Positions 1 to 64,000 of a stretch of DNA of 64,000 nt are shown here, in pieces; within the stretch, counting starts at the first letter, position 1; the number at the start of each line of letters is the position of its first letter. The notes under the pieces were generated by a model. The model had not been told where the DNA came from. It was given only the letters and a program-made list of their open reading frames with translations, and did not search any database. Source of the stretch: Catenaria anguillulae PL171 (Eukaryota > Blastocladiomycota > Blastocladiomycetes > Blastocladiales > Catenariaceae); contig MCFL01000002.1 of assembly GCA_002102555.1 (NCBI GenBank), positions 248,001 through 312,000 of the forward strand, written 5' to 3'. The position numbers and the translations under genes are program-made.

Positions 1-1176
1 ACCCAGTATGCGCAAGAGATTTACTCGACGCAGCCCCCAAAGAATGCACCGGGCATTTGGAACCGTGTCGAGTACCGTGCCCTTGAGGGTTTCATTTTGG
101 CCGTGTCGCCCTTCAACTTTACCGCCATTGGCGGCAACTTGGGGTCTGCCCCGGCACTCATGGGCAACGTGATTGTGTGGAAGCCCGCTCCCGCGGCCAT
201 CTTGTCCAACTACATTGTGCTCGAGATCTTGCACGAGGCCGGTTTGCCTGCTGGCGTCATGCAGTTTGTGCCCGGAGATGCTGTCGAAATTGTAGGCCAG
301 GCGCTCAAGCACCCAGACTTTGCCGGTCTGCACTTTACTGGCTCCACGGCCGTGTTCAAGAAGCTGTGGAAGGACATTGGCAACAACATTGAGGTGTACA
401 AGAACTACCCGCGCATTGTGGGCGAGACGGGCGGCAAGAACATGCACATGGTGCACAAGTCGGCCAACCCGCACCAAGTTGTCTTGCAAACCGTCCGGTC
501 GGCATTCGAGTACCAGGGCCAAAAGTGCTCTGCATGCTCGCGCGCCTACATTCCCGACAACCTGTGGCCCGAGATCAAGGCCGGGCTCGTGCGCGAAGTC
601 AACCGCATCAAGGTTGGGCCCGTGACGGATTTCTCCAACTTTGTTGCCCCCGTCATCAACCAATTTGCCTTTGACAAGATCAAGGGGTTCATTGAGTACG
701 CCAAGGCCGCGGCCGATGCCGAGATTCTTGTTGGCGGCACGTACGATGACTCCAAGGGCTACTACATTCACCCGACCGTCATTGTCACGACCAACCCGCA
801 GTTCAAGACGCTCACGGACGAGATTTTCGGGCCCGTCGTGACCATTTACGTGTACAAGGCGGACGAGTTTGAGCAAACGCTCGAGCTGGCCGACAAGACG
901 AGTCCCTATGCACTCACGTGCGCCTTGTTTGCTCAAGACCGCGCCGCCATTGTCAAGGGCGCCAATGCTCTGCGCAACGCCGGCGGTAACTTTTACATCA
1001 ACGACAAGTCGACGGGTGCCGTTGTGGGCCAGCAGCCGTTTGGCGGTGCACGTGCGTCCGGTACCAACGACAAGGCCGGTGCTGCGGCCAACTTGTTGCG
1101 GTGGGTGAGTGCCAGGTCCATCAAGGAGAACTTTTTGCCCCTTGAGGATTTCTTGTACCCGTCCAACTTGCAGTAA
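1..1176 (+). CDS. Delta-1-pyrroline-5-carboxylate dehydrogenase, 3' part
   Basis: Mitochondrial ALDH4-type enzyme (fungal Put2) that oxidises glutamate semialdehyde/P5C to glutamate with NAD+, the second step of proline catabolism. The frame is open from base 1, so the 5' end lies outside the window; about 391 residues are present and the stop is TAA. Visible family motifs are AVSPFNFTAIGGN (cofactor fold), GETGGKN with the general-base Glu, GQKCSACSR with the catalytic Cys, and EIFGPV near the C-terminus. The ending FLYPSNLQ is as expected for fungal P5CDH. No intron is seen in this part. Family assignment is firm; mitochondrial location is known for the family and not visible here. Confidence 0.95.
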   Translation, partial: TQYAQEIYSTQPPKNAPGIWNRVEYRALEGFILAVSPFNFTAIGGNLGSAPALMGNVIVWKPAPAAILSNYIVLEILHEAGLPAGVMQFVPGDAVEIVGQALKHPDFAGLHFTGSTAVFKKLWKDIGNNIEVYKNYPRIVGETGGKNMHMVHKSANPHQVVLQTVRSAFEYQGQKCSACSRAYIPDNLWPEIKAGLVREVNRIKVGPVTDFSNFVAPVINQFAFDKIKGFIEYAKAAADAEILVGGTYDDSKGYYIHPTVIVTTNPQFKTLTDEIFGPVVTIYVYKADEFEQTLELADKTSPYALTCALFAQDRAAIVKGANALRNAGGNFYINDKSTGAVVGQQPFGGARASGTNDKAGAAANLLRWVSARSIKENFLPLEDFLYPSNLQ

Positions 1177-1461
1177 GAAGTCGTCGCCGTTGTGCACTTT
1201 TTATTGGGTGTGACTTGATTCTTGCTGCTCCTCTCCACGGAATGGAATCTTCTGTGTTGTCGTTGATTTCTGTCAGTGTCTGTGGACAATGGGATATTGA
1301 TACAAACAAAGTGATCCTCTGACTTCTGTGAACCGGATCAATGATGGCCATGACTGCAATTATATAGCATAGATTGAAAGCAATAAAAAACAAGACAGAA
1401 AAGCAAAAAGCCTCAAATCAACTCACCTGCCAATAACTTAATCACCACGCGACGTCCTTAC

Positions 1462-3647
1462 CTACAAACCCAAAAACGCAGCGGCAGCAGCGGTGGGACT
1501 TTCGGCCTCAACATGCTGCCTCTGCACGCCGTCCCACGCGCCCTCGACCCTGGCCGACCCTGGCGCCGTTGGTCTTGCCGCACTGGACGGACTCATGGCC
1601 AACTGCTCAACAGGCTTCTTGAGCGCCAGCCGATCCAAAAACACGCGCACCTTTTCGCGCTCGAGCGCACGGCGCTCAGCATCCAGCGCGGCCTCGATGC
1701 GATCGAGCGCCGCAAGCTTCAAGTCGACCTTGCGCGATTGCAAGTCCACAAGCTCGCGGACACATTTGGCCATGGCCTGCTCTTCCTCACTGACGGCCAT
1801 TTGGGCGCGCGCGGCAGTCAGCCCGACGGCCGTGGCCGCATGCACATCGAGGGCATGTGCCGCTTGGCCACCCACAAGCTCGCGCGCCTTGTCGGCCACG
1901 CCCGTGGCCACATGCTTGTCGACTGCCTGCGCCAAAAACGCCACTAGCGTCAACACGGGATTGTCTGCCTCGGACATGGGCGGCCGATGAAACTGCAACC
2001 CGCCCAACTTGCTTGCCTCAACACCCACATATGGGTCTTGAATGGGCAGCCGCAAAAATTGCAAAATGCACTGGTCGCGCGTCTTTGTGCCCACGTGTTG
2101 TGCAACGGCCGACCAGTCGTGATCATACATTTCCACCCCCTCGAGCAGCAAGAGTGTTTCGGGCTCGGTCCAGGTCGGGTTGGTCGTGTGGCCGGCGGCC
2201 GTGGCCGCCGCAGAGTGCACGTGATGCGCACCCGACACGCGCGCTTGCACATCGACCAGGCGCACAAAGTCGCCAGAGAAGAGGGTCGACGGGTACCGGC
2301 CGTCCAGGTAGCATGGCTCGCAAAGGTGCATGGTGGGTGACGCACTCGATGCGTTGTGGTACCGGACTTGGGTGCAGTCGGCCTGGCACGTGTGGCAGTG
2401 GTACGAGTGCGTCGTGGTCGTAGATGTAGTGATGGGCGACCCGATCGAGTCGGCCGGGTCGTAGGCGTCCGAGCGCAGAGCCAGGTTGGTGGTCCCGTTG
2501 GCGGAACCCGAGGCGGGAGCAGTCGAGGTGGTCGCGGTTGTTGGGGTGACGGTCGTGGTCGTGGTCGTTTGCGAAACGGTGGTGGTGGTCGTGGTTTGCG
2601 TCACGCTGGCTGTCGCAGGCGTGACCCCGTTGGTGGCCGTGGACGACGGGGCGTGCTGGACTGCAGGAAGGAACGGCTGCAAGCCACGAGGCGTATCTGC
2701 AGTGACGCGGAAGTGGCCTGTAAAGGGTGGGACCAACGGGGCGGGTCGAGTATCGGGGTCCACCTTTGAAGAACGGCAAGAATCAGTCACACAACAATCG
2801 AGTGACGTAGATGAACGCATTGTCGTACATGATAGTTGATCAACCCCCATTGTTCCAGAAACGCATGCACACGCATCACTGCGCACACATCGCCCGCCAA
2901 ATTCCTCCTGCACGCCGTCAACGTCAAGTACTCGCTCGGGTTCAACCGGTAGGCGTTGATCATAAAGTCGCGATACTCCTTGTACACGGCAGGCGATTTG
3001 GACTTGTTGCGGCCGCTGAAAAACTCGGGCAGCGCATCGCGTTCCACGTCGTGAATGGCCGTCATGTCAAACCAGGCAGAGTAGGAAGGGATGATGATTT
3101 CATGGGTTTGTTCGACGAGGTACCGGCGAGCTTGCTCATCGAGCTTGGCGTAGCTCACGTCGATTTTCGATCCAATTGACTGCTTCTTGTTGCCCAGGGC
3201 GCCTGCAGACTGTTGCGGTTGTGGCGGCGGCGACGAAACGACAACGTCCATGAGCATCGAGTCGGTGTCTTGCTCGTCATTGTCGCCATGGCTGGCATGT
3301 GCATCGGTGTCGTTGCCATTGCTAGCGTCGTTAAGAGCGGGTTTTTCGGTGACATCGGCGGTGACGTCCTGATCTGCCACAGCCGTGGTTAGCGGCGCGG
3401 CGGCGGCTGGAGAGCGGGCAGGGGAGCGGGCAGGGGAGCGGACAGGGGATCGCGCGGGAGAAGGCTGGCGAGCGGGCGACCGTGGCCGCTCCTCGAGCGG
3501 TTGCTGGTGAGCGGCGGGGGTGTCGGTTTGCTGGTTGTGGTGATCGTCGTGGTCGTGGGTGTGGTCCGCCATGGCAATGTCGCCGTCGGCATCGACCGCC
3601 GCCGAGTGGTGTGGGTTGCTCGAGTCGTCCAAGTGAGAGGGGTCCAT
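1462..3647 (-). CDS. SWI/SNF-RSC chromatin remodeller subunit, Swi3/Rsc8 (SMARCC) family
   Basis: Core scaffold subunit of SWI/SNF-type nucleosome remodellers. Two exons: 3647-2829 and 2763-1462 (706 aa). The intron at 2764-2828 has donor GTACGA and splits the SWIRM domain; splicing restores the conserved run from LINYH into VDPDTRP. Domains in order: a disordered N-terminus with Arg-Ser-Pro-Ala repeats (about 80-115), SWIRM (about 175-280, with [18 protein letters not shown]), a Thr-rich linker, a ZZ-type zinc finger (about 394-445, CHTC...CEPCY), SANT (about 465-515, [20 protein letters not shown]), and a C-terminal helical region that would form the dimerising coiled coil. A single gene cannot be assigned to SWI/SNF or RSC from sequence alone. 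Confidence 0.93.
3411..3480. repeat. 12-nt tandem repeat inside the Swi3/Rsc8 coding region
   Basis: About four imperfect copies of a unit like gagcgggcaggg. On the coding (minus) strand it gives the repeated residues SPAR/SPVR in the disordered N-terminus. It looks like replication-slippage expansion kept in frame. Confidence 0.7.
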
Positions 3648-3885
3648 GGTGCGTTGATTTCACAGAGTGTGTGTGCCGGACAATGCTCAAGATCCGTCCT
3701 GCGATACCATCAATCAATAGGCGTGCTATACTGCCATGGACGGTTTGGACTGTATAGGTACGTATAAGGCGGGTCGCCGATCATCCTCACTCGAGTCGCC
3801 TCCCTCCCGAGTGAAATGACGAGATGACATACATGAGTGAGGGAGAGGTGTAAAGATTGTGTGTACAACGTGACAGCGAGTCAAG

Positions 3886-4449
3886 TCACGTCGAAATGAT
3901 GGACATGTGAGAGGCAGCCGTTGCCCCGCCGTACACGGGCGTCAGGCAGTCGACCAGCAGATAAACCGTCGCGACCCCCAATAGCGCAATCCCCGTGATG
4001 CTGAGCAGCGCCGCTCGCGTTGAAATGCTCAAGTTCTTACTTCCAAGGCTTAGCAGCTACAGACCAGCATCAATCATTTTCGAGTCAGTCTCCCGCTCTC
4101 TTCCATCTCGAGCACGCCCGTCAACAAAAAGACTCGAACCGTTCGTCGCGCTTCGTCCAACGTCGCGGCATCGTCTGATTGCCGCGGCAATGCAACCAGG
4201 ATGGCCACGACGGCGGCAAATCCAGAAATGGTACAGAATTGAATCAAGCTATCGTTTGTGCCCGCGCATACACATTGTGGGGGGCCGTATTGAGAACTGG
4301 CTGTCAAGTTCCCACACTGGACGAGTTCATGTGATGACGAACCTGGCATGCTGGGACTTTGAGCTGACCAGGCAAACGACTAGGGCAATCGATCCGACAA
4401 CAAAGATGATGGCGAGGCCCGGTCCAACACCAAAGATTTGAGTGCTCAT
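3886..4449 (-). CDS. Small three-TM membrane protein, unknown function
   Basis: A gene built from three short exons: 4449-4343, 4296-4140 and 4056-3886, giving 144 aa in one frame. Donors are GTTCGT and GTTCGA, and acceptors end CCAG and GTAG, matching the splice style of neighbouring genes. Each exon carries one hydrophobic segment: GPGLAIIFVVGSIALVVCLV, then FCTISGFAAVVAILVAL, then ALLSITGIALLGVATVYLLV. Two Cys close to the second segment (PPQCVCAG) could face the lumen. I recognise no family. The frame continuity and one TM helix per exon are the support; the second intron is the least certain part. Confidence 0.5.
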
Positions 4450-4608
4450 AGTTTGACGACTGACTGTGGTATGTGTTTTTTATGACGGTTGAATGGGTGT
4501 GGGCGATGCTCTTTTTGCCCGGACGCTAACCAATTACGTTCCATGACCGTATTGCAACCATCAGGCTCAGGATACATGTCAAATGCCAGTAAAACAACTC
4601 TCTGCAAA

Positions 4609-5184
4609 ATGTCCTCGTCCATCGACCTCACCACTCACCAAGACCCGCTCTCGCTTCCCGTCGACATCCACGCCCACCTCACCTCGCTCGTTCCTTGCCT
4701 TGCAACTGTCTCCGACAATCGCGTCTCTGCCTGGATCCTGGCGCCTTCACAACCACCCAAGAAGCCCAAAAAGGAATCGCAAGTGTTTTTGGCTCTTCAC
4801 CTCGACTCGGATGTGCGCACGGATGCCTCGCTCATCGTCAAGCTTCCCTTCACCTCGGCCGAATCCGTTGGTCGGCCAGTCTTTGGCCCAACCGCACTCA
4901 AGCTCGGCGCATTGACCAACCGCGCGCCGTCGCAGCGTACCGCGGACAAGCTCGAAGCGTGCCGGCGGACGTACCGGTGGATGTGTCTCAAGGCAGAAAA
5001 GCTGACTCGGTCGTGTTCTCTGTGGATGCCATTTGAGCCGGTGTACGGCGAGTTGACGACCGAGGAAAAGGACGAGTTGGATGACAAGGATCAAAAAAGA
5101 GCAGTCAAGGTCAGGGAACAGCAAAAGGTGGCAAACACCAATCAGCTGTTCTTTGAACTAATGCCAGCGTCGATTCACCCGTGA
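4609..5184 (+). CDS. Hypothetical protein, 191 aa
   Basis: Intact single-exon ORF ending TGA. I chose the ATG at 4609 (MSSSIDLTTHQDPLSL); in-frame ATGs at 4543 and 4576 are possible starts. The protein is mixed alpha/beta in composition, with a Lys/Pro loop (PPKKPKKES), a central region containing VFLALHLDSDVRTDASLIVK, and a charged helical stretch near the end (ELTTEEKDELDDKDQKRA). No signal peptide or TM segment is evident. It starts about 160 nt from, and is transcribed away from, the small membrane-protein gene, so they may share a promoter. I do not recognise the family. Confidence 0.6.
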   Translation: MSSSIDLTTHQDPLSLPVDIHAHLTSLVPCLATVSDNRVSAWILAPSQPPKKPKKESQVFLALHLDSDVRTDASLIVKLPFTSAESVGRPVFGPTALKLGALTNRAPSQRTADKLEACRRTYRWMCLKAEKLTRSCSLWMPFEPVYGELTTEEKDELDDKDQKRAVKVREQQKVANTNQLFFELMPASIHP

Positions 5185-5295
5185 CGGGTGCACAAGAGCA
5201 TTGGGCTTCAAGTTGTTGTCATTCTGTACAGGTGTACATATGCATTTTGGTTTGTCGACGTGCCCAACCAGGCGCTGGGAAATGCTTGATATGCC

Positions 5296-6367
5296 TCAAA
5301 TCTCAATCACATCCTTGCCCGTCCCTTGCTTTGATACACAATCCAACAACGCCTCAGCGGCCTGGTCTATGGTGTATGCCCCTTCCCTCCTTGACCGTCA
5401 ACGTTCCATCCGCCAATGCGCCAAACGCTTCACCCGCAATGGTAGAAAACGCCTCGGCACTCGCCATCATGTGGTTCCAGCTATTGCTGAACGTGATAAT
5501 CTTTGACCCAAGGTGTATCAAGTCCACGGCCAAAATCGAGCCCGACATGGTTCCAAATGACACAAAGTGGCCCACCGCCGTCTTCCACGCGCCCAAGCTC
5601 ACACAAAACGTGTCCTGGCCAATGCCATCGTACAGCACCACATCGACCCCCGCGGCCGTTGGTCATGGCCACCACAGCCTTGGCCACATCGGGAGCGCTC
5701 CCTCATCGTCTGTGCGAACCACATGCTTGGCGTCCAGCTTGGTTGCCGCCAAACGCCTTGGCCTCGGACGTTGTGGTTGCAAACACATGTGCGCCGAGCT
5801 GCGCGGCACTGCTGAATCAACCCCAATCGCCACGCCCGCCCAACGCGCCTTGCACAAGCACCCAATCGCCTTTGGCCACCTTGGACGTGAAGCCTAACGC
5901 CCGTCATGCCCTGAACTGTAAACTGTGCAGCGGCCGTGGTCGAGACAGAAGCCGGAAGCTTGTGCCCGTGCGCGGCGGACACTTGCGTGAATTCTGCGTA
6001 CCCGCCACCGGGGGTGGTGTTACGCGACACGGTCGCCGATTTGCAAGCCGGAGACGTTGGCGCCGACTTGGCGATGGTACTTTGCGCCTTCACTTTGGAC
6101 CGCGGACATGGTATGAGCGGGTGAGCACGGGGTAAAACATTGCCTGGCGAGTACGTACATTCCAAGAACCAGTGGATATTGCCGGCCTGGGAAATGGCCC
6201 ATTGCAAACACGGCGTCGATAAAGTTGGTTCCGATGGCCGCGTTTTGCATGTGTTCAACGTGGCCCGGCTGGGCCGTGGGACGCGGGATCGAGACGAGTT
6301 GGAGCGTAGAGGCAATGGCGGCCGGGTGAGCAGCAGGCGAAGCGATTTGGAGAGCTTTCATCATCAT
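5296..6367 (-). pseudogene. NADPH:quinone oxidoreductase (zeta-crystallin type MDR), frameshifted
   Basis: The N-terminal part starts at an ATG run (6367) and reads as a zinc-free MDR: MKALQIASP, AAIGTNFIDAVFAMGHFPG, YPLVLGM, then, after a plausible intron with donor GTACGT, VSGLQIGDRVA. Homology then continues in other frames. GGGYAEFTQVSAAHGHKLP follows a one-base loss near 6028. LGFTSKVAKGDWVLVQGALGG follows a shift near 5900. KLDAKHVVRTDDEGA, VAKAVVAMTNGRG, VLYDGIGQDTFCVSLGAWKT and finally TIDQAAEALLDCVSKQGTG (stop at 5296-5298) need further shifts. At least six single-base indels are needed, so no full-length protein can be made as written. Neighbouring genes are intact, which favours real decay over poor sequence. 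Confidence 0.8.
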
Positions 6368-7005
6368 GGTCGAGGATACGCGAGTGGCGCGTTGATTGGC
6401 GGGAATAAGGGAGACTTGGGCAAGAACTGATGTTTACTCGTTGCCAACGTGAAGGGGAATGGAACGAGCGGGTGGGCACGACCCTTTGATAAACACCCTG
6501 CACTGGCTCGATCTTGCGATTCATTTTCCTTGCTTGGGACTCCCTTACTCATGGTTTGTGGCAGCTTGGCCATACTGTTTTGCCCACACTGCCACGGGTT
6601 CTTCGTGCGGTTCTGGCGGAAACGCCAGTCACCTCTCCTTCGTCCTTTATAACAATGCCACACTCCAGCCAAGTTGTCTGGCGGAAGACAAAGTCTCAAT
6701 ACAATTGGTCTATCTCGTTGCAAATTATAGACCGCCTACATACATGCATGCCTTGCCCACTCGCCGCCGGAACAGGAGTCTCACGCTGGATTTCTTCGGC
6801 ATCTGTCATGGTGCGTTGCGAGCATGAGATACATATAAGCAATTACATTTACGGATACATTGGGGACGGGAGGGAGCCACCGGTGGGTTGGCGGGAATGA
6901 GTGTCCAAGGATACACACAACAGATGCAATGACGAGCAAATTCAATTACGAAATGGGAAAATGACGGAATGGGTTCAAGGCTTCCAGGTGGTGATATAAC
7001 CGCAC
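6368..7005. other. Intergenic, no gene seen
   Basis: Sequence between the oxidoreductase pseudogene start and the 3' end of the first chitin deacetylase. Only short ORFs without recognisable motifs occur; it should hold the former promoter and the 3' UTR of the deacetylase. Confidence 0.5.
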
Positions 7006-8314
7006 TCAATACAAGAGCACTCCTGCAACTGCGGCGGCGACGGCAGCGATCATCGAGACTCCGCCGGGAACACGCCCAACGGTGGCTGCACTTGGCTTGT
7101 CACCTTCGCCCGCCTTGGCATTGCTCGGCGGCGGGGCCTGCGTGGGAATGAGCGGCAGACCCGTCGACGTGGCACTAGCCGTGGTTGTGGTCGTCGTGGA
7201 TGTGGTGGAAGCGTTGACCGAGGGAAGTCCGCCGCCCAGCAATGTCTTGCCCGCAATGGCCGTGGCCAAGACCGGATTGTCGTTTGCTGCGCGATACCCA
7301 TCGATGCCCAAGCACACGTCCATGGTGACAAACTGGACACCTTCACCGCGGAGAAAACCAATGATTTCGCCCACGGCCTGCGTCGAGAAGCCATACCGGT
7401 CGTGCTGCAAATGAATCCACGACCCGTCGCCGCGTTTGGCCGCAAACGCTTGGCGGACATTGCGCGCAACATTGGCCGATGTCATGTCCTTACCCGACTC
7501 GGCCAGACGCCAGTCGTTGGAGTCGACATTGATGTTGGCGGCAACGTATCCGGCGGTTTCCATGAAGGTAAGCGATTGCGGGTTGGTTTCCAGATAGGGC
7601 GGGCGCACAATGCGCGGGCGCCGGCCAATCACGGATTCAATGACGAGGTCGTTGAAGACGAGTTCAGTGCGGACGTGGGAATACGGAACTTTGGTATCGC
7701 CGAGCGAGCGGTGTGTGTATGTGTGTGATTGAATGAGATGGCCGCCTGAGAATCATGAAGGCAGAACGTGTGGTGAATGAGTCAATTGTTCTTGCCATCG
7801 ATAAGCTGTGGCAGAGAAAACATCAGATGAAATGAGTCGTACTGTCGTAGGCAAACTTGGTTGCCGCTGCGTTGCTCTTGTCTCGCATCAACCAGACACC
7901 ATTCACAAAGAAGGTTGCCTTGACACCTTCCTTGTTGAGCAGCTCGACGAGCCCGTGCGTAAACTCGGAAGCGCCGTCGTCAAACGTGAGCGCAAAGTGG
8001 TTGCGCTGTCGACACTTGGTTGCCGGAGGACCATTCTTGCACGGACCGCCACAGTCGGCAGCACACGAGGAGCAAGTCTCGCCGCGGGCAATGTCGCAAA
8101 TGCCGTCGCCGCACTTGGCTGGACCGGGACCAAACAGCTGCTGATCGAGCGTAACGGCTCGGTCAACGATGTTGGCGGGTGGTTGAGCACAATCCTTGAG
8201 CAAACACCATTCGTTGGGTCGTGGGAATGTGGATGCAATATCAGCTGGCGCCGCTCGTGCCACGATGGCAAAAAGCAGGAGCGATGAGACGAGAGTCGAA
8301 GAGTAGGGAAACAT
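7006..8314 (-). CDS. Chitin deacetylase (polysaccharide deacetylase, CE4), paralogue 1
   Basis: Secreted, probably GPI-anchored enzyme that removes acetyl groups from chitin in the cell wall. Two exons: 8314-7843 and 7745-7006 (403 aa); the 97-nt intron has donor GTACGA and acceptor CTCAG. A signal peptide is visible (LVSSLLLFAIVARAAPA). Next comes a Cys-rich module (CGDGICDIARGETCSSCAAD), then the NodB domain: motif 1 ALTFDDGAS, motif 2 SHTYTH recreated exactly at the splice junction, motif 3 RPPY, and WIHLQHD. A Ser/Thr-rich stalk and a hydrophobic tail (GGVSMIAAVAAAVAGVLLY) suit GPI attachment. The next gene is a diverged tandem paralogue on the same strand. Substrate (chitin rather than other GlcNAc polymers) is inferred. 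Confidence 0.9.
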
Positions 8315-9251
8315 CGCTGGGAACGGGAATTGAAGAAAAAAAAAGATGGAAGTGGAGGTGTTTATGGGGAAATGTCTATCGTTGGTCTCGCGGCGGATGT
8401 ATGCTACAGGAACAGAAGGAGTCAGGTGAACAGGGGAGTCAGGAGCGGGGTGGTTGGCAAGTATATAAGGAAAGGAGTGGGCGCACTCGAATGTGTGGTA
8501 ATCATCTCTGGAAACACAATTTGCTGCGCAGCGCAGTTTTGTGCTTCAACCTGGTACCTGGTGTCGACCGCAAATCAGGAACAGAGCATTTTATTTTTGG
8601 TAGAAGCCCCGACTCCGCTTCTGCCGAACCCAGACCCAGACCCAGTCTTGAATCATCCGACCCTTTGCTGCATAGCCGCATCGGTAGTTTTCATGCGGTC
8701 AACTTACTTACCTGACAAGGCCGAAAGCCGCCCATGGCAACCCATGAGTGGGGGCCACATGAAAATGAGGTGATGGCCTCTGCGTCATCGATGATTTGTG
8801 TGCGTTGGCCCTGTATCCGTCAGTGGTCGAAACTGCCAGTCAAGCCAAAAAGCCCATGCCATACAAAGAGTAAGTGAAGCAAATCCAACACTCTTGGCTT
8901 ACAGCCGACGAGTAACGTGGCTCGACGTTCAGTGCATCCACGTACAATTTCCACGTACAGTAAAGAGGCTGATGACATGCGACCCCTCAAGGTCAAGTTG
9001 ACACCAAGTCAGGGACTGTTCGCGAAACATGTGTGTACTATCACGCGTTGATTCACAACTGAAATCAACATCATGGTGGTACATATGCATCAAATTTTGA
9101 ACAAAATAGGGTGACATACATACATTGCTTACGATCAGAAGAGACACACCAATAAAAAGGCCAGCCATTCACACCAAATCGGGTTCAGGCAAGGTTCAGG
9201 AGCAATCGCGGGTGCATGGGCAAAGATGCAATTCAGTGGGATGTGGCGGCA
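8315..9251. other. Intergenic between tandem deacetylases
   Basis: No gene is supported. On the minus strand a TATA-like element (CTTATATAC, 8461-8469) lies about 150 nt upstream of the ATG of paralogue 1. Confidence 0.4.
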
Positions 9252-10909
9252 TCACATACACAAGAGGGCAATCATCATGACAGTGGCAAGCACTTCGAGC
9301 AATCCGATTCCTGCGCTCCTGACTGCGCGCGACTTTTCGACTTTTGGTTGCGCATCCGTTCGCGGACCGGCCGACGGCGGGGTGGACAAGGAAGGGTCGG
9401 CAGCAGCAGCCCGGTCTCCCGCCGGTCGAGTCAGCATCGGAACTGTGAGCCGAGGCGGAGAGCCGCCGAGCAACGTGTGAGTTGCCGCACGCTGCCCAAG
9501 ATGCGGATTGTCGGCTACAAGGTCACGGGAGGGTTAAAATCGATTCATGGAGCCGCAGCAGGAAGAAAGGAAGTTGCTCTTTGTTTAGACATGCAAAAGA
9601 AGAAAAAGAAACGGACTAGCACCGCGATATGCATCAACGCCCAGGCACTTGTCCATGGTCACAAACCGGACATCTCGGGCGCGCAAGAAGGACACAATCT
9701 CGCGGATCGCAGCAGTGGACTGTGTACACCAATCACTTGCGGAGTCAGCAAGATCGAAAAGCAAATGAAACTGGCCCAAACCAGGCATGGATGACGTACG
9801 TAGCCAAGGGTATCATGTTGAAGGTGGATCCACGACGGTTGCGACTTTGCCGTTTCCCATTGCGTCTGTAGCTCTGCGAGCACCCGTTGCGGCGTCGCCT
9901 CGGCGGTTTGGTTGAAACGCCAGTCAAAAGTGTCCACTAAGAGCACACCATCATCAAGTTAGACTGTTTGAGACTGCACGAAATGGGATGGCAACATCCA
10001 TGACGTACGGTTGATGTTGACGACACTGTATCCGGCCGTCTCGAGGAAAGCCATGGACGCTGCATTGAATTCCAAGTACGGCGGGCGAACAATGCGTGGA
10101 CGGCGGCCAATGACAGAGTAAACGGACAGATCGGTAAACAAGAGCTCGGTCCGGAGATGCGAAAACGGCATGGGAGCCCGAGGCGGGGGCCGGACCGAAA
10201 ACTGAACAATTCCGGAGTCGCCCATCGAGCGATGAGTGTAGGTATGACTGCCAATGAGGTGGCCGGCTGTTGCAAGTTGCGTTTTGAAGCTGTCAGCTCA
10301 GTCTGCGAGACATTGGCCTCGAATCCGGCTGGATCAAACGCACACTCGTATGCAAACCTGGTGGCGTTGGCCAACGCCGGATCACGCTGAAGGTTCACGC
10401 CCAAGACGAAGAATGAGGCGGGCACTTCGAGGCGGTTGAGCGTACGGACGAGCTCGGTCGTAAACTGTCGCAATGCATTGATGGCGTCAGTCAACGACAG
10501 GCAAAACAGAACATATCTGTTGTCAGAAAAGGCGTACTGGCGACGATCCATCGTCAAATGTCAACCCCATTTGGCCGGGCGTCACGCACTGAACCAACGG
10601 CTGAGTTGACCGGCACGGGCCGCCACAATCCGACGGACACGACAAGCACGTTTCGCCCCGCTGGATGTTACAAATGCGATCGCCGCAAACGGGGGGAGCG
10701 GCATCTCCGCCGAACATTTGGCGATCGAGCTCAACAGCGTGCGAGATCAACTCGGACGGCGGTTGAGCACAGTTGCTCAAGTAGCACCACTCACTCGTGG
10801 GCGGGAAGTGTGGCGGAGTGGGGTCGGCCGGAGCAGCAGTGCCATGGGTCGCTTGCCACGTAGCCAGTGCGAGAACCACGGCCAATGGTTGCCAGGTGAG
10901 AAAGATCAT
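9252..10909 (-). CDS. Chitin deacetylase (CE4), paralogue 2
   Basis: Tandem paralogue of the gene at 7006-8314 but cut by five introns. Exons are 10909-10538, 10464-10344, 10266-10009, 9936-9800, 9719-9623 and 9514-9252, totalling 415 aa with no frame break. Donors are GTACGC, GTGCGT, GTACGT, GTACGT and GTGCTA. A signal peptide (VVLALATWQATHGTAA), Cys-rich module (CGDRICNIQRGETCLSCPSD) and NodB motifs TFDDGSS, SHTYTH, RPPY and WIHLQHD are conserved; SHTYTH lies immediately after a junction at the position of the single intron in paralogue 1. The C-terminal stalk is shorter and less Thr-rich, ending in a hydrophobic tail (GLLEVLATVMMIALLCM) consistent with GPI or membrane anchoring. Activity is expected from the intact motifs. 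Confidence 0.88.
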
Positions 10910-11342
10910 GGTGACGGTTGGGCTTGCGGTGCGGCTGTGCGATCGAGCTTGGGTATTGAGGTAACAACGAGGATATTCTCGACTCGGAAGGCATGCAAGG
11001 GGGGGGGGGGGTATGCACTGCTATTTAAGTCTTGGATTGCTCGAAAGACCCTGAGCTCTACATTACCGTCGCACTACTGTCAGTGGCATTGGCCGGCGCC
11101 ACACATTCATGGGCGGCCCATTTCCCATGCCGGACCTGTTGCCATGCCCATCGACCCACTTCAGTGGTGCCAAACATGCAAGCACGGGACTGCAGGCTGA
11201 TCGGCGACCGCCCGCTCACGCTCGCGCTCGTGTTCGCACCGTTCGCAATTCACTCGGCCTGTTTCGGTCAAGCACGCCCGAGTTGAATGGAGTATAAGTA
11301 TGTGCTGATGAAGAAGGCGTCATGCGAAAGAAATAGCCAGAA
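10910..11342. other. Divergent promoter region with a G13 run
   Basis: Separates paralogue 2 (minus) from the ThrE-like transporter (plus). A 13-base G homopolymer sits at 10999-11011. A TTAAATA element on the minus strand (about 11031-11037) lies some 125 nt upstream of the deacetylase ATG. Confidence 0.45.
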
Positions 11343-13311
11343 ATGGCTCAAGCATATGAACTACTGACATTGAGCGATGCCGCTAACGACGAGCCGCCCG
11401 TCTCGCCAGGAAAAGTGTGGGAAGGTAGGTGCTCAGCGCACAATCGCAGTTGCAATTCGGTCGCTATAACCTGTCGTGAACAAATACCATTTGTAGTGCA
11501 TCTGTCACGGGAACATGTGGTTGCAGCACAGTCGCTCGTATGTAAGCTGTGCAAGGCTCTCTATCTCAGTGGGGCTCCGCTCTACGCGGTCGAGGGTATG
11601 CTAAGCGAAGAGAAAACTGATGAAGGACGACAGCGTGACTGACGCTCGGCTGGGATTAATTCAGGTCGGGCAGAAGCGATTTCTGCAGCAATAGGGCTGC
11701 CATTGACCATTGTCGCTCTGCCTGGCAGCCTCTTCTTTGCATTCGGATGCAGTGATGAGTTGGACCTCTGGCCGAACACGTTCATCATTCACGGGAACCA
11801 GGGAAACAACTTGTATCGGATGCAGCGACTGGATCAGCTCGCCAAAACCCTTGCAGGCGCGCAGCGGGACGTTGCTGCTCTTGCCTCAATCCGTCAACGG
11901 CTGCTCAAAGCCATGGGAGAGCAAGACGACCCACCAGCTGGGAGCAAGTCGGGGACACTTGCCCAGCCAACCAATCGCCAGCGGCGAGGGTCCATGAAAC
12001 ATTCCAATCCTCAATCGGCGTCACATTCGGCATACAACTCGGTCTGGTCCTTGTCAGCCTCTACACACATTCGCAATGCGACCGATTTGAACTTGGCAAA
12101 CATGTGGCGACCATTACCTACGCTTTCGCTTTCTTCCTTTCAACTTCAAGCATATGAGGCCGAGCTCGATGCAATTCTGGCCACGGGCGACTTTTCTACA
12201 CCACGGATGCGAGTTTTGTGTCAAGCAACGGCGAGCATGCTCCTCGCTGTCGCCATCACTCCGGTTACATTTCAAGACATGGCGTTCACTTGGCTCATGG
12301 GCCTGCTCCACGGCTATCTCTTGCACATTGAGGCTGGACTCGAAATGCGGTCTGGGTCCATGGACGTAGTCATTCCGCTGATTATTGGCTTCTTTGGACG
12401 GTTGACGGAAATCAGCCTCACGCCGGATACTGTTTGTTTTGCGACCATTGCCATGATGCCGCTGTTTACCTATTTCCCTGCCATGCCTCTGTACGCTGTC
12501 ACCTGCCACCTGTGGATTGTGAAATCCACTTTGAGATGAACCGTTACTCACAATTGAAGCCATGCCATTCTGCCGCAGAACACTTGCCATGCTCGAGATT
12601 TCAGCCCACAAGATTGTGACTGGTACCGTGCGCATGCTCGAGTCCTTTATGCGAATTGTCAAGCTTGGATTCGGCATGATTATTGGCGCTGGTATTGCCT
12701 CTGCGATTCTCACTGGACATGCAACAGGCGGAAGCACCATTTGCATCAATGCGAATCGACAGGGCACCCTGGAACTCCGATCGTATCCGTTGCTCATGCC
12801 ATTTGCGCTCGTCCCGTGCGCCCTGTCCGTGTTTGTTCTGCAACGAACGCATCCATGTCAGTGGCCATGGATGCTCGTGACGAGCGCGATTGGGTATCTC
12901 TGTATGCAGCCCTGTCTGACCTTCGTCCGCTGCACGTCCTCATTTACTTGCGCCTGACTGACGCTCTTCCATTCCATAGCTCTGCTCCTTCTTGAATCCA
13001 TTGGCATGGAACGCAGCATGTCCTCGGCATTCACAGCCATGATAGTTTCGGGTACCAGCCAATACCTTGCAAAGAAACGCAATCATCTTGGCCTCGCCAC
13101 GCTCAACTCAGGTCTCTTTTGGCTGTTTCCGGGCTCGACCTATGTGCGTGGTGCGCTCGAGCTGCTCACGGATAACATTGAGAGTTGCCTCACATTCGCC
13201 GGTGACGCCATTACCCGGTCACTGAGTATTGTTCTCGGCCTCTATGTCGCACGAGTCTTCTTTGCGGCCATGTGGAAACGAAAAGGTCGGCTGGCGGATT
13301 TAGGTGCATGA
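11343..13311 (+). CDS. ThrE/Prm10-family membrane transporter (DUF1212 plus DUF3815)
   Basis: Fungal relative of bacterial threonine/serine exporter ThrE and yeast Prm10. Five exons: 11343-11424, 11497-11595, 11665-12490, 12579-12901 and 12980-13311, giving 553 aa in one frame. Splicing joins LYLSGAPLYAVEG to RAEAISAAIGLPLTIVALPG, the conserved N-terminal cytosolic fold of the family. The membrane half follows: VLCQATASMLLAVAITP, MDVVIPLIIGFFGRLTEI, the motif LAMLEISAHKIVTGTVRM, IIGAGIASAIL, and the C-terminal bundle (AFTAMIVSGTSQYLAKKRN, GLATLNSGLFWLFPGS). A Ser/Asn-rich insertion (about 125-195) separates the halves. Intron 1 is 72 nt and stop-free, so retention would leave the frame open. 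Substrate cannot be told from sequence. Confidence 0.88.
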
Positions 13312-13385
13312 GCACAGGCACCAATTAAATATGTACATGAAGATGAACATGTTATACAGAGCCGAGTGCAAAACATTTAAAGCGA

Positions 13386-16300
13386 TCATGGGAGCGCAAT
13401 GACGCGGTTTGAAGGTTTGCTCTTCTTGTATCGAGAAATGGATTGCAAGGATCGGTAATGCCGCAAGTACCAGGCCACCGTGTTCTTCTCTGGCTGAGCT
13501 GACGGTTTGCGTCGGTAGTGATCCAGAGAACTCATGCTCGTCGCCTTTTTGAGCTTGGCTAGGGCATGAGCCGCTGACAGCGGTCGTGGAGTCGGCGGAG
13601 GATCAACATGTGGCAGAGTAGCTGTGCCTCGAATCATTTGCTCTTTTCTGGGAGAATGTGCTGGTGGAGGCGGTGAAAGGACGGAGGAAACCAACGAGCC
13701 TTGGTGAAGCGAAGGGGCAGATGGTAAGATGGCTGGCGCGATTGGAGTCGACCTGGAAGTTGCCGGGCCCGAAGCAAGTGTCGTGGACGGGAGAATCGGC
13801 CGAGCAGCAGGAATCGGCCCGGACTCAAGGACGTCATCGGATTCAATCTCGGGAACCGGCTCTTGCGTCGCACCAAAGGGATTGTACGTGTCACTTGTCA
13901 AATCCGCGATATCGGGCGGACGAGTTGATGAGAAGTCTCGCGAAGACTTGCGAGGTGGAACGACTGACAGCCGGCGAAGTGGCGTGACACTGGTCCTGCG
14001 ACTCAGAACTATTGACGTTGTCGATGTGAGCGATACAGCAGCCGACGGTTGGCCATTTGCTTGGCCGGCCGAGGTTGTTGAGCTTGATGTAAATCCTGGC
14101 ATGAACCGTTCGGCGATACTCATTCGGCGTGTTCCTGCACTTGCCGGCACTGGTGCTGCTGCGCTGCCATCACGATTCCCGGGGAAAATACTCATGCGCC
14201 GACCTGGCACACCTGGCAATGCGGGCACTCCCCGCATAATCGACGCCCGTCGACTCGAACTCGCCGATGGCGGTGCGATGCCGGACTGCATGCTGGCATT
14301 GGTCGTAGAGCCAGACAAGATGCGCGCTCGTGAAGCAAATGCCGGAGCCACTGCTGTGATTTTGGGCCCAGTCGACTCGGACGCATTCGTGCCCAAAGTA
14401 CCTGTCGATGTGGAGCTGGCAGAAGATCCCGGCATGTTGCTGGAAGAGCGAGATCGAAGTGATGGGGAGTTTGCAGCCGACCGACGAGAGCCATAGCGAG
14501 CAGCTGCCCTGGGAACAAAGATTTTCGCCTGCATCACGGCACTCGAGGGAGTCACCATGGACATGGTGGACGAGCTCGGCAGCTGTGATGACGACCTGAG
14601 GGACATGAGCGATCGAGGTTGTTGCGGCGCCGGCTGGTTGAGATTGACAAGTGATGTGGCGTCAAATTGAAGCTCCTTGGCGAGCTCGGGATTGTCACGC
14701 AGCGAAGTGTTCTTGGTGCTGACTTCCTTGAGCCGTTGCTCGGCGCGAGCAAAGATGCCGATGGCTTCTTCAGGGTACAGACCTAGGACGAAATCGAGCT
14801 CTTCACGGCGAAGTACATAAACATCACAGGCAGTCGCTGCAATCACAGTTGCAGTGCGAAGCACTTGGTTGAACAGCGATAGCTCGCCCATGAATGAACC
14901 TGATCGCAAGTCTGCCCAGACCCTTGTGTGGTCGTCAGAAATGACTTGAGCGTGACCGCTCTTGATCTGAAAAATTGTCAAAGTCAGGAGAAGTATATAT
15001 GTAACGACAGGCAGCAGATAATGCGCACAATGTACATCTCATTTCCAATGTCGTTCTGTAAAGACATAACAGAAGTGAGCGGGGCGAACGGATGTTGAGC
15101 ACGATCAGACGGCGAGCAAAGGATGGAATCATCACAACGATACCTTGTTCACAATGACCTCGCCTTGTGCAAAGAACACTTCGTGCGTCAAACTCGCAAG
15201 ACATTTGATGACCGGCCGACTGCATGGGGTGAAGAGTGGGACCTGAGCACAGTGTCTAGTCAGATGCGACAAGCCTTGACATTCATTAATGCCAATCCAA
15301 AACCCACCTTGCGCAAGCTGTCACCATAAACCTTGAGCAGCAACTCGGCTCTGGTCACGTTGGGCAACCCATCGAACAACTGAACAAAGCGCAGGCGGCC
15401 TTGATGCACATTCCAAATCTGCGTGTAGTATGCAGCGACCCGCCTTTGTGCAGACTCGTCAATGCCATGCTTGCGCAAGTAGCGGCACATGGACCGAATT
15501 TCGTGTTCAACGCGAGATTTTTCGGAAAGCGTGTTGGTCAAGTGAGAAAAGAAAGTTGCCTACAAGCGTTTGCTTTGGTCGATGAGTCCGTATGATTGGG
15601 ACGAAGGTAGGCAGAGACCCCAAGCGAGCAAGCGTATGACGCACAATGTAAATTGCGAGCAGAAGGGCTCCCGTCCAACTGTACACATTGCTGAGGATCA
15701 TTTCAGCGGTGTTGGCGCTTTTCTCGTTGCCCTGTCCGGGAACAACGACAACTGGCAAGACACAAACAAGGTCAAACCATTGCCATGATGTATCAGTGAC
15801 GTCAATTACAACGAACCCGTCAAACACCATATGAAAACGTAGACATAGCGTTCCATAGGATGTCGATCAAAGTGCTCCGAATAGAGGTTGACGTAGGCAT
15901 ACTTTGACGCCCACGTTACCTCGCCATGCCCATGCTGGACGTGTTTCTCGAGCAACCACCATCCGCACGCAAACCAATGGATCAATTGAAGCACAAGCAC
16001 AAAGTAGAAGGCGAGCGTAAACTGATGAGATACGAGCAGTGCATTTCCCTTGTCTTTGGCCAGTCGCCACCATCGATGCAAATGGAACAGTGAATGTAGT
16101 TGGAGATACCACAGCAGCCATTCGGGGACAATGTGCTGAAAGAGGGTGGTGACAGGGAGGCAGCCCACGATCGTCCATGGTGCATAGCTTTCCCAGGCAC
16201 GCCGCCGTATCCGCTTAGTATCAGTGATGAGATAGCCCTCAGAATCGTGGTATGCGGTCCGCGAGGTGATCCAGATATCGGCGGCGATAACACCACAAGT

Positions 16301-16712
16301 CGAAAGCTCGACCAATGAGGAGGCTGTGTAGCTCACGCCGTCGACACCAAAGGCAATCAACAGAGGGCAGTGTGCAAGTTGGGCAAAGCTTGCCACGAAG
16401 GCCAGGAACCGAATCATGGCGAGAACAATCGAGTCGGGCATGAACACTGCTGGAAGCCGAACTCGATCGCGCCAAGAGCGGAGGCGGGGGTCCAGCTGTT
16501 CTGGGTCTGTGATACCCCGGTAATCCCTGGAAGGCATGGTGACATTATGACATGTATTGCATCGAGTGAAGCGAAACACCAGCCAAGGAAAGTTGGAGGT
16601 GGTCAGCACTCGCTGACTGTGCGCGTCGCTCACGATTTCGCGAACGATTGCCACGCTGGTGCATCATGCGGTGCCCCTTCAATGACGTCTGGCACCAAGT
16701 CTTCGAGCAGAG
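13386..16712 (-). CDS. Cyclic-nucleotide-gated/HCN-type ion channel; N-terminus unresolved
   Basis: Resolved exons: 16712-16634, 16526-15817, 15751-15645, 15559-15308, 15242-15144, 15055-15029 (27 nt) and 14966-13386; about 950 aa in one frame. Six TM helices: an S1-like RFLAFVASFAQLAH, S5-like TLAFYFVLVLQLIHWFACGW, a pore helix RYVYVFIWCLT, and S6 NVYSWTGALLLAIYI running into ATFFSHLTNTLSEK and the C-linker (YLRKHGIDESAQRRV). The cNMP-binding domain reads GEVIVNK-NDIGNEMYI-IKSGHAQV and GSFMGELSLFNQVLRTATVIA, keeping the Glu and Arg that hold cyclic nucleotides. The filter position is VVPGQG, not GYGD or TIGET. The 430-residue Ser/Arg-rich tail looks disordered. A first exon is still missing; an ATG at 16870 did not join in frame. 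Family known from zoospore signalling in Blastocladiomycota. Confidence 0.85.
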
Positions 16713-17217
16713 CTGCAGACAACCGACACGACACATACAGAGCTGATATTGCAGCCAGTCATCTTCGCCAAAGCTCGCTCAATGTCCACCCTGGAAATGT
16801 CGTTTGCCGCATCGAATATTTCCACCTGTCTATCTGTGCTCAAGATGTGCTCAGATCTGATGTGATCCATGCTGCACAATGAGGGCTTCCGATCCGTCGG
16901 CCGACGCTGCAACGATGTCAAGTGATCAAAAATGAGTTGCTGGCTCCGCCGCTGTTTTCGTATCCGTATGGCTCTCGCTCCTTGCAATTGTGTCGTCAAC
17001 CCATGCAAACAGTTGAAATGGATATCTCTGCTACACGGCCAAGCACACTCTGAAATTCTCATGCTCCGCTCCCGCAACATTGCGCTTCCGTCCATCCCAT
17101 CCCATCCTGCCAAGCGCCCAAGCACCCGTCTTCCAAGACCGCCAACCCGGCCGCTGCCCCTTCGTCGCCATAGCCGTCAAACCATTCCGAAAAGTTGCGC
17201 CCAAAGCCTGACTCAAC
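16713..17217. other. Divergent 5' region of channel and PWWP-like genes
   Basis: Should hold the missing first exon of the channel and both promoters. A minus-strand ORF from the ATG at 16870 (MDHIRSEHILSTDRQ) is a candidate first exon, but no donor in it gives the right phase for the exon starting at 16712. Confidence 0.4.
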
Positions 17218-19921
17218 ATGAGTTCGTCGAATCCAGTGCCCATTGTCTATCATTCCAGGAAAACCCAAGGACGCACTCAAGGTGAAATCCCGACGGCTGG
17301 CCGACCATCCTCTCGTCCAACTACCCGGGCCCCTCGAAAGGGGCAGGAAAAGGCCTTGTCCGCGCTAGACAAAGCTGCGGCGGGCAAATCGGGATCGATT
17401 GCTCCACCTACTGGAATAGTCAAGCTGGGTTCAGCCGCACGAGCAGCCGCATCCAAAGCCAAAGATCAGCCGCGCACTTCCAACAAGCTCGATCTATCAA
17501 CAGTGCAGGCTGGGCAGCTGCTATGGCATCGCCTCGAAGGCCCGCCGCCGCTCTGGATCCCGGCCAAGGTGTCCAAAGTCAACATTCATGAACAACGCCG
17601 AAGCGACTCGGCCGTGACCCTTTTTTTGGCGCATCAATCGCAAATGGTAACGGTATCGCAGTCCGACATTGATAATGGAGCCAAACCCGTCTTGGAGGCA
17701 TTTGAAGCTTGCCATCGATCGCGTATGGATGCGCTCAAGAATCGAGCCAGCCCCGAGTCAGGACGGTTTGGCGAGGTGGCACGGTTGGGACTGGAAAAGT
17801 TGAATGGCGATTGGAGGGCCTCTGGCCGGAGCAATGGTAACAGTGGTGCGATTGATGCCTTCACTTGCATGTCCTTTCAGCGATTTCTAACCATTTTCGC
17901 ACGTGGCATAGCTCTTTCGGCACTCGCTGGTTCGTATGCGTCTTCGCTGTTTTCTTTCCGTTCATGTCTCTGACATGTACCTCTTGTATCCACCGCCATT
18001 ACTTTTAGGTGGTGGCCTCGCATACAAGCTCTCATCAAGTGTATCGTCAATTACCCAGTCGCCCGCCAAAATCAAGCCAATGTCGCACACCAAGTCAGAA
18101 TCCGACCTCTCCGATATTGATTGTTCGTTTCTCCTGTTCCACTCCTGCATGACATCCCGCCGCCGCCACTCACCAGTCATTTCTTGAGCAGGCTCTGACG
18201 ACGATTTCCAAGGGGCTTCCAACCAAAAGTCACGCAAACGTGCAAGCTCTCCTTCTGCCTCTGCATCTGCTTCGTCTTCCTCCGCGCCTGCGAAAAAGGC
18301 GCGAACCGAGCCTCCAAAGCCAGAAACAGGCATCACAACCATCACATTTACTCGCCGGGCAGCTCGACCACCCATTCCCACCTCCAATTCAACGTCGGAT
18401 CCACGTCCCATGACCAATTTTTCTCAAGACTCCATTCTCGATTCCATCCTGTCTCAAGACTATGTTCCACCGGTCGTCTCGGGCTTTGAATCCGACTCGG
18501 ACATGGACATTCCGGGCGTCGGCCCATCTGCTCCGCGACACTCGCACCTCGAACTGTCTGTCCCGATCGGTATCAGCATCCTCGCCCACCGGTCCGACTC
18601 GGAGCTGGGATCGCGCTTTGCCCCCGCGCGCGTGATTGGATACGCCCCCAACGACCAACTGCACGTGCGTTTCTACGACGGACAAGAGCACGACCACCTC
18701 CCCCGCACCGAAATGGTCATCATGGGTGATGCCGAGTTTGGGTCGGCCAACGTGGAAACCATTCCGGATCCGCCACCCGTCCCGCGCGGATACCGCAACC
18801 CAGTGCTCGAGGCACGACTCAAGGCCGTGTTTTTGGGCGCGCTCGATGACATTGTCTGCGGTAACCGCACGTGCGCACGTGTGGCGCTGTATAACAAATC
18901 GGTCAGTGTGCGTGCTGTGGATCGGCGCGCAGCAGAAACCGAATTGGCGGGTCGGCTGGGCGGCGAGCCCTTCTCAAAGCCGGAAATCAAGTTGATTCGC
19001 CGCGCGCTCGAGGCTCGCTATGTGTTGGGTGTGCCCGGGTTGGCCGAGGAGCCTGAGGAGGTGCTCATGTCAAGCCAATGTGACGAGCTGGACATGCCGA
19101 GTAGCAGCCAAGGGAGGCGAGGTGCAGTCGCCAAGGGCAAGGGGAAAGCGAAGGGAGGGGCGGCAAATGCCAAGGCGGGCAAGGCGGTGGCGGCACCCTT
19201 GCAAGTGTCGCCGGATCGTCAGCGGCGGTCGCGAAAGGGTGTCACCACATATGCTGAGTCGTCGTCCGATTCCGAGTTGGAGTTTGTCAAGGAGCAAGAT
19301 GCCGGCGGCAACATTGTGACCGGTGGTCCTGCCACTCCTGACCACCCGCAGCTCGCTATGCCGCATGTACTTGCCGAATCCGAAGTCGCCGCCGCGCCTT
19401 CTCTCGAGTCCACTTTTCCTGCCCCGCCTTCTACCCTTCCACGCAAGGAACAGCGATTTGTGGATCTTGTCTTGTTCCCAGAGTGTTTGGCCCGCCTCCT
19501 GATCCTCACTCACTTGACTGATACGCGCACGGGCGAGATTGCCAACACGGGCATCCGCACGGCCGGTGGCGCAATTGACAACATGAAGGTGGACGAGTTG
19601 ATCACGCTCGGATCTTCGTCGTCGACATTGTCGTCGTCGCAACCGCACGCCCCTGCACCAACTACGAGCGGCAATCCGAGTGTTCCCGAATGGCACTTGC
19701 GCGCCATGAAGCGGTTCAAGCTCAATTCGGACCACTTCAACGATCCACGCACGTGGCGCGACGTGCCTGCGGTAACGGTCCAGTACGGGTTGTCGGCCGA
19801 AGAAGAGGCACAAGTGTTGCCCATGGCCGAGGAGTTGTTGCGTGATTGTCACTGGATGCAGGCGTTGTTGTTGTTGAAGCGCAGCAACTCGGGCAAGGGG
19901 CATGGGCGGTCGAGGAGATAA
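17218..19921 (+). CDS. Putative chromatin reader with PWWP-like and Tudor-like modules
   Basis: Three exons: 17218-17836, 18009-18122 and 18192-19921, giving 820 aa. Introns have donors GTAACA (172 nt) and GTTCGT (69 nt). Order: a basic Ala/Lys/Pro N-terminus; a PWWP-like module (about 98-175; AGQLLWHRLEGPPPLWIPAK, then LFLAHQSQMVTV); an acidic/Ser patch (SESDLSDIDCSDDDF) followed by a basic nuclear-signal-like run; a Tudor-like module (about 330-385; RVIGYAPNDQLHVRFYDG); a helical domain ending IKLIRRALEARYVLGVPG; an AT-hook-like Lys/Gly/Ala linker; and a C-terminal domain (DPRTWRDVPAVTVQYGLSAE). Nuclear chromatin or DNA-repair work is likely by domain type, but I cannot name an orthologue. 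Confidence 0.6.
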
Positions 19922-20404
19922 ATTTCGATGTGTGTGCTTGGTACTGGTCACTGGCAGCGGCAATGGGGAGTGAATCGAATGCGTTTTTTTTTTCTGTATT
20001 TGTATGAATGCCATGGCATTGTTTCCGACATCAATTGTTCACGGATCTAGAACTGAAATCATTGTTATCCGAGCCGAAACCAAGCACCAGTCGTTCGTGT
20101 GAGCCTGACGCTGAGCGCATCTGATCCCCATCTCTGAGTGTGGCACCTTTATCGGTATTGTATTGAAATTGAAGAATTCTGACTCACGTGCGAGAAAAAA
20201 TTACAACAACAAATCAGGACCAATCACTGTATGCACCCAACGCCAATACGGAGGTTCAGATCGAGCCAAAAGCGGTGTGCTGACCAATCGCGCGGAAGGC
20301 ATGTTGTTGGGCATTGCAAGGAAACGCACCAACCCAATACACCAGAGTGCACGCGACCTTGGAATCACGCGGCCGCGTGCCTTAAGCGCAGTGTCAGCTG
20401 ACGA
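19922..20404. other. Intergenic, no gene seen
   Basis: Between two convergent 3' ends. Only short unsupported ORFs; a T-rich run near 19986 may belong to the 3' processing region of the upstream gene. Confidence 0.4.
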
Positions 20405-21718
20405 CTACGCAAAGGGAGGAGCAATACCAGACAGAAGCCACCGTGAGGCGGCATCGTCGGCAGCAAGACGGGTATGGTCGTGGCGACCAACAGGGCAAAG
20501 GAACTTGGAAATGGCGACGCCGCGCCAGCGGTGAGGAATCGGGTGATGGGTGTCGAGGTGGTGGGAGTATGGCGTCAAACACGCCAGGCAAAAGATGGAC
20601 GGAAGGGGCAGAGGAGGATCGAGAGGGGCCGGGAGCGAAGACGGTAGCGCCGCAACCATCTTGTAGGGAAGCCGCTTGGGTTGCTTTCGCAACTGGGCCG
20701 GTCGTGGAAGAGGCGGAGCCGGGGCAACAAACGGGGGCGGGTCGGCCATGGGCATGTCTGGGGGCAGACGGAACCGGGACGTGGGCGTGGGGTGGTAAAC
20801 CGGCACGTATCCGTCGTACTTGGAGTGTCGCCTGCGAAGCACCACCGCGTCTGTTGCCGCCAGCTGCGGCGGGTCTTGGGGCGGGAGCATGGCAACATGT
20901 GCTTCCCACGCAAGCCGCAACGCTTCCTTGCTCTCGAGCGAGTTTGGATCGGGGTAAAAGGAGTAGATGGCCTTGGTGTGCCTCTCCCACACGTGCTCAA
21001 ACAGAATGTAAGAGACGGGCGAGAGGAGGAGGCCGGCGACGCGCGCAACAGGGGACTTGAGGCGCGTGCTGATCGGGCGGAGTAGGTCGATCACTTGAGT
21101 CGTGACGAGGCAGCCAGCAGCGAGGCGGAGCGAGGAGGTGTCTTTGAACCAGAGGCCAACCAGCCGGTGCGCAAGCGCCATGCGACGGATCGGCTTGGTC
21201 GTGAACGTGGACAAGAGCGACGCGACTGCACCGACCGCAAGGGCCTGTGCCGCCGCGCGGTCTTCCTCTCCTGCAGGGCACTCGAGCCAGTGCACAGAGT
21301 CGTCAAAGTAAGCTACGTCGGCCAGCGGGCAGCGCGGACACCAAGGACCTTCGTGATACTTATCCGGCCGGCGGGTAAAGTTGAGGAGTCGGGTGGGGAG
21401 GCTGTTGGTGCGAACCTTGATGCGCCGCGAGAGCACAGTGTTGGACGCAGTAGAAGAGTAGAGATCACCCGCGCAGCGACCGTCGTGCAAGGCGCATTCG
21501 GACGCGGCGGGGTGAACAACTGACCAGTCGATGTGAGGAGCGGCATCGCGGAGCTGGTAGTGGGCGCGGACTTGGGAGTGGAAGAGAATGAAACGGCGGG
21601 GGTCGTGGCTGACGATACGGGCCGTGAGCGATGGGTGGGGCGGGTTTGTCGAAAGAAAGTCTGGTGAGGAGTCGGAGCCTGGATGGGGAGGAGGGAGAAT
21701 GAGTGTGGCACCTTTCAT
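20405..21718 (-). mobile_element. Non-LTR retrotransposon (LINE) remnant: C-terminal zinc-knuckle ORF
   Basis: Open frame of about 437 aa from the first ATG at 21718; the frame stays open a little further without a better start. The key signal is NSLPTRLLNFTRRPDKYH, then CPRC, 12 residues, then HWLEC. This CCHC knuckle following a basic patch is typical of the C-terminal end of LINE reverse transcriptase proteins (the usual form is CPxC...EHLLLECP). No reverse transcriptase catalytic motif or endonuclease is present upstream, so this is 5'-truncated or a captured fragment. The downstream half is Pro-rich (PMADPPPFVAPAPPLPRP). It is intact for over 430 codons, which is unusual for a dead copy. 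A host protein with a similar knuckle is the alternative. Confidence 0.5.
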
Positions 21719-21781
21719 GCCACGATACAACCTTTGCGAATCCAACCGGAGCCTACAAGCAACCTCTGCCAGTCGTGGCAA

Positions 21782-23829
21782 TTTGCCACCAACGACGGAC
21801 TTTCCCTGGTCGTGGTGTGTGAGCGTGTGCGAATGCGCGAGTCGCCATTAGATCACAAATTCACCCCCAAGAGCACAGCGCATGATAGTTGCCGAGCGGT
21901 ACCATGCTAGGAAACGGTCCCATGTGCAATGGAAAATGCAGGGAACGCCATACGTACACTGGAGCGCAACCAACTGATGTGAATCTTCCGCAGCGCTGAA
22001 TGCCCCTACCGGGTCATGTTTCGGGAGACCGTGACTGCCCAATCGATGCAATGCTTGCATGCGAGCCCTTGGGCAGTTGAGCACGTCGAGTGGAATGAGC
22101 ACAGCGTCGCTAGCGGTGATGGATCAGACGTCGGTTTGGTTTGGGACAGGATGGGGAATCGAGCGAGAATGTAAATGTAAACGTGGGTGCCTGTCAGTTA
22201 CAGCCTGGTGGGAATCCGACAACACCGCAAGTCGCAGAGAGTCGTAGTATTGTGCGAGTTGGCCGGGTGATCTGCAATTTGTCGGCGGTTTGGCTCGCTG
22301 AAGGAGCTCATGTACATAGATTGGCCATCACTCGCCGGCTCGCTGACGTCCAATTCAGGACCATTCCAGTGCACTCCAGTCCGGAGTCACGAGTCCTGTG
22401 CACGATAACCGCCATGAGCTTGCGTTCTTGACAGACATCCGTGGCACATTGTACGCCCATCGCCTTGTTCCGCGCCCTGCTTGGAGCCAATCATCCGCCC
22501 GTCAGAGTTGCGAATCGGCGTCATACCCAGCTCTGCTTCATTCGAAGCTGGCACTGCTCCAGGAAACTTGCCCATTCACCCCTGAGGGACCGTTCGTGAC
22601 CCAGCTTGACTCAAATCCATGCACAATTGCGGGCAGAATGAGGATAGAGCTATTGCATGGACGCGCAGCATGTACAACCCCCCACATGAGACACGACGAG
22701 GAGAGAGGAATGTTGCAAAATGCATGCAGCATCCAGATAGCGGCAACTGGGTGTGCAAAAGGCAGGGATATGATTCACATGCAGCTGAGATCATTCGCTT
22801 AGAGTATTTCGAATGCAAGGGAGTTTCTGTCTCAAGAAGTTGCATGGAACAATCACTCGTGAGTCTATACTTGGTATCAACGATTGATTCCAGTTCTGAG
22901 TAAGTGTGCGCAACTAATATTAGGAACAAGTCCACGGTTTTTGGCCGATTAGATCGATGGATGATTAGGCAGGGTGGGGATAAGATTGGGTGAACACTGA
23001 TCACGAGCATGTGTCTCAGCTCAAACGTTCGCGTCGGCTCGGCCCTGCAAGGCTTCAATGGGTCAAGCTGTATGCTACCTGAGCTTACCGGCCGATTATT
23101 ACCTCCTGCCGCCGACAATGCTCAAGTGAGTCAAGCGTATACTTGCTTGAAGGGCGGTTGACACGTTGATTCAGCCGATCGACCAAAGTCATACATCCCG
23201 GTTTTCAATCGACGGGTGGAAGTCGTGCTTGGGCGTTCTGGCAGTTCGGGCCGTGCTTGTGAGCCTCATCCTACATACACACAGGCACGCAAAGGCGGAA
23301 GATGTCTCACATGATCAATGCAAAGCAAGACAGTGTGTGTCAATATGGATGCAGTCAGATGCAAGGGATCGATTTGCGGTCCCGAAGCGGGCCGAACATG
23401 AACGAGCACGAATCACGTGATGAATCAAAGCTTGCTTCTCGATCTGGACGCGTCGGAAAAGGCAGGGTCTGATGTCTCCCTTGCTGAGTTACCTAGCCCC
23501 TGCAAAAGAGTCGGTACCAGTACCGCAGAACCCTGATTCATCTTGGGCGTTGCGGGGTGACGCAGGCGAGAGCTGTCAGAGTTGGTTGGATGGCCTTTCA
23601 CTCAGCTGTGTGCGTGCTGGTCTGTTCAGCCGAATTGTGCAGGAGTCGAGGAACTTTATCGTCAGGGACGCGTCCATGTCTCGTCTCGCAGCTGCACTTG
23701 GACGCGCAAGCAAGCGTGATGCTTCTCAACCAAAGAACGTTGGCTCGAAATCACCCAAAGCTCACCACACGGTGTGTGCCACTCAGGCCCAGCAGACCAG
23801 ATGCTGGGGCAAGGCACGCGCACCGGCCG
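21782..23829. other. Long stretch without a supported gene
   Basis: About 2 kb flanking the LINE-like fragment and the GAPDH promoter. Six-frame reading shows only short ORFs with no motif, TM or conserved pattern. It could be decayed repeat or upstream regulatory DNA. I see no clear terminal or tandem repeats. Confidence 0.45.
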
Positions 23830-23836
23830 TATAAAG
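23830..23836 (+). promoter_or_regulatory. TATA box of the GAPDH gene
   Basis: The sequence tataaag lies 130 nt upstream of the GAPDH ATG in a GC-rich context. It is followed by a C/T-rich leader (23850-23958), as in strongly expressed fungal glycolytic genes. Confidence 0.7.
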
Positions 23837-23878
23837 GGCGCGCAGTCCCCCCGGTCACTCTTCTCTCTCTTGTCGTGA

Positions 23879-25088
<1,210 letters not shown>

Positions 25089-25769
25089 GTTGCGATTTGC
25101 TTTTCCGTTTTCTTTCGCGCGCGCGTGTTTGCGTGTGGGCCCGTGATGATGATGGCGGCGGCAAGCAAGTAAGCACAGTGTGGTGTGGTGGTTGGTGAAG
25201 GATGATGTCCTTCCTCGCAACCGTTTTTTTTTTCTCTTTTCCTAGCCTTCTCCCTCACCCACCACCTTCTTCTTTTCCCCCCCTTCCTCCTCCCTTCCCC
25301 CTCCGTCTCTCTTGCGTGATCCAAGTTTCTTTTGTTTTCGCTTTCCCCTCGTTTTCCTGGTTACCTCGATTGATGTTTATTACTTCGATCTAGTCGCTCG
25401 ACTGTCGCTAGTCCAGTCGGCGCATTTATAATGTGTATACAAACACCATTTGATATCTGACTTGATGCCGGAATATCCTCATCGCCTCGATATCTTTACT
25501 TCTACTGAATCTCACGTGCGGGTTGCTGTTGACGGACAGGGCCCGCAAGCTTGGAATGCATGGAAGGCTCTGCCATGTCCTCGTGTGCATAGTAAGTGAT
25601 CCGTCCGATCCGTCCATCTCCAATGAAGACGGGTCCCAGCCGTGATCTTGAAGTGGGTTGCTCGCATCATCACCGTAACCTTCTGGCAGTAGGTAATTCA
25701 TACCCACCAACGACACCAATGTAACCCAGCGCAGTCACATCAACATCGACGACCACCACCACCAACGCC
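25089..25769. other. 3' flank of GAPDH with polypyrimidine tract, then MED7 upstream region
   Basis: A T/C-rich stretch (about 25222-25340, including runs of T, C and CTT) lies in the presumed GAPDH 3' UTR. No gene is visible before the MED7 ATG. Confidence 0.45.
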
Positions 25770-26735
25770 ATGGCCACCCCGCAGACACGCACCCACCAAT
25801 CGGTTCGCAGCACCCCGTTCGGGGTGCACACCCACACGCACACTGGTGGGCATGGCCCCGCAACCACTCACACGTACACGGGACCGGGCGGGCCCGCCAG
25901 CTCTCAAGCAGGCGGCAACTCACAAGCTCCCTATCCCGGGGTTGGTGGGGGTGTCGGCGGCCCCGCCCGCGGCCTCTTCCCTCCACCACCGCCCTACTAC
26001 CAGCACTACACGCACGAAAACCTGCAGTTGGCCGCCGAACGCCAACGGCTTGAATCCGAAGGGCACGACCCTTCTGCGCACGCAACCGACCACCCACTCC
26101 CTCCGCTCGCCCCGCCGCCTCCGCTCACGGACGCCTACTCGATTCTCAGCACCTCCTTCCACCCGACCTACGTGCGGCCCACACTCGCTTCCGCAGGTAT
26201 TCCAACGCTGACCTCGACCCCACCGCTGCCCAAACCGCTCGAAATCCGAAAACTCGTCCTGTCTGCCGCACTGCAACACGCGCGCCTGCTGGACGCCCTT
26301 GCCCGCGATCCACAATCCGAGATTGCGTCTCTGGCCGTCGACCGGTTGCAGGCCATTTTGGTCAATGCCATGCACATGCTGGGCGAGTACCGCGAGCATC
26401 AGGCATTGGAGACGCTCCGGTTGGCCATGGACAAGACTGTGTGGGAGTCGAGGCAGGTCAGTACCACCCTCAAGGGTACAGAGGCGGGCGCCAGGGAGGT
26501 TATTGCGCAGGTTCTCGGTTTACTGCATCAGGGTGGTGGGCAAGGGGACAAGGAATCAGAGGTGGAGCGCGAGGCAGGGAGGGTGGTTGAGCGGAGGCGT
26601 CGAGCGGAACTTGATGGCATGGAGGGAATCGAGGGAGGCGAAGACCAGAGCGAGGAAGTCAAGGCGAGCCAGGTCGAGTGGTGGGCAAGGCAAGATACGG
26701 ACCAATTGCTTTGGGACGCAGTCAAGTCGGTGTAA
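25770..26735 (+). CDS. MED7: Mediator complex subunit 7
   Basis: Middle-module subunit of Mediator, which bridges activators and RNA polymerase II. Single exon, 321 aa. The signature LFPPPPPYYQHYTHENL (about 68-85) is the hallmark MED7 start motif. EIRKLVLSAALQHARLLDAL and the helix AVDRLQAILVNAMHMLGEYREHQALETLRLAM (written here in two overlapping parts: ILVNAMHMLGEYREHQ and HQALETLRLAM) match the MED21-binding region. Compared with family members, it has a His/Thr/Gly-rich N-terminal extension of about 65 residues and an acidic C-terminal tail. The start context is ccatgg at 25770. It converges with the first carbonic anhydrase gene about 100 nt away. Confidence 0.88.
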   Translation: MATPQTRTHQSVRSTPFGVHTHTHTGGHGPATTHTYTGPGGPASSQAGGNSQAPYPGVGGGVGGPARGLFPPPPPYYQHYTHENLQLAAERQRLESEGHDPSAHATDHPLPPLAPPPPLTDAYSILSTSFHPTYVRPTLASAGIPTLTSTPPLPKPLEIRKLVLSAALQHARLLDALARDPQSEIASLAVDRLQAILVNAMHMLGEYREHQALETLRLAMDKTVWESRQVSTTLKGTEAGAREVIAQVLGLLHQGGGQGDKESEVEREAGRVVERRRRAELDGMEGIEGGEDQSEEVKASQVEWWARQDTDQLLWDAVKSV

Positions 26736-26838
26736 GTCCAATTGCGCTTGTGTGTGAATGACGTTTTTTCAAGATACCCAACATAAAGTAATCTCGAGTT
26801 AATTCGCCCAACTCCCAACTTACATTCTCCACCCTCTT

Positions 26839-27957
26839 TCATATCCAACTCGCTAACAGCCACACAGCTGCCGCCGCTGCCCCGCTCATGATCACAGTGG
26901 GTGCCAACGATGCGGTCGCTGAAGTCCCAGACGTCATGCTCTGGCAACTATTGAAGTGCTTGCCTGACGTTGCATTTGGCCGCCGATGTCCAAGCAGGTC
27001 TTGATTCTCCTGGGGCGGGCGGGCACTAAATCCGACAGTCCGCGCCAGGCGCCGGATCTGTAGCCGGCCAAGTTGCAAAGGCGCGGCAGCAACGATCCAT
27101 CGTACATTTTCGTCACAGTTGGGACTCTGCCCATTGAGTCCGTTGAGATTGCTCAGCAATTTGTTGTTCTGGATTGATGGATACACACAAACTCACATAC
27201 CGTCAAACTGCCGTTGTACGAGTAGAACCCACCCCTTGCAAGCAACTCGAGCAGCACATGTGTCGCCGTAAACTTGTCCTTGTGTGCCTCCGACTCGCCC
27301 TCATGAATGGGCACCTCGTCAAAGAGCACTTGAAACTCGGTGTGGTTTGTATCGGAGGCCTCGATCAAGTAGGTCAGCACAGCCGTATGGCCCGATGCCG
27401 AAGTATGGTAAAAATGCCATTCCGCATCAAAGGGCATGTTGTCGACATGGTGCTCGCTTGGCGTGTGAACTATGTATTAATATAGTATTGAATTGGGCAC
27501 ACGTGGCAATGTGCCAGTCAGGCACGTTCAACGTGAGTATAGCTGGTGGGAAATCCAACGCACTGTGGAACTGAATGAGGGAATACTCTATTCCATTGAC
27601 GACCATTCCCCTTCTGACTCCATCCGCAGGCGTCCACCGGACGGTATGTCCCAAATTGCTCACATTGACCGCATTCATGGCCGGCATCGACACATTCACT
27701 CGCCAGTCGCTGCTGCCGGCCCCCGGGCACCCGTGAACCGTGTCGAGGCTTGAATCAAAGTTGACGGGCGATTGCTGCTTCCCCTCCTTGCACATGCGAT
27801 ATTCGGGGCGAATGTCGCCCCAGTGCGAGGGTCCGTTGAGAGGGCCATAACCCCAATCAGAGTGTGGGGCGGTACTGTCGGCAGTTACGAGCTGAATCGG
27901 GATGAGAATGACCAGCAGAGCACAGACTGTAATGAGGGGTTGTTGAAACATGTCCAT
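26839..27957 (-). CDS. Alpha-carbonic anhydrase, tandem copy 1
   Basis: Secreted zinc enzyme interconverting CO2 and bicarbonate. Three exons: 27957-27564, 27469-27201 and 27126-26839 (316 aa). Donors are GTGCGT and GTATGT. A signal peptide is visible (VCALLVILIPIQLVTA); the mature start WGYGPLNGPSHWGD and GKQQSPVNF are family marks. Splicing recreates IQFHIHTPSEHHVDN with two zinc-ligand His; the third lies in AEWHFYHTS. The active-site gatekeeper region reads GSLT/SPNCDENVRW, with Asn replacing the second Pro of the common TPPC. The C-terminal hydrophobic segment (MSGAAAAAVWLLASWI) suggests GPI anchoring. First of three alpha-CA genes in a row on this strand. Confidence 0.92.
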
Positions 27958-28567
27958 AGAATAGAGATTGTTGAAGCAGAGTATAGTATTTAATGCTGAT
28001 GAAGATGGCATGAGAGGTTTCCAATGTGTTCGATCAGACCAGCCGGGGGGACAGGCCGTTGGAGTGGGCCATGAGCATGTTATGTACGCCCATTCAACTG
28101 TTGCCAGATCCCATATGTCATGCGGAACTGACGTTAACCAAAACTTTGTCGGCGCTTTGAAGGTCAACACGGCGGCATCCGATGCTGGTGTGTCCCGATT
28201 GGGCGGCCGACACCTCATGATGAAACCATTCCCACTCGATTTCGGTGCACATGATGAGAATGCATCGAGTAGATCTGTGGCCGGGCTCAAATGTGGCGGA
28301 GTAGTTCGCTATGGAGCTTGCTGGGGTCGCGACCTAGAAGGCGGCGGGCCATGCTGTTCCCTCACCATGATATGACGCGTCGGCGACTCGCGAACAATGA
28401 GAACAAGCACCAAAAAGATGAGGAAATCAAGGGTACAATGTATTATGAATGGTATGGAGAAGAGTAATCAAAGAAGTCGGTATGGTTCGATTCATTAAAG
28501 GCAAGTCGATCAAGCAAGTCGTCTTCATCCAGTCTTTTCCCGTCACGATAGCTGCCGCTGCCATCCA
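27958..28567. other. Intergenic between CA copies 1 and 2
   Basis: Promoter of copy 1 and 3' UTR of copy 2. No ORF with recognisable features. Confidence 0.4.
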
Positions 28568-29724
28568 TTACAGCCAGCTCGCCAAGGCCCAAACCACAAG
28601 GAAAGCAACTCCACATCCGACCGTGCGTGACGCACGCACAACGTCAGAGGATGACTTTTGGTCGCCGCCATTGAGGTGGCTGGGCGCCGATGTTGAATTC
28701 TGTCGCTGTGATGACGAGCGCCGATGACGAAGCAGGTCCTCGTTTACCTGAGGTGGGCGGGCGCTGAACCCGACTGTCCGTGCGAGTTGCTTGATTTGCA
28801 GTCGACCAAGTTGCAAGGGCGATGCAGCAACGACCCATCGTACATTATCGCTGCATGGCGGGCTCTGCAAGTTTGGATCGGGAAAGTGAGACGCATCATC
28901 ACTCATTTGAATGATCTTACGAGTGCACGCATACCGTCAAGCTTCCGTTGTACGTGAAATACCCGCCCTTGCCCAACAAGTCAACCAGCACATTGGTCGC
29001 AGTGAACCTGTCTGTGTCCATTTCCGAGTCGCCTTCTTCCTTGGGCACGTCGTCAAGCACGGCTTGGAAATCCGTGTTATTTGCGTCGGTCGCCTCAATG
29101 AGGAAACCGAGTACGGCGAGATGGCCAGATGTTGACGAATGGACAAAGTGCATTTCGGCGTCATAGTACATGTTGTCAATGCGGTGCTCCGAGGGGGTGT
29201 GGACTGTCGGAACGTGAGCACATCGTCAGCAGGACAACTGGCGACACGGTGACCTGGTCATCAGATTGCATACCATGAAACTGGACCAGGGAATACGCAA
29301 CATTGCCCACATTCATGCTCCTTCCAACTCCGTCTGCGGGCGTCCACCGAACCGTATGCCCCAAGTTGGTCACATTAACCGCACTCATGGGTGGCATTGT
29401 CACGTTGACGCGCATTTCATTTTCCTCCTTTGTGCCAGCTGCATCCCCGGATTGCGCGTCCGCGTTCGAGGCGTTGACTCCGTGAATCGCGTCCAGTTTG
29501 GACTCAAAGTTGACGGGCGATTGCTGCTTCCCATCCTTGCACATGCGATACTCTGGTTTGAGGTCGCCCCAGTGTTCGGGCCCGTTGGACGCCCCGTAGC
29601 CCCAGTCGGGTTGGGCCGCAGTGCTGTCGGCGAGGGCGAGCGGCGTTGGGTTGGACAGAAAAAGGGCGACGGGCAGTACGGCAACTGCAAGAAACGCGAG
29701 AGGAAGATGCTGGGCACGCTTCAT
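28568..29724 (-). CDS. Alpha-carbonic anhydrase, tandem copy 2
   Basis: Three exons: 29724-29274, 29203-28935 and 28864-28568 (338 aa). Donors are both GTATGC. Both introns are in the same places and phases as in copy 1, and exon 2 is 269 nt in both genes, so this pair arose by tandem duplication. Signal peptide: FLAVAVLPVALFLSNPT. Zinc-ligand motifs: VQFHVHTPSEHRIDN and AEMHFVHSS. The gatekeeper stretch is GSLT/SPPCSDNVRW. An insertion before the first intron (NASNADAQSGDAAGTKEE) is not in copy 1. The hydrophobic C-terminus (VGCGVAFLVVWALASWL) suggests GPI anchoring. Likely an active cell-surface enzyme. Confidence 0.92.
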
Positions 29725-30338
29725 GGTCTAGGATGTGAGCTGGGCGGGATAGATCTGATCCGGTGTATGAACGCTCTTGGAGGGCGACGAAAGGCGTTTG
29801 CAATTGAAATGTATTAGACGAGGAAGGTTTGCCGAATTCCGCCGTGTCGCTGAGGTGGGCAGCGCCAGCTCTTTATACGCCGAGCTATCCGCCGTCCCGC
29901 CCTGCCGGTGCTCTTCGAGTCGGGAAACAACTTTCGACAATACAGCAATTCCGAGCTGGCGTCATCGCATATCAAACTTTGCACCGACAGGGTTGAAGGG
30001 CCGATCACGGCATGTATTCCCACGTTCAGTTAGGCAGAGAGTGGGCGCTTATACGAAAAGGGTAGGACACGAGAAGGCAAGGCTGGGATCTCGAAGCATG
30101 GAGGGATTCTGGAATGCTCAAACGCCGCGTCGCACCGGTAAAAAACTGGTGGAACGTGAACAGCTTGTATGTATTTACTATTGGGTTTGCACGAATCGGG
30201 TCATAGGTGTGTGTAGATTCCGGCCAATAATGAGTGGTGTATATAGAGACAAAATGGGTAGATGTGATATGTACAAGTAACAACTCGATCCATCAGTGGT
30301 TATGATACAAAAAGGTGGTGCCCTCCAAGGTGTGTTTC
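29725..30338. other. Intergenic between CA copies 2 and 3
   Basis: Holds the TATA-like site listed separately. No gene seen. Confidence 0.4.
29871..29877 (-). promoter_or_regulatory. TATA box of CA copy 2
   Basis: Minus-strand TATAAAG about 147 nt upstream of the copy 2 ATG, a spacing close to those of the GAPDH and MFE-2 TATA boxes in this window. Confidence 0.55.
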
Positions 30339-31701
30339 TTACACAAGCACAGTCAACCCAACTGCCACCGCACTCACGAGCATCCACCCGCTCGCTCGAC
30401 TGACACTTTGAACTGCCCCATTGGCCGACTCTTCCTCGAGCGCACCGGCCTTCTTCTTCTTAGGATCAGGCAAAGGCTTGTCCAAATCCTCCTCCTCTTG
30501 TCGCTTCTTCTCCGCCTCGGCCTTTTTCTTGTCCTCCTCAGCCTTTTTCGCTTCCTCCTCGGCCTTCTTCTTGTCCTCCTCTTCCTTTTGCTTATCCGCA
30601 ACCGGCGCAGCCGTTGGCTCTGCCGCAGCTGACGACTTTGACGACGAGGTCGGCACGGCCGTCAACGTTGGCCGAGCAGACGTCGCGGTGGCGCGCGCCG
30701 TGCCCGTGGCCGGTCGTCCCGTCGCAGTTGCACGCTTTGTGGCCCCGGCAGTCCCTGTACTTGCCTTTGCGCCGCCGCCATTCTTGCCGCCGGCCCCGGA
30801 ACTCGACACGTTCTCGTTAAACATGGTTGGCCGTGACGTGAACCCAATCATCTTTGAAAACGTGTGCAGCTGCGCAGCCGACATCTTGATGGGCGTCTTT
30901 GGAATCAGCCACGACACCGATTCCGTACACGGCGGCGTTGTCAGCGACCCCATGTAATTGAACGCGGGCCCCCGTGTTGCATTGACAAACTCGGCGGTAT
31001 CCAGCAACATGGCATTGAGCGCAACAGACGTTTCGGGCTTTGCGGGCAGCCTACTCAACACGCCAGCCCATACCGGGTTGTCGTTTCGCGTCTCTTCAAT
31101 GAACACGCCAACAACGGCCGTCTTGCCGTCGGGCGTGCCGTGGACCAGATGGACTTCGCCAGCAAAGTACTCGCCATTGATGCGATGTTCCGAGGGCGTG
31201 TGCACGTGGAATTGCTGCAGCGTGTACTGGTCGCCATTGAGGGCCATGCCACGTTGTTGCGAGTCCTTGGGCGTGAATTCCAGCGTGTGCCCCGTGTTTT
31301 TGATTTCGAACGAGGACATGGAGGGTAGTTGGAAGTTGGAGGGAATCACGTTGGGCTTGGCGTCCGTAGGGGCTAGGTTGATGGGCGATTGTTGCTTACC
31401 GGTGCCGCAAGTGGCAAACTCGGGCGAGAGTGACGCCCATTTGGATGGACCTACATATGAACGCGTCCGCGTGTATGCAGCGGGTTGGTGTGAGTCGTGA
31501 GTCAAGGTGACAATGGTGCGAACAGAAAGGCATAAGCCAAGCCATGAAGGCGTACATACCGTTGAGTGCTTCGTATCCCCAGTCCTTTGCGCCGACTGCA
31601 GCTGCGGTCGCAAGTGTTGGCATGGATGCCAGAGAGGAAACAAGGGCAAGGGCAGAAAGAGCAGCGACCGTCAAGGCCTGGGTCGAGGAACGACGCGACA
31701 T
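30339..31701 (-). CDS. Alpha-carbonic anhydrase, tandem copy 3, with Lys/Glu-rich stalk
   Basis: Two exons: 31701-31560 and 31450-30339 (417 aa from MSRRSSTQ; an in-frame ATG at 31743 is an alternative). The single intron (GTATGT, 109 nt) splits EALNG/PSKWASL, a position not used in copies 1 and 2, and their introns are absent here. Catalytic motifs are canonical: LQQFHVHTPSEHRINGEYFA, GEVHLVHGT and GSLTTPPCTESVSW. After the catalytic domain come a Gly/Ala/Thr-rich linker, a highly charged Lys/Glu stretch (about 325-375, with KKKAEEEAKKAEEDKKK) that could form a long helix, and a hydrophobic C-terminus (SGWMLVSAVAVGLTVLV) fitting GPI anchoring. A more distant paralogue of the other two. Confidence 0.92.
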
Positions 31702-32711
31702 GTTGGATATGATGAGGAGGGGTACGGGTATGGGAATGATCAAGTTGGGTGCCTGCCAGAGGACTTTTGATAAAGGAAATGAAGGATGATGATGACGCCT
31801 CAGGCGGTTGTTGGTCGCGGGTGTGATGCTCTGAAATGGAGGGGGTGGGATGCTCGGCGATATTTATGTTGGGCCAAAGCGACGTTGGCAAAAGGTAGGG
31901 AGGGGATGAATTTGCCTCGATCCTGGCCAATCCGCAGGCCATGATCCGACATCGGCTTGAGCTCCCGCACCTTGTTTCCCACATCAAATCGCTATCGAAG
32001 TCGTCGCATTCCATCATGATATTGCATCGGGCTTTCCAATATTCCATCTCGCACCATAGAATCTCTGGGACATCAGGACTTGGGTCACGCAGATCCGCCT
32101 CGAGTCCGCCTAGCTAGCTCGGCGCATTGCGTGGAACGTGGCGTGTGTTGTCAGCGCACATGTGCGAGGGTTCGGGCTTGTCGGATGGAAGGCGGAGACA
32201 CATGCTGGCAGCATCTGGCGATATGGCGTGAAGCGTTCCTTGCCTCGGTGGAATTTACCTGTCAACGAATGTTCATGAGAGAAGCCGCAAATGAGTTCAT
32301 TGGCCTAGATTCATGACATGATGGGCGCTGCAACGTTGGACCGCGTGAAACAGCATGTGAATGGCGGGGATCGACGTGGTCCGTCGATGTAGGACACGAT
32401 CGCTCTTTTCGTCATTTCAACAGCATGTGTGGTCCTCCCTTGCTTGACCTTCCCGTCCAAGGAATGACCCGGAAGAGAACGCATATGCATGGTAGCGTAA
32501 CAGCACCGAAAGGGGCCTAAACGAAACAGTAAATACTCAAAGTGATTGTATTCAACGAAGAAATAAATAGACACATGTCTGCCATGTACATAACCATAAC
32601 AAGACCAAAACATGAGGGGAGAAAGGGTAGGGTAATAAGAAAGGGAACCAAAGGATCAACAAGTAGGTGCTTAAAACCAAAACACATACTCGCAAACCAA
32701 AAACCAATATT
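31702..32711. other. Intergenic, no gene seen
   Basis: Promoter of CA copy 3 (minus-strand ATAAATA at 31861-31867, about 160 nt upstream of its ATG) and 3' flank of the HSF-type gene. No supported ORF. Confidence 0.4.
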
Positions 32712-34262
32712 CTAATCCAAAGCAGGTGCCTTGTCGATGGTCTCGTCCGTACCGGCCGCCAGCTGCTCTTCGGCAGCATCCACGTCCATCTTGTCGTCAT
32801 TGGCCACTAGCTGCACATCCTTGGCGTCTTCCTCAACCGCACGCCGCTTGCGCGGCGACTTGCTGGGCGACCGACTACGCCTCGAGCCACCCACTTCGTC
32901 TGCACCAGCTGCGGCGGCAGATACGGATGCGGGTGCCGACGACGCGTTTGGAGACATGGGCGGCATGCCTTGAATCGGAGGCAGCACAACAGGTGTTCTG
33001 GCGCTTGTAGCACTTGCCGGATACATGTGCTGCTGTTGGGCATGGTGATGGTATTCGGCATACGCGTGCATGCCTGGCTGTGGGTACCCGTGCGGCGGCA
33101 AGTGCTGACGGTACATGTGTGAGGCATCAAATGGCGAGTGTGCGCCTGGATACCCTGCACCAGGGTGGTACATGGCAGCGGCAGCGGCCGCGGCAGCTGC
33201 AGCAGCTGCAGCAGCGGCATTGGACGACGACGACGACGACGAGGTCGACGATGCGCTGCGTGCTGTGGACGAAGAGGTTGGGGCACCAGGAGGGTAGGCA
33301 AATGCGGGAGCAGAGGCGAACGGGTGCAAGAGGGCGGTCGGAGGCGGTGCGTGGGAATGCACGTGACCGTGCACAGACGAAGCGCCAGAGGCAATGAGCC
33401 GGGCCTCGCGAACAAGGGCAATGGCTTCGGCGTGGTCGGCGGCCGCGGCCGTGGCAGGGATCATGCGTTCGAGGAGTTCAGACATGCGTGCAACGACCGA
33501 GGCAAGGCGCACGACCGATTCCAAGGTGGCCGGGTCGACGGCGGTCGATGGCGATGGGTGCGTGTTGCCAGAAGGCGATTGCGTTCGTGTCCGTTTGCGT
33601 GAAGAGACGGTGGTGGCGGGCTGATCGAGGGGTTGGTCGGCCGCGGTTTCAGTGCCATTGATGGTGGCCGCTTCCGGAGTAGACGCGGCAGTCGGGTGAG
33701 CATGGTTGGAGGCGGGCGTGCGGCGCTTGATTTGCGACAAGAGATGAAGCTCGCCGCGCTTGAAGGACGGATGGCGGAACTCCCAAACTTGCTCGACCTT
33801 TGGCATGACACCCGCAGGGTTGTCTGCAGCGGCAGCAGCCACGGCGGCGGCGGCGGCAGCAGCAGCAGCAGCGACTTGCTGCTGGTTCTGGTTCTGGGTG
33901 TGGGTCTGGTCTTGGCCCTGGTCCTGGTCCTGGCCTTGCTCTTGGTCTTGTGGCGCCGCAGCGGCGGCAGCAGCGGCGGATCCAGGGGCGGGGGCCTCGC
34001 CGTTGGGGACCAGCGAGAGGGAGACGGGGGTGAAGGTGAACTCGCCAATGTGCTTCTTGAAGCCGTACATGTTGAGCTGGCGCACAAAGGACGAGAAGTT
34101 GGAGTGCTTGAAGCACCGCGGCAGCACGCGGCGCGAAAACTCGGCCGGGTTGGTAACCCGGAACCCGGCACCGTCGGCCGTCCATGTAATCACGTCGGCG
34201 TTGCAGGGCGCCTCGAGCATGGCGTACAGCTTGTGGACAAAGGTTGGGCTGCTGTTGGTCAT
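32712..34262 (-). CDS. HSF-type transcription factor with expanded wing loop
   Basis: Single exon, 516 aa. The heat-shock-factor DNA-binding domain starts at residue 6 (TFVHKLYAMLEAPCNADVI), with ITWTADGAGFRV and the recognition helix FSSFVRQLNMYGFKKH. The closing part of the domain (VWEFRHPSFKRGELHLLSQI) appears only about 85 residues later. The gap is filled by Ala runs and a Gln/Asp/His/Asn-rich tract in the wing position. Downstream are a helical segment (ESVVRLASVVARMSELLERM), poly-Ser and poly-Ala tracts, and a basic nuclear-signal-like run (SPSKSPRKRRA) near the C-terminus. It could be Hsf1-, Sfl1- or Mga1-like; no Skn7 receiver domain is present. Stress-response control is a family expectation only. 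Confidence 0.87.
   Translation of the reverse strand: MTNSSPTFVHKLYAMLEAPCNADVITWTADGAGFRVTNPAEFSRRVLPRCFKHSNFSSFVRQLNMYGFKKHIGEFTFTPVSLSLVPNGEAPAPGSAAAAAAAAPQDQEQGQDQDQGQDQTHTQNQNQQQVAAAAAAAAAAVAAAAADNPAGVMPKVEQVWEFRHPSFKRGELHLLSQIKRRTPASNHAHPTAASTPEAATINGTETAADQPLDQPATTVSSRKRTRTQSPSGNTHPSPSTAVDPATLESVVRLASVVARMSELLERMIPATAAAADHAEAIALVREARLIASGASSVHGHVHSHAPPPTALLHPFASAPAFAYPPGAPTSSSTARSASSTSSSSSSSNAAAAAAAAAAAAAAAMYHPGAGYPGAHSPFDASHMYRQHLPPHGYPQPGMHAYAEYHHHAQQQHMYPASATSARTPVVLPPIQGMPPMSPNASSAPASVSAAAAGADEVGGSRRSRSPSKSPRKRRAVEEDAKDVQLVANDDKMDVDAAEEQLAAGTDETIDKAPALD
33175..33243. repeat. Trinucleotide-rich tract (GCA/GCC and GAC) in the HSF gene
   Basis: Imperfect GCA/GCG repeats followed by six GAC units. 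On the coding strand they give poly-Ala and poly-Ser. Likely length-variable between strains. Confidence 0.7.
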
Positions 34263-34713
34263 GTTGGATGTTGGATGGTTGCCGTTCCGTTCAAGTTGAC
34301 AGCTGAAGTTGCTTGATCACTGTTTCTGTTCTGTTTGGACGGGATATGTATAAAGATGTAAAGAGGGAAGAGAAGTGAAGCGAAGACGAAGACGAAGACG
34401 AAAACGAAAACGAAACCGAAAGCAAAGGAAGCGACATGGAGGGGCGGTGCCACCTTTTTAGCTGTTTTCCTTTTCCCTTCTGCCGCAGCCCATGGAAGCG
34501 TCCGAAAACGTCAGCAGCCAATCTCCGGAAGCCAAGGAACTGGCTTTTGCACCACCGGACGCGAGGGACCCAATTTGGAAGCCCAGGAACGTGACCCGAT
34601 GACCACCGAAGCTAGCTCGAAGCCCCCAGCGCCAAGCAACTCTGGATACGAGGCACGTGCCCTGCATCCAATCAGCTTCCGACATTGGTCCAGAACATTC
34701 CTCAATACACAGC
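34263..34713. promoter_or_regulatory. Bidirectional promoter with purine-rich hexamer repeat
   Basis: Intergenic stretch between the divergent HSF gene and the disordered-protein gene. A repeat of cgaaga/cgaaaa units runs at about 34379-34428, inside the HSF leader if transcription starts upstream of it. A minus-strand TTTATAC element is at about 34347-34353. Confidence 0.4.
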
Positions 34714-36648
34714 ATGCATGCTCATCCCTCGTCAATGGCTCTGATTATGCTGTCGAACACATATGTAGCAAGCATGGTACTCCTCGCAATGCCCACCCCG
34801 CGCCGGGCCCTGGGCCTCATGCCGTCGCAGATGCCGGCCGCGCCGACACCACCGGCCGACTCCACCCCCTTGTCCATTGGTCCCGATTCTTCTTCGGCTC
34901 TTGGGCCGGTGCCTTCCAGTCCCTTGTCCGCCACAGCCGCCCCTTCGCGCAACCACGGCCCGCAGACCCAGCAGCTGCTCAGCCCAGTCTTTGGCCTTCT
35001 CCGAGCTGCCACAGCCAGTCCCGTTGCGGCTGCTGCGGCGGCCGCTGCGGCTGTTCATGCGTTAACGTCAGCAGCAGCCACGGCCACTTCGCCTTGCATG
35101 CTTCCTGCCGGTGGCAGCGGTGGACCCACGGCACCAAGTGCAAGTCACAGCAGCAGCTCTACCAGCTCGTCCCGTCAACGTCTGCGGACCTTTTCAACCA
35201 CTTCGTGTGCTCCATCCCCTCTCATGGGACTTGCGGATGATCTTGTCCAAGCACTCTTGCACGCCGGCGCCAGCTCGGCCCCAAAACACTCGCACCTGCT
35301 TGGCGCCCGGTCGCGCACTGCGTCCTTGGATCACTTGGGGGCCATCCGATCATCGGCAATAGCTCTTTCGGACATCAGCACAGACCGTCTCGGCTCCAAC
35401 GGTGCCAGCGCTCACAGCATTCTACCTGATGCCCGGACAAACTCGTTACCGACACTCGTGCCGCCACCTACCGTCTCATCGCCACACATGCCGCTCCCTT
35501 TCATGGCTTCACCCCCTGCTCGAGTTGCCGCTCCGGCTCCACCTTCCTTGCTATCATCGTGGTCACACGAGCATCAGCAACAGCAGCCTGTGCCTCAACG
35601 CCAGTTGCCAACGCCCACTTTTCAAATCTCTCTGGCGCCTCCTCAGCAACCCCAGCTTCCTGCGGCGCCATCCATGCCTTTGTTTTCGACTCGTCCAACT
35701 CGTTCTGCTTTTCCCACCTTTGGTGGCCAGAGGCGGGCCAACAACAAATCACTCGCTCGCATCACTGCGCCATTGTACAACAACAAAGTTGGCGACGAGG
35801 ACACGCTCAATCTTCCAGCTAAACCCCTTGGCCTGCTCGCGCGCTCGACACCTAGCACATACCCTCACTCTCCGACGTGCTTGTCGAGTTCATCGTCAGA
35901 TTTGCTCGACCTCGGTTACCTGGCCGACTCGGAACACGACCCTGCCGCCTCCCATCACTTTGATCACTCACCGCCATTCACTCCACACTCGCTCCTCTTT
36001 GCGCACACTTCAGCTGCCCAAAATCAAGTCGCGCCTCCGCTGCCGCCTTTTGCTTCACGAGCGCCAGCTCCCACATTGATTCTCCCACCCCCGATTCCCA
36101 TCCCTTCCTCATCTGTACACAACCCATCACCATCCACATACCCGCCCATGCCCTCGCCGCACACCGCGGCACCTTCGCTCTTGTGTCCGCAACCGACACG
36201 CTCCACGTCCACGTTTCAATTTGCGGTTGTGCCCGCCTATGATCCGGCATTGGTGACGTGCGCACCAGACGATGCCGGTGCCGCATCCGCCTCCTCGCTT
36301 TCCTTTGGTCCCGATGCATTTCCCGTGATCCCTCGCACGCCTCTCGACGTGCTCAAGACTCCGCCGCGCACATTTGTCATGCACCCGCCATCCCCCATTT
36401 CGCGACCAGGTGGAGGCGGCGGCGGCGGCGGCGCTCCAACCATGCCATCAACGACCACACCATCGCCCATGGTGCCGCGGCTCGTTGCCCCGCGGCCCGT
36501 GCGCGCCTTGCCTGCATCGGCGGCCGTCGTCGGCATCAAGAACGTGTTGGCCAATGGGTTGCCGCCGCGCACGTCGCCCGTGTCACCCATGGTTGCGTGC
36601 GCGGGGATGCCCGTTGTTGTTGTGGATGTGGGCAAGCTTGGTGGTTGA
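34714..36648 (+). CDS. Large disordered Pro/Ser/Ala-rich protein, unknown
   Basis: Intact frame of 644 aa from the ATG at 34714 (MHAHPSSMALIML); the frame is open further 5' but without another ATG. Composition is Pro, Ser and Ala throughout, with poly-Ala (about 105-115), poly-Gln and poly-Gly (about 570-580) tracts. Short basic-Ser motifs (RSRTASLDHLGAIRSS and ARTNSLPT) resemble PKA or 14-3-3 sites. Short conserved-looking segments are LVQALLHAG and TPLDVLKTPPRTFVMHPP. No folded domain is recognisable. A regulatory or scaffold protein is possible. The long stop-free frame with coherent codon use supports a real gene. Confidence 0.65.
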   Translation: MHAHPSSMALIMLSNTYVASMVLLAMPTPRRALGLMPSQMPAAPTPPADSTPLSIGPDSSSALGPVPSSPLSATAAPSRNHGPQTQQLLSPVFGLLRAATASPVAAAAAAAAAVHALTSAAATATSPCMLPAGGSGGPTAPSASHSSSSTSSSRQRLRTFSTTSCAPSPLMGLADDLVQALLHAGASSAPKHSHLLGARSRTASLDHLGAIRSSAIALSDISTDRLGSNGASAHSILPDARTNSLPTLVPPPTVSSPHMPLPFMASPPARVAAPAPPSLLSSWSHEHQQQQPVPQRQLPTPTFQISLAPPQQPQLPAAPSMPLFSTRPTRSAFPTFGGQRRANNKSLARITAPLYNNKVGDEDTLNLPAKPLGLLARSTPSTYPHSPTCLSSSSSDLLDLGYLADSEHDPAASHHFDHSPPFTPHSLLFAHTSAAQNQVAPPLPPFASRAPAPTLILPPPIPIPSSSVHNPSPSTYPPMPSPHTAAPSLLCPQPTRSTSTFQFAVVPAYDPALVTCAPDDAGAASASSLSFGPDAFPVIPRTPLDVLKTPPRTFVMHPPSPISRPGGGGGGGGAPTMPSTTTPSPMVPRLVAPRPVRALPASAAVVGIKNVLANGLPPRTSPVSPMVACAGMPVVVVDVGKLGG

Positions 36649-37275
36649 AGTCCACTCGGTCGCAAAGTATAGATCAGAACATTGGATGATAATTACTTCA
36701 CGCACTTTGTGGTAGCATGCCGACTTGAGGTCGCTTATTAACGTTTCTTTTCGTTTCTTTCTATCCTTTTTCTTCATGTCCGTTTCTCCGACATGCCCTG
36801 GTTTCCCTTGGTTGTTGCCTTCTTCATTGTGTACATATTTTCATCTCCTCGTTTGATTGTCTTTTCCATATTGGCACTTTCTATTACATCTTCTACTTGA
36901 TCCGTGAGACCCCTGATGTTTTAATCTATGAGCCAGCGAAATGACGGTTGACGTCCATGTCATGCCGTTTTTTTCAGAGCACTGCCAACGCTTCATCTGC
37001 TGTCGTTCAGACGTTTTGGATTGCACTGAACGTATGTACATGCAAGATGAATCAATGACATGCCATGTATCGACCAATTTGACTTGACGCAAACTCTGTC
37101 ATCGTTTCAATCAGCCTTACCTACCCACTCTGAATACATTGTGGCATCATTGCCTTTCATTTCAAGTCACGCCCCCGCCCCGTCGCCGCCCAAACCGCGT
37201 CGGCCACCAACATCGCTCAAATCTCACGTTGAACGCCACGGACACACGGACAAGCACTTGGCTCGACCCATCGTC
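36649..37275. other. Intergenic, no gene seen
   Basis: 3' flank of the disordered-protein gene and promoter of the AP-1 sigma gene. Only short ORFs. Confidence 0.4.
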
Positions 37276-38213
37276 ATGGCTGTACGTATGCTTCACCCCA
37301 GCGGCTCTATGGCGTCACGGTTGTCCGAGTGTCCTCGCTCAATGGTCATCTCAATCTCGCACTTCACTCCGCGGGTGGGCAAGTTGAACGTCATCCATGT
37401 GACGAGCCGCCATCGAGCCCTCAGTCTGCCCAACGTGGGTCATTGAGCCCACAACAGCCGGGTCCCTGATGGCGCGAGCCGCCACTGCCGCCCAACGCTC
37501 TACTCTGTCGACCCGCCTGCCGACCATTCTGACACGGATCCCCGCTACCTGCTAACCCGGCATACCCATTATCGACCCACTGGGCCCTCTACCTGCCAGA
37601 TCGATTACATGTTTCTCGTTTCACGGCAAGGCAAAGTGCGCTTGAGCAAGTGGTTTGTGACCATGGCCACAAAGGACAAGCAAAAGATCATCAAGGATGT
37701 GACGGCTCTGGTGCTGGCGCGGCGATCGCGCATGTGCAATGTGGTCGAGTACAAGGGTAAGTCCCGTCCCTCTTGCCTCACCTTGGCTTTCCTACAACCC
37801 ACTAACGCTGCCCGATGCCGAACACCTTGTTGCTCATCTCCCCCATGCCGCCCGCGCCTTCTTCCGCACAACCTGCTCAACGCAATTCGCAACCAGACAC
37901 TCGCATCATCTACCGGCGCTACGCCTCGCTCTTCTTTGTGGCGGCCATTGAATCGCTCGAGAACGAGCTGTTGACGCTCGAACTGATTCATCGCTACGTC
38001 GAGGTGCTTGACCGGTATTTCGGCAACGTGTGCGAGCTCGACCTCATCTTCAATTTCCACAAGGCCTACTTTATCTTGGACGAGATCTTGATTGCGGGCG
38101 AAATGCAAGAGTCGAGCAAAAAAGCCGTGTTACGTGTGGCCACCCAACAGGATCAGTTGCAGGATCGGGAGGGCGAGGAGGTGCCCGGGTTGAGGAATCC
38201 GATTGGGTTTTGA
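37276..38213 (+). CDS. AP-1 clathrin adaptor complex sigma subunit
   Basis: Small chain of the AP-1 adaptor, which sorts cargo between the trans-Golgi and endosomes. Three exons: a six-base first exon 37276-37281 (ATG GCT), then 37600-37756 and 37897-38213, giving 159 aa. The first intron (GTACGT, 318 nt) is the longest seen in the window; the second has GTAAGT. The spliced protein starts [20 protein letters not shown], followed by [20 protein letters not shown], then [38 protein letters not shown] and [19 protein letters not shown]. These are full-length sigma-1 hallmarks. The tiny first exon is what restores the family's usual N-terminus. Confidence 0.92.
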
Positions 38214-38413
38214 GTGTGTAGTGTGTGTGCATCATTGTTTGCTCCTCTTGTGCGTCGCATGTATTTCGCCGTCTTTCATTTTCTTTTCATTCTTGGCGGA
38301 CAGGGTTAGCAAAAGTGTGGGGGTTTATGCATGAACTACATATTTTCCAGAGAACAACAATAAGCAGAATTGGTGGGGTAAGAAACGACAGCACAAAAAA
38401 ACTTGAGGATCGC

Positions 38414-39955
38414 TTAGTCCTTGTACTTCATCTCGTCCACCTCAAACCCAACCGTGCCAACGGCCCTGGCCATGTCCCTGACCTCGTCCCTCAACTCCTT
38501 AACCATTGGCCACCGTTCCGCGACCACCTGCTCGCCGCCCTCCAACGCCGCCTTGAACTCCTTGAGCTTCCCCCCACCATTGACCTTTTGCTTGATGTCC
38601 TTGGCCACCTTGACTGCCCGATCAATCAGCCCAGCCACACGCACAAACTCTTGCTCGCCAAACCCACGACTTGTCATTGCGGGCGTGCCCATGCGCAATC
38701 CGCCAGGCACCATGGCCGACTTGTCGCCGGGAACCGTGTTCTTGTTGGCGGCAATGTTGGCTAGCTCCAGCACGCGCTCCACACGTGCGCCGTCAATGCC
38801 TGCGGGCTTGAGGTCCACGAGCAACAAGTGATTGTCGGAGCCACCCGACACGAGCGAGTATCCGAGGGATTGCAGGGCCTTGGCAAATGCTTGGTTGTTT
38901 GCCAGGCATTGGCGCGAGTAAGCCTTGAATTCGGGCGACTTGACTTGGTTGAGCGCAACGGCCAGGGCAGTGATGGTATGGTTGTGTGGTCCGCCCTGGT
39001 GGCCGGGAAACACAGACGCGTTGATGGGCTGTTCGAGGTTGTACATGATGGGCGCACCCGTCTTTTTGTCGGTGGCCCGCACCCCTTTTCGGAAAAAGAT
39101 GATGGCGCCGCGCGGGCCGCGCAACGACTTGTGTGTGGTGGTCGTGACAATGTCGGCGTACTCGAACGGCGACGGCAAATCGCCCGCGGCCACAAACCCG
39201 GAAATATGCGCCATGTCGGCCAGCAAGTAAGCGCCGACCTTGTCGGCAATGGCTCGCATGCGCTTGTAGTCGTAGTTGCGGGCATACGCCGATGCGCCCG
39301 CAATCAGGATTTTCGGGCGATACAAGGCGGCAGATTTGTCAAGGGCATCGTAATCAATATACCCAGACTTTTCATCGAGCCGGTACGGCATGGTTTCAAA
39401 GTAGGCCGACACGGCAGAGATCTTTTTGGTTTCGGTCTGGTACCCGTGCGACAAGTGGCCGCCGTGCGGCAAGTCGAGCCCCATGATGCGCTCGTGCGGC
39501 TTGAGCAGCGCATAGTACACGTACAAGTTTGCCGGTGCGCCAGACAAGCTTTGCACGTTGCACCCCCACTGAGCAGGGTCCAAGTTGAAGGCCTCGAGTG
39601 CGCGCTGTTGGCACAAGGATTCGGCCATGTCAATGAACTCGTTGCCGCCATAGTACCGGGCACCTGGGTACCCTTCAGAGTACTTGTTTTGCATCACAGA
39701 CCCGAGCGCTTGCATCACGGCGCGCGACGTGTAGTTTTCTGAGGGAATGAGTACAATCGAGTCACGCTGTCGCCGTTTTTCGAGCTCGATGATGTTGTGA
39801 ACCGTCGGGTCGATGGTGGCCAGGGGCGAGTTGAGCAGGTCGAGTTGCGATTGCGGGTTGAAGGCCGGGGCAGATGCCAGGGTGCGGCGGGCGGCGGCGG
39901 CGGTGGCCGCGGCCGTGGAAGGCCGAACAATTGGGGCAAGGACAGAGCGGATCAT
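38414..39955 (-). CDS. Serine hydroxymethyltransferase, mitochondrial type
   Basis: PLP enzyme converting serine and tetrahydrofolate to glycine and methylene-THF. Single exon, 513 aa. The N-terminus ([20 protein letters not shown], then ARRTLASAP) is Arg/Ala/Ser-rich and lacks acidic residues, a good mitochondrial presequence. Family motifs: [56 protein letters not shown], the PLP-lysine loop [20 protein letters not shown], and [15 protein letters not shown]. All catalytic segments are intact and the length is normal. Three-glycine and Ala-rich codon runs near the 5' end are low complexity. Confidence 0.97.
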
Positions 39956-40499
39956 GGGTTGAGGGAGGGGGGTCTACCGTTCAAGTGAGCATACATGCAT
40001 GATTGTTGTTGGCCAATGAAGACGGCGAATGGATTGGGCCACGGGGCACGGCCGCGCCTTTGAGGGCTGTGGGCCGCGAATGGCCGCTCTGGTTTTGGTG
40101 GGGAACAGTCTCGCGGCGATGTGATGAAACGCAAATCGACGCGTTTGGCATTTCGTGGCATTTTCGCGTGTTTCAGGTTGATCTCCGCTTTTTGCCGTGG
40201 AGAGTCATGGCTGCTTGACGCGACCGATCGGCGGCCCTCTTTTGTCTCACCACCATGATTTTTAAGGGTAAGTTCGCCCGCATCCAGATGCAGGCTCTCG
40301 CCCTTGAGGGGGTCTGTCCTGAAAAGCTGCTCAGCTGCTGAGCTATCTGTCAAGCGCACTGAAGCGAGAGATGACTGTGCAGCTGCCAGTACGGTGGCAA
40401 TGTTGGTCAAGGAGGGAATATCCAAGCTTACTGCTTGAGTACGAGAAAGTACTGGCTTCGACATTGAAAGCACGACAAGACAGCAAAAAGGACAACAGC
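39956..40499. other. Intergenic, no gene seen
   Basis: Promoter side of SHMT and the 3' side of the Helitron-like ORF. A Helitron 3' end (CTRRT with a preceding hairpin) would be expected near here; I could not identify one with confidence. Confidence 0.35.
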
Positions 40500-42231
40500 T
40501 CAATCGTTGGACAAAAGCATGATTTTCGAGGCCACCAAAAACAACTCATCATGCGAATACAGCAAGTCACCAGTAACGCAGACGCGAGAGCCGGACTGCG
40601 GCGCACTGTTGAGAGCATGAAAGTGAATCAAAGCAGCACATTCATGAATGAAATGGAGCGAGAACACGTACGTACAGAGACCCACGCACAAGCACAGGAA
40701 CCAATGTGCCATTGACGTTAATGTCAAGCAAACGACCAACCCACAGGTCCTGGTGCATTTCACCCACGGTTGTTCCGATCGGCTGCGTCTTGTCGGTGCC
40801 GTGAGCCCATTGAAGAACAGGCAGATCCGACCTGAAGATGGACTTGACGTAGGCGTTGAACCGTTCCTTGAACTGCAAGTACGAAAACACATGGTGATGA
40901 GTTGATAAAACATGAGGGAACGACGGAAAAGCAACAAGAGGACGTACGGCTTGCACCTTGATGCACTCCAACCACTCAGCCTGCGTCCGTGGCATGCCCA
41001 CAATCCACGCCACACCATGATGGTGAACCGTCAACCGCCCCTGTGACTCCTCGGCGTAATAGAACGCATCGAGGTACCCAAACACGCCACCATCCTTGTG
41101 CGGCCGCCGGTTCTTGGTGTCCCACCCGAAAATCTTCTCGATCAACACTTGCGTGCACCACAAGTAGTACGACGCTTGGCCAACCAGATCACGGGCATTG
41201 AGGTCCACCTTGACCGCATTGGGGTTCGCCGTCGGGTCCTTGAGGAAATCCTCGTAAGACGACTGTTTCAGACCCTCCGGACCGCTCGCCAGAATGTGCA
41301 AGCTGTAAGACTTGTCCGGGTTGGGCACAAAGGTCCAAAACAGGGATGGCGACCCATGCTTGATCATGAGGGCGTCAAGATCCTTGCGCATTGTGTCGCG
41401 CTCGCCGTTGGTGCCCCACATGCGAGAAACAGACGACGCAATCAACTTGAACACCTCGCCGGCACCACTCGCGACCACGCCAGCTGGAGCTTGAGGAATC
41501 GGGCGACCTACACGCGCTGCACGTTGCACCTCCATTTCGTGCTTCAGACCGGCAACGAATTGGTCTTTGCTGATGGTGTTGGCAACCTTGATGACGTCGG
41601 GCGAGTGCAGCGCGCGCAGGTAGGTGTTGTTCATGACGCGGGCTTTGGCGAGCAGGTCAAAGGCAAAAAACTTGAACGTGCGGTCCTGAGCAAAGCGGCG
41701 GTCGTGCTGCAGGAGGAGGCACTGGACAATCTCGGCCTTAGAATAGTGGTTGCGGCGGCGAGCGAAACGTAAATCGTCATCCGACACGGCATCATCCTTT
41801 GCTGACACCGGCCACGCCAACACGCCGAACGGGTCAAGGTGCGGGAAGAGCATGGTGATCTGTTGGACGTCGCGCGAGTCGATGTACTTTTGCGAGTGGT
41901 GTACGTGCGCGATACCTCTACCCTCCCACCCCCCTGCCGCCTCGCGTGACTTGTCGTCGCCATCATTGCCCGACTCGCCTGCATCGCCATCGTTCTCCCC
42001 ATCGTCGTCGCCGGATCCCTCGTCTTGCGACTCGTTGGCCTTTGCCGCATGCCGCTCAACCTGCCTATCGCCCAAGTCCACATCCGAGTCTGACTTGGCG
42101 CCACCAACCTGCTCAGGATCGTGCTCCAGGTGCGGCAAATCGTGGTCCAGGTGCACATGGTCGACAAGGGCGGCGGGATCGTCGGCAAACTCGGTGTTGG
42201 CTGCTGCCTCGTTGAATGCTTCCCGAGACAT
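40500..42231 (-). mobile_element. Orphan Helitron Rep-like protein (Helitron_like_N), helicase missing
   Basis: Three exons can be read: 42231-40948, 40872-40676 and 40605-40500 (528 aa from the ATG at 42231; the frame is open up to 42294). Donors are both GTACGT. The core matches the Helitron N-terminal domain: KHGSPSLFWTFVPNP, DPTANPNAVKVDLNARDLVG, the replication-initiator style HUH motif in GRLTVHHHGVAWIVGMPRTQ, and AEWLECIKVQA. The first 110 residues are acidic (Asp/Glu/His). Rolling-circle Helitrons carry Rep plus a Pif1-like helicase on one protein; here the frame ends shortly after Rep with no helicase. So this is a truncated element or a host-captured Rep domain. The first intron is 75 nt and stop-free. 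Confidence 0.72.
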
Positions 42232-42294
42232 CTGACCCGACTCGCACGCACGCTTGAGGTTGCCGACGGAATCTTGCGATGAGCCGTCGCACAA

Positions 42295-42727
42295 GATGGC
42301 AGTACTCTACATGTATTCATAGGTAAACTCATAACTGACAGGAAAAGCATTTTGTGAAATCCAGAGCCACGCCGTTCATGAGTACACACGTGAGTGCCCA
42401 GAGGGGCCGGGCTGAGCAGCTGGTGAGATGTCAAGCCAACATCCCTCGCTGGATCGACTTTGGTGAATCGACGACCGACGCGTCCGCTTCATCGCGTCTG
42501 CTTCAGCATTATAGGGTTTCTTGCCATCATCTGGATTCGAACTTTCGGCCTTGCGATTGAAAGGGTGACGCGTAAGGGGCGTCTTAAACAAACGGCGGAG
42601 GGACTAAGGGGACAGACCCCCTCATGGAGACGATTATGGAGTGACTCATTCTCATTTTCATTCTCATGCACATGCCCATGCAGTCCAGGATACCAAAAAC
42701 ACTCGTTGAAACACACGCCCACACACC
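42295..42727. other. Intergenic between Helitron-like ORF and RFC gene
   Basis: Should contain the Helitron 5' flank and the RFC promoter. A T/C-rich repeat (ctcattctcattttcattct, 42647-42666) lies about 60 nt before the RFC ATG. Confidence 0.4.
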
Positions 42728-44245
42728 ATGAACCCCGGAAGCACCGACATGGACCCCATGGACATTGACCAGCAGCCCGACCTCGACCCCGAGACCCACG
42801 ATGAGCCGCAACACGATGATCGCATGGATACCACCACAGACATGGACGGAGACACCTTCAACTCGTCCACCTTCTCCGCAAAGGGCAAGGGCAAGGGCAA
42901 AGCAAAGGCCAAGGCCCCATTCTCATCTTCCCTTGCATCCGATTCATCCTCATCACTCTTCTCCTCGGCAACGCCCGGCTCCGCAAAGACGCCTGCTGAC
43001 CCAAACAACTTGCCATGGGTCGAAAAGTACCGCCCAACCAATCTCTCAGAGCTCGTCTCGCACAAGGACATTACCGAAACCAGTCCGTCGCTCCTATAGT
43101 CTTACGTGTGCTCGTGTTCTTGTCCTCGATCTCCTGACACCCCACATGCCGCCCCTCTCTCAACCAGTCACCAAGTTCATTGACCAACGCAAACTGCCCC
43201 ACCTTTTGTTTTACGGCCCACCCGGCACGGGCAAAACATCCACCATTCTCGCGTGCGCGCGGCGGCTGTATGGCACACACTACAAGTCCATGATTCTCGA
43301 GCTCAATGCCTCGGACGACCGTGGCATTGACGTTGTGCGCGACCAGATCAAGACGTTTGCGTCCACGAAAAAGATCTTCAGTTCTGGGTTCAAGCTCATC
43401 ATCTTGGACGAGGCAGATGCCATGACTCAGGTTGCACAGGCGGCGTTGCGTCGAGGTACATACTACTTTTTTGACTCGACGATTCAAGTGTCTCTGCGAC
43501 TGACTTGCTCTGCTTGCCTGAAATCCTGTTTAGTGATTGAAAAGTACACCAAGAACGTGCGCTTCTGCATCATCTGCAACTACGTGTCCAAAATCATTCC
43601 CGCCGTCCAATCGCGATGCACTCGGTTCCGCTTCAACCCGCTGGAAAAGGACCAGATTGAGCATCGGTTGACTGAAATCGCCGCGCTCGAGCACGTGGAC
43701 TTGCGGCCCGACGGCATGCAAGCCCTGTTGCGCTTGTCTGGCGGCGACATGCGCCGCGCACTCAATGTGCTGCAAAGCGCGCACGCGGCCTATGATGGGG
43801 TCGTGGATGAGGACGCCGTGTATGCGACGACGGCGTGTCCATTGCCCAAGCATATCCAGGGCGCGCTGGATGCAGCGTTGAATGATGAGTTTGGGGTGGC
43901 TGTTGCGAGTGCGTGTCGTTTTGCCTTCCTGCGCGGTGTTTGTCAATGATTCCCCACTCACCCATTGATTTTCGAACGCCGATAGATCTCAATGCCCTGC
44001 GTACGGAAAAAGGATATGCGCTGCAGGACGTGCTCCCGGACATGTTTGCCGTGCTGCGCAACATCCAAATGGCCAACGAGTCCAAGATTGTGTTGTACGA
44101 GGCCCTGGCCGACATTGAGTACAAGTTGTCACAAGGGTGCAGCGACAAGATTCAAGCAGGCAGTCTAGTTGGCGCGTTCAAGTTGGCCGTCGAGTTGAGT
44201 GCGGTTGCAAGTCAGGGTGCGGCGGGCGATGCGATGGTGCAGTGA
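42728..44245 (+). CDS. Replication factor C small subunit (yeast Rfc3/human RFC5 type)
   Basis: AAA+ clamp-loader subunit that helps load PCNA at primer ends. Four exons: 42728-43082, 43168-43455, 43534-43908 and 43986-44245 (425 aa). Donors are GTCCGT, GTACAT and GTGCGT. Conserved boxes: NLPWVEKYRPTNLSELVSH, Walker A HLLFYGPPGTGKTSTI, LELNASDDRGIDVVRDQIK, Walker B KLIILDEADAMT, arginine-finger region SRCTRFRFNPL, and GDMRRALNVLQSAHA. The C-terminal collar (DIEYKLSQGCSDKIQ) is complete. Against the usual 340-350 aa it carries an N-terminal extension of about 95 residues: acidic Asp/Thr then GKGKGKAKAKA. The best match by motif is Rfc3/RFC5. Confidence 0.93.
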
Positions 44246-44584
44246 GTGTGTGTATCGGCAGCCGGTTTGTCGGATGAGAATGTATTTCTTTACACATGTG
44301 TCAGACGTGGCAGGGATGACATCATTTTGGATCGAATGGAGATCGACGGGCTCCCGATCGTGAGGAAATTCACGCGTTCTCTTAAGGCTCACGTCACTGC
44401 CGAGCCAGCATGCCGCGAGTGAGAACGGCCCATGTCTCGCGGCAGCTTCGGCTCGGCTCGGCGACAGTATAAATCCATGCGACCCCTGGCTTGGCCTTTT
44501 CCTCTCTCACCTTCACAAAAACATAAGTAATACCCGACCGACTTGAACCAGTCGCCATCAGCCAACCACAACCACCCATCCACC
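44246..44584. other. Promoter region of MFE-2
   Basis: Follows the RFC stop. Contains the TATA element listed separately and a C/A-rich leader before the ATG at 44585. Confidence 0.5.
44468..44474 (+). promoter_or_regulatory. TATA box of the MFE-2 gene
   Basis: The sequence tataaat lies 117 nt upstream of the ATG, in a GC-rich context, with a CT-rich leader after it, like the GAPDH promoter. Confidence 0.65.
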
Positions 44585-47500
44585 ATGTCTGAACTCCGAT
44601 TCGATGATCGCGTTGTCATTGTGACTGGCGCCGGCGGCGGTACGCCCTCCTTTGTCCGTCCTCGCTGCCCGCACCCTTGCTGTCACTGACACACACGTCT
44701 TGCACGCTCGAACTCGTCCAGGCATTGGGCGCGTGTACGCCCACTTCTTTGCCACGCGCGGCGCCTCGGTTGTTGTCAACGACCTGGGCGGATCCACCAC
44801 GGGCACGGGAGCAGACAACAAGGCGGCCGATGTGGTCGTCAACGAGATTGTTGCAGCGGGCGGCAAGGCCGTGGCCAACTACAACTCGGTCGAAGATGGC
44901 GAGGCCATTGTCGAGACGGCCATGAAGGCATTTGGCCGCGTCGATATCATCATCAACAATGCCGGCATTTTGCGCGACAAGGGCTTTGCGCGCATGTCGG
45001 ACGACGACTGGGATTTGGTCCACCGCGTGCATGTGCGCGGGTCGTACAAGGTGACAAAGGCCGCGTGGCCCATCATGCAAAAGCAAAAGTACGGTCGTAT
45101 CATCAACACGGCAAGTGCCGCGGGCATTTACGGCAACTTTGGCCAGGCAAACTACTCTGCTGGTACGCTTTGTGATATTCTCGGTTTTGGGGCGAGTGAT
45201 CTTGGTCACTCACGGACACACACACGCTTTTTCTCGCTTCTTGATCACCCCCAAAATGAACAGCCAAGCTCGCCCTCCACGGCTTCACCATGTCGCTTGC
45301 CCGCGAGGGTGCCAAATACAACATCCACGCCAATACAATTGCGCCCATTGCCGCATCGCGCATGACGGCCACCGTGATGCCGCCCGAGGTCCTCGAGGCC
45401 CTCAAACCCGACTTTGTTGCCCCGCTCGTCGGCTTCCTTGTCCACGAATCAACCGAAGAAACGGGCGGCCTCTTTGAGGTGGGTGCCGGGTACGTGGCCA
45501 AGCTGCGCCGCGAACGGTCCGAGGGCGCCGTGTTCAAGGCCGATGCTTCATTTACGCCCACGGCCGTTGGCGCACGGTTTGGCGAGATTGTCGATTTCAG
45601 TCGCCCGAGTTACCCCGGATCGATTGCAGAAACGGACTGGCTTGGCTTGCTGGAGCGGGCAAAGGAGATTGAGTCTAACCCGAACCCGGGCGAGCCGCTC
45701 CGGTTTGATGGCCGCGTCGTGTTGGTGACGGGTGCCGGCGCGGGCATTGGTCGCGCGTACGCTCACTTGTTTGCCAAGCTTGGTGCTTCCGTTGTTGTCA
45801 ACGATTTGGGTGTGTCGGCAACGGGCGGCGCGGATGGCGGCGCAAAGCAAAAGGCGGCCGATGTCGTCGTGGATGAAATTCGCAAGGCTGGTGGCAAGGC
45901 CGTGGCTAACTATGACTCTGTCGAGGACGGTGACAAGCTTGTGGAGACGGCCATCAAGGCCTTTGGCCGCATTGATGTTGTTGTCAACAATGCCGGGTAC
46001 GCTCTTCTGCTTCCTTCGCTGTTCGAATACGTTGCTCACGACTGACTAATCAACCGCTTCCTTGTGACTTTTGACTTCGCATAGCATTCTTCGCGACAAG
46101 TCGTTTGCCCGCATGACCGATGCCGACTGGGACCTGATCCACAAGATCCACTTGCGTGCCTCGTACAAGGTCATCAAGGCTGCCTGGCCACACATGATCA
46201 AGCAAAAGTACGGCCGCATCATCAACACATCGTCTGCCGTGGGCCTGTACGGCAACTTTGGCCAAACCAACTACTCTGCGGCCAAGGCCGGCATCATTGG
46301 CCTTTCCAACACGCTCGCGCTTGAGGGCAAAAAGAACAACATTGTGGTCAACACGATTGCCCCGAACGCAGGCACGCGCATGACGGCCACGGTGATGCCG
46401 CCCGAGATGGTCGAGGCACTCAAGCCCGAGTACGTTGCCCCGCTCGTGGCCTACTTGGCGCACGAGGCCAACTCGCACTCGGGTGGCATTTACGAGTGCG
46501 GCTCCGGATGGGCGGCCGCTGTCCGCTGGCAGCGCACAGGCGGGCACGGGTTCCCGCACAACCGCGCACTCACGCCCGAGGCCATCAAGGACAAGTGGGA
46601 CGTGATTTGCAACTTTGACGATGGCCGTGCTACCTACCCAACGTCGGCTCAAGAGTCGTTCCAGACCATTTACGCAAACATCACAAACACCAATGAGGCC
46701 GATGCAGCTGCTGCCGCTTCAAAGTCCAAGGGCAAGAAGTCGGCTGCCGCCGTCGACGTCGAGGCCGCGCAGCGCATGGACTTCCCGGCCATCACGCACA
46801 AGTACACGGAGCGCGACGTGATCCTCTACGCCTTGGGCGTGGGTGCCACACGCAACGATTTGCAGTGGGTGTATGAGAACTCTGAAAAGTTCCACGCGCT
46901 CCCGACCTATGGTATCATCACTGGATTTGACGCCATGAACGCTGTGCCCTTCAACGACTTTTTGCCCTCGTTCAACCCCATGATGCTCTTGCACGGTGAG
47001 CAATTCTGCGAGGTGTACAAGCCCATCCCAACGGCGGGCGCCTTGCAGGCCAAGCCAAAGATTGTCGACATTGTTGACAAGGGCAAGGGCGCCGTGGTCA
47101 CGATTGGCGTCACCACCGTGGATGCCAATGGCGACAAGGTGTGCTACAACGAGTCGACGCTCTTCATTCGCGGTATCGGTGGATGGGGCGGGCGCAAGAC
47201 GTCAGCGGACCGCGGAGCTGCCACGGCCGCCAACGAGCCGCCAGCACGCGCGGCCGACCATGTGATTACCGAAAAGACGGTCGAGTCGCAGGCCGCCCTG
47301 TACCGCTTGTCTGGCGATCTCAACCCCTTGCACATTGATCCGCAAATGTCGGCCATGGGCGGGTTTGACGTGCCCATTCTCCATGGCTTGTGCACCTTGG
47401 GCATTGCGGGCAAGCAAGTGATTGCCCAGTACGGTGGACAAGACCCGGCTAACAACTTCAAGTCCATCAAGGGCCGCATGGCCGCGTCCGTGTTCCCCGG

Positions 47501-48053
47501 CGAGACGCTCAAGACGGAAATGTGGCAAGAGGGCAACAAGGTGCTCTTCCGCGTGTCGGTTGTGGAGCGCAACAAGGTGGTCATTTCCAATGCGGCTGTC
47601 GAGTTCCGCAAGGGTGGTTCTGCTTCGGCTGCCACCAAGAAGCCCGCTTCTGGTGCCGCCTCGTCTGGCGCATCCGTGTCCGTGGACGGCTTCCAAGCAT
47701 CGGCCGTGTTTGACCGCCTGGCCAAGTCGTTTGCCGGCATGTCTGCCGACCAGCGCAAGCAGCAGTGCAAGAAGGTCAATGCCGTGTTCCAATTTGACGT
47801 CAAGTCCGGCGCCGGCAAGGTGCAGTCGTGGACCTTGGACCTCAAGAACGAGGGCGTGGTCAAGGTTGGCGCTGCCACGGGCAAGGCCGATGCCACGATT
47901 GCTGTAGGCGACGCCGATTTGATTGACTTGGCCTTGGGCAAGACCACGGGCCAAAAGATGTTCATGGCCGGCAAGATCAAGGTCAAGGGCCAGATGATGT
48001 TGGCAACCAAGTTGGATGGCATTTTCAAGGAGGCGGGCAAGGCCAAGATGTAA
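44585..48053 (+). CDS. Peroxisomal multifunctional enzyme type 2 (Fox2-like) with SCP2 domain
   Basis: Carries the 2-enoyl-CoA hydratase and 3-hydroxyacyl-CoA dehydrogenase steps of peroxisomal beta-oxidation. Four exons: 44585-44639, 44722-45162, 45264-45996 and 46085-48053 (1065 aa); all three donors are GTACGC. Order: SDR 1 (about 5-290; [20 protein letters not shown] and [20 protein letters not shown]), SDR 2 (about 315-600; [20 protein letters not shown] and [20 protein letters not shown]), MaoC/hot-dog hydratase (about 640-920; hydratase motif [14 protein letters not shown]), then SCP2 sterol carrier (about 950-1060; [20 protein letters not shown]). The C-terminus GKAKM is a plausible PTS1. 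Yeast Fox2 has two SDRs and MaoC but no SCP2; animal MFE-2 has one SDR plus SCP2. This protein has both. Confidence 0.95.
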
Positions 48054-48299
48054 GTCAAGCTTCAAGAGTATTGTTGGTGCCCCGTCGCTGGGCCAGAGAG
48101 TGCCTTGCTGTGTAAGTCGCTCGCAAGCCGAATGCAAAATACATTTAGGAATGAAATGCAGTGTATGTTGTCCTCATCTGGTTTCCAGGCAAGTCGCTAC
48201 TTGGTTACGAGAAGCCAAGAGTTGCCTGGCCACCCACGCAAATCAAGCGAGAGGGCCATTACTATCGAGTGAAACGCCCGCACACATCATTCCATTTAT

Positions 48300-49577
48300 T
48301 CACAGGCATAAAGTCGGATTCGTGACAACCTCCTGCCCAACTTCAAGTACTCTGTGACCCCCATTTCCGTCTACTGCTGTCGCGACAGCTGTCCCAACCG
48401 CGCTAACTTGCCCACTCTTGGGACCTCCCGCTGCCTCACCCGTTTCGCCTGCTTCCGCCACGATGCTCACCGCCCCACCACCCATTCCCCACCCAGGATC
48501 GTTATTCTCCTCCTCGGCCACGGGCTTGCGCCGCCGCTTGCGATGTTGCTTGACCAGTTTTTCAAACGACGATTCCAACTTGACAATGACGGAAACATAT
48601 ACCATGACGAAAGGATGTGTGCTGACTGGGCTGGACGCAAGCAATTGCGTGGGAATCAGGACAGTAACGGCATACGCGATCCAGACACCCATGATGCTGT
48701 AGTTGAGAAGATTGAGCGAGCGTTTGATTGGGTATGGGCTTGTGCCGCTATTGGCGTGAGAGGATGCAGGTTCAGTTGCTGTAGATGTGGTTCCGACCTT
48801 TGAGGATGCGGCCAAAGCCGATGAATGGGACTGGGTTTGCGAATCGCTCGTGGCAGATGAAACCGCCATTTTTTTCGGCTGTTGAGACCTGGATCCCGCC
48901 GCGCGACGTTTGACTTGAAACCCAGTGGCACTGGACGATGACGCCGAAGGAGACCGGCGCGGTGTCTGCCCGCGAAGCTTGAACACAGACCAAATGCACA
49001 CGCTCATACAGGCGAGCGGCGCGCACGTCGCGGGCAAGAATGCCCAGCTCGCGAGAAACCGAGCATCCAGCCGCTCGGCCGCAGTCAATAGCCGGTCTCG
49101 ATGCACCTCAACGGCCCAGTAGGCCGCTGTGCACGTGTTGAACACGGCTAGCAGTCCACACGAGAGCGTGGCCCACCACAATCGCCTGGCCCGTGCGTCA
49201 CCATCAAGGATCACAAGGGCAAAACATCGCTGGAGCGTTGCCAAGCTGACCAGCACAATCACGGGCTGTCCCGCGAGCGCATGAATTGTGCGGTGCGTCA
49301 ACGCATTGTACGTTACATGCACAAACGCAACAGCGTAATGCGCTGCGAAATTGACGCAGTTGACCGTGTGCAGCACGGCGCAGACAAGCAGGAGCTTACA
49401 TCGCTGCGACATGAAGTGCATGGGCGAGCCCGATGACAGAAAGACATCCTTTGGAAAGGCTCGATGCGCGAGCGGCCATAGTTCACGTACAACCAAGGCC
49501 GCGGCTATCACATTGAGGGCAATACATGACCATGCTTTCGGTGCAGTGACAATCGGTTCTGCGGTTGGACTCGACAT
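48300..49577 (-). CDS. Multi-pass membrane protein, probably seven TM, unknown
   Basis: Single exon, 425 aa, ATG at 49577. Hydrophobic segments: AWSCIALNVIAAALVV, LLLVCAVLHTVNCVNFAAHY, HALAGQPVIVLVSLATLQRC, LWWATLSCGLLAVFNTCTAA, WAFLPATCAPLACMSVCIWS, LLNYSIMGVWIAYAVTVLIP and PFVMVYVSVIVKLESSFEKL. The loop between segments five and six is long, Ser/Thr-rich and basic (about 205-285); the C-terminal tail is polar with Gly/Ala/Val-rich repeats. The layout recalls receptor-like 7TM proteins, but no diagnostic GPCR motif is seen. I do not recognise the family. Confidence 0.65.
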   Translation of the reverse strand: MSSPTAEPIVTAPKAWSCIALNVIAAALVVRELWPLAHRAFPKDVFLSSGSPMHFMSQRCKLLLVCAVLHTVNCVNFAAHYAVAFVHVTYNALTHRTIHALAGQPVIVLVSLATLQRCFALVILDGDARARRLWWATLSCGLLAVFNTCTAAYWAVEVHRDRLLTAAERLDARFLASWAFLPATCAPLACMSVCIWSVFKLRGQTPRRSPSASSSSATGFQVKRRAAGSRSQQPKKMAVSSATSDSQTQSHSSALAASSKVGTTSTATEPASSHANSGTSPYPIKRSLNLLNYSIMGVWIAYAVTVLIPTQLLASSPVSTHPFVMVYVSVIVKLESSFEKLVKQHRKRRRKPVAEEENNDPGWGMGGGAVSIVAEAGETGEAAGGPKSGQVSAVGTAVATAVDGNGGHRVLEVGQEVVTNPTLCL

Positions 49578-50204
49578 GTTGTACTTGCGCGGGGTATATT
49601 ACATTTTCTGCCGAGAGAGGTTTGGCGAATGATTGGTTCGTTGGAAAGGCACACAAAGAGCCTTTGAATCCCACATATGCAGGTGCAGGTGCGAACAGAA
49701 TCGCACTCTCGCCGCGATGGAAAAACTATGCATCATGCATTGGATCTCGAAGAATCATGTTATTGATGTATTGAGTTTCAAGACAAGCAGATGTCCATGA
49801 TTAGGGAAGTATTTGCGGCCGAGCTGCGGAGAACGCACGCAAGGGTAAGAAGGTCAGACACTGGGAGAGGGGAAATGAAACGAAGACACCAAAAGGAACA
49901 GATACCCGGGGGGAGGGAATGTGGATTGTGGGCAAAGGCCGAGTGAAATGAAGGGCAAATGATAGTGTGCATGATGGTCGACGCAAAACCATGAGCAGGA
50001 CCGTGCACACAGACCACAAATGGAAAGGGAGGGGAACAGAGATGGTTTAGATAGCGTACGGCAAAAGAGGTCCCGGAAGTTAAAAAGCTAGGGGCAAGTA
50101 TGGATGAAAATGGCGCCGTACAACAAAAACAAAAACAAAAATGACAAGCATTTCGAATCAAACAAAGAGCAGCGGAAGCGATCATGAACAAGTCGTTGCA
50201 ATTG
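49578..50204. other. Intergenic, no gene seen
   Basis: Upstream of the 7TM gene and downstream of the next minus-strand gene. Only short ORFs; A-rich stretch (caaaaacaaaaacaaaaatg) near 50123. Confidence 0.4.
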
Positions 50205-52161
50205 TCAATAGCGGAACATTTCATCGCGGCCAAGCTCCGTCACATCCGCCGACGGAGCAGGAGCAGCAGCAGATACTTGCGCAACCCGATCGGCCAAATA
50301 CAACAGCTCGCCCATTGGCGGTAGCGCACAGTTCCAATCCATTTGCGCACCGTATCCTGGGCCTCTTCTCCTTGTCATTTGGACACTACGTGAAAGATTC
50401 GCACCGATCGCGACCAAAGGCGAGAGCCCCATGGACGGGTTCTGGACAAGTGGCGAAACCAGCGGTGGAAGACGCAGCGGGTCGCATTCTGGTTGGCCAG
50501 CGAACCGGTAGGCGGTCGAGTGACGTGACGCGTGCGGCGAGCCGCAAGGCACCAACATGTGCTCGCGAAATTCGTCAAGCGGCCGAGCAAACTTGTACGG
50601 TTGGCGCTGGTGGGCAATAGACGGGGACCGCGCCGGTGGCGAGCGTGTATGGAACTGGGGTGAGACAAAGTGTTGCTGATGATGTGTTTGCGACTTGTCC
50701 GCGAACATGGTTGGAGACAGGACTGGTGACGACAAAAACGAGTAGTCGGGCGAGAGTCTCGGGTATTGATGGGGAGCCGTGTTTGACGCGTGAAAAACTG
50801 AATTGGGTGAGACGGAACCCGTGTTGGCGTTATGGTGCAAGAGACCCTTGGAAATAGTCATGGACCTTGGCGAGATTGGGGGTGACAAAAGACCTGCATC
50901 AGCGGCCGCGGCAACACCACGAGAAACTGGTGGATAGGGTTGAAACCGAGGGGAATGGCCACGGGAATGGGCGCGAGAACGTGTGAGGGTGATTTCGTTG
51001 CCGGACCACGACCGAGCCGGATGCGAGGCAAAGAATGTCGGGCTTGTTGGAGTAATAACGTGGTCCATGATCATGACCGCAGAGTGGTCGGCCGGAGTTT
51101 GGCTGACCGTGATTACCCTTGGAGTCATGACGGTCTCAGTGTGTTGTTCTTGCTCAACTTGGTCCTGAGGGAATGTGGAACGATGGCACCGATTCTCGGT
51201 TAGACTGGAAACGTCCAGCAAGGGCGACAACGAGCGGTCTTGACGACTGTGATCCAACACCGTCCGCTTTCGCGATACCGATACCGCTGGGGTATTCTGC
51301 TGTGAGTGAACCCCAGGCAGGACGAACGGCTCGTCGCTTGTCAACGAGGCGCCCATGGACGCGGCGACACGGCACACGTTGGACGAGGTGATTTCATGGC
51401 CGCGTGGGAAATGCGCCAATGTGCTTGCCCACAAGCGTTGGCGAGCTCGCGCGTTCGGAGCAAGATCCTTGACGGCCTTGGCCACGCGCTGCTTGCGAGG
51501 CAACGGATGGACATTGAGCTCGGGCGGGGCATCGAGCAAGTCAGCAACGACGTAGGCACAGGTCAAGTGGCGGTAGACTTGAGCTCTCGACAGGCAGTAC
51601 CGAGCGAGAAAGAATGCCTGTGTTCAAGAAAATGAACTTGATGTGTGAGCCAAGCAGACAGCGAAAGAAACAACACAAAAGAAAAGAGAGAGAGAGACGG
51701 AAAAGGAATACCTCGAGTGTGGCATACGGCGGATTAGCGTGCATGTAAAGCTTCTCTTGTGCAACGGTGCGAATGGCCATGACACCGTCGGCAAAGTCGT
51801 GCTCGGTTGTTGCCAAAGCACCTCCCTCGTCGTCGTTTCCAGAGCCATTGTTGTCTGTGCCCATGCTTGCACGTGAACGGCTGGCACCGGCACCGTTCGT
51901 TCGACGGGCAGACGACAAGGCGCTTGAGCTTGAAGAGTTGGGTGCGATAGCCAAGTACTTGCCTATAATGGCTTCAAGGGCACGAAGTCGATCGGCCTTT
52001 GCTTGCACGTGTTCGCTCGGCGCTGCAGTAGCTGTTGGTGCTGGGTACCGAGCTTGCACAGCTTGCACGGGTATGACGGTACTGGCCGCAGGAAGCGAGA
52101 GCCCCGAGTCCCGGGTGGTCGATGGCGTGGTTGACGCGAATGATGGAGGGGCGGCCATCAT
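50205..52161 (-). CDS. Hypothetical protein with ParB/phage-like helical motif, 620 aa
   Basis: Two exons: 52161-51712 and 51617-50205. The 94-nt intron (GTATTC...ACAG) holds an AG/CT microsatellite. The N-terminus is low complexity. The central region (about 130-235) is the only ordered-looking part: QEKLYMHANPPYATLE/AFFLARYCLSRAQVYRHLTCAY, then LPRKQRVAKAVKDLAPNARA, RQRLWASTLAHF and EITSSNVCRVAASMG. The pattern (LSRAQVYR helix, a PxxxxRVAKAL-like helix, then W...IT...V) resembles partition/phage DNA-binding helices in which an AQ-Y-R recognition helix precedes such segments. The remaining 380 residues are Ser/Pro-rich with repeated SP motifs, suggesting cell-cycle kinase targets. A DNA-binding regulator is possible; the assignment is tentative. 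Confidence 0.6.
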
Positions 52162-54223
52162 TTTGTTGTCCCTGATCTTTACGTTATCAAGCACAAATGG
52201 CAAGTAATGATGGTGCGGCAACTTTGCAATGAGGCGGTCTGGTATACGAGGTATCAATGCGCGGTGAGAAAAAGTCGTCAGTATTGATTCTACGAAGAGA
52301 GAGTGTGTGAGGGAGGGAATGAGGGAAGGGCGCCGAGTGAGGCAGATCGGGTCAGAGGAGGTAAGCCTGCATGCAATGACATATATGTGTTGGGTTCCAA
52401 CAAGCGTGTAGTGAATGCGGGGCAGCTCATGTGCAGACGCGTCGAGAACAGAAATGATCAACAAAATAAAGAAATCGAAGCGAGGAAATCGAGGGCCCAG
52501 CCCTCAACCTTGGCCAGATAGGTAGATGCATGATTTGGATTGGCTCATATCGTCAACAAAACGAGAATCGGGAAAGCTTGGTTGGCGCCCGCAGAAACAA
52601 AAAGCGGGAACGGGAGTGGGAGGATGGCTCAGGCATACTCATAGACAGGAGCATGCATACCCAAAGAGCTTGTTGTTTTTGTGTGATCTTGAAATGTGCC
52701 ACCCACAATTCAGTTTCAGCTGTGCAAGTGCAGATGGGAGGAGAATGGTGTGGAGACGGGGCCAATCGTCAACTTGGAGCAGCGTAGGAGGCTGCGGTGG
52801 CAACGTGATCGCAGCGACAAATGGTGAGGCAATCAAAGGGCGAAAGGATGTTTTGTTGGGGCGGTGTCAAACAATGACGGCGGGTCAACAATTATACTTT
52901 TGGTGCAAACAGCAGGAGGAAGAGGGCAGACGTCGTTGACCCGTCCTCGGCCAAGAGCTGGCTGGGGGGTTGGGCCCATCTTTTGTACATGAGATATGGT
53001 GAATGCTTGCGAGGAAAACGTGCCCATGGGGCCCATGGCCGGCGGCTTTTTCCAGGCAAGTCAGGAAAGTGAACAAGCGAAATCCCGATCGGCGAGTCCA
53101 ACGGCCCATACCAATATGAAGTGAAACTGCAACAAAGAGAAATGAGCCATGCATTGGTGTTGCGTTGGGTTGTCCTCTTTCAAATGGCGGCACACACAAA
53201 TGCCGAATTGGGAAAGACACAAGTCACCCGAATGTACAGAGGGGACGCCCACATTGGTGGAAAACATGGAGCATTGGATCTTTTTGAACGAAAGTTGGTA
53301 GCAAGCATGTCAGTGGCGCGATCAATACTTGACCTCTGTGTTCATTCCCGAAGACGAGTGCCCAATGGTTCTCATCGGCCGCGAACTTGTCTTCCAATGC
53401 CTCGCATCGGCAATGGCTCCGAACCAAGTCCTCCAAGCTCGATGCTGACGTATGTACCTCTTTCCGAGCATATTGAATGCTTGACTATGTTTTCAAACGT
53501 AATGACGATGAGCTGCATATCTGTTGTTGTTCCAAGTACCAGCAGCAATAATCCAGCAGCCACGAGAAATGAACACTGTGGGGCCCAGTCGAAACATGCA
53601 GGACTGGGGCGCCCACTTGTCTGACTTACAAACAAAACGTTGTCCCATGTGTACAAACCTGTTGTCGAGATTTGTCGCGATCGTGACAAATTGTCTCGAA
53701 GGCTCTATGCTCTGATCAAACATGCATGTTGTTCTTTGTTGTCCGACGCGACCGCCGAGAACCTCAGCCACCCAATTCCGATGACACCTGGGTGTGTGAT
53801 CGGGATTGCAAGGTTCGAGCATCCATCGTCCCACGTTCGCGAAGCCTGTGATGTTCTGGTGGTGTCTCTGGTCAAACAGCCCTTGAAAGCTCAGAACTCA
53901 CGGTCGACGGGTAGCCCGTGCCATCGCGTTATCGTTCTTCGATAGCTGGTAAATGACGTCGAGCTTGCAGATTCGCACTCATGCATCAGCGCTCTGGTTT
54001 GATGCACGAGGACATATGTAGTTGCTCGCTCATGATCACCACCGAGGCACCGAAAGTGTAAGCTCAACCTCAGTTCAGTATTTGCGCAGACAGAAGAACT
54101 AAACCTGGTATGTAAACAAATAGTAGCCGTCCGAGTCAATCACGTCATGATGAGAAATGCACTTCCATATCACATAGCGGAGAGTGTAACTGCTGTTCCC
54201 AAAACATGAATCACCTGGATGAT
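52162..54223. other. Long stretch without a supported gene
   Basis: About 2 kb. The left end must carry the promoter of the gene at 50205-52161 and the right end the 3' flank of the DM9-like copy A. Minus-strand ORFs at 53224-53436 and 53493-53834 have some protein-like composition (the latter includes WAPQSCMFRLGPTVFISRG), but no start, splice model or family supports them. Confidence 0.35.
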
Positions 54224-57200
54224 TTACAAATCAAAGCGAATTCCCAAATCAAAAAAGACAGCTCTTCTTCGATCCGCCATACTTTGAGAACTTGTCATTG
54301 GCGACTGGGATGATGTATCGCGACCCGTCTGAGCCCGGAGCCACGGCCACATTACCACTGGAAACTGTTCCAAAAGCTCAGACACGTCAACCATCAGTGC
54401 TTCAACGCGCTCGATTGCGTCTGGACGGGAACACGCGAATTCAAAGTCGGATCCGCCCATTCCGGCCGATTGAGAATATTGGCCGACGCAGAAGCTTCGG
54501 GTGCCGTGCGCTACGAATGCACAAGTGGTCGCGTGCGTGAATCGAGATCACCGGTGAGTCAGCCAGTTTTTGCTTGTTGACCATGATTTGAAGAATGTGC
54601 GTACCTGGCCTGCCATCCACCAACCGCGTCGCCAACCCCCTTGCAATCATCACCACCTTCTGGTCGGGTGTCGACGTCACCTGGACGGCCCGGATCGCAC
54701 GATGATTGTCGACCACAACACCAAGTTCGCGGTCTACTTGCTTCCAGCGCAGCAGCGGGTGAGGGTGGTACACGGACGAATGAAACACCTTGCCCGGTTT
54801 GCCCGTGAGCACGCGAAACGTCGATGTAGAATATCCAGAACACGATGCGCCTACGCCATACATGGCGCAAGATTCACCGGCAAACACCATCCCAAACTGC
54901 ATCTTGTCGCCAGCAACGCACCAGGCAATGTAGGCCGGGCTGGAAGGTGTGCCGCCTGCGACAATGGGTTGGCAGCCCTTGGACTTTGCGTCAGCAAGCG
55001 TGTTCCATTCGAAATGGCGGTAAAAGAAAATGTTGTCGTGGTCAGCAAGCAGGATTTCGAGCTGGATACCCGAGCGAGGGAGCGAGCGGCGCGTTGTGGT
55101 TTCGGATTCTGGGTCGACTCGGGTTGAAAACAGGATCATCTTGTCCTCGTCAACAGCAGCACCGTCGTTTTTGGGCGAGAGACTGGATGCCGAGAGCGGG
55201 CAAACGACCTCGAAATGCACTTGGCCATCCCGAGCAAGAGCTTGCCCGGGAGAACAGTGTCTCGTGAAAAGCGGTAGCGGGCGCAATAGGTTTGCCGGCG
55301 TGGGAAGTCAATGCCCATCTAGATAAGTTGGTAGTCAGGGTTTGGGATCACTTGGCTATTGATGGACACGAACATACGACTCCAGCTTGAGGGTAAAATG
55401 GCTCGTCGAGCGAATATGGCACCCACTCGAGAATGCGGTCGGCTGGATTTTCGATTGATGACGGAATGTGAACGTTACGTCCCTATTCAATGAAAGTCAG
55501 TTGCACCATCGTTGTGAGAATTTCACATCAAGCATCCGTACTCTTGTCAACCAAGAAAATGAGGATGTTTGTGCCGCCATTCCAACAACAGGCGCATAAC
55601 AAACCCAACCATTGTGTTCGCCTTGGTAGGTGAACGTTGGCACATATTCCTGCTGGTCTGCTTGCTGTACCAATGCCCGCACAATGTATACGGGCTTTCC
55701 CGCAATCCTCCCTCCGACAACCGCATTGGGCGGAGGCATCACGTAATCAGTATCCGCCGGCATCCAGGCGGTCAGAGGAAACGGCATATCTGAAGTTGTG
55801 GCAAAGAAATCGTCTGAAAAGAAAAGCGGGAATGTCAGACTTGAGGTTCTTGTACAAGTGTAACCATGTATTTATATGTACAAGCGACATGAAGCAATAA
55901 CGTACAGTTGCACGTCCAATCATTCACGCCATACATTCCTTCCCATCCATACCAAACCAGTGCACGCATGGCCAGCGACGAAATGTCAATCATGAACGTC
56001 AAGTCCAGGCCCTCGCAAACAGCACCCAAGGCAAATGTGGCATGTTCAATGTGGTCCCAGCCGACATGTTTTCCCTCCATTACGTGCCCAGTCGCGATCG
56101 GATGGTCACGGTTGAGCGTGCTCGGTTCTGAGCGATGCGCCTCGGCCAAGTGGTGAAACAGCTGATGTAACAGCCGCAGCTCCTTGAGCAAATGAAGATG
56201 GACGACCATCGCGCTTGTGTCTGCGTGTCGGTAATGAAGGGCGTGCATACACTCGTTCCACGTTGGTTCTGGCGCGGCAAGCGTGGATCGAACACGAGAT
56301 AGGGCGGCCCTTGCGCAATCGAGCTGGTCAAAGTACAGCTGTGGATCCATGTACGAAAATAGATTGTCACTGAGGGCCAGGCAGTAGTCGCCCAAGGTTG
56401 CGATTTTCGAGTCGAGGAGCCGCCAAAAAGTGCTGAATCGGGCGGTCGGCGGTTGTTGGCGGATTGAGTCGCAAATGTCTTGGCACAACTGTGCCGCCGC
56501 ATGGAATCTATACACAAATGCGTTAGCATAGTCGACTGAGAAGAGGAAATGAGATGTCCGCAAGCAGAAACATACTGCCGCGTCTCGAAGTCATCCGTCA
56601 CGAAAAGAATGACACGGGCCCAGTCAAGTAAAGAGAGATCCCAAGGAAAGAATGAGTTGAGCTCGCTCACCGTCACATTTCCCTACCGGATGCACGAACA
56701 CACAGATGTCAGGCAAATGCCTATGGGCTATGGCTCTCCTGTCAAGAACGGGCAAGATAACAACGGACCTCACTGTGCGTGCCTTGATTCGAGTCCAACC
56801 GGCCAAGTGCCACCGGGAACCGATCCATAATTACAAGAAACACATCATCGTGTATCAACCCATGGAAGCGGGCTGTCGAAGCCTCCATTCTCACGACATC
56901 CATGAGCAGCTCGGTCAGCCGCTGGGTTGCCACCGACAATCCCCACCCAGCCCGCCGCCACAGCTCCCGTATCGCGGCACACTGAATGTCCTTGTACGCG
57001 TCGCCACGAGTCGACAAAGTCGCAACTTGATGGTCGAGCTGCTCGAGCCTGGTTGTTTGACCCATCATGGTGGACAGCACCGTGTCCAAGTAGCGCTCAA
57101 GATCTTCGTACGTGCCAGCGATTTCTCGGACATGGCCCGATGAGTATTCCACGCCAACAAGTCGAGCGAGGGCGCTAATCTTTTCGGGAATGCCTTGGAC

Positions 57201-58460
57201 GGCAGCTGGACCTCCATTGAGCTCGATGAACGACTCGACTTGAGCGTCTACGGCGTCGTCTTGATTGGTCACTGTTGTAACAGAGTCGAGGCGAAGCACA
57301 GTATCCAGCTGGAGGGTGACCGAGAGGTGCGTCAGAGCGTTGCCGAGGTGTTGATTGAGGAGGTCAAGTCGCTGTCGGTTTTGAGACGAATAGAAGCGCT
57401 GTGTACACACGAGGGGGTATACATATCAGTGAATGGGCGTGGGATACACACTCAGCGTGACATTTTAGATGGTTCGCACGCGCTGCAGGGGAGTCTGTGA
57501 TCGATACTTGAGAAAAAACTTGGTGGACGCCTCCACAGCTCCCGACACCTCGGCCAGTATCTGTTGTGCAGTATCCGGCCGCCAATGACCCGAGTCGTAG
57601 AGCCGTTGAATCACGGCCACCACGTACACGACGCGGTTGAAGAGCAGACCAGCCTGATCTCGGTTATCTTCCGTCACGCGCTCGATTCCAACCATGACCT
57701 CAAGGCACCGTGCGAGTGCGCCAATGACTGGCGTATTGCCAGCGACGGACCGCAAGAATCGAACAAGGCCGAGGGCTTGGTCAACCTTTTGAGTGCGAAG
57801 TGGATCAACGTCCTCGATCAAATCCTCCTCGAGTTCCGGCCCGCTGAGAAAGCCGACCCGCTTGCCAGTTGGTCGCGACGGGGGCCGTTTTGCGACTGGA
57901 TTCTGTTGGAGCATAACTGGCAATCGTTTCGAGGGCATTTTGACGAGCAACCGACTTTGCGTTTCAGCTGCGCGCAGAGAATCTGTCCGCCGATCCCCCA
58001 CCCTTTTCAGCCGTGAGTGCCGTGTGGATGCGAGGACAAGCATGGATGACGGAGTGCCGTTGACGTCGATGCTCGTCAAGGATTGCGAATCGAAAAATGT
58101 GCCTTTGGTTTGACTAGACGTGCTTGCAAAGCTTCCTGAACTGCTGGGCCATGTTGGTATCAGGCTGGCGTACAAGGTGAGCCGGTCCTGGTTGGGATCG
58201 GGTTGATCAAGTGAAATCGTCGACGACTGGGACCATTCGAGTGACCCTGCGTCGGTCTGGGGCACGTCATTATATTTGTGATGGCCACTTGAGAGTGTTT
58301 CCGTATCACACATTCGGGCGGCAGGCCTTGGCCGGGCAGCCCAAGATCGCGACTTGGTGGTGAGGGAGCCAATGCGCGCGGCGGCAGGGGTTCGGCGGCA
58401 TGAATCATCGGGCAGGGAGTCACTGTTGGCGCTGCGAGACTGGAGAGGTGCGGATGCCAT
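54224..58460 (-). pseudogene. DM9-repeat/helical-bundle protein, tandem copy A, one-base frameshift
   Basis: Paralogue of the gene at 58679-62906. Exons: 58460-57480, 57398-56769, 56682-56576, 56507-55906, 55813-55542, 55482-55378, 55318-54605 and 54510-54224. The exons of 107 and 105 nt match copy B in length. Order: disordered N-terminus; helical bundle (VDQALGLVRFLRSVAGNTPV, LARCLEVMVGIERVTEDNRD); long helical region; DM9-like repeats starting AWMPADTDYVMPPPNAVVGG. Exon 7 lacks one base relative to copy B (near 55229): after RDTVLPGKLLL the frame runs to a stop at 55136, removing the last 270 or so residues. Otherwise the exons are open, so this is either a very young pseudogene, a truncated functional allele or a sequence error. 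Confidence 0.7.
54601..55229. repeat. Near-identical tract, copy A (partner 59004-59632)
   Basis: 629 nt matching the partner with one substitution (ttttt against ttttc near 55171). Identity starts at the intron donor gtacctgg (written on the plus strand) and decays after about 55290. Coding regions outside the tract are strongly diverged. Confidence 0.95.
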
Positions 58461-58678
58461 TGCTTTGCCTGCGTTGCACGTCGTTTTGTTTAGTTCATTG
58501 ATTCATGATGGGAACGAAGTCTGAGGTCCAAGGTGATTCGATATGATCGACGCCGCGACGAAGGCAAGGGAAAGGACATGGCAGCCTGAGGGCAGGCTGG
58601 CGAGGCAGTGTATTTATGAAGCCCACGGAGCAAGAAAACGTATATTGACACACAAAATAGTAGGTACATTTCAATTCG
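58461..58678. other. Short spacer between tandem paralogues
   Basis: Only 218 nt separate the stop of copy B from the ATG of copy A, so the copy A promoter must be compact or overlap the copy B 3' end. Confidence 0.5.
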
Positions 58679-61600
58679 TCACACTTCAAACCGCACGCCC
58701 AAATCGAACAAGACATGGTTGGGATTGGCACCGCCAGACTCGCTCTCTCGCGCCCGCAGCCAGGGTCTCAGAGTGATTGGGAACTGTGCAAAGAGCTCGG
58801 TGGCATCCACCATCAAGGCTTCAATCTTCACAAGCTCGTTCTTGACCAAGAATGCAAAATCAAAGTCGGAGCCGCGAGTGCCGGGCGCTTGCGTGTACTG
58901 ACCGACACAGTATGTGCGATTGCCGTTGGCTAGCATGGTTGCACAAGCGTGTGAGTGGGGTGAGCACATTTGACACTGAGTATAAGCAAAAGAGGAGGGA
59001 CATGTACCTGGCCTGCCATCCACCAACCGCGTCGCCAACCCCCTTGCAATCATCACCACCTTCTGGTCGGGTGTCGACGTCACCTGGACGGCCCGGATCG
59101 CACGATGATTGTCGACCACAACACCAAGTTCGCGGTCTACTTGCTTCCAGCGCAGCAGCGGGTGAGGGTGGTACACGGACGAATGAAACACCTTGCCCGG
59201 TTTGCCCGTGAGCACGCGAAACGTCGATGTAGAATATCCAGAACACGATGCGCCTACGCCATACATGGCGCAAGATTCACCGGCAAACACCATCCCAAAC
59301 TGCATCTTGTCGCCAGCAACGCACCAGGCAATGTAGGCCGGGCTGGAAGGTGTGCCGCCTGCGACAATGGGTTGGCAGCCCTTGGACTTTGCGTCAGCAA
59401 GCGTGTTCCATTCGAAATGGCGGTAAAAGAAAATGTTGTCGTGGTCAGCAAGCAGGATTTCGAGCTGGATACCCGAGCGAGGGAGCGAGCGGCGCGTTGT
59501 GGTTTCGGATTCTGGGTCGACTCGGGTTGAAAACAGGATCATCTTGTCCTCGTCAACAGCAGCACCGTCGTTTTCGGGCGAGAGACTGGATGCCGAGAGC
59601 GGGCAAACGACCTCGAAATGCACTTGGCCGTCCTCGAGCAAGAGCTTGCCCGGGAGAACAGTGTCTTGTGAAAAGCGGTAGCGAGCGCAATAAGTTTGGT
59701 GATGTGGAAGCTCGACGCCAATCTGGACCGGGAAGCGTGTCAATGTCGGCAAACATATACGGGGCAGGATCTATTTGGACAACGTACCACACCGGCTCGA
59801 GGATACGGTCCATCGTCCAGAGACATGGGTTTCCACACGAGTACACGGTCGGCTGGGTTGTCTACCGTTGATGGGTGGTGAACGCCGCGGCCCTGCTCAG
59901 CCAACAGGAGTCAGTGTCCTGCATCCACGAAAATCAGAAAAGGCTCGGGCGTACCCTTGTCAGCCAATCAAAATGGACCGCATTCTTTGCCTCCATCATG
60001 CTTGGAACCACACATTGCCACTCACTTCGCGGTCCTTCAAAGGCGTATGCCGGAACCAAATCATGACAAACCCCGCGCTCGACCTGGCCTCGGACAATGT
60101 AGACAGGTTTACCCCGGAGCATCCCGCCCACGACCGCATTGGTTGGCAGATCGCGCTCGAATTTGGACGGCATCCACGCCGTCAACGGGAATGGCAAATC
60201 CATTGTTGTTACAAAGAAATCATCTGTCAATGCCTCGATACGTCAGACGAGAAAACCTGCGCGTGAAGTGTGGACAAGCGGACGTACAATTACAAGCCCA
60301 ATCATCCGTGTCCCACGTGGCCATCCACCCGTACCATGTGGATGCCTGCATGGCAAGTGTCGTGACTTGAAACATGGCATCTGGATCGAGCTCCTCGCAC
60401 ACGGCGCCCAGCGCAAACGCGACTTCTTGAATATCCTCCCAGGAAACATCCTGCCAAGCTGCCGCCGAACTCTCATTGGAACCGCCCGCACCACTCTTGG
60501 GACTCGGTGGCATACACAATGGGTCAACGCACATGTGTTCAATCAACCACTGCAACGACCGGAGCTCGCTCAGCAAGCGCGAGTGGATCAAGAGTGCGCT
60601 AGGATTGGCGTGGCGCCGGCGCAAGCCCGTCAGCCACGAATTCCAGCTCGTTTCCGATAATTGAAGGGCGGCTTGGACTTGAGCGAGCGCGGCGTTGGCA
60701 TGGTCCAGTTGACCGAAGTAGAGCTTGGCGTCCATGAAAGTAAACTGGTTGTCGCGCAGGGTCTGGCAATAGTCACCGAGAGTTGAAAGCTTGGTTTTTA
60801 GAAGGTGGAAAAAGGTCGAATACGGTGCCGAGTATGGTAGGTCGTCAATGGCGGCGCAAACGGCGCGACAAGTATCGAACGCGGCGCGGTACCTGTGGGC
60901 GGATAAGTGAGCATATGCGACACACAGTTGCATAAGGCAGAAAAATCGTGATTGTACGTACTGAAGGGTCTCAAAGTCGTCTATCACAAAAAGCACAACG
61001 AGCGCCCAGTCAAGCAGCGTCAGGTCCCACGGAAAGAAAGTGTTGACTTCAGCCACGGTAATGTCGGCCTGGTGCAACGGAAATCGAGTCAGCTTGAGGA
61101 TCGCCCGGCATTGAAATCTGTTGAAAAACGAAAACATATGTACCTGTGAGCGCACACCATCTGGATCCAGCCGCTGCAACGCAATAGGGAACTGGTCCAT
61201 GACCACACTCATCACCTCCTTGTCCAACCTCCCGTCCGCCTTGGCTGCGCCCGCCTCGGCCCGCACCTCGTCTTGCAACACCTCGGCCAGGCGCCGCACC
61301 GGCACGGCCAATCCCCATCCAGCACGCTTCCACAATTCGCGAATCTCGGTGCACTTGATCTCCTGATACGCGGCACCACGCCGCGTCAACGTCAACACTT
61401 CGCGCCCAACCTCCTCTAACCGCGCTGAATGCCCGACCATGGCTGCAAGCACCGCATCAAATTGTGTCGACAATTGCCGCTCGAGATCTTCAAATGTGCC
61501 CGAGATTTCAGTCACGAGCGCCGTGTTGAATTCAACACCGACGAGTTGTGCGAGCTCAGACACTTTTTCCGGGTTGGATTGAATGGCGAGCGGGCCACCG

Positions 61601-62906
61601 TTGAGCTGAATAAAGGATTCAACCTGTGCATCGAGCTCGTCTTGGTCGGCAAAGTCGGTGGTGGGTTCAAGGCGGAGTACGGTTTCGAGTTGCAGGTTGA
61701 TTGACAGATGGGTGAGCGCCGAATTGAGGTGGGCGTCGAGGAGTTCCAGACGCTGCCGGTTTTGAGACGAGTAGAAGCGCTGCAGGATTCAAACTGGTGA
61801 GTGATCCATGTCGGCGCCCCTCCTAGGTCAATGAACGCGCATTGATAGCGCACCCGTTGCAAAACTGTTTGCGCTCGAAACTTGAAAAGGAATTGCGCAG
61901 ACGCGGCAAGAGCTCGGCAAACATCCTCGAGCACTCGGTCCGCATTCTCAACGTGCCAGCGACCCAGATCGAACAGGATGCGCACAGTATCCACGACAAA
62001 CACAACCCGGCTGAACAACAAGCTCGCCTTGTCTTGATTGTCTTCGACGGCTTTTTCAATCCCGAGCATGACCTATTGGCGTTGAGAATGACCGCAAAGT
62101 CAGTCCCAGTCACTGAAAAAAAAGGAAGTATCAGGAAATGTAAAAACCTCGAGGAGCTTTGCCAAGGTGCCTAACACTGGCGTATCTCCGGAAATCTCTT
62201 GCAGAAACTTGACGAGGGTTTCTGCGCGCTCCACGCGCGAAGTGCGCAACGGATCCAGCTTGAAAAACTCTGAATTGAGCCTGCCCGAGTCGCTCTCGAT
62301 CGTCGTCATGGAAACCGCGCCGCCACCGCCACCACCGCCGATGCTCCGATCAGCCGTTGAGTTATCCATGGATTCACGGGCTTGCAGGCCGGTCGAGGCA
62401 GCGGGCGCGCTGGCAACCGAAGATGGCCGACGTGCCTGATTCCGTTTCGGTTTCGGTGATGAGGCCGTGCGACGATGTTTGCCAGAGCGATGGGCAAAAT
62501 CATTTGCAGGTTTCCGTGAAGGTTGCGGGTCCTCGGTAGTCGCATCAGCGTTGCTTGGAGGCGGACTCTCAATTCCACTGTGGACGAGCGTCGGATCATC
62601 GTCGGCGACGGATTCGCCTGCTGCGTTTGTGCCGGGCACTGGCGGCGTCCTTGGTGGGTCACACGCGTCTGGCTTCATGTTCGTAAGCGGCCCAGTGCTA
62701 CTGCTGGACTTGCGACGCCGCGACTTGGCGGATGCTGATGAGCGCCACCCAAGATTTCTCGCGAGAGACCGACGGATCTGTGCGATGACCGAGAGGGACG
62801 CATTTGAGCGGGCTGGCGGCTTGGACGTGGCCGATACGGCCGGGGAATCTTCGGGAACCGAGCCCGCCACTTCGGGTGCTTGGATGCTCGGTACAGGGTC
62901 GGACAT
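58679..62906 (-). CDS. DM9-repeat/helical-bundle protein, tandem copy B, 1221 aa
   Basis: Nine exons, fully in frame: 62906-62148, 62072-61854, 61779-61144, 61068-60962, 60892-60288, 60223-59955, 59892-59788, 59722-59008 and 58929-58679. Residues 1-215 are Ser/Pro/Arg-rich. About 217-330 is a helical bundle (VERAETLVKFLQEISGDTPV, GTLAKLLEVMLGIEKAVEDN, ASLLFSRVVFVVDTV) that resembles HeLo/MLKL N-terminal bundles. Residues 330-775 are helical (REVLTLTRRGAAYQEIKCTE; NTFFPWDLTLLDWALVVLFV). About 790-1075 holds three DM9-like repeats: LPTNAVVGGMLRGKPVYIVR; VLVWKPMSLDDGPYPRAGV with RYRFSQDTVLPGKLL; and CQPIVAGGTPSSPAYIAWCV. A beta-rich C-terminal domain follows (RTYCVGQYTQ). There is no signal peptide or clear TM. 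DM9 modules bind mannose in animals; a sensor role here is inference. Confidence 0.75.
59004..59632. repeat. Near-identical tract, copy B (partner 54601-55229)
   Basis: Partner of the tract in copy A; direct orientation, about 4.4 kb apart. It covers the 3' 625 nt of exon 8, encoding the third DM9-like repeat and the start of the C-terminal domain. Confidence 0.95.
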
Positions 62907-63112
62907 GAAGTCGGTGTGGCGAGCGATCGGCGAACCTTCGGTGAAGGCGTAAATGGAAAGCGTTGAGGAGTCTATGTGGTGGTGTCAGGGTATTTACACG
63001 GGGATACAGTATTATACATTGCAACTGCTGACCGAAGACCGAAGGCGTCGTCGTTGGCTCGACGGTTGCTGGCCAGCGCCACCATCGTGAGCTCTGTCGT
63101 CCGTCGGCCCAC

Positions 63113-63735
63113 GTGCGTGCATGCGCACAAGAATGCATTGGTCAGGTGCTCATCATGCTGGCGCCGTATCGGCCCAACCGATGCGCTACTCAAAGCAATG
63201 TACTCTCCTGCCATGCATACTTACCAACCAATGCAACCAGTTTGGCCTGGAGCGCCCATCCCTCGGTCATTGATGAGCTAGCAGAACACGGCCTCGTTCA
63301 TGTCCTGCATGTCGACCTTCTCCCGCTCGATCTCGTGTGCGGCACAGACAAGTCTGCCTTTCCACCGACGTTGCCCAATACGTGCGCCTCCGCTCTGTAT
63401 GTGCTCCGCCCCTCGCCGCCCCTCGCCAGCACCGTTGTTTCCCGAGCGCGCAATGACATGGTTCAATGGTGTGCTGGCACGACACGATTGGATCCTTCGG
63501 CCCTGACGCAGTTCGTGCGCCAATGCAGCCCGGGGATGACCGGGTCCCGAGTTCATTTCCATTGATTTTGAAGCAAACCGTGTCAATGTGCTTGACTGGT
63601 GGGTGGATACTGCAAACATCCCTATTCCAAAGCTCGAGGATTCTGGCATTGGTGATGCTAAGAGCAAGTATCCGATGCCATTCGCAGTCAACTCCAGGGG
63701 GATGCTCTGCTTTGACTGGCGCACTCTGGATTGAC
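63113..63735 (+). pseudogene. Degenerate ORF with ankyrin-like 'VLDWW' repeat traces
   Basis: Frame 63113-63565 carries DELAEHGLVHVLHVDLLPLD, SRARNDMVQWCAG and LTQFVRQCSP. The next coherent piece is in another frame (from about 63558): IDFEANRVNVLDWWVDTANI, then SKYPMPFAVNSRG and CFDWRTLD before a stop. The spacing of helices and the VLDWW motif recall the long ankyrin-like repeat families I associate with Blastocladiomycota genomes. The frame change without a convincing splice site suggests a broken copy; a spliced gene running past the window end is the alternative, since 63731-63955 again has KKDDIDWWNRWDKN. Confidence 0.35.
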
Positions 63736-64000
63736 TGATTTATGTCGCTGCTCTCTTACGAAAGAGTGGAAGGCGATGATTGCTTCTCGTCCATTATCAC
63801 TGCTTGCCACGACTCGGTCGACTCACATATCGGTGCGCTGGAAAGTGCTCAACGGGTTAATCCCAGTCTACGCTGCATATGCACTTGCACATGCGAGGGC
63901 AATCGGCAAGAAGGACGATATCGACTGGTGGAACCGGTGGGACAAGAATCGATAAGTGCATTCAACTCTGTTGTGGAAGTATGCAATAAGTAGCTGCGAA

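Follow-up and report, generated by a model that had tools for sequence, protein, structure and literature searches.

The closest described counterparts of the proteins reported here are found among cell-death effectors and among lectins. Published models place MLKL and the HeLo, HELL and basidiomycete MLKL-like death domains in one superfamily, according to the available portion of that report (PMC9815663), and the accessible sources describe an N-terminal bundle helix as the membrane-attacking part of both MLKL and HET-S. In the available text of a survey of early-diverging fungi, MLKL-family homologues are reported exclusively in Glomeromycotina (PMC8778642), and Catenaria goes unmentioned in its main text. 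A death domain joined to a recognition part is known from BH (het-B) of Podospora anserina, in which, from the part of the report available, a HET death domain is combined with a C-terminal lectin fold that determines the specificity of recognition (PMC10890737). DM9 (DUF3421, PF11901) is found in the natterins, which couple it to an aerolysin, a pore-forming type of domain (available sections of PMC8402412), and in the oyster CGL1/DM9CP lectins.

Two tandem genes of Catenaria anguillulae PL171, copies A and B, predict proteins that resemble each of these systems in part. Copy B appears to share a homologous helical bundle with MLKL but differs in that the bundle is internal, has another C-terminal partner and is followed by no kinase or pseudokinase match (Pfam, E ≤ 10). 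It differs from the fungal HeLo/HELL proteins in lacking a HeLo match (Pfam, E ≤ 10), and neither an amyloid motif nor an NLR part is among the features recognised in it; PF14479 (HeLo) was also unmatched over the genome at E ≤ 0.1, in a search that can miss genes. With BH it would share a death domain and a lectin-like C-terminus, though the Catenaria protein is MLKL-like, whereas BH has a HET/TIR-like effector and a lectin fold related to actinoporins rather than DM9-like repeats, and no HET domain was matched in B (Pfam, E ≤ 10). The likeness is one of analogy and not of kinship. With the natterins and the oyster lectins the shared features are one DM9-like motif and the repeat layout, as far as the available parts of PMC8402412 and PMC4932603 describe them. 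The natterins differ in their aerolysin partner, which has no match in B (Pfam, E ≤ 10), and the Catenaria repeats are degenerate and fall under the Pfam cut-off. The Catenaria proteins may be compared with the HET-lectin and NLR death proteins of fungi, from which they would differ in the parts they are made of.

Organisation of the locus

Catenaria is a nematode-attacking fungus and belongs to Blastocladiomycota. The two paralogues lie within the window, the whole 64,000-nucleotide stretch of DNA that was analysed, and their exons and predicted parts are listed in Table 1. Both genes were modelled by hand and with a splice-aware aligner, the two models of copy B agree, and the position, strand and tandem arrangement given by an earlier sequence-only reading are confirmed. 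A and B have a common layout, with a disordered-looking N-terminus, an MLKL-type helical bundle, approximately 400 mostly helical residues and beta-rich DM9-like repeats. Residues 1-658 of copy A are identical to the public protein P0001. Exon 7 of copy A carries a one-base frameshift, which may reflect either an error in sequencing or a recent loss. On the other haplotype, the counterpart of copy A was modelled from residue 217 onward and is open over this part. The frameshift, the near-identical exon of A and B, the four further relatives and the existing automatic annotation are absent from the sequence-only reading.

Table 1. Positions of the two Catenaria genes and their predicted parts, numbered within the window
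Feature	Position	Strand	Remarks
Copy B	58679..62906	-	9 exons, 1221 aa, open; introns GT-AG
Copy B exons	62906-62148, 62072-61854, 61779-61144, 61068-60962, 60892-60288, 60223-59955, 59892-59788, 59722-59008, 58929-58679	-	
Disordered-looking N-terminus, Ser/Pro- and Arg/Lys-rich, copy B	62262..62906	-	residues 1-215; read from sequence
Predicted MLKL_N-type four-helix bundle region, copy B	61627..62051	-	residues 261-377; exon 2 and the first part of exon 3
Further mostly helical-looking region, copy B	60288..61626	-	residues ~378-775; no named family; a low-confidence model of copy A shows helices
DM9-like repeat 1, copy B	59955..60223	-	exon 6; Pfam match residues 791-828
DM9-like repeats 2, 3 and 4 and C-terminal tail, copy B	58679..59892	-	exons 7-9; pattern by eye
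Copy B exon 8	59008..59722	-	gene-conversion partner; 94-100% identical to A exon 7 in core blocks
Copy A	54224..58460	-	8 exons; exon 7 frameshifted
Copy A exons	58460-57480, 57398-56769, 56682-56576, 56507-55906, 55813-55542, 55482-55378, 55318-54605, 54510-54224	-	
Matching bundle region, copy A	57243..57677	-	residues 262-379; from the last part of exon 1 into exon 2; by alignment to B
DM9-like repeat 1, copy A	55542..55813	-	exon 5; PF11901 E 0.024, 15 bits, under cut-off
Copy A exon 7	54605..55318	-	gene-conversion partner; frameshift near 55231

The MLKL-type helical bundle

The bundle region of copy B matches PF22215 (MLKL_N) with E 0.0023 and 22.1 bits, under the curated cut-off of 27 bits. 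All six paralogues found in the genome are matched by this profile at E ≤ 10, the best at 5e-9, with a single score given for B only. The paralogue C68 (34.4 bits) and the six-row consensus (36.4 bits) are above the cut-off, and MLKL was the top match of the consensus among PDB entries (E 0.0032). A profile of the six paralogues matched seven MLKL sequences among PDB sequences at E 4.2e-7 to 2.3e-4, aligning to residues 17-143 of the best MLKL chain, and the next match was at 0.3. Copy B alone matched no MLKL there, giving three chance-like matches at E 1.2 or worse. When single exons of copy A were used, exon 2 matched PF22215 at E 0.067 and exon 1 gave no match; of the longer contexts, C47 matched MLKL_N at E 0.05 and C267 was unmatched at E ≤ 0.05. 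Judged by profile comparison, the bundle is homologous to MLKL_N. The sequence-only reading, whose observation was largely right and whose interpretation is supported in part, had named a bundle of HeLo/MLKL-NTD type as its weakest part; this is now its strongest. Neither of the two results named as refuting that reading occurred, within limits: a DM9 match was obtained, although under the cut-off, and the helical region came out as MLKL_N and not as an unrelated scaffold.

The bundle is preceded by about 215 residues in B and in P0001, and the other paralogues have apparent extensions with start codons that are not fixed. The six stretches of 19 residues with the highest hydrophobicity in B all lie outside the N-terminus, and a secreted lectin or toxin was dropped as a candidate, as a hydrophobic start was absent in this hydrophobicity scan. 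Helices were modelled in P0001 at residues 220-242, 244-262, 267-289, 295-321 and 324-363, where block pLDDT is mostly 48-59. Neither structure model was good enough for use, with a mean pLDDT of 36.7 for copy A/P0001 and of 32.2 for the DM9-like part, and fold searches with both gave nothing at E ≤ 0.001.

The DM9-like repeats

PF11901 matches B at E 0.0026 with the whole protein and, at best, at 8.5e-5 and 22.9 bits with the C-terminal part; the curated cut-off of 26.2 bits is reached by no match. Among C-terminal parts, two of the six paralogues gave a DM9 match, in a single repeat, and five of eight pieces compared with the profile were unmatched, including P0004 and the repeats of C47 and C267. 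Repeats 2-4 of B taken alone have no Pfam match. Comparison of the repeats with each other (hhalign) gave raw P values of 0.0044, 0.018 and 0.028 for repeat 1 against repeats 2, 3 and 4, and 0.08-0.24 for the other three of the six comparisons. The six-row consensus lost the DM9 match and matched Ornatin instead (E 0.0072). A genome search with PF11901 was silent and is uninformative because its 14 controls were silent as well.

Copy B appears, by eye and with weak pairwise likeness, to carry four degenerate DM9-like repeats, and not three as had been claimed. Of the DM9 pattern reported previously, repeat 1 is seen by Pfam, although below threshold, whereas the other repeats are recognised only by eye and by weak profile comparison. 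Homology of the beta repeats to DM9 is probable.

Gene conversion and selection between haplotypes

The exon encoding repeats 2-4 has been homogenised between A and B, separately in each haplotype. The conversion tract contains 22 sites of haplotype type and 1 of gene type, against 0 and 1423 outside it, in a pattern based on two haplotypes. Gene conversion is confined to this exon. Assembly collapse as the source of the identical exon was rejected because the two haplotypes carry different versions.

Between haplotypes, dN/dS for B is 0.087 overall (21 nonsynonymous and 73 synonymous changes), with lower values of 0.023 for residues 216-400 and 0.025 for residues 736-900, where each segment has a single nonsynonymous change. 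Ten of the 21 nonsynonymous changes are in the converted exon (Fisher P 0.003). The genes look maintained, under purifying selection.

Relatives and neighbourhood

Four further distinct relatives of A and B bring the DM9-type genes in the genome to six, and the joined architecture is present in several of these paralogues. Counting haplotype pairs once, nine genes match MLKL_N fully or weakly, namely the six DM9-type genes, a pair of bundle-kinase genes and a further, weaker kinase. The bundle-kinase genes, C10 (46.6 bits) and C425 (44.5 bits), are above the MLKL_N cut-off and differ in that the bundle is apparently N-terminal and followed by a kinase, in one frame in C10 and in neighbouring, unspliced frames in C425. 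The bundle is therefore used with several partners. When its profile was compared directly with the C10 kinase, the similarity was weak (raw P 0.0034, probability 9.5%).

A protein database search with B alone (E ≤ 0.001) matched nothing, not even copy A, so relatives of moderate identity are missed and absent matches elsewhere are not evidence of absence. The six-row profile retrieved one protein, the public form of copy A, and the C-terminal profile three fragments from the same species at E ≤ 1. None of 91 pattern matches in bacterial and archaeal contigs was confirmed, plasmids gave no match, and none of three proteins was matched in NCBIfam at E ≤ 0.1. Within these searches the joined MLKL-type bundle and DM9-like architecture is undescribed. 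The claim of an undescribed family holds for this joined form in the databases and literature searched, but for copy A the connection to MLKL was already in automatic annotation, where PF22215.2 is precomputed on P0001 and the UniRef name of P0001 starts 'Mixed lineage kinase'.

No NACHT or NB-ARC was matched in B (Pfam, E ≤ 10) or in the genome (exon-wise search, E ≤ 0.001), and so there is no independent pointer to immunity. The window has 36 frames of at least 260 codons, and ten of them were scanned with a threshold of E ≤ 1e-4. Of these ten, five are of housekeeping type (a fatty-acid enzyme, an RFC-like AAA ATPase, serine hydroxymethyltransferase, an HSF-type factor and carbonic anhydrase), one is a Helitron frame and four were unmatched; none of the ten is an NLR or other immune gene.

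Possible function and alternative explanations

The protein is most likely intracellular, and the reading preferred here, to which we give a probability of roughly 0.45, is that of a sensor and effector in one piece, in which the DM9-like end would control a membrane-attacking bundle. The C-terminal beta repeats would bind a ligand, either a glycan or a protein surface, and the long helical middle would keep the four-helix bundle inactive until ligand binding released or clustered it. The freed bundle would then attack the membrane and kill or damage the cell, possibly as a defensive response to an intruder or to non-self cytoplasm. The internal position of the bundle, the score of B under the MLKL_N cut-off and DM9 matches that are sub-threshold throughout count against this reading. 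The terms 'recognition plus executioner' and 'non-self sensor', used previously, are interpretations of the same kind, with lectin activity and killing both putative.

Each copy could instead comprise two adjacent genes, a helical MLKL_N gene and a beta-repeat gene, with the fusion an artefact of splice modelling. Public models do split A, B and the gene at C13:300k: copy A ends at 676 aa, the C-terminal parts of A and B are listed as proteins of 194 and 182 aa, and the C13:300k protein has 478 aa. However, in C47 (392 codons) and C212 (377 codons) a single uninterrupted frame runs through both the helical region and repeat 1. Several introns recur among the paralogues at the same position and mostly in the same phase, including those at B 775 and 900 that flank the junction, and the initial methionine of both P0002 and P0003 lies within repeat 3, all of which makes separate genes very improbable. 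It is also unlikely, though less so, that the beta-rich end is an unrelated beta domain with a chance likeness to one DM9 motif, which would leave the sensor idea with analogy as its sole basis. The matches of B, A and C68 are all at most 38 residues long, under the cut-off and in repeat 1, and neither the predicted models and fold searches nor PDB searches with two profiles produced a DM9 structure. Yet at E ≤ 10 B matches just two Pfam families, MLKL_N and DM9, the DM9 matches of the three proteins fall in the same profile stretch (56-93), albeit in paralogues that are not independent tests, and the likeness of repeat 1 to the other repeats is weak but ordered.

A regulatory adaptor acting, for instance, in signalling or development, in which the beta repeats and an MLKL-superfamily interaction or scaffold domain, instead of an executioner, would both bind partners, is a real possibility but on balance doubtful. 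It would accommodate the internal bundle, the kinases of the same genome that carry the bundle, and purifying selection that peaks in the bundle and in repeat 1, which a conserved adaptor would also show. On the other side, MLKL, HeLo and plant homologues are described as cell-death effectors in the source text available, and the concentration of conversion and allelic amino-acid change in one repeat exon fits a recognition part better. The one-piece sensor and effector can be extended to the whole family, as intracellular lectin-type receptors that would kill through their MLKL-type bundle, in a fungus of an early-diverging group without NACHT/NB-ARC matches. The repeat exon, matched by conversion within a chromosome and different between haplotypes, could then be an allele for allorecognition or pathogen recognition. 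This extension is rather unlikely, but if true would put execution of the necroptosis type near the base of the fungi and apart from NLRs.

As this family illustrates, split gene models can conceal receptor architecture. The nine MLKL_N-matching genes of Catenaria stand against the survey's restriction of MLKL homologues to Glomeromycotina, as given in the text available (PMC8778642). If the bundle kills, the coupling of necroptosis-like execution to a sensor other than an NLR would be old in fungi.

Gene models and public annotation

Copies A and B are arranged in tandem on the minus strand (table below). Hand-modelled exon borders agree with those from a splice-aware aligner, except for one intron that the aligner placed in the divergent N-terminus of copy A. 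The public protein corresponding to copy A, P0001 (BCR44DRAFT_74422 of Catenaria anguillulae PL171), does not include this intron, leaving its N-terminus uninterrupted, and is identical to the hand model over residues 1-658. The public models found split the architecture, as P0001 (676 aa) ends upstream of the beta part and three further entries (P0002, P0003 and P0004) are C-terminal pieces. Exon 7 of copy A contains a one-base frameshift near 55231; in its counterpart on another contig of the same genome, C423, the frame stays open from residue 217 through to the C-terminus, the span modelled by the aligner. Because P0001 already carries a UniRef name starting 'Mixed lineage kinase' and lists Pfam PF22215.2 (MLKL_N), the link to MLKL is partly known from automatic annotation; what is new is the joined architecture.

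Features of the tandem pair (window coordinates) and public protein fragments
Feature	Position	Strand	Description	Basis
Copy B gene	62906-58679	minus	nine exons, 1221 aa, open	hand model and splice-aware aligner
Copy A gene	58460-54224	minus	eight exons	hand model and splice-aware aligner
Homogenised exon	A 55318-54605; B 59722-59008	minus		A-B identity blocks
P0002			194 aa, C-terminal part of A	public fragment
P0003			182 aa, C-terminal part of B	public fragment
P0004			478 aa, C-terminal part, from contig C13	public fragment

A conserved family of single genes

A genome search with copy B returned 49 matches, and family loci were modelled for the window pair, a second pair on C423, and single loci on contigs C68, C47, C212, C267 and C227 and at C13:400k and C13:300k. 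Over the modelled parts, protein identities are 98.4% (B and C423-B), 95.8% (A and C423-A), 97.2% (C47 and C212), 90.7% (C13:400k and C267) and 94.3% (C13:300k and C227), versus 33-48% between different family genes. As one flank of C423 also matches the window, these values suggest that each near-identical pair represents two haplotypes of one locus. Six distinct genes were counted on this basis: A, B, C68, C47, C267 (with C13:400k) and C13b (C13:300k). The bundle region, helical middle and DM9-like repeat 1 follow in the same order in all six. The gene family proposed in the sequence-only reading is real and conserved. Several automatic models, e.g. C47, C212 and C227, lack some of the C-terminal part.

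The sequences also indicate that the helical and beta parts are one gene, not two. The helical region and repeat 1 share a single uninterrupted frame of 392 codons in C47 and 377 codons in C212. For each of the B introns at residues 253, 326, 538, 573, 775 and 900, one or more paralogues other than A have a counterpart, placed at an identical or neighbouring residue and usually matching in phase; individual paralogues can lack some of these introns. The B intron at residue 865 is common to A, and C267 has one at 869. Between B haplotypes the overall dN/dS is 0.087; residues 216-400 give 0.023 and residues 736-900 give 0.025, with one nonsynonymous change in each of these segments; for A upstream of the shared exon it is 0.21.

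The helical bundle

Searched whole against Pfam at E<=10, copy B matched only MLKL_N (residues 261-377, E 0.0023) and DM9 (PF11901; residues 791-828, E 0.0026), both under cut-off. MLKL_N was found in domain-length cuts of all six paralogues at E<=10 (best 5e-9; B 22.1 bits). Longer cuts, scored for four paralogues, gave 34.4 bits for C68, above the cut-off of 27, 24.0 for C13b and 13.6 for C47, with no match for C267 at E<=0.05. The six-row consensus scored 36.4 bits, with MLKL as its top PDB match (E 0.0032), and a six-paralogue profile retrieved seven MLKL sequences from PDB (E 4.2e-7 to 2.3e-4; next match 0.3); B as a single query against PDB sequences did not find MLKL. DUF7792 also scores on some family members. 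The MLKL-type bundle, earlier put forward as the weaker similarity, is borne out, and its homology to the MLKL bundle is taken as established from sequence. Membership of MLKL proper is not established, because a pseudokinase match is absent and the bundle is internal.

Two structure predictions from shallow alignments had mean pLDDT of 36.7 and 32.2, the first showing five helices in the bundle region (block pLDDT about 48-59). Fold searches with these low-confidence models gave nothing at E<=0.001, and neither model is used as evidence here.

The DM9-like repeats

In the C-terminal alignment, DM9 matched two of six rows at E<=10 (best 8.5e-5, 22.9 bits). Three of eight further pieces (C68, B and A) matched at E 0.0044 to 0.024; DM9 was not found in the other five. 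The consensus built from B, A and C68 scored 22 bits, and DM9 was absent from the consensus of all six and from that of C47, C267 and C13b. Repeat 1 compared with repeats 2, 3 and 4 gave raw P of 0.0044, 0.018 and 0.028, and the other three repeat-to-repeat comparisons gave 0.08 to 0.24. DM9 structures were not among the matches of two profile searches of PDB. DM9 homology of the repeats, read directly from the pattern in the sequence-only account, is judged probable (about 0.75); the best score stays under the cut-off of 26.2 bits.

Homogenisation of A and B

Outside one shared exon, A and B are 31-67% identical in 150-column alignment blocks (0.73 to 0.77 in the final 30-column block); inside it, identity is 94-100% on the window haplotype. 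The C423 pair reaches 95-100% there, and a block at the boundary 0.82-0.86. The 651-column tract holds 22 sites of haplotype type (A1=B1, A2=B2, where 1 is the window haplotype and 2 that of C423), 1 of gene type and 10 others, versus 0, 1423 and 219 in the 3430 columns outside. On this site pattern, each chromosome has homogenised its own A-B pair by gene conversion after the haplotypes diverged. Of 11 variable amino-acid sites in the compared part of the four copies, 7 are haplotype-specific and none gene-specific. Of the nonsynonymous changes between the B haplotypes, 10 of 21 lie in the shared exon (Fisher P 0.003), which is not enriched for synonymous ones (P 0.28). Two haplotypes are few, and the pattern could stem from one or two conversion events.

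Genomic setting

Two other contigs, C10 and C425, carry MLKL_N above cut-off, apparently N-terminal. It is followed by a tyrosine-kinase-like kinase in a single frame on C10; neighbouring frames on C425 contain the kinase and a part of weak Kelch likeness (E 0.012). By eye, the two kinase parts have long identical stretches in common, which suggests recent conversion or duplication, and the Kelch-like frame after the kinase on C425 has a similar-looking counterpart on C10. A single open frame on C79 encodes a weak MLKL_N match (18.5 bits), then a kinase and an SH3 domain. Neither NACHT nor NB-ARC (E<=0.001), nor HeLo (E<=0.1), was found when the genome was searched exon by exon, an approach that may miss members. 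The window neighbour genes tested are ordinary. A Helitron helicase-like frame (PF14214) lies at 40645-42306, and copies of its DNA, 82-83% identical, occur on contigs C37 and C147.

Relation to known systems

The literature searched, with most subscription papers and preprints outside its scope, held no paper combining DM9, fungi and MLKL, and MLKL did not appear alongside Catenaria or Allomyces among the matches listed. MLKL occurred with DM9 in one paper only, on a receptor-prediction method (PMC7002473). The profile matches show an MLKL-type bundle in the Catenaria family; a survey of early-diverging fungi reported MLKL homologues in Glomeromycotina only, without mention of Catenaria in its main text (PMC8778642).

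The mammalian MLKL bundle is freed through phosphorylation of the pseudokinase domain, and in fungi amyloid and NLR signalling lies upstream of the HeLo bundles (PMC10197012, PMC12881547, PMC9815663). Podospora BH pairs a HET death domain with a lectin fold on which its recognition specificity depends, and natterins pair DM9 with an aerolysin domain; the Catenaria genes join an MLKL-type bundle to DM9-like repeats. Unlike MLKL, the Catenaria proteins have no pseudokinase match. The internal position of their bundle is the main objection to the bundle as effector; if the helix mechanism holds, the N-terminal extension would, speculatively, need cleavage or unfolding. By analogy, the DM9-like repeats would sense and the MLKL-type bundle would act, and a sensor and executioner in one piece is a plausible role for these proteins.
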